Assembly: GCF_021462505.1 (NCBI RefSeq)
Contig: NZ_JAKEDV010000007.1
Location: forward strand, 1-64,000
DNA length: 64,000 nucleotides
Source of the DNA: Thermus brockianus
GTDB lineage: Bacteria; Deinococcota; Deinococci; Deinococcales; Thermaceae
Reading direction: 5' to 3'
Below the pieces are notes generated by a model that was not told where the DNA came from, did not search any database, and worked only from the letters and a program-made list of their open reading frames with translations. This document shows positions 1 through 64,000 of this stretch, piece by piece (positions within the stretch are counted from its first letter, which is position 1; each line of letters begins with the position of its first letter). The position numbers were made by a program, and so were the translations under genes.

Positions 1-446
1 CCGCCTGGGAAAGGAGGCGTGGAGGGCGCTCCCCACCGCTTCCACCACCCGCCGCCCCACCATGGCCAGGTGGGCACATCGCACCCACTCTTCCCCCTTC
101 GGATCCCCATGGGAATCATCCCCTGGGCTTTCCTGCAGAGGTCCGTGGAGACGGCGCTCGTACCCCTGGTCCAGGTAGCGCTCCGCCCCCTCGGGAGGGT
201 CCAGGGGGAGGAGAAGGAAAGCGGTCAAGCCATGAAGGCTTTCCGGGGTCAGGTTCACCTCGTGGGGGAACTTCCCGTGGTCCACCAGGAGGTAGAGCTT
301 CAGGCCGTGGAAGGGGACCCGCTCCCTGGGGATAAAGATCCGGTGGTCAGGTTTTGGGCGAGGCCCAGGGCTTGGTTGTGCTTGCCTCCCCGTTCCATGG
401 CGGCCAGGGTGGGGTGGCGGATGGAGGCGTCTTGGCTTGGGGGCAT
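1..446 (-). pseudogene. decayed IS5-like transposase fragment (runs off left edge)
   Basis: On the minus strand two frames together read like the middle and end of a DDE transposase. The first, from an ATG at 446, contains QDASIRHP and GGKHNQALG, resembling the first catalytic Asp and the following GG..ALG.S.GG stretch of IS5-type enzymes. Near 345-365 the match moves to another frame, which reads GLKLYLLVDHGKFP, NLTPESLHGLTAF and, at the window edge, RRVVEAVGSALHASFPRR, like the second Asp region and the C-terminal R..VE.. segment. This frame stays open to base 1. The N-terminal part is missing and a frameshift is needed, so it should not be functional. The family is assigned by eye only. 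It marks an insertion scar beside an AT-rich polysaccharide cluster. Confidence 0.5.
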
Positions 447-565
447 CGTCTAGAGTGCAGGAGGCCGGTATGATGCGCGAAGGCATACCGGCTGCTATGG
501 TTTTCAATCCGGGGATAGGTGGCAAATGTGGGTTAATATAGCGGACGGGAGTGGGTAGGGCAAGT

Positions 566-1444
566 ATGCGTCTAGTGACCATTGGAATCCCTTTTCGTAA
601 TCCAGGTCCGTTCCTTGAGCTGGCAGTACGTTCAGTCTTCGCACAGACTTACGAAAATTGGGAGCTAATCTTGGTAGATGATGGTTCTGACGACGGGAGC
701 TACGAGCGTGCAATGGCAATACGGGACCCGAGGGTAAGGGTATTTAGAGATGGAGTCAACAAAGGTCTGCCTGCTAGGTTGAACCAGATTACTGCGTTGG
801 CGCGAGGGGAATATATTGCACGCATGGATGCCGATGATATTATGCACCCAGAACGTATAGAAAAGCAGGTGCACTACTTGGAGAGCCATCCGGAGGTGGA
901 TGGCGTAACGACGGCAGCATACCTAATGGATAGGGATAACCGATTGGTTGCCCTGTTTCCAGGGAATCAACCCTCGGTTCAAGAGGTTCTTTCACGCGGT
1001 GGGTACCTGCATGCGTCCTTGATGGCGCGGCGCAGTTGGTTTCTGGCTCACCCTTACTCGTTAGAATTTCCAAGAGCCGAAGATCGGGAGTTGTTTGTGC
1101 GAACTTATACTACATCCAAGCTTACGGTGCTGAAGGAACCGCTGTACTTTTACCGGTGGTTTGGGTTACCGCGGAGCCATGCTCTGCGAACGGGCTACCG
1201 CAGTGAAAGGAGAATTATGTGGAAGTACGGTCCCAGTTTGGTGGGATGGGGTGCCACTGCTCGGCTAGTCGTTAGATCGTGGGCAAAGGAGGGGATGGTT
1301 GTGCTTGCTGAGCTTCTGGGTAAGCAAAAGTTTTTGGAGAGGCGGGCATCTTTTGCGAAGGTTACGCCTGAGGATAGAGTTTATTTTTCCAATCTCATGG
1401 CAAGGATTATCGCAACCACTGTTCCAGGATGGGATGGCGGCTAA
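566..1444 (+). CDS. family 2 glycosyltransferase
   Basis: Likely adds a sugar from a nucleotide-sugar donor to a lipid-linked surface-polysaccharide intermediate at the inner face of the membrane. The N-terminus starts MRLVTIGIPFRN, typical of GT2 enzymes; LVDDGSDDGS follows at about residues 36-45 and the metal-binding DxD appears as DADD near residue 89. About 292 residues, normal for the family. The ATG at 566 is preferred over an upstream start at 551 because the beta-strand that opens the GT-A fold begins right after it. Codon use is markedly AT-rich compared with the rest of the window, which suggests acquisition by transfer. Donor and acceptor cannot be inferred. It is followed by a broken ligase gene and intact polysaccharide genes. 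Confidence 0.85.
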   Translation: MRLVTIGIPFRNPGPFLELAVRSVFAQTYENWELILVDDGSDDGSYERAMAIRDPRVRVFRDGVNKGLPARLNQITALARGEYIARMDADDIMHPERIEKQVHYLESHPEVDGVTTAAYLMDRDNRLVALFPGNQPSVQEVLSRGGYLHASLMARRSWFLAHPYSLEFPRAEDRELFVRTYTTSKLTVLKEPLYFYRWFGLPRSHALRTGYRSERRIMWKYGPSLVGWGATARLVVRSWAKEGMVVLAELLGKQKFLERRASFAKVTPEDRVYFSNLMARIIATTVPGWDGG

Positions 1445-1567
1445 GCAAGACCTCTTTGGATTAGACTCTTGACGGAAGAGGACAGGGGAAAGTGTTTGGC
1501 TGTTGCTGTTGATACCGAGATGAAGCCTTGTGCTCACAAAATTTCTATGTTGGGGGGGCTATAACTA

Positions 1568-2481
1568 ATGGTTGCAACTAGTGGGGTCGTGGTTGAGAGG
1601 GGGATGCTTGGTGTGTTTTTCGCTCTGGGGGTTTCTTTGTCTATTGTACGCTGGGAGCCCGCCATTTTTGATTTGGCGTTGCCTTTAGTTGTACTGTTGG
1701 GATATAAGTACTTTGTTTGGCGGACTAGCCATGTTGTGCCTTTCGTTTTGCTCGGCTTGTTCGTGCTTAGCCACCTGCCTTCTTTGTTGCTTGCTTTTGG
1801 AGGGAAGCATGGGGGACTTGTTCCCGTGGAGCGAGTGGTCTACTATACGCTTGTCACACTTTATCTGGTTTTTACTTCGTTTTTCTTCATGGGGCTAGAA
1901 AAGAAGGCTTTCATTTACTTTGGTGCAGGATATTTAGTGGGTTCCTTATCAACTTCTCTTTTGGGCATTCTCGCTTTCATAGGCGTGCCAGGCCTCTAGG
2001 GATTGCTCTGGGGAGGATCTAGGTTGGTGGGCTTTTTTAAAGACCCCAATGTGTTTGGAGCTTTTTTGTGTTCGCATATTTGTTGGATGATGGCTTCGCT
2101 TCGCGCCTGGGCTTTCAACCCTATGACCAGGATAGGTTTGGTGCTCAAGCGAAGGCGCTTTTAGCTGCTTTGAGCGATCCCTTAGGGAAGGGTCCTGGAT
2201 CGGCTGAATACCTTTTAGAATACGCTACCCATAATTCTTATGTTCGCTTAGCTTATGAAACCGGGTGGATTGGCCTTTGGCTATGGTTAGCTTTTATAGG
2301 CTTCACCATGACTAAAGCGCTTAGGTGTGCGTTGAGGCAAGGTAGTTCGCTGCATGAGATCCTAATTCGCAAGTCTTGCCGACGTTCTTGTAGAGAGCTT
2401 CGTCATAGATACGGTCCATTGGCGGCATCAGTGGCTTATGCTTGGTTTAGCATGGTCATGCTATGCGGGTCTTTTATCTGA
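1568..2481 (+). pseudogene. broken O-antigen ligase/polymerase (Wzy/WaaL-like)
   Basis: A polytopic membrane protein gene of the O-antigen ligase/polymerase superfamily with at least three lesions. Segment one (1568-1996) encodes several hydrophobic helices and stops at an in-frame TAG (1997-1999). Reading through in the same frame gives RLVGFFKDPNVFGAFL, the conserved GxFxDPNxFG region. Around 2068-2095 the match moves to another frame (RFGAQAKALL, SDPLGKGPG, HNSYVRLAYETG). Only about 60 codons separate DPN from HNSY, where intact members usually have about 150, so an internal deletion is likely. Near 2371 the match returns to the first frame, giving SFVIDTVHWRHQWLMLGLAW, the usual C-terminus. 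Very AT-rich (1861-1920 is 33% GC by hand count). Sequencing error could explain single-base shifts but not the missing segment. Confidence 0.75.
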
Positions 2482-3587
2482 TTACCCGAGCCGAGCCAGG
2501 AGGGGCCCAGATGCACCTTCTGGAGCTCCTAAGGGCTTTTCGGGGCAGGGCTGAACTGCACCTGGCCGTGGGGCAGGACCAAGAGGATTTCTTGGTGGAG
2601 GCTGCCCGGGAGCTGGGGGTGGAAACCCACCTGCTTGCTCACCTGGTCCAACCGTTAAGGCCCGTATCGGACTGGCGGGGACTTGGGGAAGTAAGGGAGT
2701 TAATCCGGAGGGTTCGCCCCCATCTAGTCCATGCCCACTCCTCCAAGGCGGGTTTCCTAGGCCGGCTTGCGGCGAAGAGTCTGGGAATAAAGAGTATCTT
2801 TACAGCCCATGGTTGGGCTTTTACTGACGGGGTGAGCCCCGCACGAAGGGCTTTAGCCCTCACCTTGGAGCGCCTGGCGGGCCGGGCTGGAGACCTCGTC
2901 CTCGCTGTGTCCGAAAGGGACCGGGAGCTTGCTCTACGTTACCGAGTGGTGCCTCCCGAAAGGATTCGCCTGGTATGGAACGGGGTTCCGGACACCCCTT
3001 TGCGGGCGAATCCAAGCCACAATCCCCCCAGGATCGTCATGGTGGGGCGCTTCGCGCCGCAAAAAGACCATGCCCTCTTGCTTAGGGCGCTTGCGGAGCT
3101 AAGGGATCTTCCATGGCGCTTAGACCTGGTGGGCCAAGGGCCTCTTTTGCCCGAAGTACAGGCCCTGGCGGAACGCTTAGGCCTGGAGCAGCGGGTCCGT
3201 TTTCTTGGGAAGCGGTTGGATGTGGACCGTATCCTGGCCGACGCGCAGGTTTTTGTCCTGGCTTCCAATTGGGAGGGCTTGCCCCTTTCCGTGTTGGAGG
3301 CCATGCGGGCAGGGCTTCCCGTGGTGGCGAGCGATGTGGGGGGGGTGCGGGAGGCTGTGCTGGAGGGCAGAACAGGTTTCCTGGTGCCCCGGGGAGATGT
3401 GACGCTTTTGCGGGAGCGCCTTGCCCTTTTGCTCCAGGACCCGAGTCTGAGGGTAGCTCTGGGGAGGGAAGGGCGAAAGAGGTATGAAGCCCACTTTACC
3501 CTGGAGAGGATGCTTCGCCAGGTTTGGGCCGCCTACGAGGAGCTTTTGGCCGCCCCTTCATCCCCTTTTCAGGGAGTTGTAGGGTAG
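2463..3587 (+). CDS. family 4 glycosyltransferase
   Basis: GT-B fold retaining glycosyltransferase, probably building the repeat unit of a cell-surface or exported polysaccharide in the cytoplasm. The N-terminal Rossmann half starts MRVFYLITRAEPGGAQMH with the GG loop common in GT4, then HAHSSKAGFLGRLAA and FTAHGWAF. The C-terminal donor domain has VGRFAPQKDH and the E-x7-E signature in EGLPLSVLEAM (about residues 275-285), followed by VVASDVGGVREAV. 374 residues, normal. The start overlaps the tail of the decayed ligase frame, and GC content rises sharply here, so this gene looks native or older than the upstream AT-rich genes. The stop is followed at once by the sugar transferase ATG. The sugar specificity is unknown. 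Confidence 0.9.
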   Translation: MRVFYLITRAEPGGAQMHLLELLRAFRGRAELHLAVGQDQEDFLVEAARELGVETHLLAHLVQPLRPVSDWRGLGEVRELIRRVRPHLVHAHSSKAGFLGRLAAKSLGIKSIFTAHGWAFTDGVSPARRALALTLERLAGRAGDLVLAVSERDRELALRYRVVPPERIRLVWNGVPDTPLRANPSHNPPRIVMVGRFAPQKDHALLLRALAELRDLPWRLDLVGQGPLLPEVQALAERLGLEQRVRFLGKRLDVDRILADAQVFVLASNWEGLPLSVLEAMRAGLPVVASDVGGVREAVLEGRTGFLVPRGDVTLLRERLALLLQDPSLRVALGREGRKRYEAHFTLERMLRQVWAAYEELLAAPSSPFQGVVG

Positions 3588-3588
3588 C

Positions 3589-4830
3589 ATGGAGGGCATG
3601 GGCGTGTTGGAGCTAAAGCTGCCCTATCGGCTTATCAAACCAAGGAGTTGGCCCAGTCCCTGGCTTGCCCTGGGTCTGCTCCCTGCGCTCTTAGGGGCCC
3701 TTGTCTTCTTTGGTCTGCCCCCTTGGAGGGGGGAGGTGGGCACGCTCGTGTTCCTTACTGTCCTCGCCCATCTCTTGGCTTTTCTCTCCACCGACCGGAT
3801 GGCCCGCTATCCGGGGAAGGAGGCCTGGGGGCTTGCGGCCTTTAACCTCTTGCTTTTTACCCTCCTTTTGGTGGCGGTTTTGGCTTTGGGGAGGCTTTAC
3901 TACTCTAGGGGTTATCTCCTGATGGCTACCCTCTTTGCCTTCCCCCTTTTGGTGTTCTACCTGACCCGTATGCCCCCTGTGCGGCTTGCCCTCGTTCCCG
4001 GTGGGGTGGCGGATTGGCTTAAGGCGCACTTCAGGGGGGAACTTCCCGTGGTCCGTCTTGATGAGGTGGAGGGGGTGGTGGCGGACCTCCATCACCTGGA
4101 CCCAAAGGCTTTGCCCTTTCTGGCGGAGGCTTCCCTGAGGGGGATACCCATCCTCCATGCGGCGAGCGTGTACGAAGGGTATACGGGTAGGGTACCCCTA
4201 GGCCCCGATTTCAACGAGGGCCTCATGGCCTTGGCGGAGACGGACCGGGGGCTATATCCGTGGTTCAAGCGGGTGTGGGAGGTGGGGCTGGTCCTTGTCC
4301 TTTCGCCCTTTCTCCTTGTCTTGGGGCTTCTCGTAGCGCTTTTGGTCTACCTGGACTTAGGCCGGCCTGTGCTTTTTGCTCAGGAGCGTGTGGGCCTGGG
4401 TGGGCGCCCTTTTAGGGCCTACAAGTTCCGCACCATGCGGGGCGCTCCGCGGGAAGGGGTGTATGCGGGTGAAGAAGAGGCCAGGATAACCCGCCTTGGC
4501 CGCTTCTTGCGGCGCTACCGGTTGGACGAGTTGCCGCAGTTCTGGAATATTTTGAAGGGGGATATGAGCCTTGTAGGCCCGAGACCGGAGCAACGGATCT
4601 TGGCGGAGGCTTACGCGAAAGAAATTCCCCTTTATCCCTTGCGCCACAGCGTCCGTCCAGGGCTTACGGGCTGGGCCCAGGTGCAGCAGGGATATGCGGA
4701 AGGGGTGGAGGGAACCCTGGTTAAGCTCAGCTACGACCTATACTACATCAAGCATCTCTCCTTTTGGCTTGACCTTCGGATTCTGGTAAAGACCCTTTGG
4801 GTTATCGGTACGGGTTTTGGGGCACGTTGA
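3589..4830 (+). CDS. polyprenyl-phosphate sugar-1-phosphate transferase (WbaP/WcaJ type)
   Basis: Starts polysaccharide synthesis by moving a sugar-1-phosphate from a UDP-sugar to undecaprenyl phosphate. The N-terminal half has about four to five membrane helices and then a soluble segment. The C-terminal bacterial sugar transferase domain (from about residue 225) has a reentrant helix, AQERVGLGGRPFRAYKFRTM, RRYRLDELPQFWNILKGDMS, VGPRPE and RPGLTGWAQV, all catalytic-core motifs. 413 residues, typical for the long WbaP/WcaJ-like group. A second ATG lies at 3601. Only one base separates it from the upstream GT4 stop, indicating an operon. As the priming enzyme it shows that the cluster assembles a lipid-linked glycan even though the ligase/polymerase gene here is broken. 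Confidence 0.9.
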   Translation: MEGMGVLELKLPYRLIKPRSWPSPWLALGLLPALLGALVFFGLPPWRGEVGTLVFLTVLAHLLAFLSTDRMARYPGKEAWGLAAFNLLLFTLLLVAVLALGRLYYSRGYLLMATLFAFPLLVFYLTRMPPVRLALVPGGVADWLKAHFRGELPVVRLDEVEGVVADLHHLDPKALPFLAEASLRGIPILHAASVYEGYTGRVPLGPDFNEGLMALAETDRGLYPWFKRVWEVGLVLVLSPFLLVLGLLVALLVYLDLGRPVLFAQERVGLGGRPFRAYKFRTMRGAPREGVYAGEEEARITRLGRFLRRYRLDELPQFWNILKGDMSLVGPRPEQRILAEAYAKEIPLYPLRHSVRPGLTGWAQVQQGYAEGVEGTLVKLSYDLYYIKHLSFWLDLRILVKTLWVIGTGFGAR

Positions 4831-4839
4831 ACTTTGGGT

Positions 4840-5652
4840 ATGAACGCAGAAGCAGAGGTGACCTTTTTAGATCTCCTCAAGGCATTGCGACGGAGTTGGT
4901 ACTGGCTCTTGGGGGGCGGTTTGCTTCTTGGGGTGCTCGTGGGGTGGGGTAGTGTTCTATTGCCACCGCGTTATGTGAGCGAGATGGCGGTGCAAGTAGC
5001 CACAAAAAAGCCTCAAGAGGGGGTTTCCTTTTTAGTAGAACCCATGCCTTTGGCGACGGAAGGGGTTTCCTTAGCTCTCCCGCGTCCGAGCCAGCTACCC
5101 TGGGGCGATTGGATTGGTGATACTTTAACTGAGGTTTTAAGCGAAAACCAAACGAAAGGGAAGTTTGATGCGGTGTATAGGAGTGGCGTACTGAGCCTGA
5201 GGGGTTTTGGTAGTACCCCCGAGGAGGCACAAAGAGAAGCCCACGAGGTCTACGAAGTTATTGAGGGGGAACTGAGGAAACGGGTAGAGGCTTTTTGGCG
5301 AAGCTATCTTCGTGGAGAGGAGATGGTGCTTCGTCAGGGGTTAGGGGAGCTAAGGGAAGCGCTTCAAGCGCTTGCGCAGAAAAATCCCGATTCTTCCATC
5401 CCCCAGCACTTCCAAGCTACAGCGACCCTTATGGAGGTGCGCATCCGCCAACTTGAAGCCTACCAGGAGGAAACGGCGTTGCATGGGTTGGTGGAGGAAA
5501 CCTTGGCCTCGAGCCTAAGCCTTCTCCAGGCAGCGCAAATCCCAGAACACCCGCAAGAGCGGTATCCCTGGCGATATGGGGTGCTAGCCACCTTAACCTT
5601 TTGGTTATTTGGAAGTCTCTTGGTCTTTACCAGAGAGCTTTTGCGGGCCTGA
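4840..5652 (+). CDS. Wzz-like chain-length/tyrosine-kinase adaptor membrane protein
   Basis: Probably controls polymer length or export of the polysaccharide. The N-terminus has EVTFLDLLKALRRSWYWLL, the Wzz-type entry motif, then a membrane helix (about residues 20-42) and PPRYVSEMAVQV at the start of the periplasmic domain. A long helical part with many Glu/Gln/Leu residues (about 120-235) fits the coiled-coil arms of this family. A second membrane helix (YGVLATLTFWLFGSLLVF) and a short FTRELLRA tail end the protein. About 270 residues with no cytoplasmic kinase domain. The ATG at 4840 is chosen over a TTG at 4834. Base composition is lower in GC than the housekeeping genes. It is the last gene of the polysaccharide cluster. 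Confidence 0.75.
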   Translation: MNAEAEVTFLDLLKALRRSWYWLLGGGLLLGVLVGWGSVLLPPRYVSEMAVQVATKKPQEGVSFLVEPMPLATEGVSLALPRPSQLPWGDWIGDTLTEVLSENQTKGKFDAVYRSGVLSLRGFGSTPEEAQREAHEVYEVIEGELRKRVEAFWRSYLRGEEMVLRQGLGELREALQALAQKNPDSSIPQHFQATATLMEVRIRQLEAYQEETALHGLVEETLASSLSLLQAAQIPEHPQERYPWRYGVLATLTFWLFGSLLVFTRELLRA

Positions 5653-5764
5653 GGTAGAGGAGGGTGAGATATCCGGGGGGGCTTATTTCTGCCTGGAAGG
5701 CTTTTTGGTGCGACACACATGGCCTTGTTTATGGGCAGGATGGGTCGCTTCCGGAAGAGGGGGT

Positions 5765-5793
5765 TTGACGGCAGGAGGGTTTTGCCCTACAAT
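5765..5793 (+). promoter_or_regulatory. sigma-A promoter of tRNA-Gln
   Basis: TTGACG (5765-5770) and TACAAT (5788-5793) are separated by exactly 17 bases, and the -10 box ends 13 bases before the first base of the tRNA. This is the best-formed -35/-10 pair I see in the window, as expected for a stable RNA gene. Confidence 0.85.
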
Positions 5794-5806
5794 CCCCCTT
5801 GGACGC

Positions 5807-5880
5807 TGGGGCGTCGTCTAATGGCAGGACAGCGGACTTTGGATCCGCCGGTCGTGGTTCGAGTCCACGCGCCCCAGCCA
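5807..5880 (+). tRNA. tRNA-Gln (anticodon TTG)
   Basis: 74 bases folding as a full cloverleaf. The acceptor stem is TGGGGCG (5807-5813) with CGCCCCA (5870-5876), giving the U1-A72 pair typical of tRNA-Gln, then discriminator G and an encoded CCA. The anticodon stem GCGGA/TCCGC encloses loop CTTTGGA with anticodon TTG, reading CAA. The T arm has GGTTCGAGTCC. It is transcribed from its own promoter just upstream and lies between the polysaccharide cluster and the pseudo-receiver gene, a typical boundary for acquired DNA. A T-rich stretch (5882-5889) follows but no clear hairpin. Confidence 0.97.
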
Positions 5881-5913
5881 AATTTTTTTCATAGATTTTT
5901 CGCACCTCTCCGG

Positions 5914-5919
5914 TAAACT
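5914..5919 (+). promoter_or_regulatory. leaderless -10 box for the pseudo-receiver gene
   Basis: TAAACT ends 6 bases before the GTG at 5926, the spacing seen repeatedly in this window for leaderless transcripts. No clear -35 box is visible. Confidence 0.5.
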
Positions 5920-5925
5920 GGCCCC

Positions 5926-6306
5926 GTGGCCACGGAGTACCCGGGACTGCTCCTATTAAGCCGCAACGAGGCGCTGCGCGCCTACGTGGAGCTTGTCCTC
6001 TCGGAATCAGGGCTCCCCCTACGTTACTTTGATTCGGCTAAGGAAGGGCTTTTTTGGCTTTTAGACCATACTCCCAAGGCCATCCTTTTAGATGAGGACT
6101 TGGACGTGGACCCCTTTGCTGTGGCGGCCCGTATCCGCCACGTTAGACGCCTTAAGGGCGTGCCCTTGGCTGTGCTCATTTCTCCGTCGGATAGGCTTCG
6201 TACCACGGCGGAAGTGGTTCGCGTGGCGCCTCTGGAGAAGCCCCTGAGCCGCGAGAAGCTTTTCCAGCTTGTGGGCGGTTCTCCCCAAGAAGGGGAGGTT
6301 GGGTAA
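5926..6306 (+). CDS. stand-alone receiver-like protein (atypical response regulator)
   Basis: A single CheY-like domain of 126 residues with no output domain. The beta-3 strand ends AILLDEDLD, with an Asp at the usual phosphorylation position (about residue 49-50). The beta-5 region has LEKPLS with the conserved Lys, and LISPS supplies the Thr/Ser position. The acidic pair normally found after beta-1 is replaced (LLLLSRNEALR), so Mg-dependent phosphorylation is doubtful and it may be a pseudo-receiver that works by protein contact. It starts with GTG at 5926, supported by TAAACT six bases upstream. PBP1A follows 10 bases after its stop. No histidine kinase is adjacent; the nearest is at 9163. 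The function is not known. Confidence 0.65.
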   Translation: MATEYPGLLLLSRNEALRAYVELVLSESGLPLRYFDSAKEGLFWLLDHTPKAILLDEDLDVDPFAVAARIRHVRRLKGVPLAVLISPSDRLRTTAEVVRVAPLEKPLSREKLFQLVGGSPQEGEVG

Positions 6307-6309
6307 ACT
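6304..6309 (+). promoter_or_regulatory. -10 box for PBP1A overlapping the upstream stop codon
   Basis: TAAACT contains the TAA stop of the preceding gene (6304-6306) and ends 7 bases before GTG 6317. This favours 6317 over the GTG at 6311 as the PBP1A start. Confidence 0.45.
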
Positions 6310-6316
6310 GGTGGGC

Positions 6317-8443
6317 GTGCGGGTGTTCCGACTTCTTGCCGTGACGTTCTTGGGGCTCTTGGTCGGGGCTGCCCTGGCCTTGGGCTATCTCGCCTATGGG
6401 TACACCCGCCATCTGCCCGACCTGTCCCAGTTTGAGCGCCTACGCCTCACCGCCACCTCGGTCCTTTACGCCCGGGATGGCACGCCCATCGCCCAGATCG
6501 CCAGCGTGGAGGAGGGACGGGCCATCCACCGGAGCCTGGTGCGCCTCGAGGAAGTTTCCCCGGCGGCGGTGGCGGCCGTCGTTTTTTCCGAGGACCGCCG
6601 CTTTTTCCAGCACTACGGGGTGGACTTCGTACGCATGGTGGGCGCCCTTTGGGCCATCCTCCAAGGGGACCTGCAAGGGGGAAGCACCATCACCACCCAG
6701 GTCATCAAGAACACCCTCCTCAAGGAGCTGGCCCAGGCCCGTTCCCTGGAGCGCAAGTTCAAGGAGTGGGCCTTGGCCTTGGAGCTGGAGCGGCGCTACA
6801 CCAAGGAAGAAATCTTGGAAATGTACCTGAACGTGATCCCCTGGGGCGGCAACGCCGTGGGGATCAAGGGGGCGGCGGAGGCCTACTTTGGCAAGGACCC
6901 GGCCGCCTTGACCCTGGCGGAGGGGCTTTACCTGGCCTCGCTCATCCCCGCCCCTAACGCCCGCTATGCTGACCTTTCCGGGGTGCGCCAGCGCATGCGC
7001 CTTCTCCTGGACCAGATGGTGGCCGAGGGGTGGGTGAGCCCGGAGGTGGCCGAGGCCGCCTGGCGGGAACCCCTGGTGCCCAAGGGGTGGCGGGCCCGGT
7101 ACGATGGCGAGGGGAACCTGCTGGAGGCCGAGCTCGTGGACCCCGAGGCCCGGCTCGTGCGCCAACTGGACTTCCGCATGGCCCCCCACTTCGTCTTGGA
7201 GGTGCGGCGCTTCCTCGAGGCCCGCTTCGGCCGGGAGAAGGTCTATGGGGAAGGGGGGCTTAAGGTCTACACCACCCTGGACCCCGCCATGCAGCGGGCG
7301 GCGGAACGGGCGGCTGCGGAGGCCCGCCTGCCCGAGGGGGCGGACCTCGCCATCGTGGGCTTGGACCCGGAAACAGGGGAGGTCCTGGCCCTGGTGGGGG
7401 GGGTTAGGCGGGAGGGGGACGAGTACAACCGGGCCACCCGGGCCCTGCGGAACCCGGGAAGCGCCGTCAAGCCCTTCGTCTACGCCACCGCCTTTGAGGA
7501 GGGCTTTACCCAGGCCAGCTTGGTGCCCGACCGTCCCCTGGAGTTTCCCGACCCCAGCCAGCCTGGGGGGGTGTGGCGGCCCAAGAACTTCTCGGGGACC
7601 TTCCTCAACCGGGAGATCACCGTGCGCTACGCCCTGGACCTCTCCCTCAACCTCCCCGCCATCTACACCGCCAACGCCATCGGCGTGGAGAAGGTGGCGC
7701 GGAAGCTTTCCGAGGCGGGGTTTGCCGTGCGCTACCCCACCTTGGCCATCGCCATCGGCGGGGCCTCCATCACCCCCGTGGACCTGGCCGCCGCCTACGC
7801 CGCCTTCGCCAACGGGGGCTACCGGGTCACGCCCCTTTACGTCCTGAGGGTGGAGGACGCCCAGGGAAGGCTCCTCTACCAGGCTACCCCTGAGCGCCGG
7901 AGGCTCTTTAGCCCTGAGGCCGCCTACCAAGGGTGGGACCTCCTGAAGGGCTACGTGTACGACCTGGGGGAGAAGGGCCTGGCCAAGGGGGCCCGCATCC
8001 CGGGCCGGGTGGTGGGGGGTAAGACGGGCACCACCAACGAGGCCCGCGACCTCTGGTTCGCAGGGGTGACCCGGGGGCTTTCCGCCGTGGTCTGGGTGGG
8101 CCGGGACGACAACAAGCCCCTGCGCATGGGGGGGCGGGAGCCCTCTAGCTCCGTGGTCAACCCGCCCATCTGGCGGGCCTTCGTGGCGGAGGCCCTAAGG
8201 GGCCGCCCGGGGGGCGACTTTCCCCCGCCTTCCGGGCTCGTGGAGGCCCGGGTGGACCTGGTTTCGGGCCTGCCCTCGCCGGAGGGGGTAGCCATGTGGT
8301 TTCCCCAGGGCAAGGTGCCCCTTCCCCCGGCAGAACCCCCTTCCGAGACCGCCCCCGTGCTCCCCTCTGAACCCCAGGGCCAGACGCCACCGGAGGCCCC
8401 GCCCACCCCACCCTTGGAGGAGTCCCATGGAACCTCGCCCTGA
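6317..8443 (+). CDS. penicillin-binding protein 1A (bifunctional transglycosylase/transpeptidase)
   Basis: Class A PBP that polymerises lipid II and cross-links peptidoglycan outside the membrane. One N-terminal membrane helix (about residues 3-25) is followed by the GT51 domain with FSEDRRFFQHYGVD (catalytic Glu), QGGSTITTQVIKN and the EMYLNVIPWG region. The transpeptidase domain has SAVK with nucleophile Ser near residue 382, the SLN-type motif in DLSLNLPAI and KTGTTNEARD near residue 569. The tail after about residue 650 is Pro/Glu-rich and low complexity. About 708 residues, normal for PBP1A. The last 17 bases overlap the next gene, implying coupled translation. A start at 6311 is possible. 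Confidence 0.95.
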   Translation: MRVFRLLAVTFLGLLVGAALALGYLAYGYTRHLPDLSQFERLRLTATSVLYARDGTPIAQIASVEEGRAIHRSLVRLEEVSPAAVAAVVFSEDRRFFQHYGVDFVRMVGALWAILQGDLQGGSTITTQVIKNTLLKELAQARSLERKFKEWALALELERRYTKEEILEMYLNVIPWGGNAVGIKGAAEAYFGKDPAALTLAEGLYLASLIPAPNARYADLSGVRQRMRLLLDQMVAEGWVSPEVAEAAWREPLVPKGWRARYDGEGNLLEAELVDPEARLVRQLDFRMAPHFVLEVRRFLEARFGREKVYGEGGLKVYTTLDPAMQRAAERAAAEARLPEGADLAIVGLDPETGEVLALVGGVRREGDEYNRATRALRNPGSAVKPFVYATAFEEGFTQASLVPDRPLEFPDPSQPGGVWRPKNFSGTFLNREITVRYALDLSLNLPAIYTANAIGVEKVARKLSEAGFAVRYPTLAIAIGGASITPVDLAAAYAAFANGGYRVTPLYVLRVEDAQGRLLYQATPERRRLFSPEAAYQGWDLLKGYVYDLGEKGLAKGARIPGRVVGGKTGTTNEARDLWFAGVTRGLSAVVWVGRDDNKPLRMGGREPSSSVVNPPIWRAFVAEALRGRPGGDFPPPSGLVEARVDLVSGLPSPEGVAMWFPQGKVPLPPAEPPSETAPVLPSEPQGQTPPEAPPTPPLEESHGTSP

Positions 8444-9170
8444 CCTGAGCCATATCCGCATCGTCTTGGTGGAGCCGCAGGAGCCCATGAACGTGGGGGC
8501 TGTAGCCCGGGCCATGCGCAACTTCGGCCTTTCCCGGCTTTACGTGGTGAACCCCCATCCCCGGGTGGGGCCGCCCTGGGCCCGGGAGGCCTACTGGCTT
8601 GCGGTGCACGCCGAGGGGATTTTGGACGGGGCCGTGGTGACGGAAAACCTTTTGGAGGCCCTCGAGGGCACCCACTTCGTGGTGGCCACCACGGGCCGGC
8701 CCAGGGAGCTATACCCCGCCCCCGTGGTGCCCGCCTGGGAGGTGCCGCGCCACGCCCTCGCCGTGGAGGGGGAGGTGGCCTTGGTCTTCGGCCGGGAAAC
8801 CTTCGGCCTCACCAACGAGGAGTTGGACCTGGCCCACCTGATCGGCACCATCCCCACCGCCCCCGAGCAACCCTCCTTGAACCTGGCCCAGGCGGTGGTG
8901 GTCTTCGCCTATGAGCTCTACAAGGGGGCGATAGGGTGGGAAGCGGGCGAAAAGGAAACGCTCGCCCCCACGGAGGCCCTGGAGGCCCTCTTCGCCGATC
9001 TCGGGCGGTACATCCTGGAGATCGGCTTCACCGACCCCCACCGCCACCCCTACGCCATGCGCCGCCTGCGCCGCATCCTGCATAAGGCCCGGCTTTCCCC
9101 GGGGGAGGTGCAGCTCTTAAGGGGGCTACTCCACCAAAGCCGTTACGCCATGGGGAAGAAGGATGGCTAG
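8427..9170 (+). CDS. TrmJ-like tRNA 2'-O-methyltransferase (SPOUT)
   Basis: SpoU-class SAM-dependent methyltransferase, most like TrmJ, which methylates the 2'-O of nucleotide 32 in tRNAs. Motif 1 is MNVGAVARAMRNFG (about residues 20-33), the knot region has LVFGRETFGLTNEEL, and motif 3 is IPTAPEQPSLNLAQAV, all diagnostic. A C-terminal helical extension of about 80 residues, with PYAMRRLRRILHKARL, matches TrmJ rather than TrmL. 247 residues, as expected. The ATG at 8427 has GGAGG upstream inside the PBP1A coding region. It overlaps the histidine kinase by 8 bases. The family is certain; the exact target nucleotide is inferred. Confidence 0.9.
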   Translation: MEPRPDLSHIRIVLVEPQEPMNVGAVARAMRNFGLSRLYVVNPHPRVGPPWAREAYWLAVHAEGILDGAVVTENLLEALEGTHFVVATTGRPRELYPAPVVPAWEVPRHALAVEGEVALVFGRETFGLTNEELDLAHLIGTIPTAPEQPSLNLAQAVVVFAYELYKGAIGWEAGEKETLAPTEALEALFADLGRYILEIGFTDPHRHPYAMRRLRRILHKARLSPGEVQLLRGLLHQSRYAMGKKDG

Positions 9171-10710
9171 CCAAAGCCTCTACCGCCTCGTCCGCTTAGC
9201 CCAACGCCTCTTGCCGCCCCTCATCGCCTTGGTGGTGGTGGTCTTTGAGCTGGCCCTTTTCCCCTACCGGCACGTGGATGCCCTCCTTTGGCTCCGCCTG
9301 GGCTTTTACGGCCTGGTGGGGCCTTTGGTCACCTACGCCGTCTTGGAGTGGATCGCCCAGGAGGTCTTGGAGAAGCTCCGGGCGGAAAGGGCTTTGGAGG
9401 AGGCCAACCGCAGGCTTTTGGCGGCGGGGCGGGTCTTCCGGGAGGCCCTGGAGAGCGAGAACCTGGAGGAGGCTGTCCACCGCGTGGCCCGGGCCCTCCA
9501 GGAAACCCTGGGCTACCCCCTGGCCCTGGAGGTGGAGGGCGTGCGGGCGGGGGAGGAGTGTGGGGGGGTGAGGGTGGAGCTTCCCGGCCTCAGGGGGTAC
9601 CTGGAGGCCTGTCCCCCCACCCCGGAGCGGGCCTTCCTGGAGGTGTTGGCCCACGAGGTGGGCGGGGCCTTGCAGGCGGTGGTGGCGCGAAGCCGTGACC
9701 TCCTCACCCTCTTTGAGGTGGACCAGGCCCTGAAGGCGGAGGCCAACCTGGACCGGCTTCTGGAGAACCTCTTGGAGCGCATCCAGGACTGGGCGGAGGC
9801 GGAGGGGGGCGGGGTGCTTCTTCTGGACGAGGAGGGGTTCTTGCTCCCCCGGGTGGTGCGCAACCTAGCCCTCCCCGCCCATCCCTTCCTCCCCGAGGGG
9901 GCTTGGAAGGGGGCCTTGGAGGGTCCGGTGTTCGTGGCCCCCGAGACCCTGGCCCTACCCCTGAAGGCCAGGGAGCCCGTGGGGGTCTTGGTGCTCAAGG
10001 GGAAAGGCCTTTCCCGGCGCATCCCCTTCCTTTCCTTCCTGGCCTCCCAGGTGGCCCTGGCGGTGCGGAACGCCCAGGCCTACCTGAGGGCCGAGGAGCT
10101 CGCCATCAACGAGGAGCGCACCCGGATCGCCCGGGAGATCCACGACGGCCTGGCGCAAAGCCTGGCCTTCATGGCCCTGAAGCTGGACCTGGCGGAAAGG
10201 CTTTTGGACAAGGACCGGGAGGCCGCCCTAAAGGCGCTTTCCGAGGTGAAGGACACCTTGCGGAGCCAGATCCGGGAGGTGCGCCGGAGCATCTTCGCCC
10301 TCAGGCCCATTGACCTGGAGCGCTACGGCTTCCTGGAGTCCGTGCGCCGCTACGCCCAGGCCTTCGCCGAGCAGGCGGGGTTCCGGGTAAACCTTTCCTT
10401 GCCCGAGGCCGTGGGGCTATCCCAGGCGAGCGAGCTTGTGCTCTTCCGCGTCCTCCAGGAGGCCCTCACCAACGCCGCCAAGCACGCCAGGCCCACCCGG
10501 GTGGAGGTGGTCTTGGAGCCCTTGGGGGAAAGGGGGGCGAGGCTTGTCGTGCGGGACAACGGCCAAGGTTTCCAAAACCCCGAGGCCCAGGGCTTGGGAG
10601 GCTTTGGCCTCACCCAGATGCGGGAGCGGGTGGAGGCCCGGGGAGGGCGTTTCTGGGTGGCCTCGGCCCCGGGGAAGGGCACGGAGGTGGGGGCGGAGGT
10701 GCCCTACTAG
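9163..10710 (+). CDS. NarX/DesK-type sensor histidine kinase with GAF-like domain
   Basis: Membrane sensor kinase of the HisKA_3 group. Two membrane helices (about residues 13-32 and 43-64) with almost no external loop are followed by a coiled coil, then one or two GAF-like segments (about 95-310). The dimerisation/phosphotransfer helix has EERTRIAREIHDGLAQSL with His at residue 327. The HATPase domain has LQEALTNAAKHA (N box), DNGQGF and GGFGLTQMRER (G boxes). 515 residues. With no periplasmic domain it probably senses a cytoplasmic or membrane signal. A LuxR-type response regulator would be the normal partner, but none is next to it, so it is an orphan here. The start overlaps the TrmJ-like gene by 8 bases. 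Confidence 0.9.
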   Translation: MASQSLYRLVRLAQRLLPPLIALVVVVFELALFPYRHVDALLWLRLGFYGLVGPLVTYAVLEWIAQEVLEKLRAERALEEANRRLLAAGRVFREALESENLEEAVHRVARALQETLGYPLALEVEGVRAGEECGGVRVELPGLRGYLEACPPTPERAFLEVLAHEVGGALQAVVARSRDLLTLFEVDQALKAEANLDRLLENLLERIQDWAEAEGGGVLLLDEEGFLLPRVVRNLALPAHPFLPEGAWKGALEGPVFVAPETLALPLKAREPVGVLVLKGKGLSRRIPFLSFLASQVALAVRNAQAYLRAEELAINEERTRIAREIHDGLAQSLAFMALKLDLAERLLDKDREAALKALSEVKDTLRSQIREVRRSIFALRPIDLERYGFLESVRRYAQAFAEQAGFRVNLSLPEAVGLSQASELVLFRVLQEALTNAAKHARPTRVEVVLEPLGERGARLVVRDNGQGFQNPEAQGLGGFGLTQMRERVEARGGRFWVASAPGKGTEVGAEVPY

Positions 10711-10717
10711 GGGCCCT

Positions 10718-11215
10718 ATGATGGAGGGTATGGAGCGCCCCACGCGCGTGCTCTTTGTCTGCTTGGGCAACATCTGCCGAAGCCCATTGGCGGAAGGGGC
10801 TTTCCGCAAGCTCCTAAGGGAGCGGGGCCTCGAGGCCCACTTTGAGGTGGACTCCGCCGGCACCGGGGCTTGGCACGCGGGAGAGCCCATGGACCCCAGG
10901 GCCCGGCGGGTCTTGGAGGCGGAAGGGGCCTACTTCCCCCACGTGGCCCGGGCCATGACCCGGGAGGACGCCCTCTACTACGACCACATCCTGGTCATGG
11001 ACCGAGAGAACCTGGCCGAGGTCCTAAGGCGCTTCCCCGAGGCCCGGGGCAAGGTGCGGCTCCTCCTGGACTACCTGGGCGGGGGCGAGGTGAAAGACCC
11101 CTACCACGGGGACTACCAGGACTGCCTCGAGGTCTACTGGACGGTGGAGGCCGCCTGTAGGGCCTTCCTGGAGGTCCATGGACCCAAGGGCGCTTCTCCG
11201 GCGGGCGGGGCTTGA
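10718..11215 (+). CDS. low-molecular-weight protein tyrosine phosphatase family (possible ribulosamine-5-phosphatase)
   Basis: Cys-based phosphatase with the P-loop VCLGNICRSP (C15 to R21, CX5R) and a C-terminal KDPYHGDYQDC carrying the general-acid Asp. About 165 residues, normal. It overlaps the next gene, a fructosamine-kinase homologue, by 38 bases. Bacterial LMW-PTP homologues beside such kinases have been reported to remove phosphate from ribulosamine 5-phosphates, so a deglycation role is as likely as tyrosine dephosphorylation. Start candidates at 10718, 10721 and 10730 are close together; the first is given. The last residues (PKGASPAGGA) lie in the overlap and may be poorly constrained. 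Confidence 0.88.
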   Translation: MMEGMERPTRVLFVCLGNICRSPLAEGAFRKLLRERGLEAHFEVDSAGTGAWHAGEPMDPRARRVLEAEGAYFPHVARAMTREDALYYDHILVMDRENLAEVLRRFPEARGKVRLLLDYLGGGEVKDPYHGDYQDCLEVYWTVEAACRAFLEVHGPKGASPAGGA

Positions 11216-11966
11216 GGCGGAAGGCCCCCTCCTTCCCCTCCACGGGGGGGATATGGCCCGGGTGTGGCGGGTGGGGCCCTACGTGGTGAAGGTGGCGGAA
11301 GACCCCCCGCCGGGCCTTTTCCCCGCCGAGGCCAAAGGACTGGCCGAGCTCGGGAAAAGGGGGGTGAGGGTGCCCCGGGTGCTCCACGTGGCGGAGGAGG
11401 GCCTGGTGCTGGCGTACCTGGCCCCGGGGAAGGAGGACTGGGAGGGGCTTGCCGCCATGCTCGCCCGCTTGCACCGGCAGAAGGAGGCGGTGTACTGGGC
11501 CGAGCCCGGCTTTCTCGGCACCTTTCCCCTTCCCGGGCGCCGAGGGGGGGAGTGGATGGAGTTCTTCTTCCTGCGGTGCGTGGAGCCCCTTCTAAAGGCC
11601 ACCTGGGAGCGCCTAGAGGGGCTTGGGCCCAAGGTGGAGGCCCTTTTCCGGGAACCCCTCCCCACGGAGGGCCCGGCTCCCCTCCACGGGGACCTCTGGC
11701 ACGGGAACGTCCACTTCGCCCAAGGGGGGCCGGCCCTCCTGGACCCCTCCTTCTTCGTGGGGGAGAGGGGGGTGGACCTGGCCATGATGCGGCTTTTCGG
11801 GGGCTTCCCTCCCGCCTTCTGGCGGGCCTATGAGGCCCTTTACCCGGTACCCGAGGCGGTGGCCAGAGCCCTGCCCCGGTACCAGGTGTACTACCTCCTC
11901 GCCCACGTGCACTTCTTTGGCCGGGGCTACCTGGGGGCACTATGGAAGGCGATTTCCGCCTCTTAG
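11178..11966 (+). CDS. fructosamine/ribulosamine 3-kinase family protein
   Basis: Small-molecule kinase of the FN3K family (protein-kinase-like fold), which phosphorylates sugars attached to amines and so helps remove glycation damage from proteins. A GGDMARVWRV glycine-rich loop and VVKVAE with the ATP-binding Lys lie near residues 23-41, the catalytic loop is LHGDLWHGN (about 169-177) and the Mg site is LLDPSFFVGERGVDLAM. 262 residues, close to bacterial members. It overlaps the phosphatase gene upstream (38 bases) and the DUF4388 gene downstream (25 bases), so all three are likely translated together. Bacterial members prefer ribulosamine or erythrulosamine over fructosamine (family knowledge). 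Confidence 0.88.
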   Translation: MDPRALLRRAGLEAEGPLLPLHGGDMARVWRVGPYVVKVAEDPPPGLFPAEAKGLAELGKRGVRVPRVLHVAEEGLVLAYLAPGKEDWEGLAAMLARLHRQKEAVYWAEPGFLGTFPLPGRRGGEWMEFFFLRCVEPLLKATWERLEGLGPKVEALFREPLPTEGPAPLHGDLWHGNVHFAQGGPALLDPSFFVGERGVDLAMMRLFGGFPPAFWRAYEALYPVPEAVARALPRYQVYYLLAHVHFFGRGYLGALWKAISAS

Positions 11967-12700
11967 GCCCCATTGACCTCCTGCAACTCCTGGCCCAGGG
12001 GGGCAGGACGGGGCTTTTCCAGGTGGAAACCCCGGGCGGGGTGGGGGAGGTCTACCTGGAGCGGGGCCGCCCCGTGCACGCCGCCTTCCTGGGCCGGGTG
12101 GGCCGGGAGGCCCTTTTGGAGGTCCTCGCCCTAAAGGAAGGGCGTTTCCGCTTCCACCTGGGGGGCAGGGCCCCCCTCACCACCCTTTCGGGGCCCTTGG
12201 AGGCCTACCTCCTCAAGGCCATCCGCACCCTGGACGAAAGGGTGGAGGTGGGTCCCTTTGACCTGGTCCGCCCCTCCACTCGGCTCGGGGCGGTGGGGGC
12301 CACCTTGGACCCGGTGGAGCTCGCCCTCCTCGAGGACCTGGGCCAGGGCAAGAGCCCCTTGGACCTCGTGGGGCCCTCTAGGCCCCTGGAGGAGGTGCTG
12401 AAGCGCCTCGGCCACCTGGCCCGGCTGCGCCTGGTGGAGGTTTCGCCCCGGGTACCCCGCACCGCCCGGCTCCAGGTAACCCTGGGAAAGCGGGGCGCCC
12501 AGGTGGATGCCCTCCTCCTCAAGGCCTGGCGGGCCCACTACGGGGGCTTTACCCGCGTGCGGGTCAAGGGGGCGAAGGAGGCGGTTTTGCCCGTGGAGGG
12601 AGCGGAAGGGCTTGGGGTGGAGCTAAGGCTTGCTCCCGAACTCCTCCTCTTCCACGGGCTCAAGGTGGGGGAAGAGGTCCTGGTCTGGCCCGAGGTATAG
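11942..12700 (+). CDS. DUF4388 (PATAN-like) domain protein
   Basis: The N-terminal 90 residues match the DUF4388/PATAN pattern: a start like LGPIDLLQLLAQGGRTGLFQ, then GEVYLERGRPVHAAF and ALLEVLALKEGRFRFH. This domain occurs in regulators of gliding, twitching and exopolysaccharide in several phyla. The rest (about 90-252) has a winged-helix-like part (PVELALLEDLGQGKSPLDL, EEVLKRLGHLARLRLV) and a C-terminal beta-rich segment I do not recognise. 252 residues, no membrane helices. It starts inside the fructosamine-kinase gene. The specific role is unknown; it may link to polarity or motility signalling by analogy only. Confidence 0.7.
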   Translation: MEGDFRLLGPIDLLQLLAQGGRTGLFQVETPGGVGEVYLERGRPVHAAFLGRVGREALLEVLALKEGRFRFHLGGRAPLTTLSGPLEAYLLKAIRTLDERVEVGPFDLVRPSTRLGAVGATLDPVELALLEDLGQGKSPLDLVGPSRPLEEVLKRLGHLARLRLVEVSPRVPRTARLQVTLGKRGAQVDALLLKAWRAHYGGFTRVRVKGAKEAVLPVEGAEGLGVELRLAPELLLFHGLKVGEEVLVWPEV

Positions 12701-12701
12701 T
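12696..12701 (+). promoter_or_regulatory. possible leaderless -10 box for psuG overlapping a stop codon
   Basis: TATAGT spans the TAG stop of the upstream gene (12698-12700) and ends 6 bases before ATG 12708. No -35 is evident. Confidence 0.4.
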
Positions 12702-12707
12702 GGCCCC

Positions 12708-13553
12708 ATGCGGGAAGCCTTGGTGGCCTTGGAATCTGCCGTTCTCACCCACGGCCTGCCCTATCCCTTGAACCTGGAGGTGGCCTTGGGATTGGAGGAG
12801 GCGGTGCGGGAAGAGGGGGCAAGCCCGCGCACCATCGCCCTGCTGGACGGGGCGGTGCGGGTGGGCCTAAGCAGGGATGAGATGGAGCGCCTCGCCCAAG
12901 GCGGGGCGGAGAAGGCGAGCCTTTGGAACCTGGCGGCCCTCCTCGCCAAGGGGAAGAGCGCCGGCACCACGGTGGCGGCCACGGTCCACCTGGCCCACCG
13001 CCACGGGATAGAGGTCTTCGCCACGGGGGGCATCGGCGGGGTGCACCCCGAGCCCCACGACGAGAGCGCCGACCTCGTGGCCCTGGCCCGCACCCCCATC
13101 CTGGTGGTGGCCTCCGGGCCCAAGGCCATCCTGGACCTGAGGGCCACCTTGGAGCGGCTGGAAACCCTGGGGGTGAGCGTGGTGGGCTACCGCACGGACC
13201 GCCTGCCCGCCTTCTTCTCGCCCGTTTCCCCCTACCCCGTGCCCGCCCGGGTGGAAAGCCCCCTGGAGGCGGCCCAGGTGTACCGAGAGGCTAAGGAGCT
13301 CGGCCTGGGGGCGGTTTTGCTGATGAACCCCGTTTCCGAGGGGATCCCCTATGAGCGGGTGGCGGCGTGGGTGGAGGAGGCGAGCCACCAAGCGGCTAGG
13401 GAAGGGGTCTACGGCAAGGCCCTCACCCCCTACCTCCTCCGGCGGCTTTCCGAGCTTTCCCACGGGGAAACGGACCGGGTGAACCGGCGCCTCCTCTTGG
13501 AAAACGCCCGCTTGGCGGCCCAGGTGGCCCGGGCCCTTGCGGGGCTAGAATAG
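12708..13553 (+). CDS. psuG: pseudouridine-5'-phosphate glycosidase
   Basis: Cleaves pseudouridine 5'-phosphate to uracil and ribose 5-phosphate (reversible), part of pseudouridine salvage. The sequence follows the family closely: ALESAVLTHGLPYP with the catalytic Glu near the N-terminus, TIALLDGAVRVGL, KGKSAGTTVAATVHLAHRHGI with the active-site Lys, FATGGIGGVHPEPHDESADL and LLMNPVSEGIPYE. 281 residues; full-length members are about 300, so complete. The usual PsuK kinase partner is not next to it. It lies between the DUF4388 gene and rodZ with 7 and 4 base gaps. Confidence 0.93.
   Translation: MREALVALESAVLTHGLPYPLNLEVALGLEEAVREEGASPRTIALLDGAVRVGLSRDEMERLAQGGAEKASLWNLAALLAKGKSAGTTVAATVHLAHRHGIEVFATGGIGGVHPEPHDESADLVALARTPILVVASGPKAILDLRATLERLETLGVSVVGYRTDRLPAFFSPVSPYPVPARVESPLEAAQVYREAKELGLGAVLLMNPVSEGIPYERVAAWVEEASHQAAREGVYGKALTPYLLRRLSELSHGETDRVNRRLLLENARLAAQVARALAGLE
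13546..13551 (+). promoter_or_regulatory. possible leaderless -10 box for rodZ overlapping a stop codon
   Basis: TAGAAT lies across the end of psuG (stop TAG 13551-13553) and ends 6 bases before GTG 13558. Confidence 0.4.
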
Positions 13554-13557
13554 GCTT

Positions 13558-14418
13558 GTGTGCGAGCTGGGGGAAAGGCTTAGGCGGGCGCGGGAGGAGA
13601 AGGGCCTAAGCCTAAAGGAGGCGGCCGAGAGGCTTTCCCTAAAGGTGGGGGTGTTGGAGGCCCTCGAGGCCTGCCGCTTTGAGGCGCTTCCCGAACCCGC
13701 CTTGGTCCGCGGCTACCTCAGGCGGTACGCCCGGCTTTTGGGCCTGGACCCCGAGCCCCTCCTGGCCCTTTACCCCGTGGTCCCCTCCCCCGAGCCCCCT
13801 CCTCCCCGGAAAAGGGGGCGGCCTTGGTCCCTTTGGCTCCTTCTCCTTTTGGTCCTTGGGGCATTGGGCTATGGAGCCTACCTCCTCCTGAGGCCCGCCC
13901 CCACCCAGGTGGTGGCCTTACCCGAACCCCCGAAGCCCCCTGAGCCCCTTCGCCACGCCCTCCGGGTGGCGAGCGAGCCCCCCGGGGCCCGGGTGTACCT
14001 GGACGGCTTTTACCTGGGCCAGACCCCCCTGGTGACCCCGCCCTTGGAGGAGGGAAGGCGGGTTTTGCGGGTGGAGCTTCCCGGCTACGTCCCGTGGGAG
14101 GAGGAGATCCTCCTGGACCGGGACCTTTCCCTGAACCTGCGGCTTTCGCCCCTTCCCCAGGCGCCCGCTCCCGCCCCGGCTCCTTCGGCGCAGGCGGGGA
14201 AGCTCGTGCTCAAGCTAGAGGGCAGGAGCTGGCTTCGGGTGACCCAGGGGGAGAAGCGGCTTTACGAGGGCATCCCCGAGGTGGGCACGGAGCTTAGCTT
14301 TGACCTCCCCGTGGAGGTGCGGGCGGGGAACCCCGGGGGGGTGCGGGTCTTTTTGGACGGAAAGGACCTGGGGCTTTTGGGGGAGCCGGGAAAGCCCCTG
14401 ACCCGGAGCTTCCCCTAG
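13558..14418 (+). CDS. rodZ: RodZ-like cytoskeletal/cell-shape protein with PEGA domain
   Basis: RodZ links MreB filaments to the elongation machinery in the membrane. The N-terminal HTH_25 domain ([20 protein letters not shown], residues 4-70) is followed by a positively charged KRGRP patch and one membrane helix (about 83-105). Outside are a Pro-rich linker, a PEGA repeat ([20 protein letters not shown] to about 200) and a C-terminal DUF4115-like segment ([17 protein letters not shown] to GKPLTRSF). Canonical RodZ has no PEGA domain, so this is a variant layout. GTG start at 13558, supported by the -10 box six bases upstream. 286 residues. The family is sure from the two end domains; the PEGA insertion may bind cell-wall parts. 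Confidence 0.85.
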
Positions 14419-14439
14419 GCGGGGGCCTCGGGTTTTCGC

Positions 14440-14445
14440 TATACT
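14440..14445 (+). promoter_or_regulatory. -10 box upstream of rimO
   Basis: TATACT 34 bases before ATG 14480, allowing a short leader that includes the AAGGAG ribosome site at about 14469-14474. No clear -35. Confidence 0.5.
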
Positions 14446-14479
14446 GCAACCTTGTTGGGGCTTGGCCCCAAGGAGCGCT

Positions 14480-15784
14480 ATGGCAAAGATCGGCTTCGTG
14501 AGCCTGGGTTGCCCCAAGGCTTTGGTGGATTCCGAGCAGATCCTCTCCCGGCTCAAAGCCTTAGGCTACGAGACGAGCCCAACCTACGAGGAGGCCGAGG
14601 TGGTCATCGTGAACACCTGCGGCTTCATCACCCCTGCGGTGGAGGAGAGCCTCGAGGCCATCGGGGAGGCGCTAAAGGAAAACGGTCGGGTCATCGTGAC
14701 GGGGTGCCTGGGGGCGCGGCCGGAGGTGATCCGCGAGCGCCACCCGGAAGTTTTAGCGGTCACGGGGCCAGGGGAGGTGGAGGAGGTTTTGGAGGCGGTG
14801 GAGAAGGTCCTGCCCCCTCCCCGGGACCCCTTCTTGGACCTGGTGCCGCCCCAGGTGAAGCTTACGCCCAAACACTACGCCTACCTGAAGCTTTCCGAGG
14901 GGTGCGACCACCGCTGTAGCTTCTGCATCATCCCCAAGCTCCGGGGGAGGCTCCGCTCCCGGGACGCCGCCGAGGTCCTGGCCGAGGCGGCGAGGCTCGT
15001 GGCCACGGGCACCAAGGAACTCCTCCTCGTCGCCCAGGACCTTTCCGCCTACGGGGTGGACCTGGGCCACCGGGCGAGCTTCTGGGGTGACCGCCTGGTG
15101 CGGGCGGAGCTTAAGGACCTCCTCGCCCACATGGCGGAGCTTGGGGCCTGGATAAGGCTCCACTACGTCTACCCTTACCCCCACGTAAAAGACCTCCTTC
15201 CCCTCATGGCCGAGGGAAAGGTCCTCCCTTACTTGGACGTGCCCTTGCAACACGCCTCCGAGCGCATCCTGCGCCGCATGCGCCGGCCAGGGGGGTACCA
15301 AAGCCACCTCAAGACCCTTAAGGCCTGGCGGGAGGTGGTGCCGGACCTCGCCCTCCGCTCCACCTTCATCGTGGGCTTTCCCGGGGAGACGGAGGAGGAC
15401 TTCCAGGTCCTCCTGGACTTCCTGGAGGAGGCGGAGCTGGACCGGGTAGGGGTCTTCACCTACTCCCCGGTGGAGGGGGCGGAGGCCAACGCCCTGGACG
15501 GCCACGTGCCCGAGGAGGTAAAGGAGGAGCGGAAGGCGAGGCTTATGGACCTCCAGGCCAAGGTGAGCCTGCGGAAAAACCAGCGCTTCGTGGGGAAGAC
15601 GCTTGAGGTCCTGGTGGACGAGCTTCCCGAGCCAGGCCTTGCCGTGGGCCGCACCTACCGCGACTCCCCCGGCATTGACGGGGTGATCTACGTGGAAACG
15701 GACGGTACGGCGCGGGTGGGGGAGTGGATCCAGGCCAGGGTGACCCGGGCCGACACCTACGACCTTTACGGGGTCCAGGTTTAG
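14480..15784 (+). CDS. rimO: ribosomal protein S12 methylthiotransferase
   Basis: Radical-SAM enzyme that adds a methylthio group to the conserved Asp of ribosomal protein S12. The UPF0004 N-domain supplies three cluster Cys ([14 protein letters not shown] with C11, VNTCGF, TGCLG). The radical-SAM CxxxCxxC is CDHRCSFC at residues 142-149. [13 protein letters not shown] and [15 protein letters not shown] follow, and a C-terminal TRAM domain ends the protein. 434 residues, normal. The PKALVDSE sequence after the first Cys and the DLYG ending point to RimO rather than MiaB. ATG 14480 is chosen, with AAGGAG upstream, over a TTG at 14462. TrkA follows after 12 bases. Confidence 0.95.
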
Positions 15785-15796
15785 CATAGGGGCGGT

Positions 15797-17134
15797 ATGT
15801 ACATCGTCATCGCTGGGGGCGGGGAGGTGGGCGGGGAGCTTGCCCGTACCCTGGAGAAGGCCCACGAGGTGGTGGTCATTGACCGGAACCCCCAGGCCAA
15901 GGAGCGCCTGGCCCACCTGGACGTGAAGGTGGTGGTGGGCGGGGCCACGGACCCCGACACCCTCAGGGAGGCCGGGGTGGACCGGGCGGATCTCTTCATC
16001 GCCAGCACGGATTCCGACGAGGTGAACCTCCTCGCCTCCCTCCTAGCCAAGGGCCTTGGGGCCAAGGAAACCCTTTGCTTCGTGGGCAAAGGGGGGTACG
16101 TGGAGGTTTTGGCCGATCCCCGCACGGCGGAAATCCTTGGAACCCGCATTGACAAGGTGCTTTGGCCGCAAAGGGCCATGGCCCGGGAGATCGTGGAGGT
16201 GATCCTGGTCCCCGGGGCGGTGGACACGGAGTTCCTGGCGGGGGGGAGGCTTCGCTTCGTGGAGTACCGGGTGAAGGAAGGTGGGCCTTACGTCCACCGC
16301 CTCCTGACCGAGGAAGCCTGGCCCGAAGGGGTCTTGGTGGTGGGGGTGGTGCGGGACGGGGCCTTCCTTAGCTTCGCTCATCCGGATTTTCCCGAGCTCG
16401 TGCTGGAGCCTGGGGACAAGCTCCTCTTCGTCACCACCCTGAGGGCCTTCCCTGAGCTGGAGGCCTGCTTCGCCACGGGCCGGGGCGTGCGTCGGGTCAT
16501 GATCCTGGGCGGGGGGAACGTGGGGTTTATGGTGGCCCAGGAGCTTTTGCGCAGGCGGCTGGAGGTAGTTATCGTTGAGCCCAACCGGGAGCGGTGCGAG
16601 TGGCTTTCCCAAGAGCTTCCCGGGGCGCTCGTCATCCAGGGGGACGGCACGGACCTGGAGCTTTTGGAGGCGGAGGGGATGCAGGAGGCGGACGCCGTGG
16701 TGGCGGTTACGGACAACGACGAGAAAAACCTCCTCGCCTCCCTCCTCGCCAAGCAACTAGGGGTGGGCAAGGTCATCACCCGGGTTTCCCGCTCGGAAAC
16801 CCGCAGGCTCTTTGAACAGGTGGGGATTGACCTCCCCCTCACGCCCCGCCAGGCGGCGGTGCGGGCGGTCTTGGACTTCCTGGGGCCGGAGAACGTGGAG
16901 CACGTGTCCACCATGGACGAGAACATAGAGCTACTGGAGGTGGAGCTTCCCGAGGAGTTCCGGCCAAGGCCCCTGAAGGCCCTGGCCGAGCCCCAGGTGG
17001 TTCCCGTGGCCTTGGAGCGGGACCACCGGGTGATGCTCTACCGGGAGGACCTTTCGGCCCTCCCCGGGGATCGGCTCTTCTTGGTGGCGGCCCGGGAGGT
17101 GGCGGATGAAACCGTGGCTCGCATCGCCCGCTAG
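15797..17134 (+). CDS. trkA: Trk potassium uptake NAD-binding subunit
   Basis: Peripheral cytoplasmic regulator that gates the TrkH channel in response to nucleotides. It holds two RCK modules, each with a Rossmann fold: MYIVIAGGGEVGGELARTL at the start and VMILGGGNVGFMVAQELL at about residue 235. Each is followed by an acidic strand end (VIDRNP, IVEPNR) and a TDSDEVNLLASLLAK / TDNDEKNLLASLLAK repeat, showing internal duplication. C-terminal RCK-C parts follow each (residues about 140-220 and 370-440). 445 residues, standard. It overlaps trkH by 29 bases, so the two subunits are translated together. Confidence 0.95.
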   Translation: MYIVIAGGGEVGGELARTLEKAHEVVVIDRNPQAKERLAHLDVKVVVGGATDPDTLREAGVDRADLFIASTDSDEVNLLASLLAKGLGAKETLCFVGKGGYVEVLADPRTAEILGTRIDKVLWPQRAMAREIVEVILVPGAVDTEFLAGGRLRFVEYRVKEGGPYVHRLLTEEAWPEGVLVVGVVRDGAFLSFAHPDFPELVLEPGDKLLFVTTLRAFPELEACFATGRGVRRVMILGGGNVGFMVAQELLRRRLEVVIVEPNRERCEWLSQELPGALVIQGDGTDLELLEAEGMQEADAVVAVTDNDEKNLLASLLAKQLGVGKVITRVSRSETRRLFEQVGIDLPLTPRQAAVRAVLDFLGPENVEHVSTMDENIELLEVELPEEFRPRPLKALAEPQVVPVALERDHRVMLYREDLSALPGDRLFLVAAREVADETVARIAR

Positions 17135-18578
17135 GCCGGGCTTCCGCTCAAGCCTTTACCTCCTCGGGCTCACCTACCAGGGGATGGGGGCCCTCCTTTT
17201 CCTGTTCGCCCTTCTGGCTTTGCTCTTGGAGGAGGATGCCCGGGGTTTCGCCCTTGGGGCGCTTCTGGGGATGCTTCTGGGTAGAGCCCTTCAGGCCATG
17301 GGCCATCCCCAGGCCCAGCCCCGCAGGGCCGAGGTCTTTGCCAGCGTGGCCCTCCTTTGGATCCTGGTGCCCGCCTTGGGGGCTGTGCCTTACTGGGTTT
17401 CCGGGGGGCTTGGCTACCTGGACGCCCTCTTTGAGTCGGTTTCCGGCTTCACCACCACCGGGGCCACGGTCCTCGCCGATTTCCGCCAGTTCGGGCAAAG
17501 CCTTTTCCTCTGGCGCGCCCTTACCCAGTGGATGGGGGGCATCGGTATCGTGGTGCTTTTCTTGGTGATCTTCCCCCAGCTCCAGGTGGCGGGGCGCCAG
17601 GCCTTTTTCGCCGAGAGCACGGGGGTAGAGAAGGACCGCCTGACCCCGAGGCTTCGGCACACGGCCATGGCGGTGCTCAGGGTGTACCTGCTTCTCACGG
17701 GGTTTGCCTTCCTCGCCTACCTGGGGGCGGGTATTCCCCTTTACGAGGCCTTGGCCAACGCCCTCACCACCATTCCCGCCGGGGGATTTAGCCCGAACCC
17801 CCAAAGCTTCGCCGCCTATACCCCTTTGGCCCAGTGGCTGGGTACCCTTTTCATGTTTTTGGCGGGGGTCAACTTCCTTTTGCAGTACCGGCTTTTCTTT
17901 GGCCGGGAAGTGAAGCCTCTTCTTCGGGACGCCGAGTTCCGCGCCTATGTGGGTGTCGTGTTCCTCTTCGGGACCCTTCTCGCCCTATACCTCTACACCC
18001 ACCACATGTACGGGCTGGAGGCGAGCCTCCGCCACGCTTTTTTCCAGGTGGTATCTATCCTCACCACCACGGGTTTCGCCAGCGTGGACTTCGCTCAGTG
18101 GGTGGTTCCCGCCCAGGCTCTCTTGGTCTTCTTGATGTTCATTGGCGGAAGCGCCGGCTCGGGAGCGGGGGGCATCAAGGTGGTGCGCTGGCTCCTCCTT
18201 TTTGGGCTTTTGCGCCGGGAGGTTACCCGTACCCTGCACCCAAAAGCGGTCTTGCCCCTCCGCTTGGGCGCGCGGGTAGTGCCGGAGGAGGCCCTTCGGC
18301 AGGTGGCCGTTTTCGTTTTCCTCTACACCGTGCTCTTCGGTCTGGGAACCTTGGCTTTGGCCCTTTTGGAAGGCGACTTCGTGGTGGCCTTCACCGCCAG
18401 CGCCCAGGCCATCGGCAACATCGGCCCAGGGCTGGGTCCTGTGGGGCCCATGGGTTCGTATGCGGAGCTTTCCCCCTTTTCTAAGCTGGTCCTGGTCTTC
18501 CAGATGTGGGCCGGGCGCATAGAGATTTTGCCCGTGGTCCTCCTCTTTAGCCCGGAGCTTTGGCGAAGGCTCCGTTAG
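17106..18578 (+). CDS. trkH: Trk-type potassium channel subunit
   Basis: Membrane pore subunit of the Trk K+ uptake system. The four pore-loop repeats are visible: SGFTTTGATV, ANALTTIPAGGFS, SILTTTGFASV and AQAIGNIGPGLG, each with the selectivity-filter Gly. About ten to twelve membrane helices span 490 residues. The FQMWAGRIEILPVVLL ending is typical. ATG 17106 lies inside trkA, giving a 29-base overlap. TrkA and TrkH here form a complete system. The -10 box of the glycogen phosphorylase gene lies just after the stop. Confidence 0.95.
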   Translation: MKPWLASPARPGFRSSLYLLGLTYQGMGALLFLFALLALLLEEDARGFALGALLGMLLGRALQAMGHPQAQPRRAEVFASVALLWILVPALGAVPYWVSGGLGYLDALFESVSGFTTTGATVLADFRQFGQSLFLWRALTQWMGGIGIVVLFLVIFPQLQVAGRQAFFAESTGVEKDRLTPRLRHTAMAVLRVYLLLTGFAFLAYLGAGIPLYEALANALTTIPAGGFSPNPQSFAAYTPLAQWLGTLFMFLAGVNFLLQYRLFFGREVKPLLRDAEFRAYVGVVFLFGTLLALYLYTHHMYGLEASLRHAFFQVVSILTTTGFASVDFAQWVVPAQALLVFLMFIGGSAGSGAGGIKVVRWLLLFGLLRREVTRTLHPKAVLPLRLGARVVPEEALRQVAVFVFLYTVLFGLGTLALALLEGDFVVAFTASAQAIGNIGPGLGPVGPMGSYAELSPFSKLVLVFQMWAGRIEILPVVLLFSPELWRRLR

Positions 18579-18584
18579 TTTGGG

Positions 18585-18590
18585 TATAAT
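18585..18590 (+). promoter_or_regulatory. leaderless -10 box for the alpha-glucan phosphorylase gene
   Basis: TATAAT, a perfect consensus, ends 8 bases before GTG 18599, so the transcript probably starts at or next to the start codon. A weak TTGGCG (18560-18565) lies 19 bases upstream. Confidence 0.7.
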
Positions 18591-18598
18591 CTCCCCCC

Positions 18599-21055
18599 GT
18601 GAGGACCCTAGGCCATATCACCGCCATGCCCGTGCTCCCGGGGCCCCTACAGGGCTTGCGGGAGCTTGCGTATAACCTTTGGTGGAGCTGGAATCCGGAG
18701 GCGGCGGAGCTATTCCAAGAAATAGATCCTTTGCTCTGGAAGCGCTTCCGGGGTAACCCGGTGAAGCTCCTCTTGGAGGTGGACCCGGCCCGCCTCGAGG
18801 CCCTCTCCGGCACCAGCTACCCCGCCCGGGTGGAGGCGGTGGTGGGCGCCCTGCGCCGCTACCTGGAGGAAAGGCGGGCCAAACGGGGCCCCAGCGTGGC
18901 CTATTTCTCCGCCGAGTACGGCTTCCATAGCTCCTTGCCCATCTACTCCGGGGGGCTTGGGGTCTTGGCCGGGGACCACATCAAGGCGGCCAGCGACCAG
19001 GGCCTGGACCTCTTGGGGGTGGGGATCTTCTACCACGAGGGGTACTTTCACCAGCGCCTTTCCCCCGAAGGGGCCCAGGTGGAGGTGTACGAGCCCTTGC
19101 ACCCCGAAGCCCTTCCCCTCCTTCCCGTGCAGGACCCCGAGGGGCGGCCCCTAAGGGTGGGCCTGGATCTGCCGGGAAGGAGGCTTCTCCTTGGGGCTTA
19201 CCGGGTCCAGGTGGGGGCGGTGCCCGTCTACCTCCTCACCGCCAACCTGCCGGAAAACGCCCCCGAGGACCGGGCCATCACCGCCAGGCTCTATGCCCCG
19301 GGCTTGGAGATGCGCCTTTTGCAGGAGATGGTCCTGGGGATTGGGGGAGTGAGGCTATTGCGCGCCTTGGGCCTTTCGCCCCAGGTCTTCCACATGAACG
19401 AGGGCCACTCCGCTTTTCTGGGACTGGAAAGGCTTCGGGAGCTCCTTTCGGAGGGGCATCCTTTCCCCGTGGCCTTGGAGAGGGTCCGGGCCGGGGCCCT
19501 TTTCACCACCCATACCCCCGTGCCCGCCGGCCACGACGCCTTTCCCCTGGACCTGGTGGAGCGTTACCTGGGGGGCTTCTTTGCGGGGCTTGGGGTGGGG
19601 TGGGAGGCGCTTTTGGCCTTGGGCCTCGAGGAGAAGCCTTGGGGGAAGGTCTTCTCCATGTCCAAGCTGGCCCTTTCCACCAGCGCCCAGGCCAACGGGG
19701 TCTCCCGCCTCCATGGGGAGGTTTCCCGCCGGATGTTCCACCACCTCTGGCCCGAGCTCCTGCCCGAGGAGGTGCCCATCGGCCATGTGACCAACGGCGT
19801 GCACACCTGGACCTTCCTCCACCCCCGCCTCCGCCGCCACTACGCCGAGGTCTTCGGCCCCGAGTGGCTCAAGCGCCCGGAGGACCCCGCCACCTGGAAG
19901 GTGGAGGGGTTGGGGGAGGAGTTTTGGCGCATCCACCAAGAGCTCCGGGGCGACCTGGTGCGGGAGGTGCGTAGGCGGCTTTACGAGCAGCGCCGCCGCA
20001 ACGGGGAAAGCCCAAGCCGCCTGCGCGAGGCGGAAAGGGCCTTGGACACGGAAGCCCTCACCATTGGCTTCGCCCGCCGCTTCGCCACCTACAAGCGGGC
20101 GGTCCTCCTCTTCAAGGACCCAGAAAGGCTTCTTAAGATCGTGCGGGGGCCCTACCCGGTCCAGTTTGTCTTCGCCGGCAAAGCCCACCCCAAGGACGAG
20201 CCGGGAAAGGCGTACCTGCAGGAGCTGGTGGCCAAGATCCGGGAGCTCGGCCTCGAGGACCGCATGGTGGTCCTGGAGGACTACGATATGTACCTGGCCC
20301 GCGTCCTGGTCCACGGCTCGGACGTCTGGCTCAACACCCCCCGGCGCCCCATGGAGGCCTCCGGGACGAGCGGCATGAAGGCCGCTTTGAACGGGGCCCT
20401 TAACCTGAGCGTGCTGGACGGCTGGTGGGCCGAGGCCTATAACGGCAAGAACGGCTTCGCCATCGGGGACGAACGCACCTACGAGAACGAGGAGGCCCAG
20501 GACATGGCGGACGCCCAGGCCCTTTACGACGTCCTGGAGTCCGAGGTCCTCCCCCTCTTCTACGCCGTGGGGTCCGAAGGGTACTCCTCTGGCTGGCTTT
20601 CCATGGTCCACGAGAGCCTGCGCACCGTGGGACCCCGCTTCAGCGCCGCCCGCATGGTGGCGGAGTACGCAGCGCTTTACCAAACCGGGAAGGCTTGGTC
20701 CGAGCGCGCCGCCCTAGAGGCGGAAGCCCTTAAGGCCTTCCACGAAGCCCTCCCCGCCTTCTTCGCCTTGGGCCTCGAGGTGGAGGTGCCGGGGGACCTC
20801 ACCCTGAACGGCACCCCCATGCGGGTGCGGGCCTGGGTGAAGGGGGAGGTGCCCGAGGCCTTAAGGCCCTTTTTGGGGGTGGAGCTCGTGGTGCGCCGGG
20901 GGGATGGGGCCTTCTGGGTGGTGCCCTTGGCGCCGGAGGGGGACGGCTACGGCCTGGCCTACCGTCCTCCCCGTCCCGGGAGCTACGCCTATGGGGTGCG
21001 CCTGGCCTTGAGGCACCCCGTCACCGGCCGGGTGGGGTGGGTGCGCTGGGCCTAG
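18599..21055 (+). CDS. glgP: alpha-glucan (glycogen/maltodextrin) phosphorylase
   Basis: PLP-dependent GT35 enzyme that releases glucose 1-phosphate from alpha-1,4-glucans. The N-terminal DUF3417 segment (LRELAYNLWWSWNPEA) marks the short, non-allosteric family common in thermophiles. Other conserved parts are VAYFSAEYGFHSSLPIYSGG, FHMNEGHSAF, FTTHTPVPAGHDAF, HVTNGVHTWTF, ARRFATYKRA and MEASGTSGMKAALNG with the PLP-binding Lys. A C-terminal beta-rich domain of about 100 residues follows. 818 residues, normal. GTG start is supported by the leaderless TATAAT. It stands alone, between trkH and an amino-acid transporter. Confidence 0.95.
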   Translation: MRTLGHITAMPVLPGPLQGLRELAYNLWWSWNPEAAELFQEIDPLLWKRFRGNPVKLLLEVDPARLEALSGTSYPARVEAVVGALRRYLEERRAKRGPSVAYFSAEYGFHSSLPIYSGGLGVLAGDHIKAASDQGLDLLGVGIFYHEGYFHQRLSPEGAQVEVYEPLHPEALPLLPVQDPEGRPLRVGLDLPGRRLLLGAYRVQVGAVPVYLLTANLPENAPEDRAITARLYAPGLEMRLLQEMVLGIGGVRLLRALGLSPQVFHMNEGHSAFLGLERLRELLSEGHPFPVALERVRAGALFTTHTPVPAGHDAFPLDLVERYLGGFFAGLGVGWEALLALGLEEKPWGKVFSMSKLALSTSAQANGVSRLHGEVSRRMFHHLWPELLPEEVPIGHVTNGVHTWTFLHPRLRRHYAEVFGPEWLKRPEDPATWKVEGLGEEFWRIHQELRGDLVREVRRRLYEQRRRNGESPSRLREAERALDTEALTIGFARRFATYKRAVLLFKDPERLLKIVRGPYPVQFVFAGKAHPKDEPGKAYLQELVAKIRELGLEDRMVVLEDYDMYLARVLVHGSDVWLNTPRRPMEASGTSGMKAALNGALNLSVLDGWWAEAYNGKNGFAIGDERTYENEEAQDMADAQALYDVLESEVLPLFYAVGSEGYSSGWLSMVHESLRTVGPRFSAARMVAEYAALYQTGKAWSERAALEAEALKAFHEALPAFFALGLEVEVPGDLTLNGTPMRVRAWVKGEVPEALRPFLGVELVVRRGDGAFWVVPLAPEGDGYGLAYRPPRPGSYAYGVRLALRHPVTGRVGWVRWA

Positions 21056-21061
21056 GCTTGC

Positions 21062-21067
21062 TATAAT
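21062..21067 (+). promoter_or_regulatory. -10 box for the amino-acid ABC binding protein
   Basis: TATAAT 27 bases before ATG 21095; a strong AAGGAGG ribosome site (21082-21088) lies in the short leader. Confidence 0.65.
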
Positions 21068-21094
21068 CTTCCGGTGTACGCAAGGAGGTATGCG

Positions 21095-21859
21095 ATGAAG
21101 AAGCTTTTTGTGCTTATAGGCCTTTTGGCGCTTTCCCTGGGGTTTGCCCAGGTGCGGAGCTTGGACCAGATCCGGCGCTCGGGGGAGATCCGCATCGGCA
21201 CGGAAGGGGCTTTCCCCCCGTTCAACTACTTTGACGAGAAGAACCAGCTTACCGGCTTTGAGGTTGAGCTGGGCAACGCCATCGCCAAGAAGCTGGGCCT
21301 GAAGCCGGTCTGGATCACCCAGGCCTTTGACAGCCTCCTCATCCAGCTCAACCAGGGCCGCTTTGACTTCGTCATCGCCTCCCACGGCATCACCGAGGAG
21401 CGGGCCAAGGCGGTGGACTTCACCAACCCCCACTACTGCACGGGCGGGGTCATCGTGAGCCGGAAGGGAGGCCCTAAGACGGCCAAGGACCTCCAGGGCA
21501 AGGTGGTGGGGGTGCAGATCGGCACCACCTACATGGAGGCGGCGCAGAAGATCCCCGGAGTCAAGCAGGTGCGCACCTACCAGAAGGATCCGGACGCCCT
21601 CCAAGACCTCCTGGCAGGCCGCTTGGACGCCTGGATTACCGACCGCTTCGTGGCCAAGGAGGCCATCAAGGAGAGGAAGCTGGAGAACACCCTGCAACTG
21701 GGGGAGCTGGTTTTCCAGGAGAGGGTGGCCATGGCGGTGGCCAAGGGCAACAAGAGCCTCCTGAACGCCCTCAACAACGCCCTGTCCGAGCTGATGAAGG
21801 ACGGCACCTACGCGCAGATCTCCAAGAAGTGGTTTGGGGAGGACGTGCGCTGCAAGTAG
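21095..21859 (+). CDS. polar amino-acid ABC transporter substrate-binding protein
   Basis: Periplasmic-side receptor of the PAAT (family 3) group. MKKLFVLIGLLALSLGFAQ is a signal peptide with a likely cut after AQ and no lipobox Cys. GEIRIGTEGAFPPFNYF, DSLLIQLNQGRFDF, ITEERAKAVDFTNPHY and GVQIGTTYMEAA are classic family segments. 255 residues. ATG 21095 is fixed by AAGGAGG seven bases upstream. A terminator hairpin follows, which would give more of this subunit than of the permease. The permease (21908) and ATPase (25740) complete the importer. The ligand cannot be read from sequence; polar or acidic amino acids are typical. Confidence 0.92.
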   Translation: MKKLFVLIGLLALSLGFAQVRSLDQIRRSGEIRIGTEGAFPPFNYFDEKNQLTGFEVELGNAIAKKLGLKPVWITQAFDSLLIQLNQGRFDFVIASHGITEERAKAVDFTNPHYCTGGVIVSRKGGPKTAKDLQGKVVGVQIGTTYMEAAQKIPGVKQVRTYQKDPDALQDLLAGRLDAWITDRFVAKEAIKERKLENTLQLGELVFQERVAMAVAKGNKSLLNALNNALSELMKDGTYAQISKKWFGEDVRCK

Positions 21860-21870
21860 CCCGTATTTGA

Positions 21871-21899
21871 CCCAAGGGCCGAGCGCCCTTGGGGTTTTC
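21871..21899 (+). terminator. intergenic hairpin after the amino-acid binding protein
   Basis: A perfect 9-bp stem, CCCAAGGGC (21871-21879) with GCCCTTGGG (21885-21893), and a 5-base loop, followed by GTTTTCTTCT. It lies between binding-protein and permease genes of one importer, so it probably acts as a partial terminator or RNA stabiliser. Confidence 0.75.
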
Positions 21900-21907
21900 T
21901 TCTGCCT

Positions 21908-22696
21908 ATGCCCCTTTGGCTGCGCCTCGTTTTGCTGCTAGCCCTCCTCCTTGGAGGGTACGTCCTCTTCTTCGCCCTTTTGGGGGTAGCCCTGGAGCGC
22001 TACTTCCTCCTCACGGGCTTCGGCCCGGAGCGGGCGGCCTCCGCCAGCCAGGCCATGGCCCTGGGGGCGGAGATTACCTTGAAGCTCACCCTGATCTCGG
22101 GCCTGGCCGGCCTCGTCATCGGCGTCTTCGCCGGGATGTTCCGGCTTTCCTCCCGGGCTTGGGTGCGGCTTCCCGCCACCTTTTACATCTGGGTCACCCG
22201 GGGCACCCCCCTTTTGGTCCAGATCCTCTTCGCCTACAACGCCCTGCCCCTCTTGCTCCAGCCCCTCTGGCCCGAGGCCCAGCAGGCCCTCACCCCTTAC
22301 TGGGCGGCCTTCATCGCCCTTTCCTTCAACGTGGGGGCCTACAACGCCGAGGTGGTGCGGGCGGGGATCCAGGCCATTCCCAAGGGGCAGTGGGAGGCGG
22401 CGTGGTCCTTGGGCCTTTCCCCGGCGGACACCATGCGCTTTGTGGTCCTGCCCCAGGCCTTAAGGATCGTGGTGCCCCCCTTGGTGAACAACGTGGTGGC
22501 GCTCCTCAAGGACTCCTCCCTGGCCAGCGCCATCGCCCTAACGGAGCTCGCCCTTTCCGGGCAAAGGATCATCTCCGCCACCTTTCGCCCGGTGGAGGTC
22601 TACCTGGCGGTGGCCGCCATCTACCTCCTCCTCACCACGGTGCTCACCGCCTTTACCAACCAGCTGGAGGTGCGCCTAAAGGTGCGCACGCGTTAG
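21908..22696 (+). CDS. polar amino-acid ABC transporter permease
   Basis: Integral membrane subunit of the PAAT importer. Residues 70-260 carry the BPD_transp_1 fold: SQAMALGAEITLKLTLIS, WVTRGTPLLVQILFAYNALP, and the EAA loop EVVRAGIQAIPKGQWEAAWSLGLS that contacts the ATPase. About five to six helices; an additional N-terminal helix (LVLLLALLLGGYVLFFALLG) precedes the core. 262 residues. No strong ribosome site is visible, so it may depend on readthrough from the upstream gene. The ATPase partner is 3 kb away, beyond the TRAP genes, and is not immediately downstream as is usual. Confidence 0.92.
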   Translation: MPLWLRLVLLLALLLGGYVLFFALLGVALERYFLLTGFGPERAASASQAMALGAEITLKLTLISGLAGLVIGVFAGMFRLSSRAWVRLPATFYIWVTRGTPLLVQILFAYNALPLLLQPLWPEAQQALTPYWAAFIALSFNVGAYNAEVVRAGIQAIPKGQWEAAWSLGLSPADTMRFVVLPQALRIVVPPLVNNVVALLKDSSLASAIALTELALSGQRIISATFRPVEVYLAVAAIYLLLTTVLTAFTNQLEVRLKVRTR

Positions 22697-22723
22697 GGCT
22701 TGCTATGGGGTAGCTACCCCGGG

Positions 22724-22729
22724 TATACT
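22724..22729 (+). promoter_or_regulatory. -10 box for the TAXI binding protein
   Basis: TATACT 28 bases before ATG 22758, with AAGGAGGTG (22742-22750) in the leader. It gives the TRAP genes their own promoter inside the ABC gene group. Confidence 0.55.
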
Positions 22730-22757
22730 GCCCTCGGCGCAAAGGAGGTGCATGGAT

Positions 22758-23708
22758 ATGCGTATAACGCGTGGGTTGCTTGCGGGAATGGTCCTGCTGG
22801 GCCTCGGCCTAGCCCAGGAGTTTATCACCATCGGTTCGGGTTCCACCACGGGGGTTTACTTCCCGGTGGCCACCGGCATGGCCAAGCTGGTGAACGACGC
22901 CAACGTGGGGATTAGGGCCAACGCCCGCTCCACCGGGGGAAGCGTGGCCAACATCAACGCTATCGCCGCCGGGGAGTTTGAGATGGCCCTGGCCCAGAAC
23001 GACATCGCCTACTACGCCTACCAGGGGTGCTGCATCCCTGCCTTTGAGGGCAAGCCGGTGAAGGGGATCCGGGCCCTGGCCGCCCTCTACCCCGAGGTCA
23101 TCCACATCGTGGCCCGCGCCGATGCCGGGATCCGCACGGTGGCGGACCTCAAGGGCAAGCGGGTGGTGGTGGGGGACGTGGGCTCCGGCACGGAGCAGAA
23201 CGCCCGGCAGGTCCTCGAGGCCTACGGCCTCCGCTTTGAGGACCTGGGCCAGGCCATCCGGGTGAGCGCCACCCAGGGGATCCAGCTCATGCAGGACAAG
23301 CGGGCGGACGCCCTCTTCTACACCGTGGGCCTGGGGGCAAGCGCCATCCAGCAACTCGCCCTCACCACCCCCATCACCCTGGTGGCGGTGGACCTGGCCA
23401 AGGTGCAGGCCATCGCCAAGAAGTACCCCTTCTACGTGGGCTTCAACATCCCGGGGGGCACCTACAAGGGCGTGGACGTGACCACCCCCACGGTGGCGGT
23501 TCAGGCCATGCTCATCGCCTCGGAGAAGCTTTCCGCCGACACCGTGTACAAGTTCATGAAAGCCGTCTTCGGCAACCAGGAGGCCTTCAAGAAGATCCAC
23601 CCCAACCTGGAGCGCTTCTTTAGCCTGCAGAAGGCGGTGAGGGGCCTGCCCATTCCCCTGCACCCTGGGGCGGAGCGCTTCTACAAGGAGCTAGGGGTCT
23701 TGAAGTAG
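22758..23708 (+). CDS. TAXI-family TRAP solute-binding protein (glutamate/glutamine-type)
   Basis: Periplasmic receptor of a TRAP transporter. A signal peptide (MRITRGLLAGMVLLGLGLAQ) precedes FITIGSGSTTGVYFPVATG, the hallmark of the TAXI family, then RSTGGSVANINAIAAGEFE, GKRVVVGDVGSGTEQNARQ and FNIPGGTY. The sequence closely resembles the T. thermophilus protein crystallised with glutamate/glutamine, as I recall it. ATG 22758 is preferred over ATG 22752 because the GGAGG site is only 3 bases from the latter. About 316 residues. A strong hairpin follows and then its membrane partner. Confidence 0.92.
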   Translation: MRITRGLLAGMVLLGLGLAQEFITIGSGSTTGVYFPVATGMAKLVNDANVGIRANARSTGGSVANINAIAAGEFEMALAQNDIAYYAYQGCCIPAFEGKPVKGIRALAALYPEVIHIVARADAGIRTVADLKGKRVVVGDVGSGTEQNARQVLEAYGLRFEDLGQAIRVSATQGIQLMQDKRADALFYTVGLGASAIQQLALTTPITLVAVDLAKVQAIAKKYPFYVGFNIPGGTYKGVDVTTPTVAVQAMLIASEKLSADTVYKFMKAVFGNQEAFKKIHPNLERFFSLQKAVRGLPIPLHPGAERFYKELGVLK

Positions 23709-23725
23709 GCTTAAGGCCGTACCCA

Positions 23726-23750
23726 GGGGGCCCCGCCCGGGGCCCCCTTT
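23726..23750 (+). terminator. intergenic GC hairpin after the TAXI binding protein
   Basis: A perfect 9-bp stem, GGGGGCCCC (23726-23734) with GGGGCCCCC (23739-23747), 4-base loop, then TTT. Like the ABC group, the hairpin is placed between the binding-protein and membrane genes, consistent with differential expression. Confidence 0.7.
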
Positions 23751-23772
23751 GCCTGGCGGCGAAGGAGGGAGG

Positions 23773-26483
<2,711 letters not shown>

Positions 26484-26486
26484 CCC

Positions 26487-26900
26487 GTGGAAGCGTGGCT
26501 TCGGGCCCTTAAGGCTTTGGCCGACCCCCGGGCCCCTTGGCCCGAGCGCCGGAAGGGGCTATGGCTTTACGCCCTTTCCCTTTTGGCCCTGCAGGGCGCT
26601 TTCCTCCTCCTTCTTTCGCCTTTTATGCCTCGGGCGGACCACCCCCTCCTTTGGGGCCTGGCCCTCTTGGGGGGCGGGTGGTTGCTTTGGCTTGGGGAAA
26701 GGGCTTGGAAGGACAAGACCCCCCTTTCCCCCCTGGTGGCGGCGGGGTTTGGGGCCTCCTTGGCCTTCTTCCTGGGGGTGATGGGGCTCCTTCTAAGGCC
26801 CTTTGGGCTTGGGCTTTGGCTCCTTGGAGGGGTGGGCTTTTACCTCCTCCTTAGGCGGGCCGAGGCGGCCTTGGGGCGAGGAGGTGGGGGAGGTCTTTGA
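26487..26900 (+). CDS. small four-helix membrane protein, unknown function
   Basis: A 137-residue protein with an amphipathic N-terminal part (WLRALKALADPRAPWPERRKG) followed by four hydrophobic segments at about residues 24-45, 54-68, 82-100 and 104-122, then a Gly-rich tail. I do not recognise a family. It starts with GTG 3 bases after the ATPase stop, so it belongs to the same transcript. Its last 50 bases overlap the 3' end of the convergent patatin gene. High hydrophobicity and operon position favour a real gene, but no function can be given. Confidence 0.6.
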   Translation: MEAWLRALKALADPRAPWPERRKGLWLYALSLLALQGAFLLLLSPFMPRADHPLLWGLALLGGGWLLWLGERAWKDKTPLSPLVAAGFGASLAFFLGVMGLLLRPFGLGLWLLGGVGFYLLLRRAEAALGRGGGGGL

Positions 26901-27702
26901 GGCGGGGGCGGGCCAGGGCTTGGATCTCCCGAAGCCTTTCCTGGGCCCGCTGCTTTCCGAGGGTATAGACCAAGGGGAGCTTCTCGTGGTCAAAGGTGTC
27001 TATGGGGAAGGGGGGGTCTAGGGAGAGGACGAGGTCCGCCTCCTGGAGGGCCAGCGCCTTAAGCCGCCTGCGGCTCGCTTCCCCGGCCAGGAGGGCGGCC
27101 TCGAGGGCCGTCCGGGGGGGCGTTTGGGGCGGCGGGTTGGACACGTCCACCGCCACCACCTTCGGGAAGAGGGCCTTGGCCGCCCGCACGGGCACCTTCT
27201 CCGCCACGTCCCCGTCCACGAGGAGCTTTCCCTTCCACTCCACCGGGGGAAAGAGCCCGGGGATGGCGGCGCTGGCCAGGACCGCCTTCCACACCGGGCC
27301 TTCCCGCAGGACCACCGCCTCCCCCGTGAGGAGGTCCGCCGTTTGGATGGCGAGGGGGATGGGGCTGTCCTCGAGGCGGGCGTCCCCGAAGAGGCGCTTT
27401 AGGCCCTCCGCTACCCGGGAGGTGTCCGTGAGGGCTTGCCGCCTTAGGGCGGAGAAGAGGCGGGCCAGGAGGCGGAGGTTTCCCGCACGCCGCAAATCCG
27501 CTATGTTCTCGTCAAAGACCGCCTGGTGCACCTTCCAGGGGTCCTTGTGGCCAAAGGCCCAGGCGCAAGCGGCCAAGGCGCCGGCGGAGCTTCCCGCCAG
27601 GCCCCGGATGGGGATGCCCGCCTCCTCCAAGACCGCAAGCACCCCCAGGTGGGCGTACCCCCGCACGCCCCCACCGCCCAAGGCCAAGGCCACGCCCTTC
27701 AT
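26851..27702 (-). CDS. patatin-like phospholipase (RssA type)
   Basis: Likely a cytoplasmic or membrane-associated acyl hydrolase with a Ser-Asp dyad. MKGVALALGGGGVRGYAHLG gives the oxyanion-hole GGGGxRG, the nucleophile elbow is GLAGSSAGAL (Ser about residue 39), ASAAIPGLFPPV follows, and the catalytic Asp is in LLVDGDVAEKVPV (DG[A/G] motif as DGD). 283 residues, typical of the short bacterial RssA/YchK group. Its ATG overlaps the stop of the upstream HTH gene (ATGA at 27702-27699), so it is translationally coupled to a PIN/HTH pair. The substrate is unknown. The C-terminal Arg/Pro-rich tail overlaps the convergent gene. Confidence 0.88.
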   Translation of the reverse strand: MKGVALALGGGGVRGYAHLGVLAVLEEAGIPIRGLAGSSAGALAACAWAFGHKDPWKVHQAVFDENIADLRRAGNLRLLARLFSALRRQALTDTSRVAEGLKRLFGDARLEDSPIPLAIQTADLLTGEAVVLREGPVWKAVLASAAIPGLFPPVEWKGKLLVDGDVAEKVPVRAAKALFPKVVAVDVSNPPPQTPPRTALEAALLAGEASRRRLKALALQEADLVLSLDPPFPIDTFDHEKLPLVYTLGKQRAQERLREIQALARPRLKDLPHLLAPRPPRPA

Positions 27703-28118
27703 TCTGTATAGCCAAGGCCCAGTTCCTGCCCCTCGCGGATGAGCTCGTTTAGCAGCTCTTGGCCTTTCTTCCTGGACGCCTCCAGGTAGGCCAAGAGATC
27801 CTTGGCCAGGACCCGCCGATGGGTCCCCACCTTGCGGTAGGGGATTTCCCCTTCTTCTAGAAGGCGAACGAGATAGGGCCGGGAAACCCCAAGGAGTTCC
27901 GCCGCCTGGCTGGTGGTGAGCTCGGCCTCCAAGGGAACGATCCGCACGGGTTCATTTCGGAGGAGGGCCTCTAAGAGGTCTTTCAGAAGCTGGGCGAGCT
28001 CGGGGGTAAGGACCAGGGAAACCTCTTCCAAGTGCAAGACCTTTCCGGGGGTTAACCGCTCCCGGAACCGGCGAAGGTCTTCGTGGGAAGTTTGGGTTGC
28101 AAAGAGCACACCGCTCAT
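27699..28118 (-). CDS. excisionase-type HTH protein, probable antitoxin
   Basis: A 139-residue DNA-binding protein. The C-terminal half is a MerR/excisionase-like winged helix (HTH_17): LTTSQAAELLGVSRPYLVRLL, EEGEIPYRKVGTHRRV, LAKDLLAYLE. The N-terminal 70 residues are helical and acidic, suited to binding a partner. The ATG at 28118 is chosen because MSGVLF starts right after a palindrome (28122-28134), and the longer upstream frame runs through promoter-like AT-rich DNA. It lies 43 bases downstream of a PIN-domain gene, a pairing known from predicted toxin-antitoxin loci. It is coupled to the patatin gene by a 4-base overlap. The antitoxin role is inferred. Confidence 0.75.
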   Translation of the reverse strand: MSGVLFATQTSHEDLRRFRERLTPGKVLHLEEVSLVLTPELAQLLKDLLEALLRNEPVRIVPLEAELTTSQAAELLGVSRPYLVRLLEEGEIPYRKVGTHRRVLAKDLLAYLEASRKKGQELLNELIREGQELGLGYTE

Positions 28119-28121
28119 GGT

Positions 28122-28134
28122 GTACGCAGCGTAC
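28122..28134. promoter_or_regulatory. 13-bp perfect palindrome, candidate operator of the HTH gene
   Basis: GTACGCAGCGTAC is a perfect inverted repeat around a central base, three bases upstream of the ATG of the HTH gene (28118, minus strand), in an AT-rich gap after the PIN gene. Position and symmetry suit autoregulation by the HTH protein. Confidence 0.5.
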
Positions 28135-28161
28135 CATATAAACGAAATAAACGCAATAGCG

Positions 28162-28764
28162 CTAAAGCTCGGAAGCAAACGCGCGCAGGAGCCCAGCGAA
28201 CTCCGTCAATCCCGCCTTTCTCAGGCTTTCCAGGAACGCAGGCGCATCTAACGGAGGGTTCCGCAGTTGACCTCTCTGATTGCGTAGAATTTTGAGGATT
28301 GCCCCTGGTATGGCGTTTTCCCGAATCAAAGCTTCGGCCAGTTCTACCAAGAATGCGTCAGGGTGGAGGGCTACGAGGTCAAAGCGGGCTAAATCTTCTT
28401 CTGGAAAGTCATGGAGATTAAAGGTGAGGATGGCTTCTGCCCCTCCCCAATGGGCGGCGGCCACCACGTGGCGGTCGTTCTCGTCGGGAAGGCGCACTTG
28501 GGGCACCAGGTGTTCATAGCCCTCCACGAGGGGTTCATAGGGTTTCAATAGCGACTCCATTATGGTCGGTGTGGCCTTAACCCGCTCCACCTGTCCGGGT
28601 CCTAAACCGGGCCGCTTTTGTAGGAAGTTTCGGATCCACTCCTCGTGTACCCGTCGGCTCCACTTGAGCCGCACCAGGCCTTCTAGGGCTAGCCCCATGA
28701 AGAGATCCCGCGTTTGGGTGGGGTATAGGACGCAAGCGTCTAGGAAAACGATGCGGGGTAGCAT
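28162..28764 (-). CDS. PIN-domain ribonuclease, probable toxin
   Basis: Likely an Mg-dependent endoribonuclease of the VapC-like PIN superfamily (PIN_3 type). Acidic residues are in place: [11 protein letters not shown] (Asp near residue 9), [13 protein letters not shown] (Asp/Glu pair near 112), and [10 protein letters not shown] (Asp near 136). 200 residues, longer than VapC (about 130), with an extra C-terminal helical region. ATG 28764 is supported by TAGAAT ending 6 bases upstream (leaderless). The HTH gene follows after 43 bases, giving a toxin-first order. It is divergent from trpC with only 33 bases between. The toxin role is inferred from family and context. Confidence 0.78.
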
Positions 28765-28770
28765 GGCCCA

Positions 28771-28776
28771 ATTCTA
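28771..28776 (-). promoter_or_regulatory. leaderless -10 box for the PIN gene
   Basis: TAGAAT on the minus strand ends 6 bases before ATG 28764. It sits back to back with the trpC -10 box 10 bases away. Confidence 0.5.
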
Positions 28777-28785
28777 AAGCTGCTG

Positions 28786-28791
28786 TACACT
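28786..28791 (+). promoter_or_regulatory. leaderless -10 box for trpC
   Basis: TACACT ends 6 bases before ATG 28798. No convincing -35; the expected position lies inside the PIN gene start. Confidence 0.55.
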
Positions 28792-28797
28792 ATTCCC

Positions 28798-29562
28798 ATG
28801 CGGCCTGACCTTTCCCGGGTGCCGGGGGTGCTGGGGGAGATTGCCCGGAAGCGGGCTAAGGAGGTGGCCCCGTACCCCCTGCCCGTTCCTCCGCCCGCAC
28901 CCTCCTTTAGGGAGGCCCTCCTCCTTCCTGGCCTTTCCCTCATCGCCGAGGTGAAGAAGGAAAGCCCCTCCGAAGGGGCCATCCGGCAGGTGGACCCCGT
29001 GGAGGCGGCTAGGGCCTACGCCCGAGGGGGTGCCCGGGCCATCAGCGTCCTCACCGAGCCCCACCATTTTGGGGGGAGCCTTTTGGACCTGGAGCGGGTG
29101 CGCCAGGGGGTGGCCCTTCCCCTCCTGCGCAAGGACTTCGTGGTGGACCCCTTCATGCTGGAGGAGGCCCGGGCCTTTGGGGCGAGCGCCGTCCTCCTCA
29201 TCGTGGCGGTGCTGGGGGAGCTCACGGGGGCTTACCTGGAGCGGGCGAGGGCCTTGGGGCTGGACGCTCTGGTGGAGGTGCACACGGAAAGGGAGCTGGA
29301 GGTGGCCCTCGAGGCCGGGGCGGAGATCCTCGGCATCAACAACCGCGACCTCGCCACCTTGCGCATAGACCTGGCCACCGCCCCCCGTCTGGGCCGGCTG
29401 GCCCGGGAGCGGGGGTTTGGGGGTGTCCTGGTGGCGGAGTCGGGCTATGGCCGGCGGGAGGAGCTCAAGGCCTTGGAAGGGCTTTTTGATGCGGTCCTCA
29501 TCGGCACGAGCCTCATGCGCAAACCCGACCTGGAGGGGGCGGTGCGGGAGCTTGTAGGATAG
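28798..29562 (+). CDS. trpC: indole-3-glycerol phosphate synthase
   Basis: Tryptophan pathway TIM-barrel enzyme that closes the ring of CdRP to indole-3-glycerol phosphate. Conserved segments: [16 protein letters not shown] with the substrate-phosphate Lys/Ser, [28 protein letters not shown] with catalytic Lys, [26 protein letters not shown], and [11 protein letters not shown] with [10 protein letters not shown] at the phosphate site. 254 residues, normal. The start is fixed by the -10 box six bases upstream. It is followed by hisA with a 4-base gap, so Trp and His genes share a transcript while no other trp gene is nearby. Confidence 0.96.
29555..29560 (+). promoter_or_regulatory. possible leaderless -10 box for hisA overlapping the trpC stop
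   Basis: TAGGAT spans the end of trpC (stop TAG 29560-29562) and ends 6 bases before ATG 29567. Confidence 0.35.
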
Positions 29563-29566
29563 CCCC

Positions 29567-30271
29567 ATGCTGGTCATCCCCGCGGTGGACCTCAAGGGGG
29601 GCCGGGCGGTGCGGCTTTACGAGGGCCGCCCGGAGGCGGAAACCGCCTACGGCGACCCGGTGGCGGCGGCCCTTCGTTGGCAGGAAGAGGGGGCGAGGCT
29701 TTTGCACCTCGTAGACCTGGACCGGGCCTTGGGCACGGGGGATAACCGCGAGGCCCTTTCCCAAATCGCCCAGGCCCTTGCCGTGCCCTTCCAGGTGGGC
29801 GGAGGGATCCGCTCCTTAGAGGCCTTGGAGGAGGTGCTCTCCTTGGGAGCAAGCCGGGCGGTGGTGGGTACCGTGGCGGTGAAAAACCCCCCCCTCCTGG
29901 AAAGGATGCTTTCCCTAGCGGGCCCGGAGCGGCTGGCCCTGGCCTTGGATGCCCGGGGGCTTGAGGTGGTGGTTTCGGGCTGGCAGGAGGCCACGCTCCT
30001 TTCCGCCCTAGACCTCCTCAGGGACTGGGCGGCCATGGGGGTGCGGACCGTCATCTACACGGACGTGCGCCGGGACGGGACGCTTAGGGGCCTGGACCTC
30101 GAGGTGGTGGCCCGGGTGCGGGAGGCCTGGCCCCATGCCCTCATCGCCGGGGGCGGGATTGCGGGGCCCGAGGACCTTTGGGGCCTAAAGCGCCTAGGGG
30201 TAGAAGGGGCCTTGGTGGGGAAGGCGCTTTACGAGGGGAGGGTCCGGCTCAGGGACTTCGCCGTATCCTGA
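29567..30271 (+). CDS. hisA: phosphoribosylformimino-5-aminoimidazole carboxamide ribotide isomerase
   Basis: Histidine pathway isomerase (ProFAR to PRFAR). It has the doubled half-barrel of HisA: MLVIPAVDLKGGRAVRLYEG with catalytic Asp8 and LYEG, HLVDLDRALG, FQVGGGIRS, and in the second half IYTDVRRDGTLRGLDLE with the second catalytic Asp and IAGGGIAGPEDL. 234 residues, normal. It lacks the PriA-specific features as far as I can judge, and trpC is present separately. Linked to trpC by a 4-base gap and followed 7 bases later by a small membrane protein gene. Confidence 0.95.
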   Translation: MLVIPAVDLKGGRAVRLYEGRPEAETAYGDPVAAALRWQEEGARLLHLVDLDRALGTGDNREALSQIAQALAVPFQVGGGIRSLEALEEVLSLGASRAVVGTVAVKNPPLLERMLSLAGPERLALALDARGLEVVVSGWQEATLLSALDLLRDWAAMGVRTVIYTDVRRDGTLRGLDLEVVARVREAWPHALIAGGGIAGPEDLWGLKRLGVEGALVGKALYEGRVRLRDFAVS

Positions 30272-30278
30272 GGGGAGT

Positions 30279-30593
30279 ATGAAGCTCGTCCACTGGACCT
30301 TTCTCCTGGTAAGCCTCGGCGTGGCCGGGGCGGGGCTTTACCTGTACCTCACCTACCCCTTCCTGGTAGTGCCCACCCCGTGGGGGCCTAGGCCCCTTTA
30401 CCTCGTCCTCCCCACCGCCTACGCCCTGGGCTTCGTGGTGGGGGGGCTCTACGCCCTGGCCCTCTGGCTTTCCGGCCTGGGGGCCCGGCGGGTCCTCCTG
30501 CGGGAGGTGCGGCGGCTCCAGGGGGAGGTGAACGCCCTAAAGCGGGAGCGGATTGAGGAGATCCCCCGCATCCCCGACCGGGAAGAGCCATGA
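30279..30593 (+). CDS. small two-helix membrane protein with C-terminal coiled coil (LapA-like)
   Basis: 104 residues: helix one (about 5-25), a short outside loop (PFLVVPTPWGPRPLY), helix two (about 42-66), then a charged helical tail LLREVRRLQGEVNALKRERIEEIP on the cytoplasmic side. This two-helix plus coiled-coil layout resembles LapA/DUF1049 proteins, but similarity is only structural. It overlaps recJ by 4 bases (ATGA), and hisA ends 7 bases upstream. LapA-type proteins are linked to envelope assembly in E. coli; here no function can be stated. Confidence 0.65.
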   Translation: MKLVHWTFLLVSLGVAGAGLYLYLTYPFLVVPTPWGPRPLYLVLPTAYALGFVVGGLYALALWLSGLGARRVLLREVRRLQGEVNALKRERIEEIPRIPDREEP

Positions 30594-32590
30594 GGGAAAG
30601 GGTCCGCTGGCGCCTCCTTCCCCTGCCCCCCGTCCCCGAGTGGCTTGGCCTCATGGAGGCCTTCGGGGTGGGGCCCGAGGCCGCCTTGGCCTACTGGCAC
30701 CGGGGGGTGAGGCGGCGGGAGGACCTCGTGCCTTCCCTTACCCGGCTTCCCCTCAAGGGCCTCGAGGAGGCGGCCGAGCTTTTAGCGCAGGCGCTAAAGG
30801 AAGGCAAGCGCATCCGCATCCACGGGGACTACGACGCCGATGGCCTCACGGGAACGGCCATCCTGGTGCGGGGGCTTCGGGCCCTAGGGGCCAAGGTCCA
30901 CCCCTTTATCCCCCACCGCCTGGAGGAGGGCTACGGCGTCCTCATGGACCGCATCCCCGAGCACCTGGAGGCGGCGGACGTTTTCGTCACCGTGGATTGC
31001 GGCATCGCCAACCACGCCGAGCTCCGGGAGCTTGTGGAAAACGGGGTGGAGGTCCTGGTCACCGACCACCATACCCCCAAGGAAACCCCGCCCCCGGGCC
31101 TGGTGGTCCACCCCGCCTACACCCCGGGGCTAGGGGAGCACCCCACGGGGGCGGGGGTGGCCTTTTCCCTCCTCTGGGCGCTCCACGAGCGCCTGGGGCT
31201 ACCGCCCCCTTTGGCCTACGCCGATTTGGCGGCGGTGGGCACCATCGCCGACGTGGCCCCCCTCTGGGGGTGGAACCGGGCCCTGGTGCGGGAGGGATTA
31301 GCCCGGCTTTCCACCTCCAGGTGGGTGGGCTTACGCCTCCTCGCCCAGGCGGTGGGCTACACGGGGAAGGCGGTGGAGGTGGCCTTCCGCATCGGCCCCC
31401 GCATCAACGCCGCAAGCCGCCTGGGAGAGGCGGAGAAAGCGCTCAACCTCCTCCTTACGGATAGCGAGGCGGAGGCCCAGGCTTTGGTGGAGGAGCTCAA
31501 CCGCCTCAACGCCCGCCGCCAGGCCATAGAGGAGGAGATGCTAAAGCGCCTTCTCCCCAAGGCCGACCCTGAGGCCAAGGCCATCGTCCTAAGGGACCCG
31601 GAAGGCCACCCCGGGGTGATGGGCATCGTGGCGAGCCGGATCCTCGAGGCCACCTGGCGCCCCGTCTTCTTGGTGGCGCAGGGCAAGGGCACGGTGCGAA
31701 GCCTCCCGCCCATCAGCGCCGTGGGGGCCCTTAAGGAGGCGGAAGACCTCCTCGTCCGTTTTGGCGGCCACAGGGAGGCGGCGGGCTTCGCCCTGGACGA
31801 GGCCCGCTTCCCCGAGTTCCAAAGGCGGATAGAAGCCTACGCCGCCCGCTTCCCCGACCCCGTGCAGGAGGTGCCCTTGCTTGGGCCTTTGCCCCCGCTT
31901 TCCCAGTTGCCCTCCCTTTACCGGGCCCTTTCCGCCCTGGAGCCCTTCGGGGCCGGGAACCCTGAGCCCCTTTTCCTGCTTGCGGGAAGCCCCGAGGAGG
32001 TGAGGACCATGGGGGAGGGCAAGCACCTTTCCTTCCGGCTCCAAGGGGTGCGGGTGGTGGCCTGGCGCATGGGGGAGAAGGGGGTGCCGAGCCCCGTGGA
32101 GGCGGCGGTGCTCCTCACGGAAAACCGCTTCAATGGCACCGTGAGCTACGAGGCCCAGGCCCAGGACTTCCGGGTGCCGGGGGAGCTTCTTGGCGAGGCC
32201 GAGCCCTTCGCCTTCCCCCTTTCCCTGGAGGAGGCCCTGGCCCGGGCCCGGATGGGGGAGGGGGTGTACGTGCCCGAGGAGAACCTGGAGGGGCTGGCCT
32301 ACGCCAGGCGGCAGGGCTTCCGCCTTCTCCCTCCGGAGGAGGCCTCCCTTTGGCTCGGCCTTCCCCCTTACCCAGTGGCCCAGAAGCGGGTGGAGGTGGC
32401 CTTGGGGAGCGAAACCAAGAGGCGGCTGGAAAGGCCCCCCGTTTTGGAAACCCCCGGAGAGGCCCTTAGGGCGCACGTGGCCAAGAGGCTCCTCTTCGCC
32501 TACGAGAGGCGGCACCCGGGCCTTTTCAGCGAGGCCCTTTGGGCGTACTGGGAGGTGAGCCGTGTACAAGCAACCGCGGGAAGCCCATGA
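30590..32590 (+). CDS. recJ: single-stranded-DNA-specific 5'-3' exonuclease RecJ
   Basis: DHH-family exonuclease acting in recombinational and mismatch repair. The catalytic motifs are HGDYDADGLTGTAIL (motif I), FVTVDCGIANHAEL, VTDHHTP (DHH, motif III), HPTGAGVAF, AVGTIADVAPL and RIGPRINAASRLGEA, followed by the DHHA1 motif FGGHREAAGF and an OB-fold domain near residues 440-540. The C-terminal extension of about 120 residues is typical of Thermus RecJ. 666 residues, as in T. thermophilus. It starts inside the preceding small gene (4-base overlap) and overlaps the next gene by 29 bases. Confidence 0.95.
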   Translation: MRERVRWRLLPLPPVPEWLGLMEAFGVGPEAALAYWHRGVRRREDLVPSLTRLPLKGLEEAAELLAQALKEGKRIRIHGDYDADGLTGTAILVRGLRALGAKVHPFIPHRLEEGYGVLMDRIPEHLEAADVFVTVDCGIANHAELRELVENGVEVLVTDHHTPKETPPPGLVVHPAYTPGLGEHPTGAGVAFSLLWALHERLGLPPPLAYADLAAVGTIADVAPLWGWNRALVREGLARLSTSRWVGLRLLAQAVGYTGKAVEVAFRIGPRINAASRLGEAEKALNLLLTDSEAEAQALVEELNRLNARRQAIEEEMLKRLLPKADPEAKAIVLRDPEGHPGVMGIVASRILEATWRPVFLVAQGKGTVRSLPPISAVGALKEAEDLLVRFGGHREAAGFALDEARFPEFQRRIEAYAARFPDPVQEVPLLGPLPPLSQLPSLYRALSALEPFGAGNPEPLFLLAGSPEEVRTMGEGKHLSFRLQGVRVVAWRMGEKGVPSPVEAAVLLTENRFNGTVSYEAQAQDFRVPGELLGEAEPFAFPLSLEEALARARMGEGVYVPEENLEGLAYARRQGFRLLPPEEASLWLGLPPYPVAQKRVEVALGSETKRRLERPPVLETPGEALRAHVAKRLLFAYERRHPGLFSEALWAYWEVSRVQATAGSP

Positions 32591-33125
32591 GGCCTGGATC
32601 TATACCCAGGCCTACCGGGTCTACGGGATGATCTACCTGGTGCCGGGCTCGGGCACCGCCGATCTCTTGAACCAGGAAAGGGTCTACCTGCCGGTGACGG
32701 GGGCCCTCATCTATACCCCGGGGTACCTCCACCCTCCCGAGGCCAAGGACCTGAAGGCCAGCACGGGCTTTTTGGCCTTGAGAAAGGAGCGGATCCAGTG
32801 GGCGGTGGGAGGAAGACTGGCGGAGCCCCGCACGAGCCCCGCCCTTTTGGAGAGGCGGTCTTTGGCCTTCCTTTTTGGGGACTACCTCTTGGCGGGGGAG
32901 CTTCTTGTGCCCCGGGGGGTTAGGCTTTCCGACCACCTTTCCCAGGCCAAGCCCTTTCAGACCCTCCTCGAGGCCCGCCTCTACCTCCTCCGCCCCGACC
33001 GTCCCATCGTGGACCTGGAGCCGGTGGAACGCTTCCCCTTCGTCACGCTAAACCTGCGCCTGGCCGAGGCGGTGGCCGAGGCGCCCGGGGAGGCCCACGA
33101 CCCCCGCCTCACCCTATTTGGCTGA
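32562..33125 (+). CDS. conserved protein of unknown function
   Basis: 187 residues, GTG start inside recJ (29-base overlap). The N-terminal half is beta-rich (EAWIYTQAYRVYGMIYLVPG, ERVYLPVTGALIYTPGY), then AFLFGDYLLAGELLVPRGVRLSDHL, and a C-terminal helical end. No signal peptide or membrane helix and no motif I recognise. The pattern of short strands with YxxGxI is reminiscent of small beta-barrel proteins, which is speculation. It is on the recJ transcript and its last 17 bases overlap the convergent valS 3' end. Confidence 0.6.
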   Translation: MYKQPREAHEAWIYTQAYRVYGMIYLVPGSGTADLLNQERVYLPVTGALIYTPGYLHPPEAKDLKASTGFLALRKERIQWAVGGRLAEPRTSPALLERRSLAFLFGDYLLAGELLVPRGVRLSDHLSQAKPFQTLLEARLYLLRPDRPIVDLEPVERFPFVTLNLRLAEAVAEAPGEAHDPRLTLFG

Positions 33126-35697
33126 GGGCTTCCCGGATCCTTTCCGCCTGCTCCAGGTTTTCCTTAAGCCTAGCCTCCTCCGCCGCCACCACCTCCTTGG
33201 GGGCTTTCTCCCGGAACCCGGGGGCGGAGAGCTTCTTTCGGCTCCTTTCCGCCAGCTCTAGGAGTTCTTTGAGCCGCTTCTCCTGCCGGCGCTTCCACTC
33301 CTCCACGTCCAGGAGGCCCTCCAGGGGCATCCGGGCCGTGACCTTGGGTAGGGCCTTGACCAAGGCCCTTTCCGGCTTCGCCGTAAGGAGCTCGGCCCGG
33401 GCCAGGAAGCGGAAGACCTCCAGGTTTTCCCCCACGGGCGCCGTTTCCCCTTCCAGGTAGACCCCCACCTCCTGCCCCGGGGGAAGCCCCGCCTCGGCCC
33501 TTAGGGCCCGCACCGCCGTCACCGCTTGCTTTAGGGCCTCAAAGGCCCTCTCGGCCTCCTCGTCCCTCTCTCCAGGCTCGGGCCAGGCCTCGAGGGCGAG
33601 CTCCTCCTTGCCCGTGAGGGCCAGGTAGAGCTCGCTGGTGAGGAAGGGCATCATGGGGTGGAGGAGCTTGAGGAGGGTGGCGAGGGCCTCCTCCAGGGTC
33701 TTTAGGGTGTGGGCGTTCCCCCGCTTGAGGGCGGGCTTGCTGGCCTCCAGGTACCAGTCGCAGAACTCGCTCCAGACGAGCTCGTAGACCTCCCGGGCCG
33801 CCTGGGCCAGGTCCAGGGCCTCGTAGAGGGCGGTGATCTCCTCCACGCCCCGGCTTAGGCGGCTTCGCATGAAGCGGTCCGCCAGGGTGGGGGCGTCCTC
33901 CTTGGCCTGGAAGCCTTCCCGGGAGAGGAGGACAAAGCGGGCGGCGTTATAGAGCTTGTTGGCGAAGTTGCGGGCCATCTCCAGCCAGCGGGGGTCTAGC
34001 CTTATGTCCTGTCCCCCCGTGGCCAAATAGAGGAGGGCGAAGCGAAGGGCGTCGGCCCCGTAGCGCGCCACCAGCTCCAGGGGGTCTATCGTGTTCCCCT
34101 TGGACTTGGACATCTTCTGGCCCTTTTCGTCCAGGAAAAGGCCGTGGAGGAGCACGGTCTTGAAGGGCCTTTCCCCCATGAAGTGGTAGCCGGAGACCTC
34201 CATGCGGGAGACCCAGAGGAAGAGGATGTCGTACCCCGTGACCAGGACGTCCCCGGGGTAGAAGGCCTTGAGGTCCTCCGTTTCCTCGGGCCAGCCCAAA
34301 GTGGAGAGGGGCCAAAGGGCCGAGGAGAACCAGGTGTCAAACACGTCCTCGTCCCGCTTGAGCCTGGGGCTTCCGCAGGCCTCGCAGGCCGTGGGGTCTT
34401 CCAGGTAGCGCTCGGGGCGGGGGACGTGGATGGCCCCGCATTCCTCGCAGTACCAGGCGGGGATCTGGTGGCCCCACCAAAGCTGGCGGGAGATGTTCCA
34501 GTCCTTTACGTTCCTAAGCCAGTCTAGGTTGACCTTTTTCCAGCGCTCGGGCACGAAGGCGATATCCCCCCGCTCCAGGCCCTGGATGACCTTCTCCGCC
34601 AGGGGCTTCATGGAAAGCCACCACTGGGGGAAGATGGCGTACTCAATGGGGGTGCCGCAGCGGGAGCAGGTGGCGAGGGCGATGGTGTAGTCCTCCTCCT
34701 TCACCAGGTGCCCCGCCTCCCGGAAAAGCTCCACCGCCTTCCTGCGGGCCTCAAAGCGGTCCAGGCCCCTGAGGGCCTCGGGTACCCGCTCGCCTTCCAT
34801 CTTCCCTTCCAGGTTGATGACGGAAACGGGCTCTAGGCCGTGCCGCTCCCCGATCTCGTAGTCCAGGGGGTCGTGGGCCGGGGTGACCTTGAGGGCCCCG
34901 GTGCCGAACTCCTTCTCCACGGCGGGGTCGGCGAGGATGGGGATCCAGATCTCCGTGAGGGGGATCCGGGCCCTTTTGCCGATGAGGTGCCGGTAGCGCT
35001 CGTCCTCGGGGTGGACGGCGATGGCCTGGTCGGCGAAGACGGTTTCGGGACGGACGGTGGCGATCTCAATGAAGCCACCCCCCTCCACCTCGTAGCGCAG
35101 GGTGTAGAGCTTGCCCGGGGTGGGCTCGGTTTCCACCTCGAGGTCGGAAAGCGTGGTCTCGCACCGGGGGCACCAGTTCACGAGGCGGGGCGCCCGGTAG
35201 GCCAGGCCCTCGTGGTAGTAGCGGGAAAAGGCGTAGCGCACCGCCTTGGAGCGCTTCTCGTCCATGGTGAAGGCCTCCCGGCTCCAGTCGGCGCTGGCCC
35301 CAAGGCGCTTCAGTTGCTTCAGGATGGTCCCCCCCGACGCCTCCTTCCACTCCCAAACCCGCTTTAGGAAGGCCTCCCGGCCCAGGTCGTGCCGGGTTTT
35401 GCCCTCCTTGAGGAGGAGGCGCTCCACCACCACCTGGGTGGCGATCCCGGCGTGGTCGGTGCCGGGGAGCCAGACCGCCTCGTAGCCCCGCATGCGCTTG
35501 TAACGGATGAGGGCGTCCTGGAGGGAGTTGTCCAGGGCGTGGCCCATGTGCAGGGAGCCCGTGACGTTGGGGGGCGGCATGAAGATGACGAAGGGGGGTT
35601 TGCCGCTTTTGGGGTTGGCCACGAAGGGGTTATTCGCCCACTTCTCCGCCCACTTGGGTTCCACCGCTTTGGGATCGTAGGCCTTGGGTAGGTCCAT
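33109..35697 (-). CDS. valS: valyl-tRNA synthetase
   Basis: Class I synthetase charging tRNA-Val, with editing of threonine. MDLPKAYDPKAVEPKWAEKW opens the protein, HIGH appears as LHMGHA, KMSKS as KGQKMSKSKGN. The CP1 editing domain carries the ATVRPETVFADQA region. Zinc knuckles include CPRC, CSRCG and CEECG...CEACG. A C-terminal coiled-coil tRNA-binding arm ends the protein (rich in EEWKRRQEKRLKELLELAE). Starting at 35697 gives 862 residues, matching T. thermophilus ValRS; upstream GTG 35709 and ATG 35706 are less likely. No T-box or leader is visible. Confidence 0.97.
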   Translation of the reverse strand: MDLPKAYDPKAVEPKWAEKWANNPFVANPKSGKPPFVIFMPPPNVTGSLHMGHALDNSLQDALIRYKRMRGYEAVWLPGTDHAGIATQVVVERLLLKEGKTRHDLGREAFLKRVWEWKEASGGTILKQLKRLGASADWSREAFTMDEKRSKAVRYAFSRYYHEGLAYRAPRLVNWCPRCETTLSDLEVETEPTPGKLYTLRYEVEGGGFIEIATVRPETVFADQAIAVHPEDERYRHLIGKRARIPLTEIWIPILADPAVEKEFGTGALKVTPAHDPLDYEIGERHGLEPVSVINLEGKMEGERVPEALRGLDRFEARRKAVELFREAGHLVKEEDYTIALATCSRCGTPIEYAIFPQWWLSMKPLAEKVIQGLERGDIAFVPERWKKVNLDWLRNVKDWNISRQLWWGHQIPAWYCEECGAIHVPRPERYLEDPTACEACGSPRLKRDEDVFDTWFSSALWPLSTLGWPEETEDLKAFYPGDVLVTGYDILFLWVSRMEVSGYHFMGERPFKTVLLHGLFLDEKGQKMSKSKGNTIDPLELVARYGADALRFALLYLATGGQDIRLDPRWLEMARNFANKLYNAARFVLLSREGFQAKEDAPTLADRFMRSRLSRGVEEITALYEALDLAQAAREVYELVWSEFCDWYLEASKPALKRGNAHTLKTLEEALATLLKLLHPMMPFLTSELYLALTGKEELALEAWPEPGERDEEAERAFEALKQAVTAVRALRAEAGLPPGQEVGVYLEGETAPVGENLEVFRFLARAELLTAKPERALVKALPKVTARMPLEGLLDVEEWKRRQEKRLKELLELAERSRKKLSAPGFREKAPKEVVAAEEARLKENLEQAERIREALSQIG

Positions 35698-35747
35698 GCT
35701 ACCCATCACTTTACCCGGACGGGCTTGGGAAAGGCCACCCGAGGGGG

Positions 35748-36335
35748 TTAGGGGAGGGCGTAAAGGTAGTAGCGCCCATTTCCCAGGTGGAAAAAGGCCT
35801 CCTCAAAGGCCAAGCCCTCAATGGGGGTGTCCTTGGGGATGGCAAGGGTGAACGCCCCCACCCGGATCCCCTCGGGGAGGAGTTCCAGGGTCCCCGTGGC
35901 GAGTTCCTGGCTTTCCGCCTCCGGGTCGTTTAGGGGCGTGTAGAGGAGGCGCACGGGTAGGCCCTTAAGGCTAAAGAGCACGTTGCTGGGGTCGTGGAAG
36001 GGGGCCCGGTGGAGGAGGCGCTCCTCCACCTCCACCACCTCGCCCAGGAGGGCGTAGCGGTCCAGGGGCAAAAGGGCCTTGCCGCTTTCTAGAAGTACCA
36101 GGAACCGGGTGCGGTCCTCCTCGGAGAGGAGCACGGGGGCCTTGTGGGGGCCCACCTTGGGGTCTTGGTCCAGGCGCCCCTTGAGGAGCTCTTTGGCGGC
36201 CTTTAGGGCCTCTTCCCGCGTGGGGTAGAGGCTATAGGGGTTCACCTTGAAGAGGAGCTCGTAGCCCTTGGGGCCCTGGATGAGCCAGGCCAGGTGGAGC
36301 TCAAAGAAAAGGCGCTTTTGCCAGGCGGGGTGCAT
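35748..36335 (-). CDS. conserved protein of unknown function
   Basis: 195 residues with no signal peptide or membrane helix. Beginning MHPAWQKRLFFELHLAWLIQGPKGYELLFKV, then a helical part (TREEALKAAKELLKG), and a C-terminal half of short beta strands (LEDGIR-like TGTLELLPEGIRVGAF, GNGRYYLYALP). I do not recognise the family. It sits 50 bases upstream of valS on the same strand and may be cotranscribed. The start at 36335 is supported by TATACT ending 7 bases upstream. Divergent from the ApbC gene. Confidence 0.6.
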   Translation of the reverse strand: MHPAWQKRLFFELHLAWLIQGPKGYELLFKVNPYSLYPTREEALKAAKELLKGRLDQDPKVGPHKAPVLLSEEDRTRFLVLLESGKALLPLDRYALLGEVVEVEERLLHRAPFHDPSNVLFSLKGLPVRLLYTPLNDPEAESQELATGTLELLPEGIRVGAFTLAIPKDTPIEGLAFEEAFFHLGNGRYYLYALP

Positions 36336-36342
36336 AGGGAGG

Positions 36343-36348
36343 AGTATA
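36343..36348 (-). promoter_or_regulatory. leaderless -10 box for the unknown gene upstream of valS
   Basis: TATACT on the minus strand ends 7 bases before ATG 36335. Confidence 0.6.
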
Positions 36349-36388
36349 CGCTTTGTGCCTTCACCCCTTGCCCAAAGCTATCGCCGGG

Positions 36389-36394
36389 TATACT
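36389..36394 (+). promoter_or_regulatory. -10 box for the apbC/Mrp gene
   Basis: TATACT 11 bases before ATG 36406, with TTGCCC (36368-36373) 15 bases upstream as a weak -35. A leaderless or nearly leaderless transcript is likely. Confidence 0.6.
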
Positions 36395-36405
36395 CTAGGC
36401 CCGGT

Positions 36406-37458
36406 ATGGCGCTATCGGAAGAGCGGGTCCTCGAGGCCCTGCGCACGGTGATGGACCCCGAGCTCGGGAAGGACCTGGTGTCCTTGGGCATGGTGGGGGA
36501 GGTGCGGCTGGAGGGCAAGCGGCTGGAAGTCCTCGTGAACCTCACCACCCCCGCCTGTCCCCTGAAGGGGCAGATTGAGGCGGACATCCGGAAGGCCCTT
36601 CTCCCCCTGGGCCTGGAGGAGGTGCAGGTCCGCTTCGGCGGCGGGGTGAAGGCCCCGGAGCAGTACCCCATCCCCGGGGTGAAGCACGTGGTGGCGGTGG
36701 CCTCGGGTAAGGGCGGGGTGGGGAAGAGCACCGTGGCCGCCAACCTGGCCCTGGCCCTAAGCCGGGAAGGGGCGGCGGTGGGCCTGCTGGACGCTGACCT
36801 CTACGGGCCGAGCCAGGCCAAGATGTTCGGCCTGGAGGGGCAGAAGCTTAAAGTGGACCAAAACCGAAAAATCCTCCCCTTGGAGGCCTATGGCATCAAG
36901 GTCCTCTCCATGGCCAACCTCGTTCCTCCGGGCCAGGCCATGATCTGGCGTGGGCCCATCCTCCACGGCACCCTGAAGCAGTTTTTGGAGGAGGTGAACT
37001 GGGGGGAGCTGGACTACCTGGTGGTGGACCTTCCCCCAGGCACCGGGGACGTGCAGCTAAGCCTGACCCAGCTCACCAAGGTTTCGGGGGGAGTAATCGT
37101 CACCACCCCTCAGGAGGTGGCCCTCATAGACGCCGAGCGGGCGGCGGACATGTTTAAAAAGGTGCAGGTCCCCATCCTGGGCGTGCTGGAGAACATGAGC
37201 GCCTTCCTCTGCCCCCACTGCGGCAAGCCCACCCCCATCTTCGGGGAGGGGGGCGGTAGGCGGCTTGCCGAGAAGCTCAAGGCCCGCTTCCTGGGCGAGA
37301 TCCCCCTCACCCTTTCCCTGCGGGAAAGCGGGGACCAGGGGGTGCCCGTGGTGGCCAAGGACCCCGAGGGCCTCGAGGCCCAGGCCTTCCGCAAGGCGGC
37401 CCAGGAGCTCGCCGCCGCCTTGAGCGTCCAGACCTTCATCGCCCTGCCCATGGCCTGA
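36406..37458 (+). CDS. apbC: Mrp/ApbC-type iron-sulfur carrier ATPase
   Basis: P-loop ATPase that carries and transfers Fe-S clusters to apoproteins. The N-terminal MIP18/DUF59 domain (residues 1-80, VMDPELGKDLVSLGMV, TTPACPLK) is fused to the ParA-like domain: Walker A VASGKGGVGKSTVAANLAL with deviant Lys, DADLYGPSQ, DLPPGTGDVQ, and the CxxC cluster site CPHC near residue 268. 350 residues, normal for fused Mrp. A SufR-like regulator follows after one base, so cluster delivery and cluster sensing are linked. The symbol is by family; mrp is also used. Confidence 0.93.
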   Translation: MALSEERVLEALRTVMDPELGKDLVSLGMVGEVRLEGKRLEVLVNLTTPACPLKGQIEADIRKALLPLGLEEVQVRFGGGVKAPEQYPIPGVKHVVAVASGKGGVGKSTVAANLALALSREGAAVGLLDADLYGPSQAKMFGLEGQKLKVDQNRKILPLEAYGIKVLSMANLVPPGQAMIWRGPILHGTLKQFLEEVNWGELDYLVVDLPPGTGDVQLSLTQLTKVSGGVIVTTPQEVALIDAERAADMFKKVQVPILGVLENMSAFLCPHCGKPTPIFGEGGGRRLAEKLKARFLGEIPLTLSLRESGDQGVPVVAKDPEGLEAQAFRKAAQELAAALSVQTFIALPMA

Positions 37459-37459
37459 C

Positions 37460-38056
37460 ATGGCCCTTCTCCTGGAAGGCACCAAGGAACGGGTTTTGGA
37501 CCTCCTAAGGGTCAGGCCCCGCACCGCCAAGGAGGTGGCGGAGGCTTTGGGCATCAGCCAGGTGGCGGCCCGGAAGCACCTGGAGGACCTGGAGGCCCGG
37601 GGCCTGGTGCGCTCGGAGGTGCGGCGTTGCCCTGGCCGGGGCCGGCCCTACCGGCTCTACCAAGCCCAGGACGAGGGGGCACCCTACGCCGCCCTTTGCG
37701 GGGACGTACTAAAGGGCCTCGAGGGGGCCCTGGGGAAAGAGGGGGTGGTGCGGCTCCTTTTGGAAAGGAACCGGAAGCTCTTCGCCCCCCTAAACCTCCA
37801 GGGGCTTCCCCTCAAGGAAAAGCTAGAGCGCCTCGCCGCCTTCCTCCGCACCCAGGGCTACGAGGCGGAGGTGGTGGAGGAGGAGGGGAGGCTCTACCTC
37901 TGCCAGCACCGATGTCCCAAGCTCGCCCTTTCCCGCGAGCACGAGGCCCTTTGCCAAAGCGAGCTCCTCGCCTACCAGGAGCTTTTGGGCCTGCCCCTCT
38001 TGCGGGAAGAGCGCCTGGCCGAGGGGGGAAGCTGCTGCCGCTACCGCGTAGAATAG
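37460..38056 (+). CDS. SufR-like Fe-S-sensing transcriptional regulator
   Basis: 198-residue regulator with an N-terminal ArsR/DeoR-like winged helix (RVLDLLRVRPRTAKEVAEAL, ISQVAARKHLEDLEARGLV) and a wing with RRCPGRGRPYRLY. The C-terminal part has Cys residues arranged like SufR cluster ligands: YLCQHRCPKLAL, HEALCQSE and GGSCCRYRV. SufR family members bind a [4Fe-4S] cluster and repress Fe-S assembly genes. It directly follows apbC in one transcript. The target operator is not evident. Family placement is good; the sensing role is inferred from the Cys pattern and the neighbour. Confidence 0.8.
   Translation: MALLLEGTKERVLDLLRVRPRTAKEVAEALGISQVAARKHLEDLEARGLVRSEVRRCPGRGRPYRLYQAQDEGAPYAALCGDVLKGLEGALGKEGVVRLLLERNRKLFAPLNLQGLPLKEKLERLAAFLRTQGYEAEVVEEEGRLYLCQHRCPKLALSREHEALCQSELLAYQELLGLPLLREERLAEGGSCCRYRVE
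38049..38054 (+). promoter_or_regulatory. possible leaderless -10 box for prmA overlapping a stop codon
   Basis: TAGAAT spans the end of the SufR-like gene (stop TAG 38054-38056) and ends 6 bases before GTG 38061. Confidence 0.4.
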
Positions 38057-38060
38057 CGGG

Positions 38061-38825
38061 GTGTGGGTATACCGCCTAAAGGGGACGCCTTGGGAACTGG
38101 ACCCCATCCTCCCCGAGCTCTTTGACCGGGGGGCGAGGGGCTTGGAGGAACGGGAAGGGGAGGTCCTCGCCTACTTCCCTGCCCCCCTGGACCTGCCCTA
38201 CGGGGGGGTCTGGGAGGAGGTGCCGGACGAGGACTGGCTTTCCGCCTGGCGGCGCGACCTAAAGCCCGCCTTGGCCCCGCCCTTCGTGGTCCTGGCCCCT
38301 TGGCACACCTGGGAGGGGCCGGAGATCCCCTTGGTCATTGAGCCCGGCATGGCCTTCGGCACCGGGCACCACGAGACCACCCGCCTGGCCCTCATGGCCC
38401 TCGCCCGCCACCTCCGCCCCCGCGAAAAGGTGCTGGACCTGGGCACGGGAAGCGGCATCCTGGCCATCGCCGCCGCCAAGCTCGGGGGAGAGGCCTTGGG
38501 GGTGGACATAGACCCTTCCGTCCTCCCCCAGGCGGAGGCCAACGCCCGGCAAAACCGCGTGGCGGTGCGCTTCCTGGAAGGGAGCCTCACGGAGGCCCTG
38601 CCCTTTGGGCCCTTTGACCTTGTGGTGGCGAACCTCTTCGCCGAGCTCCACCAGGCCTTTGCCCCCCAGTACCGGGCGGCCCTGGCCCCCGGGGGGCGGC
38701 TTCTCGCAACCGGCATCCTCAGGGAAAAGGCCCCCATGGTCCGGGAGGCCCTGGTGGGTGCAGGCTTCGCCCCGTTGGAGGAGGTGGGGGAGGGGGAGTG
38801 GGTCCTCCTCGCCTACCGGAGGTAG
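38061..38825 (+). CDS. prmA: ribosomal protein L11 methyltransferase
   Basis: SAM-dependent enzyme that trimethylates ribosomal protein L11. The small N-terminal L11-recognition domain (residues 1-60) is joined by a helix to the methyltransferase: EPGMAFGTGHHETTRLAL, LDLGTGSGILAIAAAKLG (SAM motif I), GVDIDP, and VANLFAELH in place of NPPY. 254 residues, identical in length to the T. thermophilus enzyme as I recall it. GTG start at 38061. It is followed 3 bases later by rsmE, the usual prmA-rsmE pair. Confidence 0.95.
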   Translation: MWVYRLKGTPWELDPILPELFDRGARGLEEREGEVLAYFPAPLDLPYGGVWEEVPDEDWLSAWRRDLKPALAPPFVVLAPWHTWEGPEIPLVIEPGMAFGTGHHETTRLALMALARHLRPREKVLDLGTGSGILAIAAAKLGGEALGVDIDPSVLPQAEANARQNRVAVRFLEGSLTEALPFGPFDLVVANLFAELHQAFAPQYRAALAPGGRLLATGILREKAPMVREALVGAGFAPLEEVGEGEWVLLAYRR

Positions 38826-38828
38826 CCC

Positions 38829-39515
38829 ATGCGCCCCCACCGCGCCTACAGCCCAGGCCTTACCGGGGTGCTTTCCCTAAGGGAAAGCCGCCACCTCCTG
38901 GAGGTGCTCAGGGCCCGGGTGGGGGACCGGTTCACCGTGTTTGACGCCGAGCGGGAGGCCTTAGCGGAGGTGGTGGACCTGGGGCCCCCGGTGCGCTACC
39001 GCATCCTCGAGGAGCGCCGCCCCGAGCGGGAGGTGGGGGTGGAGGTGGTCCTCTACGTGGCCCTCCTCAAAGGGGACAAGCTGAGCGAGGTGGTCCGGGG
39101 GGCCACGGAGCTCGGGGCCACCCGCATCCAGCCCCTCGTCACGCAGCATAGCGTGCCCAAGGAGATGGGGGAGGGGAAGCTTAAGCGCCTCCAGGCCATC
39201 GCCGTGGAGGCGGCGAAGCAGTCGGGGAGGCTAAGGGTTCCCGAAATCCTTCCCCCCATTCCCCTCAAGGCGGTCCCCCAGGTGCCCCAGGGCCTCGTGG
39301 CCCACGTGGGGGCGGGCCGCCTGGTGCGGGAGGCCTTGGACCCGGAGAAGCCCCTGGCGCTCGCCGTGGGGCCCGAAGGGGGCTTCGCCGAGGAGGAGGT
39401 GGAGCTTTTGCAGGAGAGGGGCTTCACCCCCGTCACCTTGGGGCGGAGGATCCTGAGGGCGGAAACCGCCGCCCTCGCCCTCCTCGCCCTTTGCACCAGC
39501 GGGGAGGGAAGGTGA
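38829..39515 (+). CDS. rsmE: 16S rRNA (m3U1498) methyltransferase
   Basis: SPOUT methyltransferase for N3 of U1498 in 16S rRNA. A PUA-like N-terminal domain (MRPHRAYSPG to about residue 65, with ESRHLLEVLRARVGD) precedes the knot domain: LLKGDKLSEVVRGATELGATRIQPL, KRLQAIAVEAAKQSGR, AVGPEGGFAEEEVELL and TLGRRILRAETAALALLAL. 228 residues, normal. GGAGGTAG sits just before the ATG. Its stop overlaps the GTG of the next, lipoprotein gene. Confidence 0.95.
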   Translation: MRPHRAYSPGLTGVLSLRESRHLLEVLRARVGDRFTVFDAEREALAEVVDLGPPVRYRILEERRPEREVGVEVVLYVALLKGDKLSEVVRGATELGATRIQPLVTQHSVPKEMGEGKLKRLQAIAVEAAKQSGRLRVPEILPPIPLKAVPQVPQGLVAHVGAGRLVREALDPEKPLALAVGPEGGFAEEEVELLQERGFTPVTLGRRILRAETAALALLALCTSGEGR

Positions 39516-39943
39516 GGGCGTTTTTCCTTTTGCTCCTCCTCCTTTCCGCTTGCCGCTACACCTTTTTGCCCCTGGACCCGGGCAAGCCCTCTCCTCCGGA
39601 AAGGCCTTTCCTGGTGGCCCGGCTCATCCCGGAGGCGCAGGAGGCGAGGCTTGTCCTAAGGGTGGAGCGCCTGCTCCGTCCCGGCTACCTCCACCTCCTT
39701 TGGTACCGGGAGGAAACCCTCCTCCTGGAGAAGGCGCTTTTCCTGGAGAGTCCTGGGGAGTACCAGGTCCGGTTTCCCCTACAAGAGGGGTACCACCGCT
39801 TGGTGGGGCTTTTTGAAGGGGTGGCGCTTTTCCAGTTGGACCTGGGCACGCCGGGCCTACCGGACCCCGATGAACCAAAGGACCAGGGGGATGGTGAGGA
39901 AGGCCAAGAAGGTGGAAACCACCACGCTTCGCGCCACCCGTAG
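39512..39943 (+). CDS. small predicted lipoprotein, unknown function
   Basis: Starting at GTG 39512 the protein begins MRAFFLLLLLLSACRY, a lipoprotein signal peptide with lipobox LSAC and lipidation Cys at residue 14. The mature part (about 130 residues) begins TFLPLDPGKPSPPERPF and has a beta-sandwich-like pattern (ARLVLRVERLLRPGYLHLLWYREE). The last 29 residues (DPDEPKDQGDGEEGQEGG and so on) overlap the 3' end of the convergent AEC transporter gene and are low complexity. The start overlaps the rsmE stop (GTGA). No function is recognised. Confidence 0.65.
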   Translation: MRAFFLLLLLLSACRYTFLPLDPGKPSPPERPFLVARLIPEAQEARLVLRVERLLRPGYLHLLWYREETLLLEKALFLESPGEYQVRFPLQEGYHRLVGLFEGVALFQLDLGTPGLPDPDEPKDQGDGEEGQEGGNHHASRHP

Positions 39944-40750
39944 GGCGTCCCCGCCAAACTCCCGCGTCATGAGGAAGGCGTTCACCGCCACGGGGGTGGC
40001 GGACTGGAGGACCAGGACCTGGTGTTCCAGCCTGGGAAGCCCCAGAAGAAGCCCCGCCCCGTAGGCGAGGAGGGGGGCTAGGAGGAGCCTCAAGGCGCTG
40101 GCCGTGGCCTCAAAGGGGCCCACCTGGAAGCGGGTCTGGCCCATCTGCATTCCCAGGGTTAGGAGGAGGACGGGGATGGCCGCCTGGCCCATGAGCCGCA
40201 CCCCCTCGTCCAGGCGGAAGGGGAGGGAGACCCCTAAGGCCTTTAGGAGAAGGCCCAGGAGGAGGGCGTAGAAGAGGGGCAGGCGCAGGGTGAGGCGAAG
40301 CCCTTCCCATAGCCCCCCGCCCCGGATGAAGGCCGGCCCCAGGCCGAACATGACCACGCTGGAGAGGACGAAGTAGACCACGGCCCGCCGAAGCCCTTCC
40401 TCGCCCAAGGCGAAGTAGGTGAGGGAAAGGCCCATGTTGCCGGAGTTGGGGAAGAGGCTACAGACCACGAGGCCTTTAAGCCCTTCCGGGGAGAGCCCAA
40501 GAAGCCTCCCCGTCCCTTGGATGAGGAGGAAGAGGAGGGCGTAGGTGAGGGCGAAGCCAAAGAAGAGCCCCCAAAGCCCTTCCCGGGTGTACTCCGCCCG
40601 GTACATGGCGTCAAAGATCAGGGCGGGCACCAGGAGGTAGAGGGTGAGGCGGCTTAGGGTGGTGAGGTCCATGGGCATGCGCCGGCCCAGGAGGTAGCCG
40701 GAGAGGACCACCAGGGCCACGGGGACCACGGTGTTGAGGAGGGCCTGCAT
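39857..40750 (-). CDS. AEC-family (auxin efflux carrier-like) permease
   Basis: Ten-helix transporter of the AEC family, which exports or exchanges organic acids such as malate in bacteria. From MQALLNTVVPVALVVLSGYLLGRR, each hydrophobic block follows the family: LTLYLLVPALIFDAMYRAE, FPNSGNMGLSLTYFALGEEG with the NxGN-like crossover, and in the second half QAAIPVLLLTLGMQMG and QSATPVAVNAFLMTREFGGD. 297 residues. ATG 40750 is preferred over ATG 40759 because TAGAAT ends 7 bases before 40750 on the minus strand. The substrate is unknown. It is divergent from the OCD gene. Confidence 0.88.
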   Translation of the reverse strand: MQALLNTVVPVALVVLSGYLLGRRMPMDLTTLSRLTLYLLVPALIFDAMYRAEYTREGLWGLFFGFALTYALLFLLIQGTGRLLGLSPEGLKGLVVCSLFPNSGNMGLSLTYFALGEEGLRRAVVYFVLSSVVMFGLGPAFIRGGGLWEGLRLTLRLPLFYALLLGLLLKALGVSLPFRLDEGVRLMGQAAIPVLLLTLGMQMGQTRFQVGPFEATASALRLLLAPLLAYGAGLLLGLPRLEHQVLVLQSATPVAVNAFLMTREFGGDALRVARSVVVSTFLAFLTIPLVLWFIGVR

Positions 40751-40757
40751 GTGGGGC

Positions 40758-40763
40758 ATTCTA
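40758..40763 (-). promoter_or_regulatory. leaderless -10 box for the AEC permease
   Basis: TAGAAT on the minus strand ends 7 bases before ATG 40750. It lies only 6 bases from the start codon of the divergent gene at 40769. Confidence 0.5.
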
Positions 40764-40768
40764 GGGCT

Positions 40769-41590
40769 ATGCCGAGCTATCGGGAACTGGCGGAGGCCAT
40801 CCGCAAGGTCCTCCTGGAGGGGGCCGTGGCCCCGAGGAGGCAGGTTTTGTCCCTTCCTTGGGGGCAGTTTTTGGCCATGCCGGCGGCGGACGGGGAGGTG
40901 GCGGTGTGCAAGCTGGTGACGGTGGCGCCGGGGAAGGCCCCCATGGTCCAGGCGGAGGTGTGGGCCAAGCGCCTGGCCACGGGGGAGGTCTTCCACCTTC
41001 CGGGGGAGGAGCTCACCCAAAGGCGCACCGCCGCCCTTTCCCTCCTTGCCGCCAGCCTCCTTGCGCCTAGGCGGGAAGGGGCCCTCCTGGTGGTGGGGCC
41101 GGGGGCCCAAGGGGAGGCCCACCTCGAGGCCTTCGCCGAGGGCTTCCCCCTCACCCGGGTCCTGGTGCGGGGGAGGGGGCGGGAAAGGGTGTTGGCCTTT
41201 TTAGCCAAGGCCCAAGAACTGGGGCTAGAGGCTTCCGAGTGGCGGGAGGAGGAGGTCCCCGAGGACGTGGCCTTTATCGTCACCGCCACCCCAAGTCCCA
41301 CCCCCGTCCTGCCCCCCAGGGTGCCGGATGGGGTCTTCCTGGCGGCGGTGGGGAGCTATCGCCCGGAGATGCGGGAGGTGCCGGAGGCCTTGGTGGCCCA
41401 GGCCGCCCTCTACTGCGACACGGAGGACGCCCTTGTGGAGGCGGGGGAGCTTCAGGGGCTAGACCGCCCCGCAATCCCCTTGCGGGAGGCCCTTTTGGGC
41501 AGGCGCGCGGAGGGGCGGTTCGTCCTCTTCAAGAGCGTGGGCCACGCCCTCTTTGACCTGGCGGCGGTGCGGGCCTATTTGCGCCTATAG
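40769..41590 (+). CDS. ornithine cyclodeaminase/mu-crystallin family protein
   Basis: NAD(P)-dependent enzyme of the OCD/mu-crystallin superfamily, whose members include ornithine cyclodeaminase, alanine dehydrogenase and ketimine reductases. The N-terminal part has PRRQVLSLPWGQFLAMPA and CKLVTVAPGKAPMVQAEV with the substrate-binding Lys. The Rossmann domain has LLVVGPGAQGEAHLEAF and FIVTATPSPTPVL, and the C-terminus has FKSVGHALFDLAAVRAYL. 273 residues, slightly short. The usual ornithine-specific residues cannot be judged, so the reaction is open. Its last 6 bases overlap the convergent quinone oxidoreductase. Confidence 0.85.
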   Translation: MPSYRELAEAIRKVLLEGAVAPRRQVLSLPWGQFLAMPAADGEVAVCKLVTVAPGKAPMVQAEVWAKRLATGEVFHLPGEELTQRRTAALSLLAASLLAPRREGALLVVGPGAQGEAHLEAFAEGFPLTRVLVRGRGRERVLAFLAKAQELGLEASEWREEEVPEDVAFIVTATPSPTPVLPPRVPDGVFLAAVGSYRPEMREVPEALVAQAALYCDTEDALVEAGELQGLDRPAIPLREALLGRRAEGRFVLFKSVGHALFDLAAVRAYLRL

Positions 41591-42493
41591 CCGGACCACG
41601 ATTTTGCCCGTGTGCCCGCGGTCCAAGAGGGCCTGGAAGGCGGCTTCCGCTTCCGCAAAGGGGAAAACCCTGCCCACCACGGGTTTGAGCTCCTTCCCAA
41701 GCCGGGGGAGGAGAAAGCCCAAGGCCTCCTCCACGAGGGCCCTTTCCCCCATGAGGGGCGCAAGCCAAAAGCCCAGGACGGCGAGGTTTTTCCGCATGAG
41801 CCGCAAGGGGGGGATGGGCACCACCTCCCCCTCCGCCGCCCCGATGTAGACCAAGCGGCCTTGGGGCTTGAGGAGGGCGAGGCTTTCCTCTATGGCCTTG
41901 CCCCGCACTTCCAGGACGAGGTCCACCCCGCCCAAGGCCTTCACCCTTTCGGGTAGCTCCTCGTAGGTGGCGGCAAGGTCCGCCCCGAGGCGCTCAGGGA
42001 GGGCGAGCTTTTCCGGCCTCGAGGCCGCCGCTACCACCTTTAGGCCCAAGGCCCTTGCCACCTGCACCGCCGCCGTGCCCAAGGCCCCCGCCGCCGCCTG
42101 GACCAGGACGCTTTCCCCGGGCTCCACCCCCGCCCGCTTTAGGGCCAGGTAGGCGGTGAGGAAGGAGACGGGGTAGGCTGCGGCCTCCTCTGGGGAAAGC
42201 CCATCGGGCACGGGCAAAAGGGCCGCCTCCGGCACCGCCACCCGCTCCGCCAGGCCCCCTTGGCCCACCAAGGCGGCGTAGCGCCCCTTCCCCACCCGCC
42301 CCACCACCTCCATCCCCGGGATGAAGGGTGGGTGGAGCCGGGTGAGGTAGGCTCCAAGCCGCAAGAGGTGGTCGGCGAAGTTCAGGCCCACCGCCTCCAC
42401 CTGGAGGACCACCTCCCCGGGCCCCGGCTTGGGGTCTTCCACCTCCTTAAGGACCAAAGGGGCCCCTAGTTTCTCCTGCACCCAGGCTTGCAT
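41585..42493 (-). CDS. NADPH:quinone oxidoreductase / zinc-free MDR family
   Basis: Medium-chain dehydrogenase/reductase without zinc ligands. MQAWVQEKLGAPLVLKEVEDP, EVVLQVEAVGLNFADHLL (NFAD typical of QOR), FIPGMEVVGRV, then nucleotide-binding LVQAAAGALGTAAVQVARALG (AAxGxxG typical of NADPH-QOR) and GGVDLVLEVRGKAIEE. 302 residues, matching the T. thermophilus quinone oxidoreductase whose structure is known. ATG 42493 is supported by TAAACT ending 6 bases upstream. Divergent from the globin gene with 37 bases between. It probably reduces quinones or enals by one hydride. Confidence 0.92.
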   Translation of the reverse strand: MQAWVQEKLGAPLVLKEVEDPKPGPGEVVLQVEAVGLNFADHLLRLGAYLTRLHPPFIPGMEVVGRVGKGRYAALVGQGGLAERVAVPEAALLPVPDGLSPEEAAAYPVSFLTAYLALKRAGVEPGESVLVQAAAGALGTAAVQVARALGLKVVAAASRPEKLALPERLGADLAATYEELPERVKALGGVDLVLEVRGKAIEESLALLKPQGRLVYIGAAEGEVVPIPPLRLMRKNLAVLGFWLAPLMGERALVEEALGFLLPRLGKELKPVVGRVFPFAEAEAAFQALLDRGHTGKIVVRL

Positions 42494-42499
42494 GGGGGT

Positions 42500-42522
42500 A
42501 GTTTAACCTGGCTTGGTATTCT
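42500..42522. promoter_or_regulatory. divergent leaderless -10 boxes for quinone oxidoreductase and protoglobin
   Basis: Minus strand TAAACT (42505-42500) ends 6 bases before ATG 42493; plus strand TATTCT (42517-42522) ends 8 bases before ATG 42531. Each -35 zone must overlap the neighbour's start region, so the two promoters may compete. Confidence 0.55.
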
Positions 42523-42530
42523 TTAGCTGG

Positions 42531-43130
42531 ATGACGGAGAAGAACCTCGCCCGCTTTTACCAAATCGCCCAAGAGATCTGGAGCCAGCTCCCGCCCTCGG
42601 CCCGTTTCCGGCCCCTGGAGGACGGGAAGATCCTTTCCCGAAATGCCTCCCTCATGGAGGGCTGGACGGAGGACCTGGTCCAAGGCTTTTACGACACCCT
42701 CTTCGGCCACCCCGCCACCCGGAGGGTCTTCCGCGAAGGGGAGAGGCCCGCCCGGGAGAAGACCCTAAGGGACTGGTACCTGCGCACCCTCAGGGGTCCC
42801 TTTAATGGCCAGTACTTCGCCTGGCAGGCCTTGGTGGGGCTTGTTCACGTGCGCCGGGGTGTGACCAACGCCATGATGGCCGCCATGTGGAACTGGCTGG
42901 TGGAGGAAGTGGGGCGAAGGGCCCGGGAGCACCTCCCCCTGGAGGAGGCCCGGGCCTTGGAGGACGCCTGGCGCCGCTTGGCCTTCACCGTCATGGCCCT
43001 CATCGCCGAGGAGTACCTGGAGGCCTACCTCGAGGCCCTGGCCCTCGCCAAGGGCCAAGACCCCCGGGCCTTTATAGAAGAGGCCCAGGAGGCCGCGGCC
43101 CGGCTTTTGGAAAGGCTTAAGCCCGCCTAG
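42531..43130 (+). CDS. protoglobin-like heme protein (stand-alone globin sensor domain)
   Basis: 199 residues matching the protoglobin/globin-coupled-sensor globin fold without any output domain. After a short pre-A helix, [23 protein letters not shown] corresponds to helices [24 protein letters not shown] to E-F, and [22 protein letters not shown] to the F helix with the proximal His in VHVRRG. Protoglobins bind O2, CO and NO. A single-domain member beside a quinone oxidoreductase suggests gas or redox chemistry rather than a chemotaxis or cyclase sensor. The start is set by the -10 box at 42517. The 3' end overlaps the convergent sugar permease by 4 bases. Confidence 0.78.
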
Positions 43131-43933
43131 CCCTTCACCGACCCGGCCAAAAGCCCCCGCAGGAAGTACCGGCCCAGGAAGATGTAGACGAGCAGCGTGG
43201 GCAAGGCGGCCAGGATGGCCCCGGCCATGGGCAGGTTCCACTTCACCGCCTCCCCCCCGGCGAGCTGCGCCAGGGCCACGGTGATGGGTTGGCTTTCCGG
43301 CCGGGTCAGGGTCACGGCGAAGAGGAACTCGTTCCAGATCTGGGTGAACTGCCAGATGGCCACCACCACGAAGGCAGGGGCGGAAAGGGGCAGGATCACG
43401 TGGCGGAACACGCCGAAGAAGCCCGCCCCGTCTATCCGGGCGGCCTCCACCAGCTCATCGGGGATTTCGCTGTAGTAGTTTTTGAAAATCAGGGTGACGA
43501 TGGGGATGCCGTAAATCACGTGCACCAGGATGAGGCCGAGGAGGGAGCCGTAGAGCCCAATGGCCTTCACGAACTGGAAAAGGGGGATGAGGATGCTCTG
43601 GTAGGGGATGAACATGCCGAAGAGCATGAGGGCGAAGAGGAGGTTGGAACCGGGAAAGGGCCACTTGGCGAGCACGTAGCCGTTCAGGGCCCCTACCATG
43701 GCGGAAAGCAGGGTGGCGGAGAGGGCCAGGACCAGGGAGTTTTGGAACTTGGGCCGGAAGGCTTCCCAAGCGATGCGGAAGCTCTCCCAGTACACGGGGT
43801 CAGGCCACTGCCAGACCGTGTCCAGGGTGATTTTGGCGGGCTCCTTGAGGGCCGTGAGAACCACCAGGTAGACGGGAAGGAGGAAAAACCCCGCCATGAG
43901 GAGGAGAAAGGCGTAGAGGAAGATCCGGCCCAT
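43127..43933 (-). CDS. sugar ABC transporter permease (MalG type)
   Basis: Second permease of a CUT1 sugar importer. Six helices with the EAA loop [32 protein letters not shown] (residues about 185-216), and the N-terminal [18 protein letters not shown] and C-terminal [14 protein letters not shown] typical of MalG homologues. 268 residues. Its ATG overlaps the stop of the MalF-type gene (TGATG). No ATPase gene is adjacent, so a shared MalK-like ATPase elsewhere must energise it. Confidence 0.93.
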
Positions 43934-45042
43934 CAGCGCCGCACCTCCTTTCTGAGTTGGCTTGCCAGGTAGGGGATGACCACCACGGCCACGAGAAGGA
44001 GGAGGAGGATGCCGATGGCCGCCCCTTTGGCGAACTGGTTGCCCCGGAAGGCCAAGAGGTACATGTAGATGGCGGGCACGTCCGTGGGGGCGTAGTCCAG
44101 GCCGGCCATGGCGAAGATGAGGTCAAAGATCTTCAAGGCGATGTGGCCCAGGACGATCATGGCGGAAAGGGTGATGGGGGCAAGCAGGGGGAGGATCACG
44201 TACCGGTAGGTCTGCCAGGGGCTAGCCCCGTCCACCTTGGCGGCCTCGAGGATCTCCACCGGGATGCCCCGAAGCCCCGCCAGGTAAAGGGCCATGGTGT
44301 ACCCCGACATCTGCCACACCGCCGCCAAAATCACCCCCACCAAGGCCAGGCTAAAGCCGTGGGGTTCGGGGTAGGGGAGGAGGTGCACCCCCCGTCCCAA
44401 GGTGAAGGCCCAAAGGAGGAGCACCCCGCCCGAAAGGAGGGCAAAAAAGCGCCGCTTCCTCTCCCCTTCCCGGTGGGCCCGGTAGGCCACGTAGAGGAGC
44501 ATGAGCCCCACCGCAAGGGCGGTGTAGAAGGGGAGTTGGTTCCAGTCAAAGACCAGGACCTGCTCCCGGGTGGTGAGCCAGGGGAAGGACAAAGGGGGTA
44601 GGCCAAAGAGGGTGGGCAGGACGTTCACCCCGCCTTGGGGTTGGAGGAGCCAGCGCCAGATGGTCCCCGTGACCACGAAGGAGAGGGCCATGGGGAAAAG
44701 AAAGACCGTGCGGAAAAAGCCTTCCCCCTTGGGGCTTTGGTCCAGCGCCACCGCCAGGAGAAACCCGAGGCCCAGGCTGCCCGCCATGAAGAAGAGGTTG
44801 AAGAAGATGAGGTTCACCACGCTTTGGCGGAAGCGCACGTCCACAAAGCCGGTGAAGAGCTCCTGGTAGTTGGCGAGGCCCACGAAGTGAAGCTCGGGCC
44901 TTTGGGCCAAGGCCTGGGCGGGGTTCTTGCCCCAATCGCTCAGGGAGACGTAGAGGTTTTGCCCGATGAAGCCGTAGACGAAGATGCCCACCGCCACCAA
45001 GGAGGGAAGGAGGACCAGGAAAGCCGTGATGCGGTCGCGCAT
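43933..45042 (-). CDS. sugar ABC transporter permease (MalF type) with inserted helix pair
   Basis: First permease of the CUT1 importer. The common core has [43 protein letters not shown], and the EAA loop [29 protein letters not shown]. Compared with the usual 290-300 residues, this protein has 369: residues about 150-235 form an extra segment with two hydrophobic stretches ([17 protein letters not shown] and [18 protein letters not shown]) inside the periplasm-facing region. This may be an inserted helix hairpin. A hairpin terminator precedes it, after the binding-protein gene. Confidence 0.9.
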
Positions 45043-45052
45043 GTTTCCTCGG

Positions 45053-45086
45053 GGAAAACCCCGTGGGGGACCAAGCCCCCACGGGG
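45053..45086 (-). terminator. hairpin between sugar-binding protein and permease genes
   Basis: An 11-bp perfect stem (45059-45069 with 45076-45086), 6-base loop, followed on the minus strand by TTTTCC. It lies after the binding-protein stop and before the permease, so it probably lowers permease expression relative to the binding protein. Confidence 0.75.
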
Positions 45087-45096
45087 AGAAGGGCCC

Positions 45097-46332
45097 TTAG
45101 CGGCCCAGGCCCACCTGGTCGGCGATGGCCTGGGCGGCGTTGGCCGCCGCCTGCGGGCTCTTGGTCTGGAGGAAGATCTCCATCACCGTGCCGAACTGGC
45201 TCATGAAGCTCTCGGGCGCCACGGCCCCGTGGACCAAGGAGCCCACGATGCGGTTGGACTTCCAGTCCCGCATGGCCGCCTGGCCGTAGGCGTTGTACTT
45301 GGCGGGGTCGGAGTCCAGGCGGGCGGCGATGGAGCCCTTGAGGGGGTTGAAGGTGTCCTGCCCCTCCTTGGAGCCCACGAGCCTAAGCCAGTTGAGGGCG
45401 TTTTGGCGGTTCTTGGCCCCCTTGGGCAGGCCGAAGGAGTCGGAGAGCATCATGAAGACCCCCTGGGTGCCAGGGGAGGGCGCCCAGGCGAAGTCGGTGC
45501 CGGGGCGGAGCTTCAGGGTGGTGGCCATGTAGCCCGCCGCCCAGTCGCCCATGATGTTGAAGGCGGCCTGGCCCTGGACCACCCGGTCCACCGCCTGTTG
45601 CCAGGAGAGGCCAGCGGCGTCCTTGTTGGCGCAGTCCAGCACCTTGCCGAAGGTTTCCCAGACCGCCACCGCCTTGGGGTCGGTGAACTTCAGCTTGCCG
45701 TTCCAGAGGCTATTCCAGCCGTCCGCCCCCAGCATGGCCAGGGCCACGCTTTCCCACAGGTGCTGCTGCGTCCAGTTCTCGCCCAGGGCCAAGGGGGCTT
45801 GGAGGCCTTTGCGCTTAAGGGTTTCGCAGGTGGCGAGGAACTCGGCCCAGGTCCTGGGCGGGTTCACCCCCCACTCCCTTAGCTTCGCCGGGATGTACCA
45901 CATGACGTTGGAGCGGTGGATGTTCACCGGCACGCTCCAGATGCCCCCCTTGTAGGAGATGAGGTCAATGAGCCCCTTGGGGAAGGCCTGGAGCCAGCCC
46001 TCCTGGCGGAAGAGGGAGGTGAGGTCCTCCATGCGGTTCGCCACCACCCAGGTGCCGATGAGCTCCATGCCGGCGTGGACCTGGAAGGTGTCCGGAGGGT
46101 CGCCCCCCAGCATCCGGGTCTTCAGAACCGCCTTGGCGTTGACCCCGGCCCCCCCGGTGACCGTGGCGTTGATGACCTCCACGCCCGGGTACTTCTGCTT
46201 GTAGAGCCGGATGAGGGCCTCGAGGGCCGGCCCCTCGTCCCCCGCCCACCAAGAGAAGATCTCCAGCTTGCCCGTCTGGGCCAGGGCGCTAAGCCCCAAA
46301 GCCATGCCGAGTACCCAAAGCCACTTCCTCAT
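45097..46332 (-). CDS. glucose/galactose-type ABC substrate-binding protein
   Basis: Periplasmic binding protein of a CUT1 importer. Signal peptide [19 protein letters not shown], then [63 protein letters not shown] and [13 protein letters not shown]. These agree with the T. thermophilus glucose/galactose-binding protein of known structure as I remember it, including the Trp-rich pocket. 412 residues. ATG 46332 follows GGAGG. The start overlaps the end of the ROK regulator gene by 44 bases, so regulator and transporter form one operon. Confidence 0.92.
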
Positions 46333-47488
46333 ACCTACCTCCATTGCGACGTGGGCTTTCCGCCCACAGGCCGCCCAACTCAAAGAAGCGCGCCAAGAAG
46401 AGGCTCGCCCCGCCCACCGCTGCCGCCAGGTGCCCGTAGGAGGAGGGTTGGACGGAAAGGGCGCGGTGGGTTTCCAAGAAGGCGTGTTCCGCCAGCGCGC
46501 GGCGCATGGGGGCTTCCAGGAAGGGGAATAGCTCCGCTGCCTTCCCCCCCACCACCACCCGGGAGGGGTCGTAGGCCACGGCCAGGTTGGCGAGGAAGCG
46601 CCCCAAAGCCTCTCCCAGGTGGGCTAGGGAACGGAGGGCTAGGGTTTCGCCCCTCTTGGCCTCCGCCAAGAGGGCCTCGAGATCCTCCGCCTCCCCACCC
46701 AAGGCCTGGTAATGCCTCAAGAGGGCCCCAAGGCCGAGCTCGGTTTCCAGGCACCCCTTGCGCCCGCAGGCGCAGGGGGCCTCCCCAGGGCCAAGCCAGT
46801 GGCCCACCTCCCCCGCAGCCCCGTTGGCCCCTCGGAGGAGGCGGCCTTCCGAAACCACCCCTACCCCGAGGCCGGTGCTAAGGACGAGGTAGGCCAGGTT
46901 GGCTTCCCCGTGGAAGAAGACCTCGGAGAGGGCAGAAGCCTTGGCGTCGTTCTCCGCTAGGGCGGGAAGGGGAAAGGAGGCCAGGTAAGGGGTTAGGTCC
47001 AGGTCCCGCCAGCCTAGGTTTGGGGCGTAGAGGAGCCTGTTCCCCACCACCACCCCGGGCAGGGTGAAGCCGAGGCCCAAGGCCCCTTCGGCTCGGGGGA
47101 AGACCTCTTCCCGAAGCCGGCGGAAGCGTTCCTCGGGCCCCGCCTCCTTGGGCTGGGCCCACTCCTTCGCCCAAAGCACCTCGCCCCGCCAGTCCAAAGC
47201 GAGGAGGACCGTGCCCTCCACCCCGATTTCGGCGCCCAGGGCGAAACGCGCCCCCGGGCGGAGGTGCAGGAGGGTGCCCGGGCGGCCCAAGGGGGGGGAG
47301 GTGAACGCCCCTTCTTGCAAAAGCCCTTCCTTGAGGAGCTCGTCCACGAGCCGGCTCACGGCGCTTTTGGCCAAACCCGTGAGCCGGGAAAGGTCAGCCC
47401 GGGTGAGGGGGCCCCGCCGCAGGTGGCCCAGGATGGCGCGGCGGTTGAGCCTGCGGATTTCCTGCGTGTCCCCTTTGCGCACCCTCAC
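46289..47488 (-). CDS. ROK-family (XylR/NagC-like) transcriptional repressor
   Basis: Sugar-responsive repressor. An N-terminal winged helix ([39 protein letters not shown]) is followed by the ROK kinase-like fold: [54 protein letters not shown] and the zinc motif [10 protein letters not shown]. About 399 residues. GTG 47488 is the first start close to the helix-turn-helix; GTG 47482 also fits. An inverted repeat similar to XylR operators lies 6 bases upstream. The gene's tail overlaps the glucose-type binding protein gene, so it probably controls that importer and itself in response to a sugar. Confidence 0.88.
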
Positions 47489-47493
47489 CCCCT

Positions 47494-47514
47494 TTAGTTC
47501 GTTCTCAGGACTAA
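47494..47514. promoter_or_regulatory. candidate ROK/XylR-type operator
   Basis: TTAGTTC (47494-47500) and GGACTAA (47508-47514) form an inverted repeat (6 of 7 positions) with a 7-base spacer, very like XylR operators of the TTAGTTTGT type. It lies directly upstream of the ROK gene start (47488, minus strand), suited to autorepression of the regulator-transporter operon. Confidence 0.6.
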
Positions 47515-47612
47515 GTAAACCACCCTCCCCGTTCTTCGTCAAGCCCTTGTCAGCAGGGGCAAAGCGCCATAGCCTAAGGGCATGGCCCGCTAGGGCCTCA
47601 AAGCCAGGTCCG

Positions 47613-47750
47613 TTGCCCTGGTGCCTGGGCGCGTAGTCCAGGCTTAAAGTGGGGAAGTCCGGTGCAAGTCCGGCGCTGTCCCGCAACGGTAACCGGCCAA
47701 GCTACGGGGCTTTCTTCGCAGGCCGGAAGCCCGAATACCTGCCAGGGCCG
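47613..47750 (+). ncRNA. cobalamin (B12) riboswitch aptamer
   Basis: Contains GGTGCC (47620-47625), GGGGAAGTCCGGTGCAAGTC (47652-47671), CTGTCCCGCAACGGTAA (47676-47692) and the B12 box AGCCCGAATACCTGCC (47728-47743). P1 is GCCCTGG (47615-47621) paired with CCAGGGC (47742-47748). It is upstream of btuFCD, as expected for a B12-repressed importer. A possible promoter is TTGTCA (47547-47552) with TAGCCT (47570-47575), 17 bases apart. Confidence 0.95.
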
Positions 47751-47814
47751 TCCGCCTTTCCCCATGGCGGGCACCTCACGCGGATGGGGGGTTGGGGGCT
47801 TCCTGAGCTTTTCC

Positions 47815-47898
47815 CGCCCCTGCCGCTTTCGGCAGGGGCGTTGCCCTACCTCCCCCGGGCCCGGTGCGCCTGGCCCTAGCGGTCTAAAGGGAGGTGGG
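47815..47898 (+). promoter_or_regulatory. riboswitch expression platform: hairpin and SD-sequestering helix
   Basis: An 11-bp hairpin (47815-47825 with 47830-47840, loop CTTT) is followed by CCTACCTCCC (47845-47854), which pairs over 10 positions (one G-U) with GGGAGGTGGG (47889-47898), the ribosome site of btuF. The hairpin has only a weak T-run, so control of translation seems more likely than termination. Confidence 0.6.
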
Positions 47899-47899
47899 T

Positions 47900-48754
47900 A
47901 TGAGGAAGCTTGTGGCGTTCTTCTCGGTCCTATTGGCCTTGGCCTTCGCCTTTCCCGTCACCCTCACGGACGACCTGGGCCGCCAGGTCACGCTCAAAGC
48001 CCCACCCAAGCGCATCGTTTCCATGTTGCCCTCGGTGACGGAAACGGTGTGCGCCCTCGGGGCTTGCGACCGCCTGGTGGCCACGGACGACTACTCCGAC
48101 TGGCCGGAGAGCGTGAAGCGCCTGCCCAAGGCTGGGGGGCTTTACAACCCAAACCCCGAGCTCATCGTTTCCCTTAAGCCGGACCTGGTCCTGGTTTCCC
48201 GCTACGGGAGGCTTTACGAAACCTTAGAGCGGGCGGGGCTTACCGTGTTCGTGGTGCGGACGGAAACCTACGAGGACATCTTCAAGACCGTGCGCACCCT
48301 GGCCCAGCTCTTGGGGCTTCCCTCCCAGGGGGAGAGGCTGGTGGCCCAGATCCAGCGGGAGGTTTATGGGGAGGAGGTCCGGGCGGCCAAGGCCAAGGCC
48401 AGGCCCCGGGTTTACTACGAGATTGACCCCACCCCCTACACCGTGGGACCCGAGAGCTTCATCGGGGTCCTCATCCAGAAGGCCCGGGGGGTGAACATCG
48501 TCCCCAAGGAGCTTGGGCTTTTCCCCAAGATCGCCCCCGAATTCGTGGTGGAGAAGAACCCCGAGGTCATCGTGGCCACCTACCCGGGTGCCCGGGAAAC
48601 CATCCAGAGCCGGCCCGGCTGGAACCGGGTGAGGGCGGTCCAGACGGGGAGGATCTGCGTCTTTACCGGGGGCGAGGATAGCCTCCTTTCCCGCCCTGGT
48701 CCCCGGGTGGCCCAGGGCCTGAAGCTACTCGTGGACTGCTTCCACGGGCGTTAG
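47900..48754 (+). CDS. btuF: cobalamin ABC transporter substrate-binding protein
   Basis: Periplasmic B12 receptor of the TroA/helical-backbone type. Signal peptide MRKLVAFFSVLLALAFAFP, then VTLTDDLGRQVTLKAPPKRIVSMLPSVTE, a family hallmark, and ALGACDRLVATDDYSDWP, PELIVSLKPDLVLVS, and a C-terminal EVIVATYPGARETI region. 284 residues. ATG 47900 is fixed by GGGAGGT, the site covered by the riboswitch helix. B12 specificity rests on the riboswitch and on linkage with BtuC and BtuD. Confidence 0.93.
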   Translation: MRKLVAFFSVLLALAFAFPVTLTDDLGRQVTLKAPPKRIVSMLPSVTETVCALGACDRLVATDDYSDWPESVKRLPKAGGLYNPNPELIVSLKPDLVLVSRYGRLYETLERAGLTVFVVRTETYEDIFKTVRTLAQLLGLPSQGERLVAQIQREVYGEEVRAAKAKARPRVYYEIDPTPYTVGPESFIGVLIQKARGVNIVPKELGLFPKIAPEFVVEKNPEVIVATYPGARETIQSRPGWNRVRAVQTGRICVFTGGEDSLLSRPGPRVAQGLKLLVDCFHGR

Positions 48755-48757
48755 GCC

Positions 48758-49786
48758 ATGACCCTCTCCTTGCCCCTTGCCCTCCGGCGAAGCCTCGTCT
48801 TCGCCTGGCTCCTCGCCCTTTTGGCCTTGGCCTTGGTCCTGGGGCTCGCCTTGGGGGCGGTGGCGGTGCCCCCAGGGGAGGTGGTGCGGGCCCTTTTGGG
48901 CCTCGAGGCCAACCCCATCGTCACCGAGCTCCGCCTTCCCCGGGTCCTCGGGGGGATGCTGGTGGGGGCGGCCTTGGGGGTGGCGGGGGCTGCCTTCCAG
49001 GGGCTTTTCCGCAACCCTTTGGCCGACCCCTACCTCATGGGGGCCGCCTCGGGGGCGGCCTTTGGCGTGACCCTCTTGGCCGTCCTCCTTGGGGGGCTTT
49101 CCCCCGCCTTCGCCCAGCACGTCGTCTTCCAGGGCCTCCCCCTTTCCGCCACCCTCTTTGGCTTCCTCGGGGCCCTCTTCGCCACCCTCCTCACCCTGGT
49201 CCTCGCCGGCGGGGTGGCGAGGACAGGGGAGTTGGTCCTGGCGGGGGTGGTGGTGGGGAGCGTGCTCACGGGGCTTACCACCTACCTCATGCTCCAGGAC
49301 GCCGACCGGGTGCGGGCAGTCTTCGCCTATACCCTGGGGAACCTGGCCTTCCTGGGGTGGCCCTCGGTGAAGGCGCTGGCCCTTTTCCTCCTCCTTGCCC
49401 TGCCCCCCCTTCTCCTCCTGGGCCGGGTGCTGAATGCCTTGCAACTGGGGGAGGAGGTGGCGCAAAGCCTGGGGCTTCCCCTAAGCACCCTAAAGCTCCT
49501 CCTCCTCGCCGCAGCGAGCCTCCTCACCGCCGCCAGCGTGGCCCAGGCGGGGATCATCGGCTTCGTGGGGCTTGTCACCCCGCACGCCCTGAGGCGCCTT
49601 TTGGGGGAGGACTACCGGGTCCTCCTCCCGGCGAGCGCCCTGGGCGGAGCTGCCCTTCTGGCCCTGGCCGACCTCCTCGCCCGCACCCTCACGCGGCCCG
49701 CCGAGCTACCCGTGGGCGTGGTCACCACCCTTTTAGGAGGGCCCTTCTTCCTCTACCTCCTTTGGAGGCGCCGTGGACGGGCTTGA
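48758..49786 (+). CDS. btuC: cobalamin ABC transporter permease
   Basis: FecCD-family permease of ten helices. Conserved parts: LRLPRVLGGMLVGAALGVAGAAFQGLFRNPLADPYLMG, the GAASGAAFG motif, and GIIGFVGLVTPHALRRLLGEDYR, the coupling region that touches BtuD. 342 residues, normal. Starts 3 bases after btuF and overlaps btuD by 14 bases. Confidence 0.94.
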   Translation: MTLSLPLALRRSLVFAWLLALLALALVLGLALGAVAVPPGEVVRALLGLEANPIVTELRLPRVLGGMLVGAALGVAGAAFQGLFRNPLADPYLMGAASGAAFGVTLLAVLLGGLSPAFAQHVVFQGLPLSATLFGFLGALFATLLTLVLAGGVARTGELVLAGVVVGSVLTGLTTYLMLQDADRVRAVFAYTLGNLAFLGWPSVKALALFLLLALPPLLLLGRVLNALQLGEEVAQSLGLPLSTLKLLLLAAASLLTAASVAQAGIIGFVGLVTPHALRRLLGEDYRVLLPASALGGAALLALADLLARTLTRPAELPVGVVTTLLGGPFFLYLLWRRRGRA

Positions 49787-50525
49787 GGCTAGGGGCATCG
49801 TGGGGCCTTTTGCCCTGAAGGGGGTGGACCTCCTTTTGCGCCCGGGGGAGTGGGTGGCCCTCCTCGGGCCCAACGGCTCCGGCAAGAGCACCCTGCTTAG
49901 GGTAATGGCGGGGCTTCTTAGGCCCAAGCGGGGAGCGGTGTACCTGGAGGGAAAGCCCCTTAGGGCCTACGGGAGCTACGCCCGGGGCCAACGCCTCGCC
50001 TACCTGCCCCAAGGGGGGCCATACCCGGAGGGGCTCTTGGTGGAGGAAGTGGTGCGCCTCGGGAGGCTTCCCCACCTTGGATTATGGGGTAGGGAAGGAG
50101 AGGAGGACCGGGAGGCGGTGGCCTGGGCCCTGGAGGTGGCGGGGGCGGCCCACCTAAAGGGGCGGCTTCTCGGGACCCTTTCCGGGGGCGAGCGGCAGCG
50201 GGTCCTCCTGGCCCGCGCCCTGGCGGCGAGGCCCCGGTACCTCCTCCTGGACGAGCCCACCACCTACCTGGACCTGGCCCACCAGGCCGAGGTGGTGGCC
50301 CTCCTTAGGGGCCTGGCGGAGCGGGGGGTGGGGGTGCTCTCGGTCCTACACGACCCCAACCAGGCGGCCTTGGCCCACCGGGTGGCGGTCTTGCGGGATG
50401 GGCGCCTCCTTGCGGAGGGGCCGCCCGGGGCCGTGTTGGCAGAACCCCTTCTCCGGGGGCTTTACGGGCCCCGGGTGCGGGTGGCCCTTTTGGAGGGAAG
50501 GCCCCATGTCTATCTGGACGGATAG
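49773..50525 (+). CDS. btuD: cobalamin ABC transporter ATPase
   Basis: ATPase of the B12 importer. Walker A LLGPNGSGKSTLLRVMAG, Q-loop LAYLPQGGPYPEGL, signature LSGGERQRVLLARAL, Walker B YLLLDEPTTYLDL and H-loop SVLHDPNQA. 250 residues. It uses a GTG start inside btuC with GGAGG upstream. Its 3' end overlaps a small unknown gene by 20 bases. Confidence 0.94.
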   Translation: MDGLEARGIVGPFALKGVDLLLRPGEWVALLGPNGSGKSTLLRVMAGLLRPKRGAVYLEGKPLRAYGSYARGQRLAYLPQGGPYPEGLLVEEVVRLGRLPHLGLWGREGEEDREAVAWALEVAGAAHLKGRLLGTLSGGERQRVLLARALAARPRYLLLDEPTTYLDLAHQAEVVALLRGLAERGVGVLSVLHDPNQAALAHRVAVLRDGRLLAEGPPGAVLAEPLLRGLYGPRVRVALLEGRPHVYLDG

Positions 50526-50838
50526 GGCCAGGCTGTACGTGCGGGGCGGGGTCCTCCTCCTAGACCTGGGAAGGGAAGCCCTTTTCTACACGGAAAGCGG
50601 CCCCCGATGGGCCCGCTACCTCCTGGTGGGGCGGCTTTACCCGCGGGATTGGCTTCGGCTTTCCCTTCCCCGGCAGGGGGTGCTCCACTACCCCCTTCCC
50701 GTGGATCCCTTGGCCTTTGAGTGGGAGGGCGATACCCTCGTCCTGCCGGGCCTCCGGGTCTACCTGGGAGGACCGCCCCCCTTCGTGGAAACCCCCTACT
50801 ACGCCTGGTGCTTGACGGAGGGGGCGGAAAAGGGGTAG
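50506..50838 (+). CDS. small unknown protein at the end of the btu operon
   Basis: 110 residues starting MSIWTDRARLYVRGGVLLLD inside btuD (20-base overlap). It is beta-rich, with alternating hydrophobic residues (EALFYTESGPRWARYLLVG, LRLSLPRQGVLHYPLP, DTLVLPGLRVYLGG) and no signal peptide or membrane helix. Not recognised. Its overlap with btuD makes it part of the B12-controlled message, so a link to cobalamin or corrinoid handling is possible but unproven. Confidence 0.6.
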   Translation: MSIWTDRARLYVRGGVLLLDLGREALFYTESGPRWARYLLVGRLYPRDWLRLSLPRQGVLHYPLPVDPLAFEWEGDTLVLPGLRVYLGGPPPFVETPYYAWCLTEGAEKG

Positions 50839-50846
50839 GGTGGCCT

Positions 50847-50862
50847 TACCGACCGTTCGGTC
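50847..50862. promoter_or_regulatory. PfmR-type TetR operator upstream of the SDR gene
   Basis: TACCGACCGTTCGGTC contains the inverted repeat CGACCG-TT-CGGTCG (50850-50863). It fits, base for base, the consensus I recall for the T. thermophilus TetR repressor PfmR (TACCGACCGNTNGGTN), which controls phenylacetate and fatty-acid genes. It ends 15 bases before GTG 50878. Confidence 0.65.
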
Positions 50863-50877
50863 GTGGGGAGGTGTGCC

Positions 50878-51615
50878 GTGCGGCTCAAGGACAAGGTGGT
50901 TCTCATCACCGGGGCGGCCCACGGGATCGGCCGGGCTACCCTGGAGCTCTTCGCCCGGGAAGGGGCGAGGCTGGTGGCGGCGGACATAGAGGAAGGCCCC
51001 CTGGAGGAGGCGGCCTCCGCCACGGGGGCCATGCCCCTCGTCATGGACGTGGCCGACCCCGCCTCCGTGGAGCGGGGCTTCGGGGAGGCCCTGGCCCGGT
51101 TTGGCCGCCTGGACGGGGTGGTGCACTACGCCGGCATCACCCGGGACAACTTCCACTGGAAGATGCCCCTGGAGGACTGGGAGCTGGTGCTTAGGGTGAA
51201 CCTCACGGGGAGCTTCCTGGTGGCCAAAGCGGCCTCGGAGGCCATGCGGGAGCGGAACCCGGGGAGCATCGTGCTCACGGCGAGCCGGGTGTACCTGGGG
51301 AACCTGGGGCAGGCGAACTATGCGGCCTCCAAGGCGGGGGTGGTGGGGCTCACGCGCACCTTGGCCCTGGAGCTTGGCCGGTACGGGATCCGGGTGAACG
51401 CCTTGGCCCCGGGGTTTATCGAAACGCGGATGACGGCCAAGGTGCCGGAGAAGGTGCGGGAGAAGGCCATCCAGGCCACGCCCTTGGGGCGGGCGGGGAG
51501 CCCCATGGAGGTGGCCTATGCGGCGCTTTTCCTGGTTTCCGACGAGTCTAGCTTCATCACCGGCCAGGTGCTCTTCGTGGACGGGGGAAGGACCATCGGG
51601 GCGGCGCCCGCCTAG
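50878..51615 (+). CDS. short-chain dehydrogenase, FabG-like 3-oxoacyl reductase
   Basis: NAD(P)-dependent Rossmann-fold reductase, probably acting on 3-oxo- or 3-hydroxyacyl thioesters. KDKVVLITGAAHGIGRATLE gives TGxxxGxG, DVADP and NLTGSFLV follow, the catalytic triad is Ser in LTAS and YxxxK in NYAASKAG, and the end is FITGQVLFVDGG. 245 residues. GTG 50878 follows GGGGAGG. The TetR-type operator upstream suggests control by fatty-acyl or phenylacetyl-CoA, so a degradation or PHA-type role is as likely as fatty-acid synthesis. It is not in a fab cluster. Confidence 0.88.
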   Translation: MRLKDKVVLITGAAHGIGRATLELFAREGARLVAADIEEGPLEEAASATGAMPLVMDVADPASVERGFGEALARFGRLDGVVHYAGITRDNFHWKMPLEDWELVLRVNLTGSFLVAKAASEAMRERNPGSIVLTASRVYLGNLGQANYAASKAGVVGLTRTLALELGRYGIRVNALAPGFIETRMTAKVPEKVREKAIQATPLGRAGSPMEVAYAALFLVSDESSFITGQVLFVDGGRTIGAAPA

Positions 51616-51623
51616 CCTAGGGG

Positions 51624-51629
51624 TAAGCT
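51624..51629 (+). promoter_or_regulatory. possible leaderless -10 box for a small membrane protein
   Basis: TAAGCT ends 6 bases before ATG 51636, the spacing typical in this window. Confidence 0.35.
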
Positions 51630-51635
51630 TGGGGC

Positions 51636-51911
51636 ATGCGGGCTTTGGGTTGGCTTTTGCTCCTGGTGGGCTTGGTGTTGGCTTGGCTTTTCCTTGGCCC
51701 CTTGGTGGCCTTCCTCCTTGCCTTCTTGTTCGTTCCCTTAGCGCTTTTGCTTGTCGCCTTGGCCTTGCCCTTGGCCCTTTTGGCCTTGGGGTTGGGGGTG
51801 GCGCTAAGCCTTATGGGGGTTTTCTTCAAGTGGCTTCTGCCCGTGGGCTTTCTCCTCCTAGGCCTTTGGCTGCTTCTAAGTCCCAAAAGGCCCATTCCCG
51901 AGGGGTGGTGA
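51636..51911 (+). CDS. small hydrophobic membrane protein, unknown
   Basis: 91 residues, almost entirely hydrophobic, forming three helices: about residues 4-38 (one long or two short), 40-62 and 67-82, ending SPKRPIPEGW. The Leu/Ala/Val-rich composition gives no family signal. It lies 20 bases after the SDR gene and 3 bases before a serine hydrolase gene, so it is likely expressed with them. Function unknown. Confidence 0.55.
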   Translation: MRALGWLLLLVGLVLAWLFLGPLVAFLLAFLFVPLALLLVALALPLALLALGLGVALSLMGVFFKWLLPVGFLLLGLWLLLSPKRPIPEGW

Positions 51912-51914
51912 GGC

Positions 51915-53075
51915 ATGGATTTTAGCGGACTGGATGGGCTTTTCCGCCGTATGACGGAGGAGGGCTTCCTGCCCGGGGCGGTGGTCCTGGTGGCCCGGGA
52001 GGGGGAGGTGGTCTTCCAGGGGACCTACGGCTTTCTGGACCCGGAGAGGGGCCTGCCCATGCGGGAAGACGCCCTTTTCAGGGTCTACTCCATGACCAAG
52101 CCCTGGGTTTCCGCCCTGGCCCTCTCCCTGGTGGAGGAGGGCGCTCTAAGCCTTCTGGACCCCGTGGAGAAGTACCTGCCTGGGTTTGGGGCCTTGCGGG
52201 TGGGGCGGGAGGTGGGCGGCGAGGTGCGGGAGGAGCCCCTGCGGGCCCCCGTCACCGTCTACGAGCTTTTGCGCCATACCGCCGGCTTCACCTACGGGGT
52301 CTTCTTCGCCTCCCCCGTGAAAAGGCTTTACCTCGAGGCCGGCGTGGACCGGTTTGACCTAAGCCGGGAGGCCTTTTTGGAGCGGCTTGCCGCTTTGCCC
52401 CTCCGCTTCCAACCGGGGGAGGCTTTTGAGTACGGGCTTTCCACGGACGTGCTGGGCCACCTCCTCGAGGCCGCCACGGGGAAAAGCCTGGCGGACCTGC
52501 TTGAGGAGAGGGTCTTTGCGCCTTTGGGCATGCGGGATTCGGGCTTCCAGGCCAAGGACCCCGTTCGCCTCGCCAAGCCCTTCCCCAAGGACCCGGAGAC
52601 GGGCCGGCGCATCGCCCTCATCCCCGTGGAGGCCCCGCCCCCCCGCTACGCCGGGGGGATGGGCGGGGTGAGCACCGCTTCCGATTACCTGCGCTTCCTG
52701 GAGGCCTTGCGCACGGGGAAAGGCCTCCTCCACCCGCGCCTGGCCCGGCTCATGGCCGAGGACCACCTGGGCCCCCTCTACCCCGAGGGCCTGAAGCGGG
52801 GCCCCGAGTACCTCCCGGGCCCCGGGTACGGGTTTGGGCTGGGGGTGGCGGTCCGCCTGGGGGCGGGCCTTTCCCCGGGAAGCCCGGGGGAGTTCAACTG
52901 GGCGGGGTTTGGCGGCACCTACTTCTTCGTGGACCCCTCCTTGGGCCTAAGCGCCCTCTACATGAGCCAGGCCCCCAACCTGCTTTCCGTTTTGGAGCCC
53001 TCGAGGGCCCTCCATTCCCGCCTGGGGGCCAGGCTCCAGCACGCCTTCCGCACCCAGGTCTACCGGGCCCTTTAG
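51915..53075 (+). CDS. beta-lactamase-fold serine hydrolase (class C/EstB type)
   Basis: Cytoplasmic esterase or peptidase of the beta-lactamase family (no signal peptide). The nucleophile motif is SMTK with Ser59, the second motif is YGLS (Tyr-x-x, about residue 175), and the third appears in FNWAGFGGTYF in place of KTG, as in esterases of this group. Other family marks: GAVVLVAREGEVVFQGTYG, LLRHTAGFTYG, PLGMRDSGF. 386 residues, normal for EstB. The natural substrate cannot be stated; hydrolysis of short esters is common. It starts 3 bases after the small membrane protein gene. Confidence 0.85.
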   Translation: MDFSGLDGLFRRMTEEGFLPGAVVLVAREGEVVFQGTYGFLDPERGLPMREDALFRVYSMTKPWVSALALSLVEEGALSLLDPVEKYLPGFGALRVGREVGGEVREEPLRAPVTVYELLRHTAGFTYGVFFASPVKRLYLEAGVDRFDLSREAFLERLAALPLRFQPGEAFEYGLSTDVLGHLLEAATGKSLADLLEERVFAPLGMRDSGFQAKDPVRLAKPFPKDPETGRRIALIPVEAPPPRYAGGMGGVSTASDYLRFLEALRTGKGLLHPRLARLMAEDHLGPLYPEGLKRGPEYLPGPGYGFGLGVAVRLGAGLSPGSPGEFNWAGFGGTYFFVDPSLGLSALYMSQAPNLLSVLEPSRALHSRLGARLQHAFRTQVYRAL

Positions 53076-53091
53076 GGTGTTGCTCCGCAGG

Positions 53092-53757
53092 TCAATCATC
53101 CCCGCCCGCCTCCACCCCCACGGCGGCGGCGAGGTCGGGGGGTAGGAGAAAGACCTTGTTCCCCAGGGCCACCCGCACGCCGTTTTGGCGCTCCAGGACC
53201 CGGAGGCGGGCCCCGGGGGTAAGCCCGAGCCGGGCCAGGAGGTGGAGCGTCCCCGGGTCTTGGACCAGGGCCCGCACCACCCGCGCCTCCCCGAGCGGGG
53301 CCTCGGTCAAGGGTGTGGCGGGCGCTTCCGGCAAGGCGAGGTCCTGGGTGGGGATGGGGTCCCCGTGGGGGTCAAAGGGGGGGTGGCCCAAGAGCTCGGC
53401 GATGCGGGCCTCAAAGGCCTCGCTGATCACGTGCTCTAGCCGCTCCGCTTCCTCGTGAACCTCCTCCCAGCCGTAGCCCAGGGCCTGGTGGAGGTAGGCC
53501 TCGAGGAGCCGGTGGTGGCGCAGGACCTCGAGGGCTACTCTCCGCCCAGCAAGGGTCAGGCTTGCTCCTTGGTAAGGCTGGTGTTCTACCAGACCTAGAA
53601 GGGCGAGCTTCTTGAGCATTTCGGTAGCCGATGGGGGGCGAACCCCCATCCGGCTTGCCAAGGCTTGGGTGGAAACCGGGGCTTGGCCTTCGAGCTCCAA
53701 GAGAAGGAGGTTCTTTAGGTAATCTTCCTGGGCTTCGGTAAGGGGGGGGCGCTGCAT
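53092..53757 (-). CDS. DtxR/MntR-family metal-dependent regulator
   Basis: Manganese- or iron-responsive repressor. The N-terminal winged helix has TEAQEDYLKNLLLLE, VSTQALASRMGVRPPSATEMLKKL, and GLVEHQPYQGASLT. The dimerisation/metal domain has RHHRLLEAYLHQALGYGWEEVHEEAERLEHVIS with the conserved His and Glu ligands. A FeoA/SH3-like domain follows from about residue 150. 221 residues, the three-domain form. It is divergent from the GGDEF gene. Whether it senses Mn or Fe cannot be told; no metal transporter is adjacent. Confidence 0.9.
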   Translation of the reverse strand: MQRPPLTEAQEDYLKNLLLLELEGQAPVSTQALASRMGVRPPSATEMLKKLALLGLVEHQPYQGASLTLAGRRVALEVLRHHRLLEAYLHQALGYGWEEVHEEAERLEHVISEAFEARIAELLGHPPFDPHGDPIPTQDLALPEAPATPLTEAPLGEARVVRALVQDPGTLHLLARLGLTPGARLRVLERQNGVRVALGNKVFLLPPDLAAAVGVEAGGDD

Positions 53758-53784
53758 AGGAACCGGGATCGCTTAGCCAGGCCT

Positions 53785-53790
53785 AGTATA
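53785..53790 (-). promoter_or_regulatory. -10 box for the DtxR-family gene
   Basis: TATACT on the minus strand, 27 bases before ATG 53757. It overlaps TATAAT on the plus strand (53787-53792) because the local sequence is nearly symmetrical. Confidence 0.5.
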
Positions 53791-53837
53791 ATCCAAAAGG
53801 GAGGTTCGGCAAAGGGCTTTGCGGTGGTTTTGCTTGG

Positions 53838-53843
53838 TATACT
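53838..53843 (+). promoter_or_regulatory. -10 box for the diguanylate cyclase gene
   Basis: TATACT 14 bases before ATG 53858. A short leader is possible; no clear ribosome site is seen. Confidence 0.5.
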
Positions 53844-53857
53844 GAGGTCATAAGGTT

Positions 53858-54834
53858 ATGGATAGCACTTTTCGCTTTCTTTACGCGCTAAGCTGGATGG
53901 GCCTTGTGGGCGGCCTTATGATTCGGCTTATCACCCTGCCCCCCAGAGGATGGGAGCTCGTGGGTTATTTGGCTGTGGGCGCCGTGTTTGCCTATGCCTT
54001 TGCTCAGGGGCCTAGAAGGGCTCCCAGGTACTTGGTTCACGGGGCTGGGCTTTATTTCTTTTTGGAAATCGCCCGCTCGCTACATCGCGGGGTGGAGAGT
54101 TGGCAATTCCTGTTGCTTGGCCCTTGGATCCCAGCCCTCTACGTGCTCGCTGCCTTTGCCCATCCCGTGGCGGCCGCCTGGCGATACTCGCTTATCTGGA
54201 CCCTTTTGCTATACGGCATGGTGTCTTGGGGCCTGGAACGGCGGGAGGGGAGCGCCATTTTGGCGTATGTGGCTACTGCGCTTGTGGGCCAGCTTACGGT
54301 GGCTTCTCTTATTATCCTGTTAGCGCGCTTTAGGGAGATGTATGGGCAGACCCGTTTTTGGAGGGAGCAGGCCCTCACGTGTGCCCTTACGGGCTTACCC
54401 AACCGCCGGGCCTTTGAGCTCGCTCTTGCTCGGGAGATTTCTAGGGCAGAGCGTTACGGAACGCCTTTTAGCCTGGTTCTTGTGGACCTGGATCACTTTA
54501 AGAGAATCAACGATACCTTGGGCCACGACTATGGAGACGAGCTCTTACGCCGGGTAGCCCGGTTGCTTGTGGATCAGGTGCGCCGGGAAGATGTGGTGGC
54601 TCGGTGGGGTGGGGAAGAGTTTGCGCTTCTTTTGCCTTCCACGCGGGCGGAGGATGCCCAGCGTATAGCCGAACGGCTTCGCCAAGTTCTTCAGGCGCAA
54701 AACCTGGGGCTGACGGCGAGCTTCGGCGTGGCGGAATACGTGCTTGGGGAAGAAGAAGATAGCCTCTTCCGGAGAGCGGATCAGGCGCTTTACCGGGCTA
54801 AGGACGCTGGAAGAAACCGCGTGGAGGTAGCGGA

Positions 54835-54838
<4 letters not shown>
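53858..54838 (+). CDS. membrane diguanylate cyclase (GGDEF)
   Basis: Makes cyclic di-GMP from GTP. The N-terminal 165 residues hold about five to six membrane helices with short loops (MGLVGGLMIRLITLPP, GYLAVGAVFAYAFA, QFLLLGPWIPALYVLAAFAH, LTVASLIILLARF). The GGDEF domain starts LTGLPNRRAFELAL, has DLDHFKRINDTLGHDYGDELL and the active-site GGEEF near residue 251. The inhibitory I-site RxxD is present as RRED, five residues before GGEEF. 326 residues. Its stop overlaps the start of the gamma-glutamyltransferase gene (ATGA). AT-richer than its neighbours. The signal is unknown. Confidence 0.9.
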
Positions 54839-56430
<1,592 letters not shown>

Positions 56431-56465
56431 CGTGGTATCCTTGGCCCGGGGCCTTTGCCCCTCCC

Positions 56466-57935
56466 ATGCTGCGATTGGAAAACATCACCAAGCGCTTTGG
56501 ACCCGTGGTGGCCAACCGGGGCATCACCCTCGAGGTGGGCCGGGGCGAGGTCCTCGCCCTTCTCGGGGAGAACGGGGCGGGGAAGACCACCTTGGTGAGC
56601 GTCCTCTATGGCCTCTACGCCCCCGATGAGGGGCGGATCCTCCTGGACGGGAAGGAGGTGCGCATCCCCTCCCCCAGGGCGGCCCAGCGGCTTGGCATCG
56701 CCCTCGTGCCCCAGCACCCCGAGCTCATAGAGGCCCACACCGTGGCGGAAAACCTGGCCCTGGGGCTAGACCTCCCGCCCTTTTTCGCCCGGCGGGCCTT
56801 GGTGGGGCGGCTTAGGGCCTTGCTTCAGGACCACCCTTTGGGGGTGGACCTCGAGGCCAAGGTGGAAAGGCTTTCCGCCGGGGAAAAGCAACGGGTGGAG
56901 CTCCTAAGGGCCCTCCTAAACCGTCCCCGGATCCTCATCCTGGACGAGCCCACGAGCGTCCTTACCCCCAAGGAGGCGGAAGAGCTTTTTCAGGAGATCG
57001 CCCGCCTGAAGGCCGGGGGCCTTGCCGTCATCTTCATCAGCCACAAGCTGGACGAGGTCTTGGCCATCGCCGACCGCATCGCCGTGCTCCGGGCGGGGGA
57101 GAAGGTGGGGGAACTCCCGCGGCAGGAGGCGGACAAGGAGCGCCTGGTGCGCCTCATGGTGGGCCGGAGCCCTAGTCCCCCGCCCAAGGCCCCGCCGCCC
57201 CGGGAGGAGGTGGTCTTGGAGGTGGAGGACCTCCTGGTCCCCCGGCACGGCTTTCCCGTCCAAGGGGTTTCCTTCGCCCTCCGGGCGGGGGAGGTCTTGG
57301 GCGTGGCCGGGGTGGCGGGAAGCGGCCAGAAGGAGCTCGTGGAGGCCCTGGCGGGGCTTAGGCCCTATCGGGGCACGGTGCGCTTTTTGGGGAGGCCCCT
57401 GCCCAAAGACCCCGCCCAGGTTTTCTCCCTGGGCGTGGCCCATATCCCCGAGGAACGGGCCATGGGCGTGGTGGGGGGGATGAGCGTGGCGGAGAACCTG
57501 GCCCTTAGGACGTATCCCGCCTATGCCCGGTTTGGGCTTTTGGACTACCGGAGCTTGGAGGAGGAGGCTCGGGCCCTCATGGCCGCTTACGCCATCAAGG
57601 CCCCTTCCCCGAGGACCCCGGTGCGCTTCCTTTCGGGGGGCAACGTGCAAAAGGTGATCCTGGCCCGGGAGCTCAAGGGGGGCCCCCGGCTTGTCCTGGC
57701 CATGCACCCCACCTACGGGGTGGACGTGGGGGCGGCGGAGGAGGTGCACGGGAGGCTTTTGGACCTGGCCCGGCAAGGGGCCGCCATCCTCCTGGTGAGC
57801 GAGGACCTGGACGAGATCCTGGCCCTCTCCCACCGGGTGGCCGCCTTGTACCACGGAAGGCTGGTGGGGCCCGTTCCCCGGGAGGAGGCGGACCGGGAGC
57901 GGCTTGGCCGCATGATGGCGGAAGGACGGGCATGA
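56466..57935 (+). CDS. BMP-type ABC transporter double ATPase (nucleoside-like import)
   Basis: A fused two-domain ATPase as in RbsA/YufO. Domain one: Walker A LLGENGAGKTTLVSVLYGLY, signature LSAGEKQRVELLRAL, Walker B ILILDEPTSVLTP, ISHKL. Domain two is degenerate: GVAGSGQKELVEALAG, signature LSGGNVQKVILAREL and LVLAMHPTYGVDVGAAE instead of DEPT. 489 residues, normal. Such ATPases serve nucleoside, purine or BMP-family importers. Overlaps the first permease by 4 bases. Confidence 0.92.
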   Translation: MLRLENITKRFGPVVANRGITLEVGRGEVLALLGENGAGKTTLVSVLYGLYAPDEGRILLDGKEVRIPSPRAAQRLGIALVPQHPELIEAHTVAENLALGLDLPPFFARRALVGRLRALLQDHPLGVDLEAKVERLSAGEKQRVELLRALLNRPRILILDEPTSVLTPKEAEELFQEIARLKAGGLAVIFISHKLDEVLAIADRIAVLRAGEKVGELPRQEADKERLVRLMVGRSPSPPPKAPPPREEVVLEVEDLLVPRHGFPVQGVSFALRAGEVLGVAGVAGSGQKELVEALAGLRPYRGTVRFLGRPLPKDPAQVFSLGVAHIPEERAMGVVGGMSVAENLALRTYPAYARFGLLDYRSLEEEARALMAAYAIKAPSPRTPVRFLSGGNVQKVILARELKGGPRLVLAMHPTYGVDVGAAEEVHGRLLDLARQGAAILLVSEDLDEILALSHRVAALYHGRLVGPVPREEADRERLGRMMAEGRA

Positions 57936-58981
57936 GACTGGAGCTAGACCCCGCCCCTACCCCCAGGAAGGTGGCTTTAAGCTACGGGGCTTTCTTGCTC
58001 CTGGCCTTCCTCCTTTTGGGCCTTCTCTTCCTCGCCTATGGGGTCTCCCCCCTAAAGGCCTATGGCCTCCTCCTTTCCCCGCTTTTAGACCCCTTGGGCC
58101 TGGCGGAGGTGGCCCGCAGGGCCATCCCCCTCCTCCTCATCGGGGCGGGGCTCAGCCTTGCCTTCCGGGTGGGGTTCTTCAACATCGGGGCCGAGGGGCA
58201 GCTCCTCATGGGAGCGGTGGGGGCGGCCTACGTGGCCCTTTTCCTGCCCCCGGGGCCCTATACCCTCCTCCTCATGTTCTTCCTTGGGGGGGCGCTTGGG
58301 GCCTTGTGGGCGGGGTTTGCCGCTTGGCTTCGGGTGCGCTTCGGGGCGAGCGAGATCCTCACCACCCTGATGCAGAACTACCTGGCCTACTACTTGGTGG
58401 TCTACTTGGTGGCGGGGCCTTGGAAGGGGCAGTTCGTCTTCGGCTTCCTCTACACGGACCGCTTCCCCGAGGCGGCCAGGCTTCCTAGGCTTGGGGAAAC
58501 CCTCGTCCACTGGCCCACCCTGCTCCTTGGGGTGGGGGCGGCGCTGCTTCTCCACCTCCTCCTCTTCCGCACCCCCTTGGGCTTCGCCTTGCGCATCCTG
58601 GGGGAGAACCGGGAGGCGGCGCGGTACCTGGGGCTTAAGGAGGGGCGGCTTCTCCTCCTGGTGGCTGTGGCCTCGGGCCTCCTTGCCGGGTTTGCCGGGG
58701 TGGGGGAGGTGGCGGGGATCCACGGGAGGCTTTTGGAACCCGCCCAGATCTCCCTGGGCTACGGCTTCACCGCCATCCTGGTGGCCTGGCTCGCCCGGGG
58801 AAGGCCGGGGCTTACCCTCCTCACCGCCCCCCTCCTCGGGCTCATCCTGGCGGGGGGGGACGCCTTGAAGCTGGCCTTCTCCATGCCCTTTCGGGTAGTG
58901 GACGTGGTGGCGGGGCTTTTGCTCCTGGCCTGGATCGGGGCGGAGGCGGCAAGCCGCCACCGGATCCTTTGGAGGCGCTGA
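57932..58981 (+). CDS. BMP-type ABC transporter permease 1 (YufP/NupP-like)
   Basis: BPD_transp_2 permease with about eight helices. AIPLLLIGAGLSLAFRVGFFNIGAEGQLLMGA is the diagnostic motif of the RbsC/YufP group, followed by FGASEILTTLMQNYLAYYLV, GENREAARYLGLKEGRLL and GYGFTAILVAWLARGRP. 349 residues. It overlaps the ATPase by 4 bases and the second permease by 1 base (TGATG). Confidence 0.92.
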   Translation: MRLELDPAPTPRKVALSYGAFLLLAFLLLGLLFLAYGVSPLKAYGLLLSPLLDPLGLAEVARRAIPLLLIGAGLSLAFRVGFFNIGAEGQLLMGAVGAAYVALFLPPGPYTLLLMFFLGGALGALWAGFAAWLRVRFGASEILTTLMQNYLAYYLVVYLVAGPWKGQFVFGFLYTDRFPEAARLPRLGETLVHWPTLLLGVGAALLLHLLLFRTPLGFALRILGENREAARYLGLKEGRLLLLVAVASGLLAGFAGVGEVAGIHGRLLEPAQISLGYGFTAILVAWLARGRPGLTLLTAPLLGLILAGGDALKLAFSMPFRVVDVVAGLLLLAWIGAEAASRHRILWRR

Positions 58982-59814
58982 TGGAAGAGGCGTTGGTGCG
59001 TGCCGTGCTTTTCGGTACCCCTATCCTCCTCGCCGCCTTGGGGGCCCTCCTGGCCGAGCGGAGCGGGGTGGTGAACCTGGGGGTGGAGGGGATCATGGCC
59101 CTTTCGGCCCTCGCCGCCTTCGCCGCCGCCTTGGGGGCGGGGCCTTGGGTGGGGGCGGTGGCCGGGGTGGGGGCGGGGGTGCTCCTTTCCCTTTTCCTGG
59201 GGCTTTTCGCCATCACCTTGAGGGCCAACCCCTTCGTGGCGGGGTTGGCGGTGGCTGCCCTGGGCCTTGGGGCCTCGGGGATCTTGGGGAAGCGCTACGA
59301 GGGGGTGCCCCTAGAAAACCCCTTGCCCGAGGTGCCTTTGGCCCTCCTTTCCCTCCTCTTGGCCTTTCTCCTCCACCTCCTCCTCTACCGGAGCCGGTTT
59401 GGCCTTTACCTGAGGAGCGTGGGGGAGAACCCCAAGGCGGCGGACCTCTTTGGGGTGGGCGTGGAGGGGGTGCGCTACCTGGCCTTGGGGCTTGGGGGTG
59501 GGCTGATCGGCCTTGGTGGGGCGTACCTTTCCTTGGCTTACCGCCCTTCCTGGACGGACGGGATGACCTCGGGGCTTGGCTGGGTGGCCATCGCCTTGGT
59601 GATCCTGGCCGCCTGGGAGCCCCTGCGGGCGGTCTTTGGGGCCTACCTCTTCGGCCTCCTCTTCTTCCTGCAGTTTCGGCTTCAGGGCAGTGTACCTATA
59701 CCGTCCGAGGCCTTCGCCGCCATGCCCTACCTTCTGGTTATCCTGGTCCTGGCCCTCTCGGGCCGGTCCCGGGCCCCCAGGGCCCTGGGCCAGCCCTTTG
59801 AGCGGGGGAGGTGA
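58981..59814 (+). CDS. BMP-type ABC transporter permease 2 (YufQ/NupQ-like)
   Basis: Second membrane subunit. ATPILLAALGALLAERSGVVNLGVEGIMALSAL is the matching family motif (written from FGTPILLAALG), then NPFVAGLAVAALGLGASG, SVGENPKAADLFGVGVEGVRYLALGLGG and GLGWVAIALVILAAWEPL. About 277 residues. ATG 58981 is used, since a TTG at 58969 lies upstream inside the previous gene. Its stop is 3 bases before the binding-protein gene. Confidence 0.92.
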   Translation: MEEALVRAVLFGTPILLAALGALLAERSGVVNLGVEGIMALSALAAFAAALGAGPWVGAVAGVGAGVLLSLFLGLFAITLRANPFVAGLAVAALGLGASGILGKRYEGVPLENPLPEVPLALLSLLLAFLLHLLLYRSRFGLYLRSVGENPKAADLFGVGVEGVRYLALGLGGGLIGLGGAYLSLAYRPSWTDGMTSGLGWVAIALVILAAWEPLRAVFGAYLFGLLFFLQFRLQGSVPIPSEAFAAMPYLLVILVLALSGRSRAPRALGQPFERGR

Positions 59815-59817
59815 AGG

Positions 59818-60957
59818 ATGCGGAAACTGGTTTGGCTTTTGGCCCTCCTTTTGGGGATGGGCCTGGCGCAAGGGGAGAAGCTCAAGGCCTGCTTCATCTA
59901 TGTGGGCCCCGTGGGGGATGCTGGCTGGACCTACGCCCACGATGTTGGGCGGAAGAAGGCGGAGGCGGCGCTCCCTTGGTTGGAGACCCGCTACGTGGAA
60001 AGCGTTCCGGAGGCCCAGGCCTTGCCCGTCATTGACCGCTTCGTGAAGGAGGGGTGCCAGGTCATCTTCGCCACCAGCTTCGGCTACATGGAGGCGGTAC
60101 TCGAGGCGGCCAAGAAGTACCCGGACGTCATCTTCGCCCACGCCACCGGGTTCAAACGGGCCCCCAACGTGGCCACCTACATGGCGGACTTCTACCAGGT
60201 CTACTACCTGAACGGCCTCGCCGCCGGGGCCCTCACCAAGACGGGCAAGGTGGGGTACGTGGCCGCCTTCCCCATCCCCGAGGTGAAGCGGCACATCAAC
60301 GCCTTCGCCCTGGGGGTGCGGGCGGTGAACCCCAAGGCCCAGGTCCTGGTGCGTTGGATCAACGCCTGGTACGACCCCGCCAAGGCCCGGGAGGCCACGG
60401 AGGCGCTCCTTTCCCAAGGGGCGGACGTCTTCGCCTTCACCGAGGACACCCCCACGGTGATCCAGACGGCCGCCAAGAAAGGGGCCTACTCCTTCGGCCA
60501 CTACACCCCCATGCTCAAGTTCGCCCCCGACCACGTGGTTTCCGGGCAGATCGTCCACTGGGACGTGATCTACATTGACTTCCTCAAGAAGGTGAAGGAA
60601 GGCGTCTACACCGCCAAGAACCTGCAGAACGTGGACTACTTCTGGCTCCTGCAGCACAAGGCGGTGGAGATGGGGGCGGACTATGGCGTCCCCATCAACC
60701 CCAAGCACGTGCCCCTGTTGCAGAAGGCCAAGATGCGGGTGGCGGGGAAGGAGGTTGCGGTCTACGACCGCATCATGGCCCTTCTCAAGGACATGTCCAG
60801 CCCCAAGCCCACCTTTGACCCCTTCACCGGGCCCATCCGGGACCGCAAGGGGGTGGTGCGCATTCCCGCCGGGCGCAAGGCCACCTTGGAGGAGCTCCTC
60901 ACCATGGAGTGGGCCGCCCCTGGGGTGGTGGGGGACTGGCCGGGGGAGCCGAAGTAG
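59818..60957 (+). CDS. BMP-family ABC substrate-binding protein
   Basis: Extracytoplasmic receptor of the basic-membrane-protein (Med/TmpC/PnrA) family, whose members bind nucleosides or purines. Signal peptide MRKLVWLLALLLGMGLAQ without lipobox Cys, then KACFIYVGPVGDAGWTYAHDVGRK, FVKEGCQVIFATSFGYME, DVIFAHATGFKRAPNVATYMADFYQVYYLNGLAAGALT, GYVAAFPIPEVKRHINAFALG and FTEDTPTVIQTAAKKGAYSFGHYTPM. 379 residues. The family often carries nucleosides, but Ala/Trp-lined variants bind other ligands; the upstream ggt raises the option of gamma-glutamyl compounds. A strong terminator follows. Confidence 0.92.
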   Translation: MRKLVWLLALLLGMGLAQGEKLKACFIYVGPVGDAGWTYAHDVGRKKAEAALPWLETRYVESVPEAQALPVIDRFVKEGCQVIFATSFGYMEAVLEAAKKYPDVIFAHATGFKRAPNVATYMADFYQVYYLNGLAAGALTKTGKVGYVAAFPIPEVKRHINAFALGVRAVNPKAQVLVRWINAWYDPAKAREATEALLSQGADVFAFTEDTPTVIQTAAKKGAYSFGHYTPMLKFAPDHVVSGQIVHWDVIYIDFLKKVKEGVYTAKNLQNVDYFWLLQHKAVEMGADYGVPINPKHVPLLQKAKMRVAGKEVAVYDRIMALLKDMSSPKPTFDPFTGPIRDRKGVVRIPAGRKATLEELLTMEWAAPGVVGDWPGEPK

Positions 60958-60969
60958 GGAAAGCATGGG

Positions 60970-60997
60970 GGGGCCGGGCCTAGGCCCGGCCCCTTTT
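60970..60997 (+). terminator. terminator of the BMP transporter operon
   Basis: A perfect 11-bp GC stem (GGGGCCGGGCC 60970-60980 with GGCCCGGCCCC 60983-60993), 2-base spacer, then TTTT. It lies between the binding-protein stop and the convergent aminotransferase stop (60998). Confidence 0.85.
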
Positions 60998-62296
60998 CTA
61001 CAGGCTCTGGAAGACTTCTTCCAGGATCTCTAGCCCGAGGGCCGCCTCTTCCCGCGTGAGGATGAGGGGTGGGGCGATGCGGAGGGCGGAAGGGCCTGCT
61101 GGGAGGAGGAGAAGGCCCTTGTGGAACGCCCTTTCCACGGCCTTATCCCGGAGGTCCGGCCGCTCCTCCTCGGGCGTGCCGAAGTCCAGGCCGATCATAA
61201 GCCCCCGGCCCCGCACGTCCCCGAGGAAGGGGAAGCGCTTCTGCATGCCCTTAAGCTCCTCCAGGAGGTAGGCCCCCACCCGGGCGGCGTTTTCCATGAG
61301 GCCCCCTTCCAAGAGGTCCAGGGTGGCGTGGGCGGCGGCCGCCGCCACCGCCTGGCCGCCGAAGGTGGTGCCGTGGGCCCCGGGGCGCCAGCTCCCGAGC
61401 TCCTCCCGGAAGAGGAGGGCGCTTAGGGGGTAGCCCGAGGCCAGGCCCTTGGCCAGGACGTAGACGTCCGCCTCCACCCCCTCGTGCTCCAGGGCGAAGA
61501 AGGTTCCCGTGCGCCCGGCCCCGGACTGCACCTCGTCCGCCACCAGGAGGATGCCGTGCCGCTCCAGGAGGGCTTTGAGCCTGGGGAGGAAGCCCTTGGG
61601 GGGCACCACGTACCCCCCCTCGCCCTGGATGGGCTCCAGGAAAAAGGCGGCCACCTCCTCCGGGGGAAGGGTGGTGCGGAAGAGGTGCTCCAGGTAGCCC
61701 AAGACCGCTTCCCCCACCTCCTCGGGCTTCGCCCCTAGGGGCGGGCGGAAGGGGTTGGGGAAGGGGATGTGCACTACCCCGGGCAAAAGGGGGGCAAACC
61801 CCTTGCGGTAGGCGCTCTTGCTGGCGGTGAGGGAAAGGGCCCCAAGGCTCCTGCCGTGGAAGGCCCCGGTGAAGGCGAGGAGGTAGGGCCGGCCCGTGTG
61901 GTGGCGCACCAGCTTGATGGCGGCCTCAATCCCCTCGGTGCCGGAGTTGCCGAAGAAGACCCGATACCTTCCGCCAAGCTTCGCCACCAGGCGCTCGGCC
62001 AGGGAGAGGGTGGGCTCGTGGGTGAAGTCGGAGAAGCAGACGTGGGCGAAGCGCTCCGCCTGGGCCCGCACCGCCTCGAGGACCTTGGGGTGGGCGTAGC
62101 CCGTGGTGTTCACGGCGATGCCCGCCATGAAGTCCAAGAAGACGTTCCCGTCCACGTCCTCCAGGAAGACCCCTTGCCCTTTGGCGGGGACGAAGGGGTA
62201 GGGGCGGATGTAGGAAGGGGAGAGGACCCGCTCGGCCCGCTCGGAGAGGGCCTGGGCCATGGGTCCAGGGAGGGGCGTTTTCACTTCGGGTTTCAT
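60998..62296 (-). CDS. class III aminotransferase (4-aminobutyrate/acetylornithine type)
   Basis: PLP-dependent aminotransferase. DGNVFLDFMAGIAVNTTGYAHP, FFGNSGTEGIEAAIKLVRHHTG, FTGAFHGRSLGALSLTASK, FLEPIQGEGGYVVPPKGFL, VADEVQSGAGRTGTFFALEH, and LAKGLASGYPLSA with the PLP-binding Lys, then GTTFGGQAVAAAAAHATL. 432 residues. The length and SGTEG wording suit GABA aminotransferase or a related omega-aminotransferase of thermophiles rather than ArgD, but the substrate is not certain. ATG 62296 is supported by TAGACT ending 8 bases upstream. It converges on the BMP operon. Confidence 0.88.
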   Translation of the reverse strand: MKPEVKTPLPGPMAQALSERAERVLSPSYIRPYPFVPAKGQGVFLEDVDGNVFLDFMAGIAVNTTGYAHPKVLEAVRAQAERFAHVCFSDFTHEPTLSLAERLVAKLGGRYRVFFGNSGTEGIEAAIKLVRHHTGRPYLLAFTGAFHGRSLGALSLTASKSAYRKGFAPLLPGVVHIPFPNPFRPPLGAKPEEVGEAVLGYLEHLFRTTLPPEEVAAFFLEPIQGEGGYVVPPKGFLPRLKALLERHGILLVADEVQSGAGRTGTFFALEHEGVEADVYVLAKGLASGYPLSALLFREELGSWRPGAHGTTFGGQAVAAAAAHATLDLLEGGLMENAARVGAYLLEELKGMQKRFPFLGDVRGRGLMIGLDFGTPEEERPDLRDKAVERAFHKGLLLLPAGPSALRIAPPLILTREEAALGLEILEEVFQSL

Positions 62297-62304
62297 ACGG
62301 GGCC

Positions 62305-62310
62305 AGTCTA
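62305..62310 (-). promoter_or_regulatory. leaderless -10 box for the class III aminotransferase
   Basis: TAGACT on the minus strand ends 8 bases before ATG 62296. Confidence 0.5.
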
Positions 62311-62312
62311 CC

Positions 62313-62354
62313 AGGCCCGAAAAGGGCCTCCCACCCGCTCTTTATGCGGGTGGG
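62313..62354 (-). terminator. two tandem hairpins after the Nudix gene
   Basis: First, a perfect 9-bp stem (62330-62338 with 62346-62354, 7-base loop). Then directly adjoining, AGGCCC (62313-62318) with GGGCCT (62324-62329). They lie after the Nudix stop (62368) and before the aminotransferase promoter on the minus strand. There is no T-run after the stems, so termination is probable but not certain. Confidence 0.6.
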
Positions 62355-62367
62355 TGCAAAGCTATGC

Positions 62368-62916
62368 CTAAAGGAGGCCCAGGGAGTGCAGGTGGGGCCT
62401 GGCGTAGAAGAGGGTGAGGGCGGTGGCGGCGTCCTGGACCTCGCCCCTTTCCAGAAGGGCGTAGAGCTCCCGAAGGGAAAGCTCCACGGGTTCCAAGAGC
62501 TCCCCGTCCTCGAGGCTCGGGGCCGCCACCACCTCCGCCCCCAGGGCCAGGAAGGGGTGGAAGACCACGGCGGTGAAGGAGGGCTGGGGGTGGAAGGGGG
62601 GAAGGGGGATGACCTCCTTGGCCCGTGCCCCCACCTCCTCCAGGAGTTCCCGCCGCGCCGCCTCCTCCGGGGTTTCCCCGGCGTCCACCTTGCCCGCCGG
62701 CACCTCCAGGAGGAACTTCCCCGTGGGGTGGCGGTACTGGCGGATGAGGAGGGCGGTGGCCCTTTCCGTAACCGGCAGCACGAAACTCGCCGCCACCGGC
62801 CCTGGGCGGTAGATGTAGGTGAGTTCCTTACCCGTGTGGGTCCTTACCCGTTCCCGCACCAGGCGCACGGGCTCGGAAAGGATCTCCTCCAGGGAAAGCC
62901 GCTTCCAGGGGTTCAT
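62368..62916 (-). CDS. ADP-ribose pyrophosphatase, Nudix family (Ndx2-like)
   Basis: Cytoplasmic Nudix hydrolase that splits ADP-ribose into AMP and ribose 5-phosphate. The Nudix box is GKVDAGETPEEAARRELLEEVG (residues about 75-96) with the catalytic REXXEE. SFVLPVTERATALLIRQYRHPTGKFLLEVPAG and PPFHPQPSFTAVVFHPFLAL are typical of the ADPRase subgroup. 182 residues, like T. thermophilus Ndx2 as I recall it. Its ATG overlaps the YqeY stop (ATGA). Confidence 0.92.
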   Translation of the reverse strand: MNPWKRLSLEEILSEPVRLVRERVRTHTGKELTYIYRPGPVAASFVLPVTERATALLIRQYRHPTGKFLLEVPAGKVDAGETPEEAARRELLEEVGARAKEVIPLPPFHPQPSFTAVVFHPFLALGAEVVAAPSLEDGELLEPVELSLRELYALLERGEVQDAATALTLFYARPHLHSLGLL

Positions 62917-63299
62917 GAGGTCATGCGCTCAATGACCCGCCGGACCCTCTCCCCAGGGGCCCTGGGGCCCAAGGCCTTGGTCACGGCCCCGATGGCCGCT
63001 AAAGGGTTTTTGAACTGGGAGAGGTCCAGGTTTTCCCGGATCCAGGCCTCTATCTCCTCCTCGGTCATCTCCTTGGGCAGGAAGCGGTCCAGAAACGCCA
63101 CCTCAAAGGCGTTCCCCTGCTCCAGGGCGATCTCCCGAAGCGCCTTTAGCACCTTCACCGCCTCGGCGTCGGGGAGGGGCTTGCCGTCCCCTTTGCGGTC
63201 CAACTCCGCCTTCACCACCCGGGCGAAGTCCAGGGTCTTCTGGTCCCGGGCCTTCATGGCCTCCTTGATGGTTTCCTTGATGGCCTCGTAGATGGTCAT
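62913..63299 (-). CDS. YqeY/GatB-like domain protein
   Basis: 128-residue protein of the YqeY family, similar to the C-terminal helical domain of GatB and thought to help tRNA-dependent amidation or bind tRNA. MTIYEAIKETIKEAMKARDQ, then FARVVKAELDRKGDGKPL, the helical centre, FLPKEMTEEEIEAWIRENL and IGAVTKALGPRAPGERVRRVI. Usual members have about 150 residues, so this is slightly short. ATG 63299 is supported by TAGACT ending 7 bases upstream. Coupled to the Nudix gene by a 4-base overlap. Confidence 0.85.
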   Translation of the reverse strand: MTIYEAIKETIKEAMKARDQKTLDFARVVKAELDRKGDGKPLPDAEAVKVLKALREIALEQGNAFEVAFLDRFLPKEMTEEEIEAWIRENLDLSQFKNPLAAIGAVTKALGPRAPGERVRRVIERMTS

Positions 63300-63306
63300 C
63301 CCCTTC

Positions 63307-63323
63307 AGTCTAGCGGGTACAAT
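63307..63323. promoter_or_regulatory. divergent leaderless -10 boxes for yqeY-like gene and purH
   Basis: TAGACT on the minus strand (63312-63307) ends 7 bases before ATG 63299; TACAAT on the plus strand (63318-63323) ends 7 bases before ATG 63331. The two start codons are 31 bases apart. Confidence 0.6.
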
Positions 63324-63330
63324 CCCTCTC

Positions 63331-64000
63331 ATGTGGGCGCTCCTTTCCGTTTCCGACAAGCGGGGGATCGTGGACTTCGCCCAGGGGCTTCTGGCGTTAG
63401 GGTTTCGCCTCCTCGCCACCGGGGGCACGTATAAGGCCTTGGCGGAGGCGGGGCTTCCCGTCACCTACATCTCCGAGTTCACGGGCTTCCCCGAGATCCT
63501 GGAGGGCCGGGTGAAGACCCTCCACCCCAAGGTGCACGCTGGGCTTCTCGCCCGGCCCGACCAGGAGGCGGAGCTTAGGGCCTTGGGTCTGGAAAGGATC
63601 GGGGTCTTGGCGGTGAACCTCTACCCCTTCCGGGAGGCCGTGGCCCGGGGGGCCTCCTACGAGGAGGCCCTGGAGCAGATTGACATCGGGGGGCCCGCCA
63701 TGCTCCGGGCCGCCGCCAAGAACCACCTGGCGGTCCTTCCCGTCTGCGACCCGGAGGACTACCCGCGGGTCCTGGAGGCCCTGCGGGAAGGGCCAAGCCC
63801 CGAGTTCCGCCGGGCCCTCGCCCGCAAGGCCTTCGCCCACACCGCCCGTTACGACGCCGCCATCGCCGAGTGGCTTTCCGGGGAGAAGTTCCCCGAGGAG
63901 AAGTTCTTGGCCCTGGAGCGGGTTTCCCCCTTGCGCTACGGGGAAAACCCCCACCAGGAGGCGGCGCTTTACCGGGTGGCGGGGGAGGAGGGGCCTCTCC
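63331..64000 (+). CDS. purH: bifunctional AICAR formyltransferase/IMP cyclohydrolase, N-terminal part
   Basis: Catalyses the last two steps of purine synthesis. The visible 223 residues cover the IMP cyclohydrolase (MGS-like) domain: MWALLSVSDKRGIVDFAQGL, LLATGGTYKALAEAG, VTYISEFTGFPEILEGRVKTLHPKVHAGLLARPD, VLAVNLYPF, IDIGGPAMLRAAAKNHLAV. The start of the transformylase domain follows, with ERVSPLRYGENPHQEAALYR. The gene runs off the right edge; about 510 residues would be full length. ATG 63331 is fixed by the -10 box TACAAT seven bases upstream. Confidence 0.97.
   Translation, partial: MWALLSVSDKRGIVDFAQGLLALGFRLLATGGTYKALAEAGLPVTYISEFTGFPEILEGRVKTLHPKVHAGLLARPDQEAELRALGLERIGVLAVNLYPFREAVARGASYEEALEQIDIGGPAMLRAAAKNHLAVLPVCDPEDYPRVLEALREGPSPEFRRALARKAFAHTARYDAAIAEWLSGEKFPEEKFLALERVSPLRYGENPHQEAALYRVAGEEGPL

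Follow-up and report, generated by a model that had tools for sequence, protein, structure and literature searches.

Does the cobalamin riboswitch in front of btuF in Thermus brockianus act on translation or on transcription, and which parts of the leader take part in the switch? In the 64,000-nt stretch of DNA analysed here (the window; all features described below lie on its + strand), the first-pass annotation had placed a B12 riboswitch upstream of btuF. This was borne out by a covariance model, as the aptamer (RF00174, 47602-47760, with P1 formed by 47615-47621 and 47742-47748) scores 66.5 bits against a cut-off of 31.5. The riboswitch lies 5' of a three-gene row with the composition of a B12-uptake operon, encoding a periplasmic binding protein (btuF, 47900-48754; Peripla_BP_2, E 9e-31) and, according to domain matches, a FecCD permease (btuC, 48758-49786) and an ABC ATPase (btuD, 49773-50525). 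Riboswitch and operon together suggest B12 as the substrate of BtuFCD.

A probable promoter (47547-47575) can be read from the sequence, consisting of TTGTCA (47547-47552), a spacer of 17 nt and TAGCCT (47570-47575). CTTGTC or CTTGCC together with TAGCCT-like boxes occur at the same place in most Thermus relatives (exceptions are L035, L037 and L033); a pattern scan of 47300-48000 returned no promoter at its threshold. Since the element ends at 47575 and recurs in most of these relatives, the 5' end of the btuF mRNA is expected near 47582. Just after this presumed start, a 5'-terminal hairpin GGCCC-GCTA-GGGCC (47584-47597) can form. Of the leaders described below, 25 of 26 in the Thermus group and 14 of 20 from other Thermaceae have it as CCCGCTAGGG; its outer pair varies between G-C, C-G, G-U and A-U. 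CCCGCTAGGG is kept identical including the loop, which is more than a mere hairpin would need.

The ribosome-binding site of btuF and its complement in the window

The Shine-Dalgarno (SD) site of btuF, GGGAGGTGGG (47889-47898, with the ATG at 47900), is preceded by a conserved complementary strand, CCTACCTCCC (47845-47854), here called the anti-SD strand. The ten-position helix between the two had been annotated at exactly these coordinates, and it indeed comprises ten pairs including one U-G, with energies of -18.9 kcal/mol at 37 °C and -9.9 kcal/mol at 70 °C. In 64 of 2000 dinucleotide shuffles of 47741-47880, a perfect helix at least as good could be formed with the SD, 28 of 908 other 140-nt stretches scored as high, and so did 3 of 48 SD-plus-start sites of the window, the btuF site being among those scanned. 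In the window sequence alone, the match has a p of about 0.03 and is suggestive only, because the DNA is rich in G+C.

An 11-bp hairpin with a poor T-run had likewise been correctly noted before the anti-SD strand. Folding predicts it at 47815-47840, with the arms CGCCCCTGCCG (47815-47825) and CGGCAGGGGCG (47830-47840), as a weak terminator-like structure, and the eight bases that follow it, TTGCCCTA, contain 3 T. A pattern scan of 47300-48000 found no terminator-like sites. Two features of terminator platforms are absent from the window, namely a U-run after the stem, which is present in many relatives, and an antiterminator of similar energy: the hairpin is favoured by 11.4 kcal/mol over folds in which its 3' arm was forbidden to pair. 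Because of this lead, the hairpin of the window looks hard to switch.

As the anti-SD:SD helix is weak evidence in the window alone, leaders of relatives were collected. By tblastn, btuF was detected in 47 of 92 first loci and in 19 of 28 later loci (L093-L120). The comparison comprises 58 leaders: 26 distinct ones of the Thermus group (25 from Thermus and one, L033, from the sister genus g5; L019, whose leader is identical to that of L001, was omitted from the distinct-leader counts), 20 from other Thermaceae (genus codes g2-g4, of which we take g4 to be Meiothermus-like) and 12 of family f4. Seven leaders from more distant families served as outsiders. L027, L048 and L096, without a btuF match by tblastn, are in no set, although L027 and L048 possess a btuF-type platform; some RF00174 matches, e.g. 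G020:C447 and most of those below the cut-off, also lie outside the sets. RNA fold z-scores of single leaders (-0.75 and -1.41) were uninformative.

Pairing of the anti-SD strand and of the kissing loops

Nine to ten continuous anti-SD:SD pairs are kept in 25 of the 26 distinct Thermus-group leaders; in L036, ACCUCC pairs with GGAGGU and pairing resumes past one mismatch. These leaders thus contain the conserved complement to the SD that marks a translational platform, in L036 in partial form. The anti-SD sequence CCCTACCTC is invariant across the 26 leaders, and the SD reads GGGAGGTAGG (U-A) in most of them and GGGAGGTGGG (U-G) in the window, L008 and L028. In all 12 f4 leaders CCACCTCC faces GGAGGTGG with 8 pairs, and U-A is replaced by C-G in a double change. 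The variable pair accordingly counts 11 U-A, 3 U-G, 11 C-G and 1 mismatch in the 26 distinct rows of the pair-count test. Over the 38 Thermus-group and f4 leaders, the matched strands beat all 5000 permutations, a result that is carried by one change between the two clades, as permutations within the clades were as good in 3272/5000 cases for the Thermus group and 5000/5000 for f4. The other 20 Thermaceae leaders have a shorter SD match, for which 10/5000 permutations were as good. Comparison of the leaders thus makes the anti-SD:SD helix credible, and we regard it as demonstrated at the level of sequence comparison. Taken alone, this helix would mark the leader as a translational corrinoid riboswitch of the ordinary kind, for which comparison now provides support in a thermophile.

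Between aptamer and platform, folding places a hairpin between P1 and P13 (GTCCGCC/GGCGGGC, 47750-47772), which has a covarying counterpart in the 20-row alignment of the other Thermaceae. It is followed by P13 with its loop L13 (CCTCA-CGCGGA-TGGGG, 47774-47789), in which GCGG (47780-47783) faces CCGC (47681-47684) of the L5 loop TCCCGCA (47679-47685). The CCGC:GCGG complementarity between TCCCGCA and ACGCGGAT is found in Thermus and f4; in other genera, L5 reads TCGCGCA and goes with UCGCAAGA and the like (GCG:CGC). None of 5000 permutations was as good as the matched L5-L13 strands (57 leaders, as L044 was not caught by the search pattern). P13 itself is CCTCA:TGGGG, elsewhere CCTCT:AGGGG; it is 100% paired in 26 distinct rows, and its closing pair, A-U or U-A, is a double-changed pair. 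The comparison therefore establishes both the L5-L13 complementarity and P13 as conserved sequence features, and an L5 consensus of UCCCG is reported for corrinoid riboswitches (PMC10653944, available in excerpt).

Two other candidates were discarded. The loop of GGTGCAAGTCC has no L13 partner when taken as L5, the place being filled by TCCCGCA, which pairs with L13. The C-rich loop of the P1-P13 hairpin could form a pseudoknot with the downstream G-run, and this was considered as the coupling step, but it is absent in L040. As a separate observation, the B12-box stretch GGAAGCCC (47725-47732) can pair with GGGCTTCC (47796-47803), just past the start of the P14 5' strand described next; read by eye, this match is partly kept in some Thermus relatives and not in others, and it is used in one fold.

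A possible competitor for the anti-SD strand is the 5' strand of a helix termed P14, GGGGGGTTGGGG (47786-47797), which in RNAalifold and constrained folds can pair at 11 of 12 positions with 47844-47855. It shares the four nucleotides 47786-47789 with the 3' side of P13. In relatives this G-rich strand reads GGGGGAGnnnTGGGG and is able to pair with the anti-SD strand; that of the window is without the GGGAG found in them. For the 26 Thermus-group leaders RNAalifold returned P14, enclosing the 11-bp hairpin, and when the SD was forced free, the anti-SD strand paired with the G-rich strand in 26/26 leaders at 37 °C and 25/26 at 65 °C. P14 shows zero double changes, it is 80.1% paired as compared to 78.9% in shuffles, and its covariation is matched by 85 of 500 of them. 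P14 is predicted by folding and, with this failed covariation test, is the least certain part of the model given below. The SD-hidden and SD-free folds of the window are close in energy, the former leading by only 2.5 kcal/mol at 37 °C and 0.8 kcal/mol at 65 °C; across the 26 leaders at 37 °C, the hidden state ranges from 9.2 kcal/mol better to 8.4 kcal/mol worse than the free state. The unconstrained ensembles of the 26 leaders at 37 °C favour SD hiding in 9 cases (>0.5), P14-like pairing in 15 and neither in 2, where P14-like covers every case in which the anti-SD strand pairs with a base between the B12 box and a point 30 nt upstream of that strand.

A helix between the mRNA 5' end and the strand before the SD

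The unusual part of the leader is a long-range helix, P0, which joins the 5' end of the mRNA, upstream of the aptamer, to the strand just before the SD and encloses aptamer and platform. It is common to the leaders of Thermus, which appear to act on translation, and to the T-rich-terminator leaders found among the other Thermaceae (13 of 20). In the window, GCCAGGT (47603-47609) pairs with GCCTGGC (47868-47874), the last pair being U-G, as indicated by permutation, covariation and parsimony. A distal 5' strand of the Thermus group, GCTAGGG (47589-47595), can pair with CCCTAGC (47874-47880) according to RNAalifold at 65 °C. The entire 3' strand, GCCTGGCCCTAGC (47868-47880), identified by comparison and RNAalifold, is located between anti-SD and SD.

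P0 can be drawn in 58/58 btuF leaders of families f1 and f4; as the search always returns a best helix, the test lies in the permutations, and these were as good in 0/2000 (20 leaders), 0/5000 (12 f4 leaders) and 0/5000 cases (all 58). With RIBOSUM scoring and no structure given, RNAalifold placed P0 in the consensus of both the 26-row Thermus-group and the 20-row alignment of the others, together with P14 or an antiterminator as platform. P0 is missing from the default consensus fold of the 20-row alignment, since several rows of that alignment do not have its 3' strand in register. For the permutations and RNAalifold, the register was not fitted by the best helix. In the pair-count, covariation and parsimony tests, the best helix of each row set its register, which biases the results towards pairing; L094, L097, L098, L099 and L102, which have no common register, were left out of them. 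With this qualification, covariation in the 28 distinct rows is 0.483, compared with 0.205 in shuffles and at most 0.137 when slid. In the same rows 83.2% of the positions are paired, 45 cells are changed on both sides as compared to 15.3 in shuffles, and 8 of 10 pairs show changes on both sides; further pair types were no better than in shuffles (95/500). Parsimony on one BtuF tree, used as such with no support test, gives 42 changes in eight P0 pairs, of which about 19 are double and pair-keeping, 10 are one-sided and pair-keeping and 9 lead to a mismatch, the rest starting from mismatches.

The 58 leaders contain 34 distinct best helices. One of these (L004) is not the P0 of its leader, which a separate fold listing gives as GCTTGGCA:TGCCAAGC, and a few rows contain mismatches. 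Versions of P0 include GCCAGGUCC:GGGCCUGGC in Thermus as well as CAACCCGGUC:GACCGGGUUG, CAGCUUGGU:ACCGAGCUG, AAGCUCGAGC:GCUCGAGCUU, CUCGGCC:GGCCGAG and CGCGAGGCCGCC:GGCGGCCUCGCG; in T. composti (L034), GCCAAGGUCCCG:CGGGGCUUUGGC, an insertion is matched by an insertion. At 37 °C, P0 is part of the minimum-energy fold of 19/20 other Thermaceae and 8/12 f4 leaders. Its mean probability in the Thermus group at this temperature exceeds 0.5 in 16/26 leaders and is below 0.2 in the window and nine others. The unconstrained ensemble of the window gives SD hiding 0.58 at 37 °C and 0.72 at 65 °C, and P0 0.17 and 0.04, respectively. Across the 26 ensembles, P0 is mostly high where P14-like pairing is high and low where it is low, with L024 as the exception. 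In nested folds at 37 °C, P0 occurs in 25/26 SD-free and 0/26 SD-hidden structures, the latter figure being forced by the method. Among the seven outsiders, 132/5000 permutations were as good, with P0-like matches in L114 and L120, and P0 is therefore claimed only for families f1 and f4.

For these two families, comparison of the leaders demonstrates a helix that joins the mRNA 5' end to the strand before the SD. It covaries more strongly than the SD helix does. With its 3' strand placed between anti-SD and SD, P0 crosses the anti-SD:SD helix. It would therefore most likely act as a clamp of the open (ON) state, in competition with SD hiding. In a subgroup of the other Thermaceae (L043, L046, L051, L025 and L022), the P0 strand is self-complementary, with GCTCGAGC on both sides, and these leaders are without a clear terminator or a long anti-SD.

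Level of control

Terminator features vary among the leaders. The lead of the 11-bp hairpin over hairpin-less folds extends from 3.6 to 13.8 kcal/mol in the Thermus group and from 2.2 to 14.3 kcal/mol in f4, and 4-7 T among the eight bases after it occur in 25 of the 38 leaders of these two sets (for L034, the hairpin behind the T count is not the conserved one, which was used in the energy comparison). In the f4 leaders L095, L103, L105 and L106, a hairpin with 6 T is only 2.2-2.9 kcal/mol ahead. Termination may thus still occur in the Thermus group and f4, most of all in these four, and f4 leaders may use both platforms. In 13 of the 20 other Thermaceae leaders, a hairpin is followed by at least 6 T in 8, which likely makes them terminator platforms. 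Eight of the 13 have an alternative fold within 1.1 kcal/mol. Among the 20, the five leaders of the GCTCGAGC subgroup have nothing comparable. The RNAalifold consensus of the 20 rows pairs the G-rich strand with the 5' arm and loop of the terminator. It seems that Thermus couples a common upstream half to an SD-hiding platform, and that some of the other Thermaceae couple it to a terminator. L041, L026, L029, L039 and other g4 loci carry CGTCCTC-ACTCCC-GAGGGCG followed by 6-8 T and have a balanced alternative fold, so that this terminator is likely switchable; such terminator-type g4 btuF leaders have aptamer, P13 and P0 in common with Thermus.

For Thermus, control at translation is the best supported reading, in line with the first-pass annotation. 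It is favoured by the retention of the anti-SD (25/26 in full, one double change in f4), by a competing partner that overlaps P13, and by the energetic lead and poor T-run of the hairpin. The description of the genome as rich in leaderless genes also fits, with a mean of 39.4% leaderless in five Deinococcus-Thermus genomes (PMC3160421, as far as available). We consider it probable that a corrinoid riboswitch represses btuFCD translation with P14 as the switch and P0 as the ON clamp. Without B12, P13 would open and P14 would take the anti-SD strand, P0 would close the leader behind P14 and the SD would stay free (ON). With B12, the L5-L13 kiss would lock P13 and block the full P14, and the released anti-SD strand would pair with the SD (OFF). 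Some of the other Thermaceae would use this 5' half to feed a terminator instead.

The main alternative to the clamp is a pseudoknot in which P0 and the anti-SD:SD helix are formed together; it would stabilise the OFF state, and P0 would contribute to SD hiding. With the order A - anti-SD - A' - SD, the strands are arranged as in an H-type pseudoknot, and they are close to each other; the constrained and ensemble folds are compatible with it, as nested folding forbids scoring both helices together. However, terminator-like leaders keep P0 though many of them have a short or different anti-SD match, and P0 is part of the nested minimum-energy fold in nearly all non-Thermus Thermaceae leaders (19/20 at 37 °C), which makes an OFF pseudoknot unlikely. 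That P0 is a DNA inverted repeat (operator) or a stabiliser of the mRNA 5' end with no role in switching appears similarly improbable. Its 5' strand does start near the presumed transcription start, and 5'-terminal hairpins can protect mRNAs. Yet more than 30 distinct paired versions of P0 exist in 58 leaders, and in an operator the sequence, not the pairing, should be conserved. This argument concerns the operator; a stabiliser with no part in switching could still agree with it.

Termination at the 47815-47840 hairpin, with the anti-SD match as a side effect of the strong SD and the high G+C content of the leader, would agree with the hairpin position being kept with base changes in the Thermus group and f4, with the T-rich runs in 25/38 of these leaders, with the balanced T-rich terminators of 8/20 other Thermaceae, and with the p of about 0.03 for the anti-SD in the single sequence. 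We judge it quite unlikely, as the window has 3 T in 8, an empty terminator scan and a hairpin lead of 11.4 kcal/mol, and as the anti-SD CCCTACCTC is invariant in 26 leaders and covaries with that of f4. Control at both levels, with a leaky terminator in addition to SD hiding, is a less remote prospect, though still on the unlikely side, and would be most plausible for f4. A hairpin adjoins the anti-SD strand in all 38 Thermus-group and f4 leaders, the four f4 leaders with 6 T have small leads, and dual platforms are on record (PMC2258182); against it, folding found no structure that would make the hairpin of the window ligand-dependent.

Parts of this arrangement have counterparts in known systems, to the extent that the sources are available. 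In E. coli btuB and env8HyCbl, the L5-L13 kiss stabilises P13 and promotes an RBS-hiding hairpin (PMC10653944), as proposed for the Thermus leader. Unlike in these two, a separate 11-bp hairpin precedes the anti-SD strand in Thermus and P0 closes the leader, a helix for which the excerpt of PMC10653944 mentions no counterpart. In Priestia megaterium metE, mutants define a three-base kissing pair, and P13 competes with an antiterminator (PMC10653944); as predicted for Thermus, the platform offers the 3' side of P13 an alternative partner. The metE platform is a terminator, and the T-rich-terminator Thermaceae leaders are closer to it than Thermus is. Riboswitches in Deinococcus/Thermus and dual terminator/RBS platforms have been reported (PMC2258182), and as in the latter, transcription and translation may both be targets of one leader; in those the RBS lies inside the 3' side of the terminator, whereas the Thermus leader keeps hairpin and anti-SD apart. 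Translational control by long-range mRNA pairing, as proposed for P0, is known from S. aureus icaR, where 5' and 3' UTRs pair, whereas P0 connects the 5' end and the pre-SD strand of one leader around the riboswitch (PMC3868564).

More tentatively, and with somewhat less than even confidence, we propose P0 as a new corrinoid-riboswitch module: a clamp from the 5' end to the pre-SD strand that would loop the leader after the polymerase has passed the platform, commit the mRNA to translation by topological competition with the anti-SD hairpin, and be kept while the platform changes between SD hiding and termination. Within the open-licence PMC titles and beginnings of abstracts that were covered, neither this leader nor a P0-like helix is named; the accessible parts of PMC9600662, PMC3766115 and PMC13273304 do not treat these leaders, and that of PMC13273304 does not mention cobalamin. 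Should P0 prove to be a clamp, a functional element would be lacking from riboswitch constructs that start at P1, and the related genera would show, as a natural experiment, how the output of one switch can change.

A second cobalamin riboswitch of Thermus lies upstream of a transporter gene (L002:1695-1763, L053-L063, L080), whose match to the NicO family was obtained for L002. Its SD, GGAGGC, is contained in a GCCUC...GGAGGC hairpin and precedes a leader ORF of 20-22 codons, not the transporter gene. In 13 of 13 loci with this SD pattern, the stop codon of the leader ORF overlaps the start of the next ORF (ATGA, GTGA or TTGA), which resembles the AUGA coupling of uPPE2-PPE2 under a B12 riboswitch in M. 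tuberculosis as described in the available part of PMC11260477.
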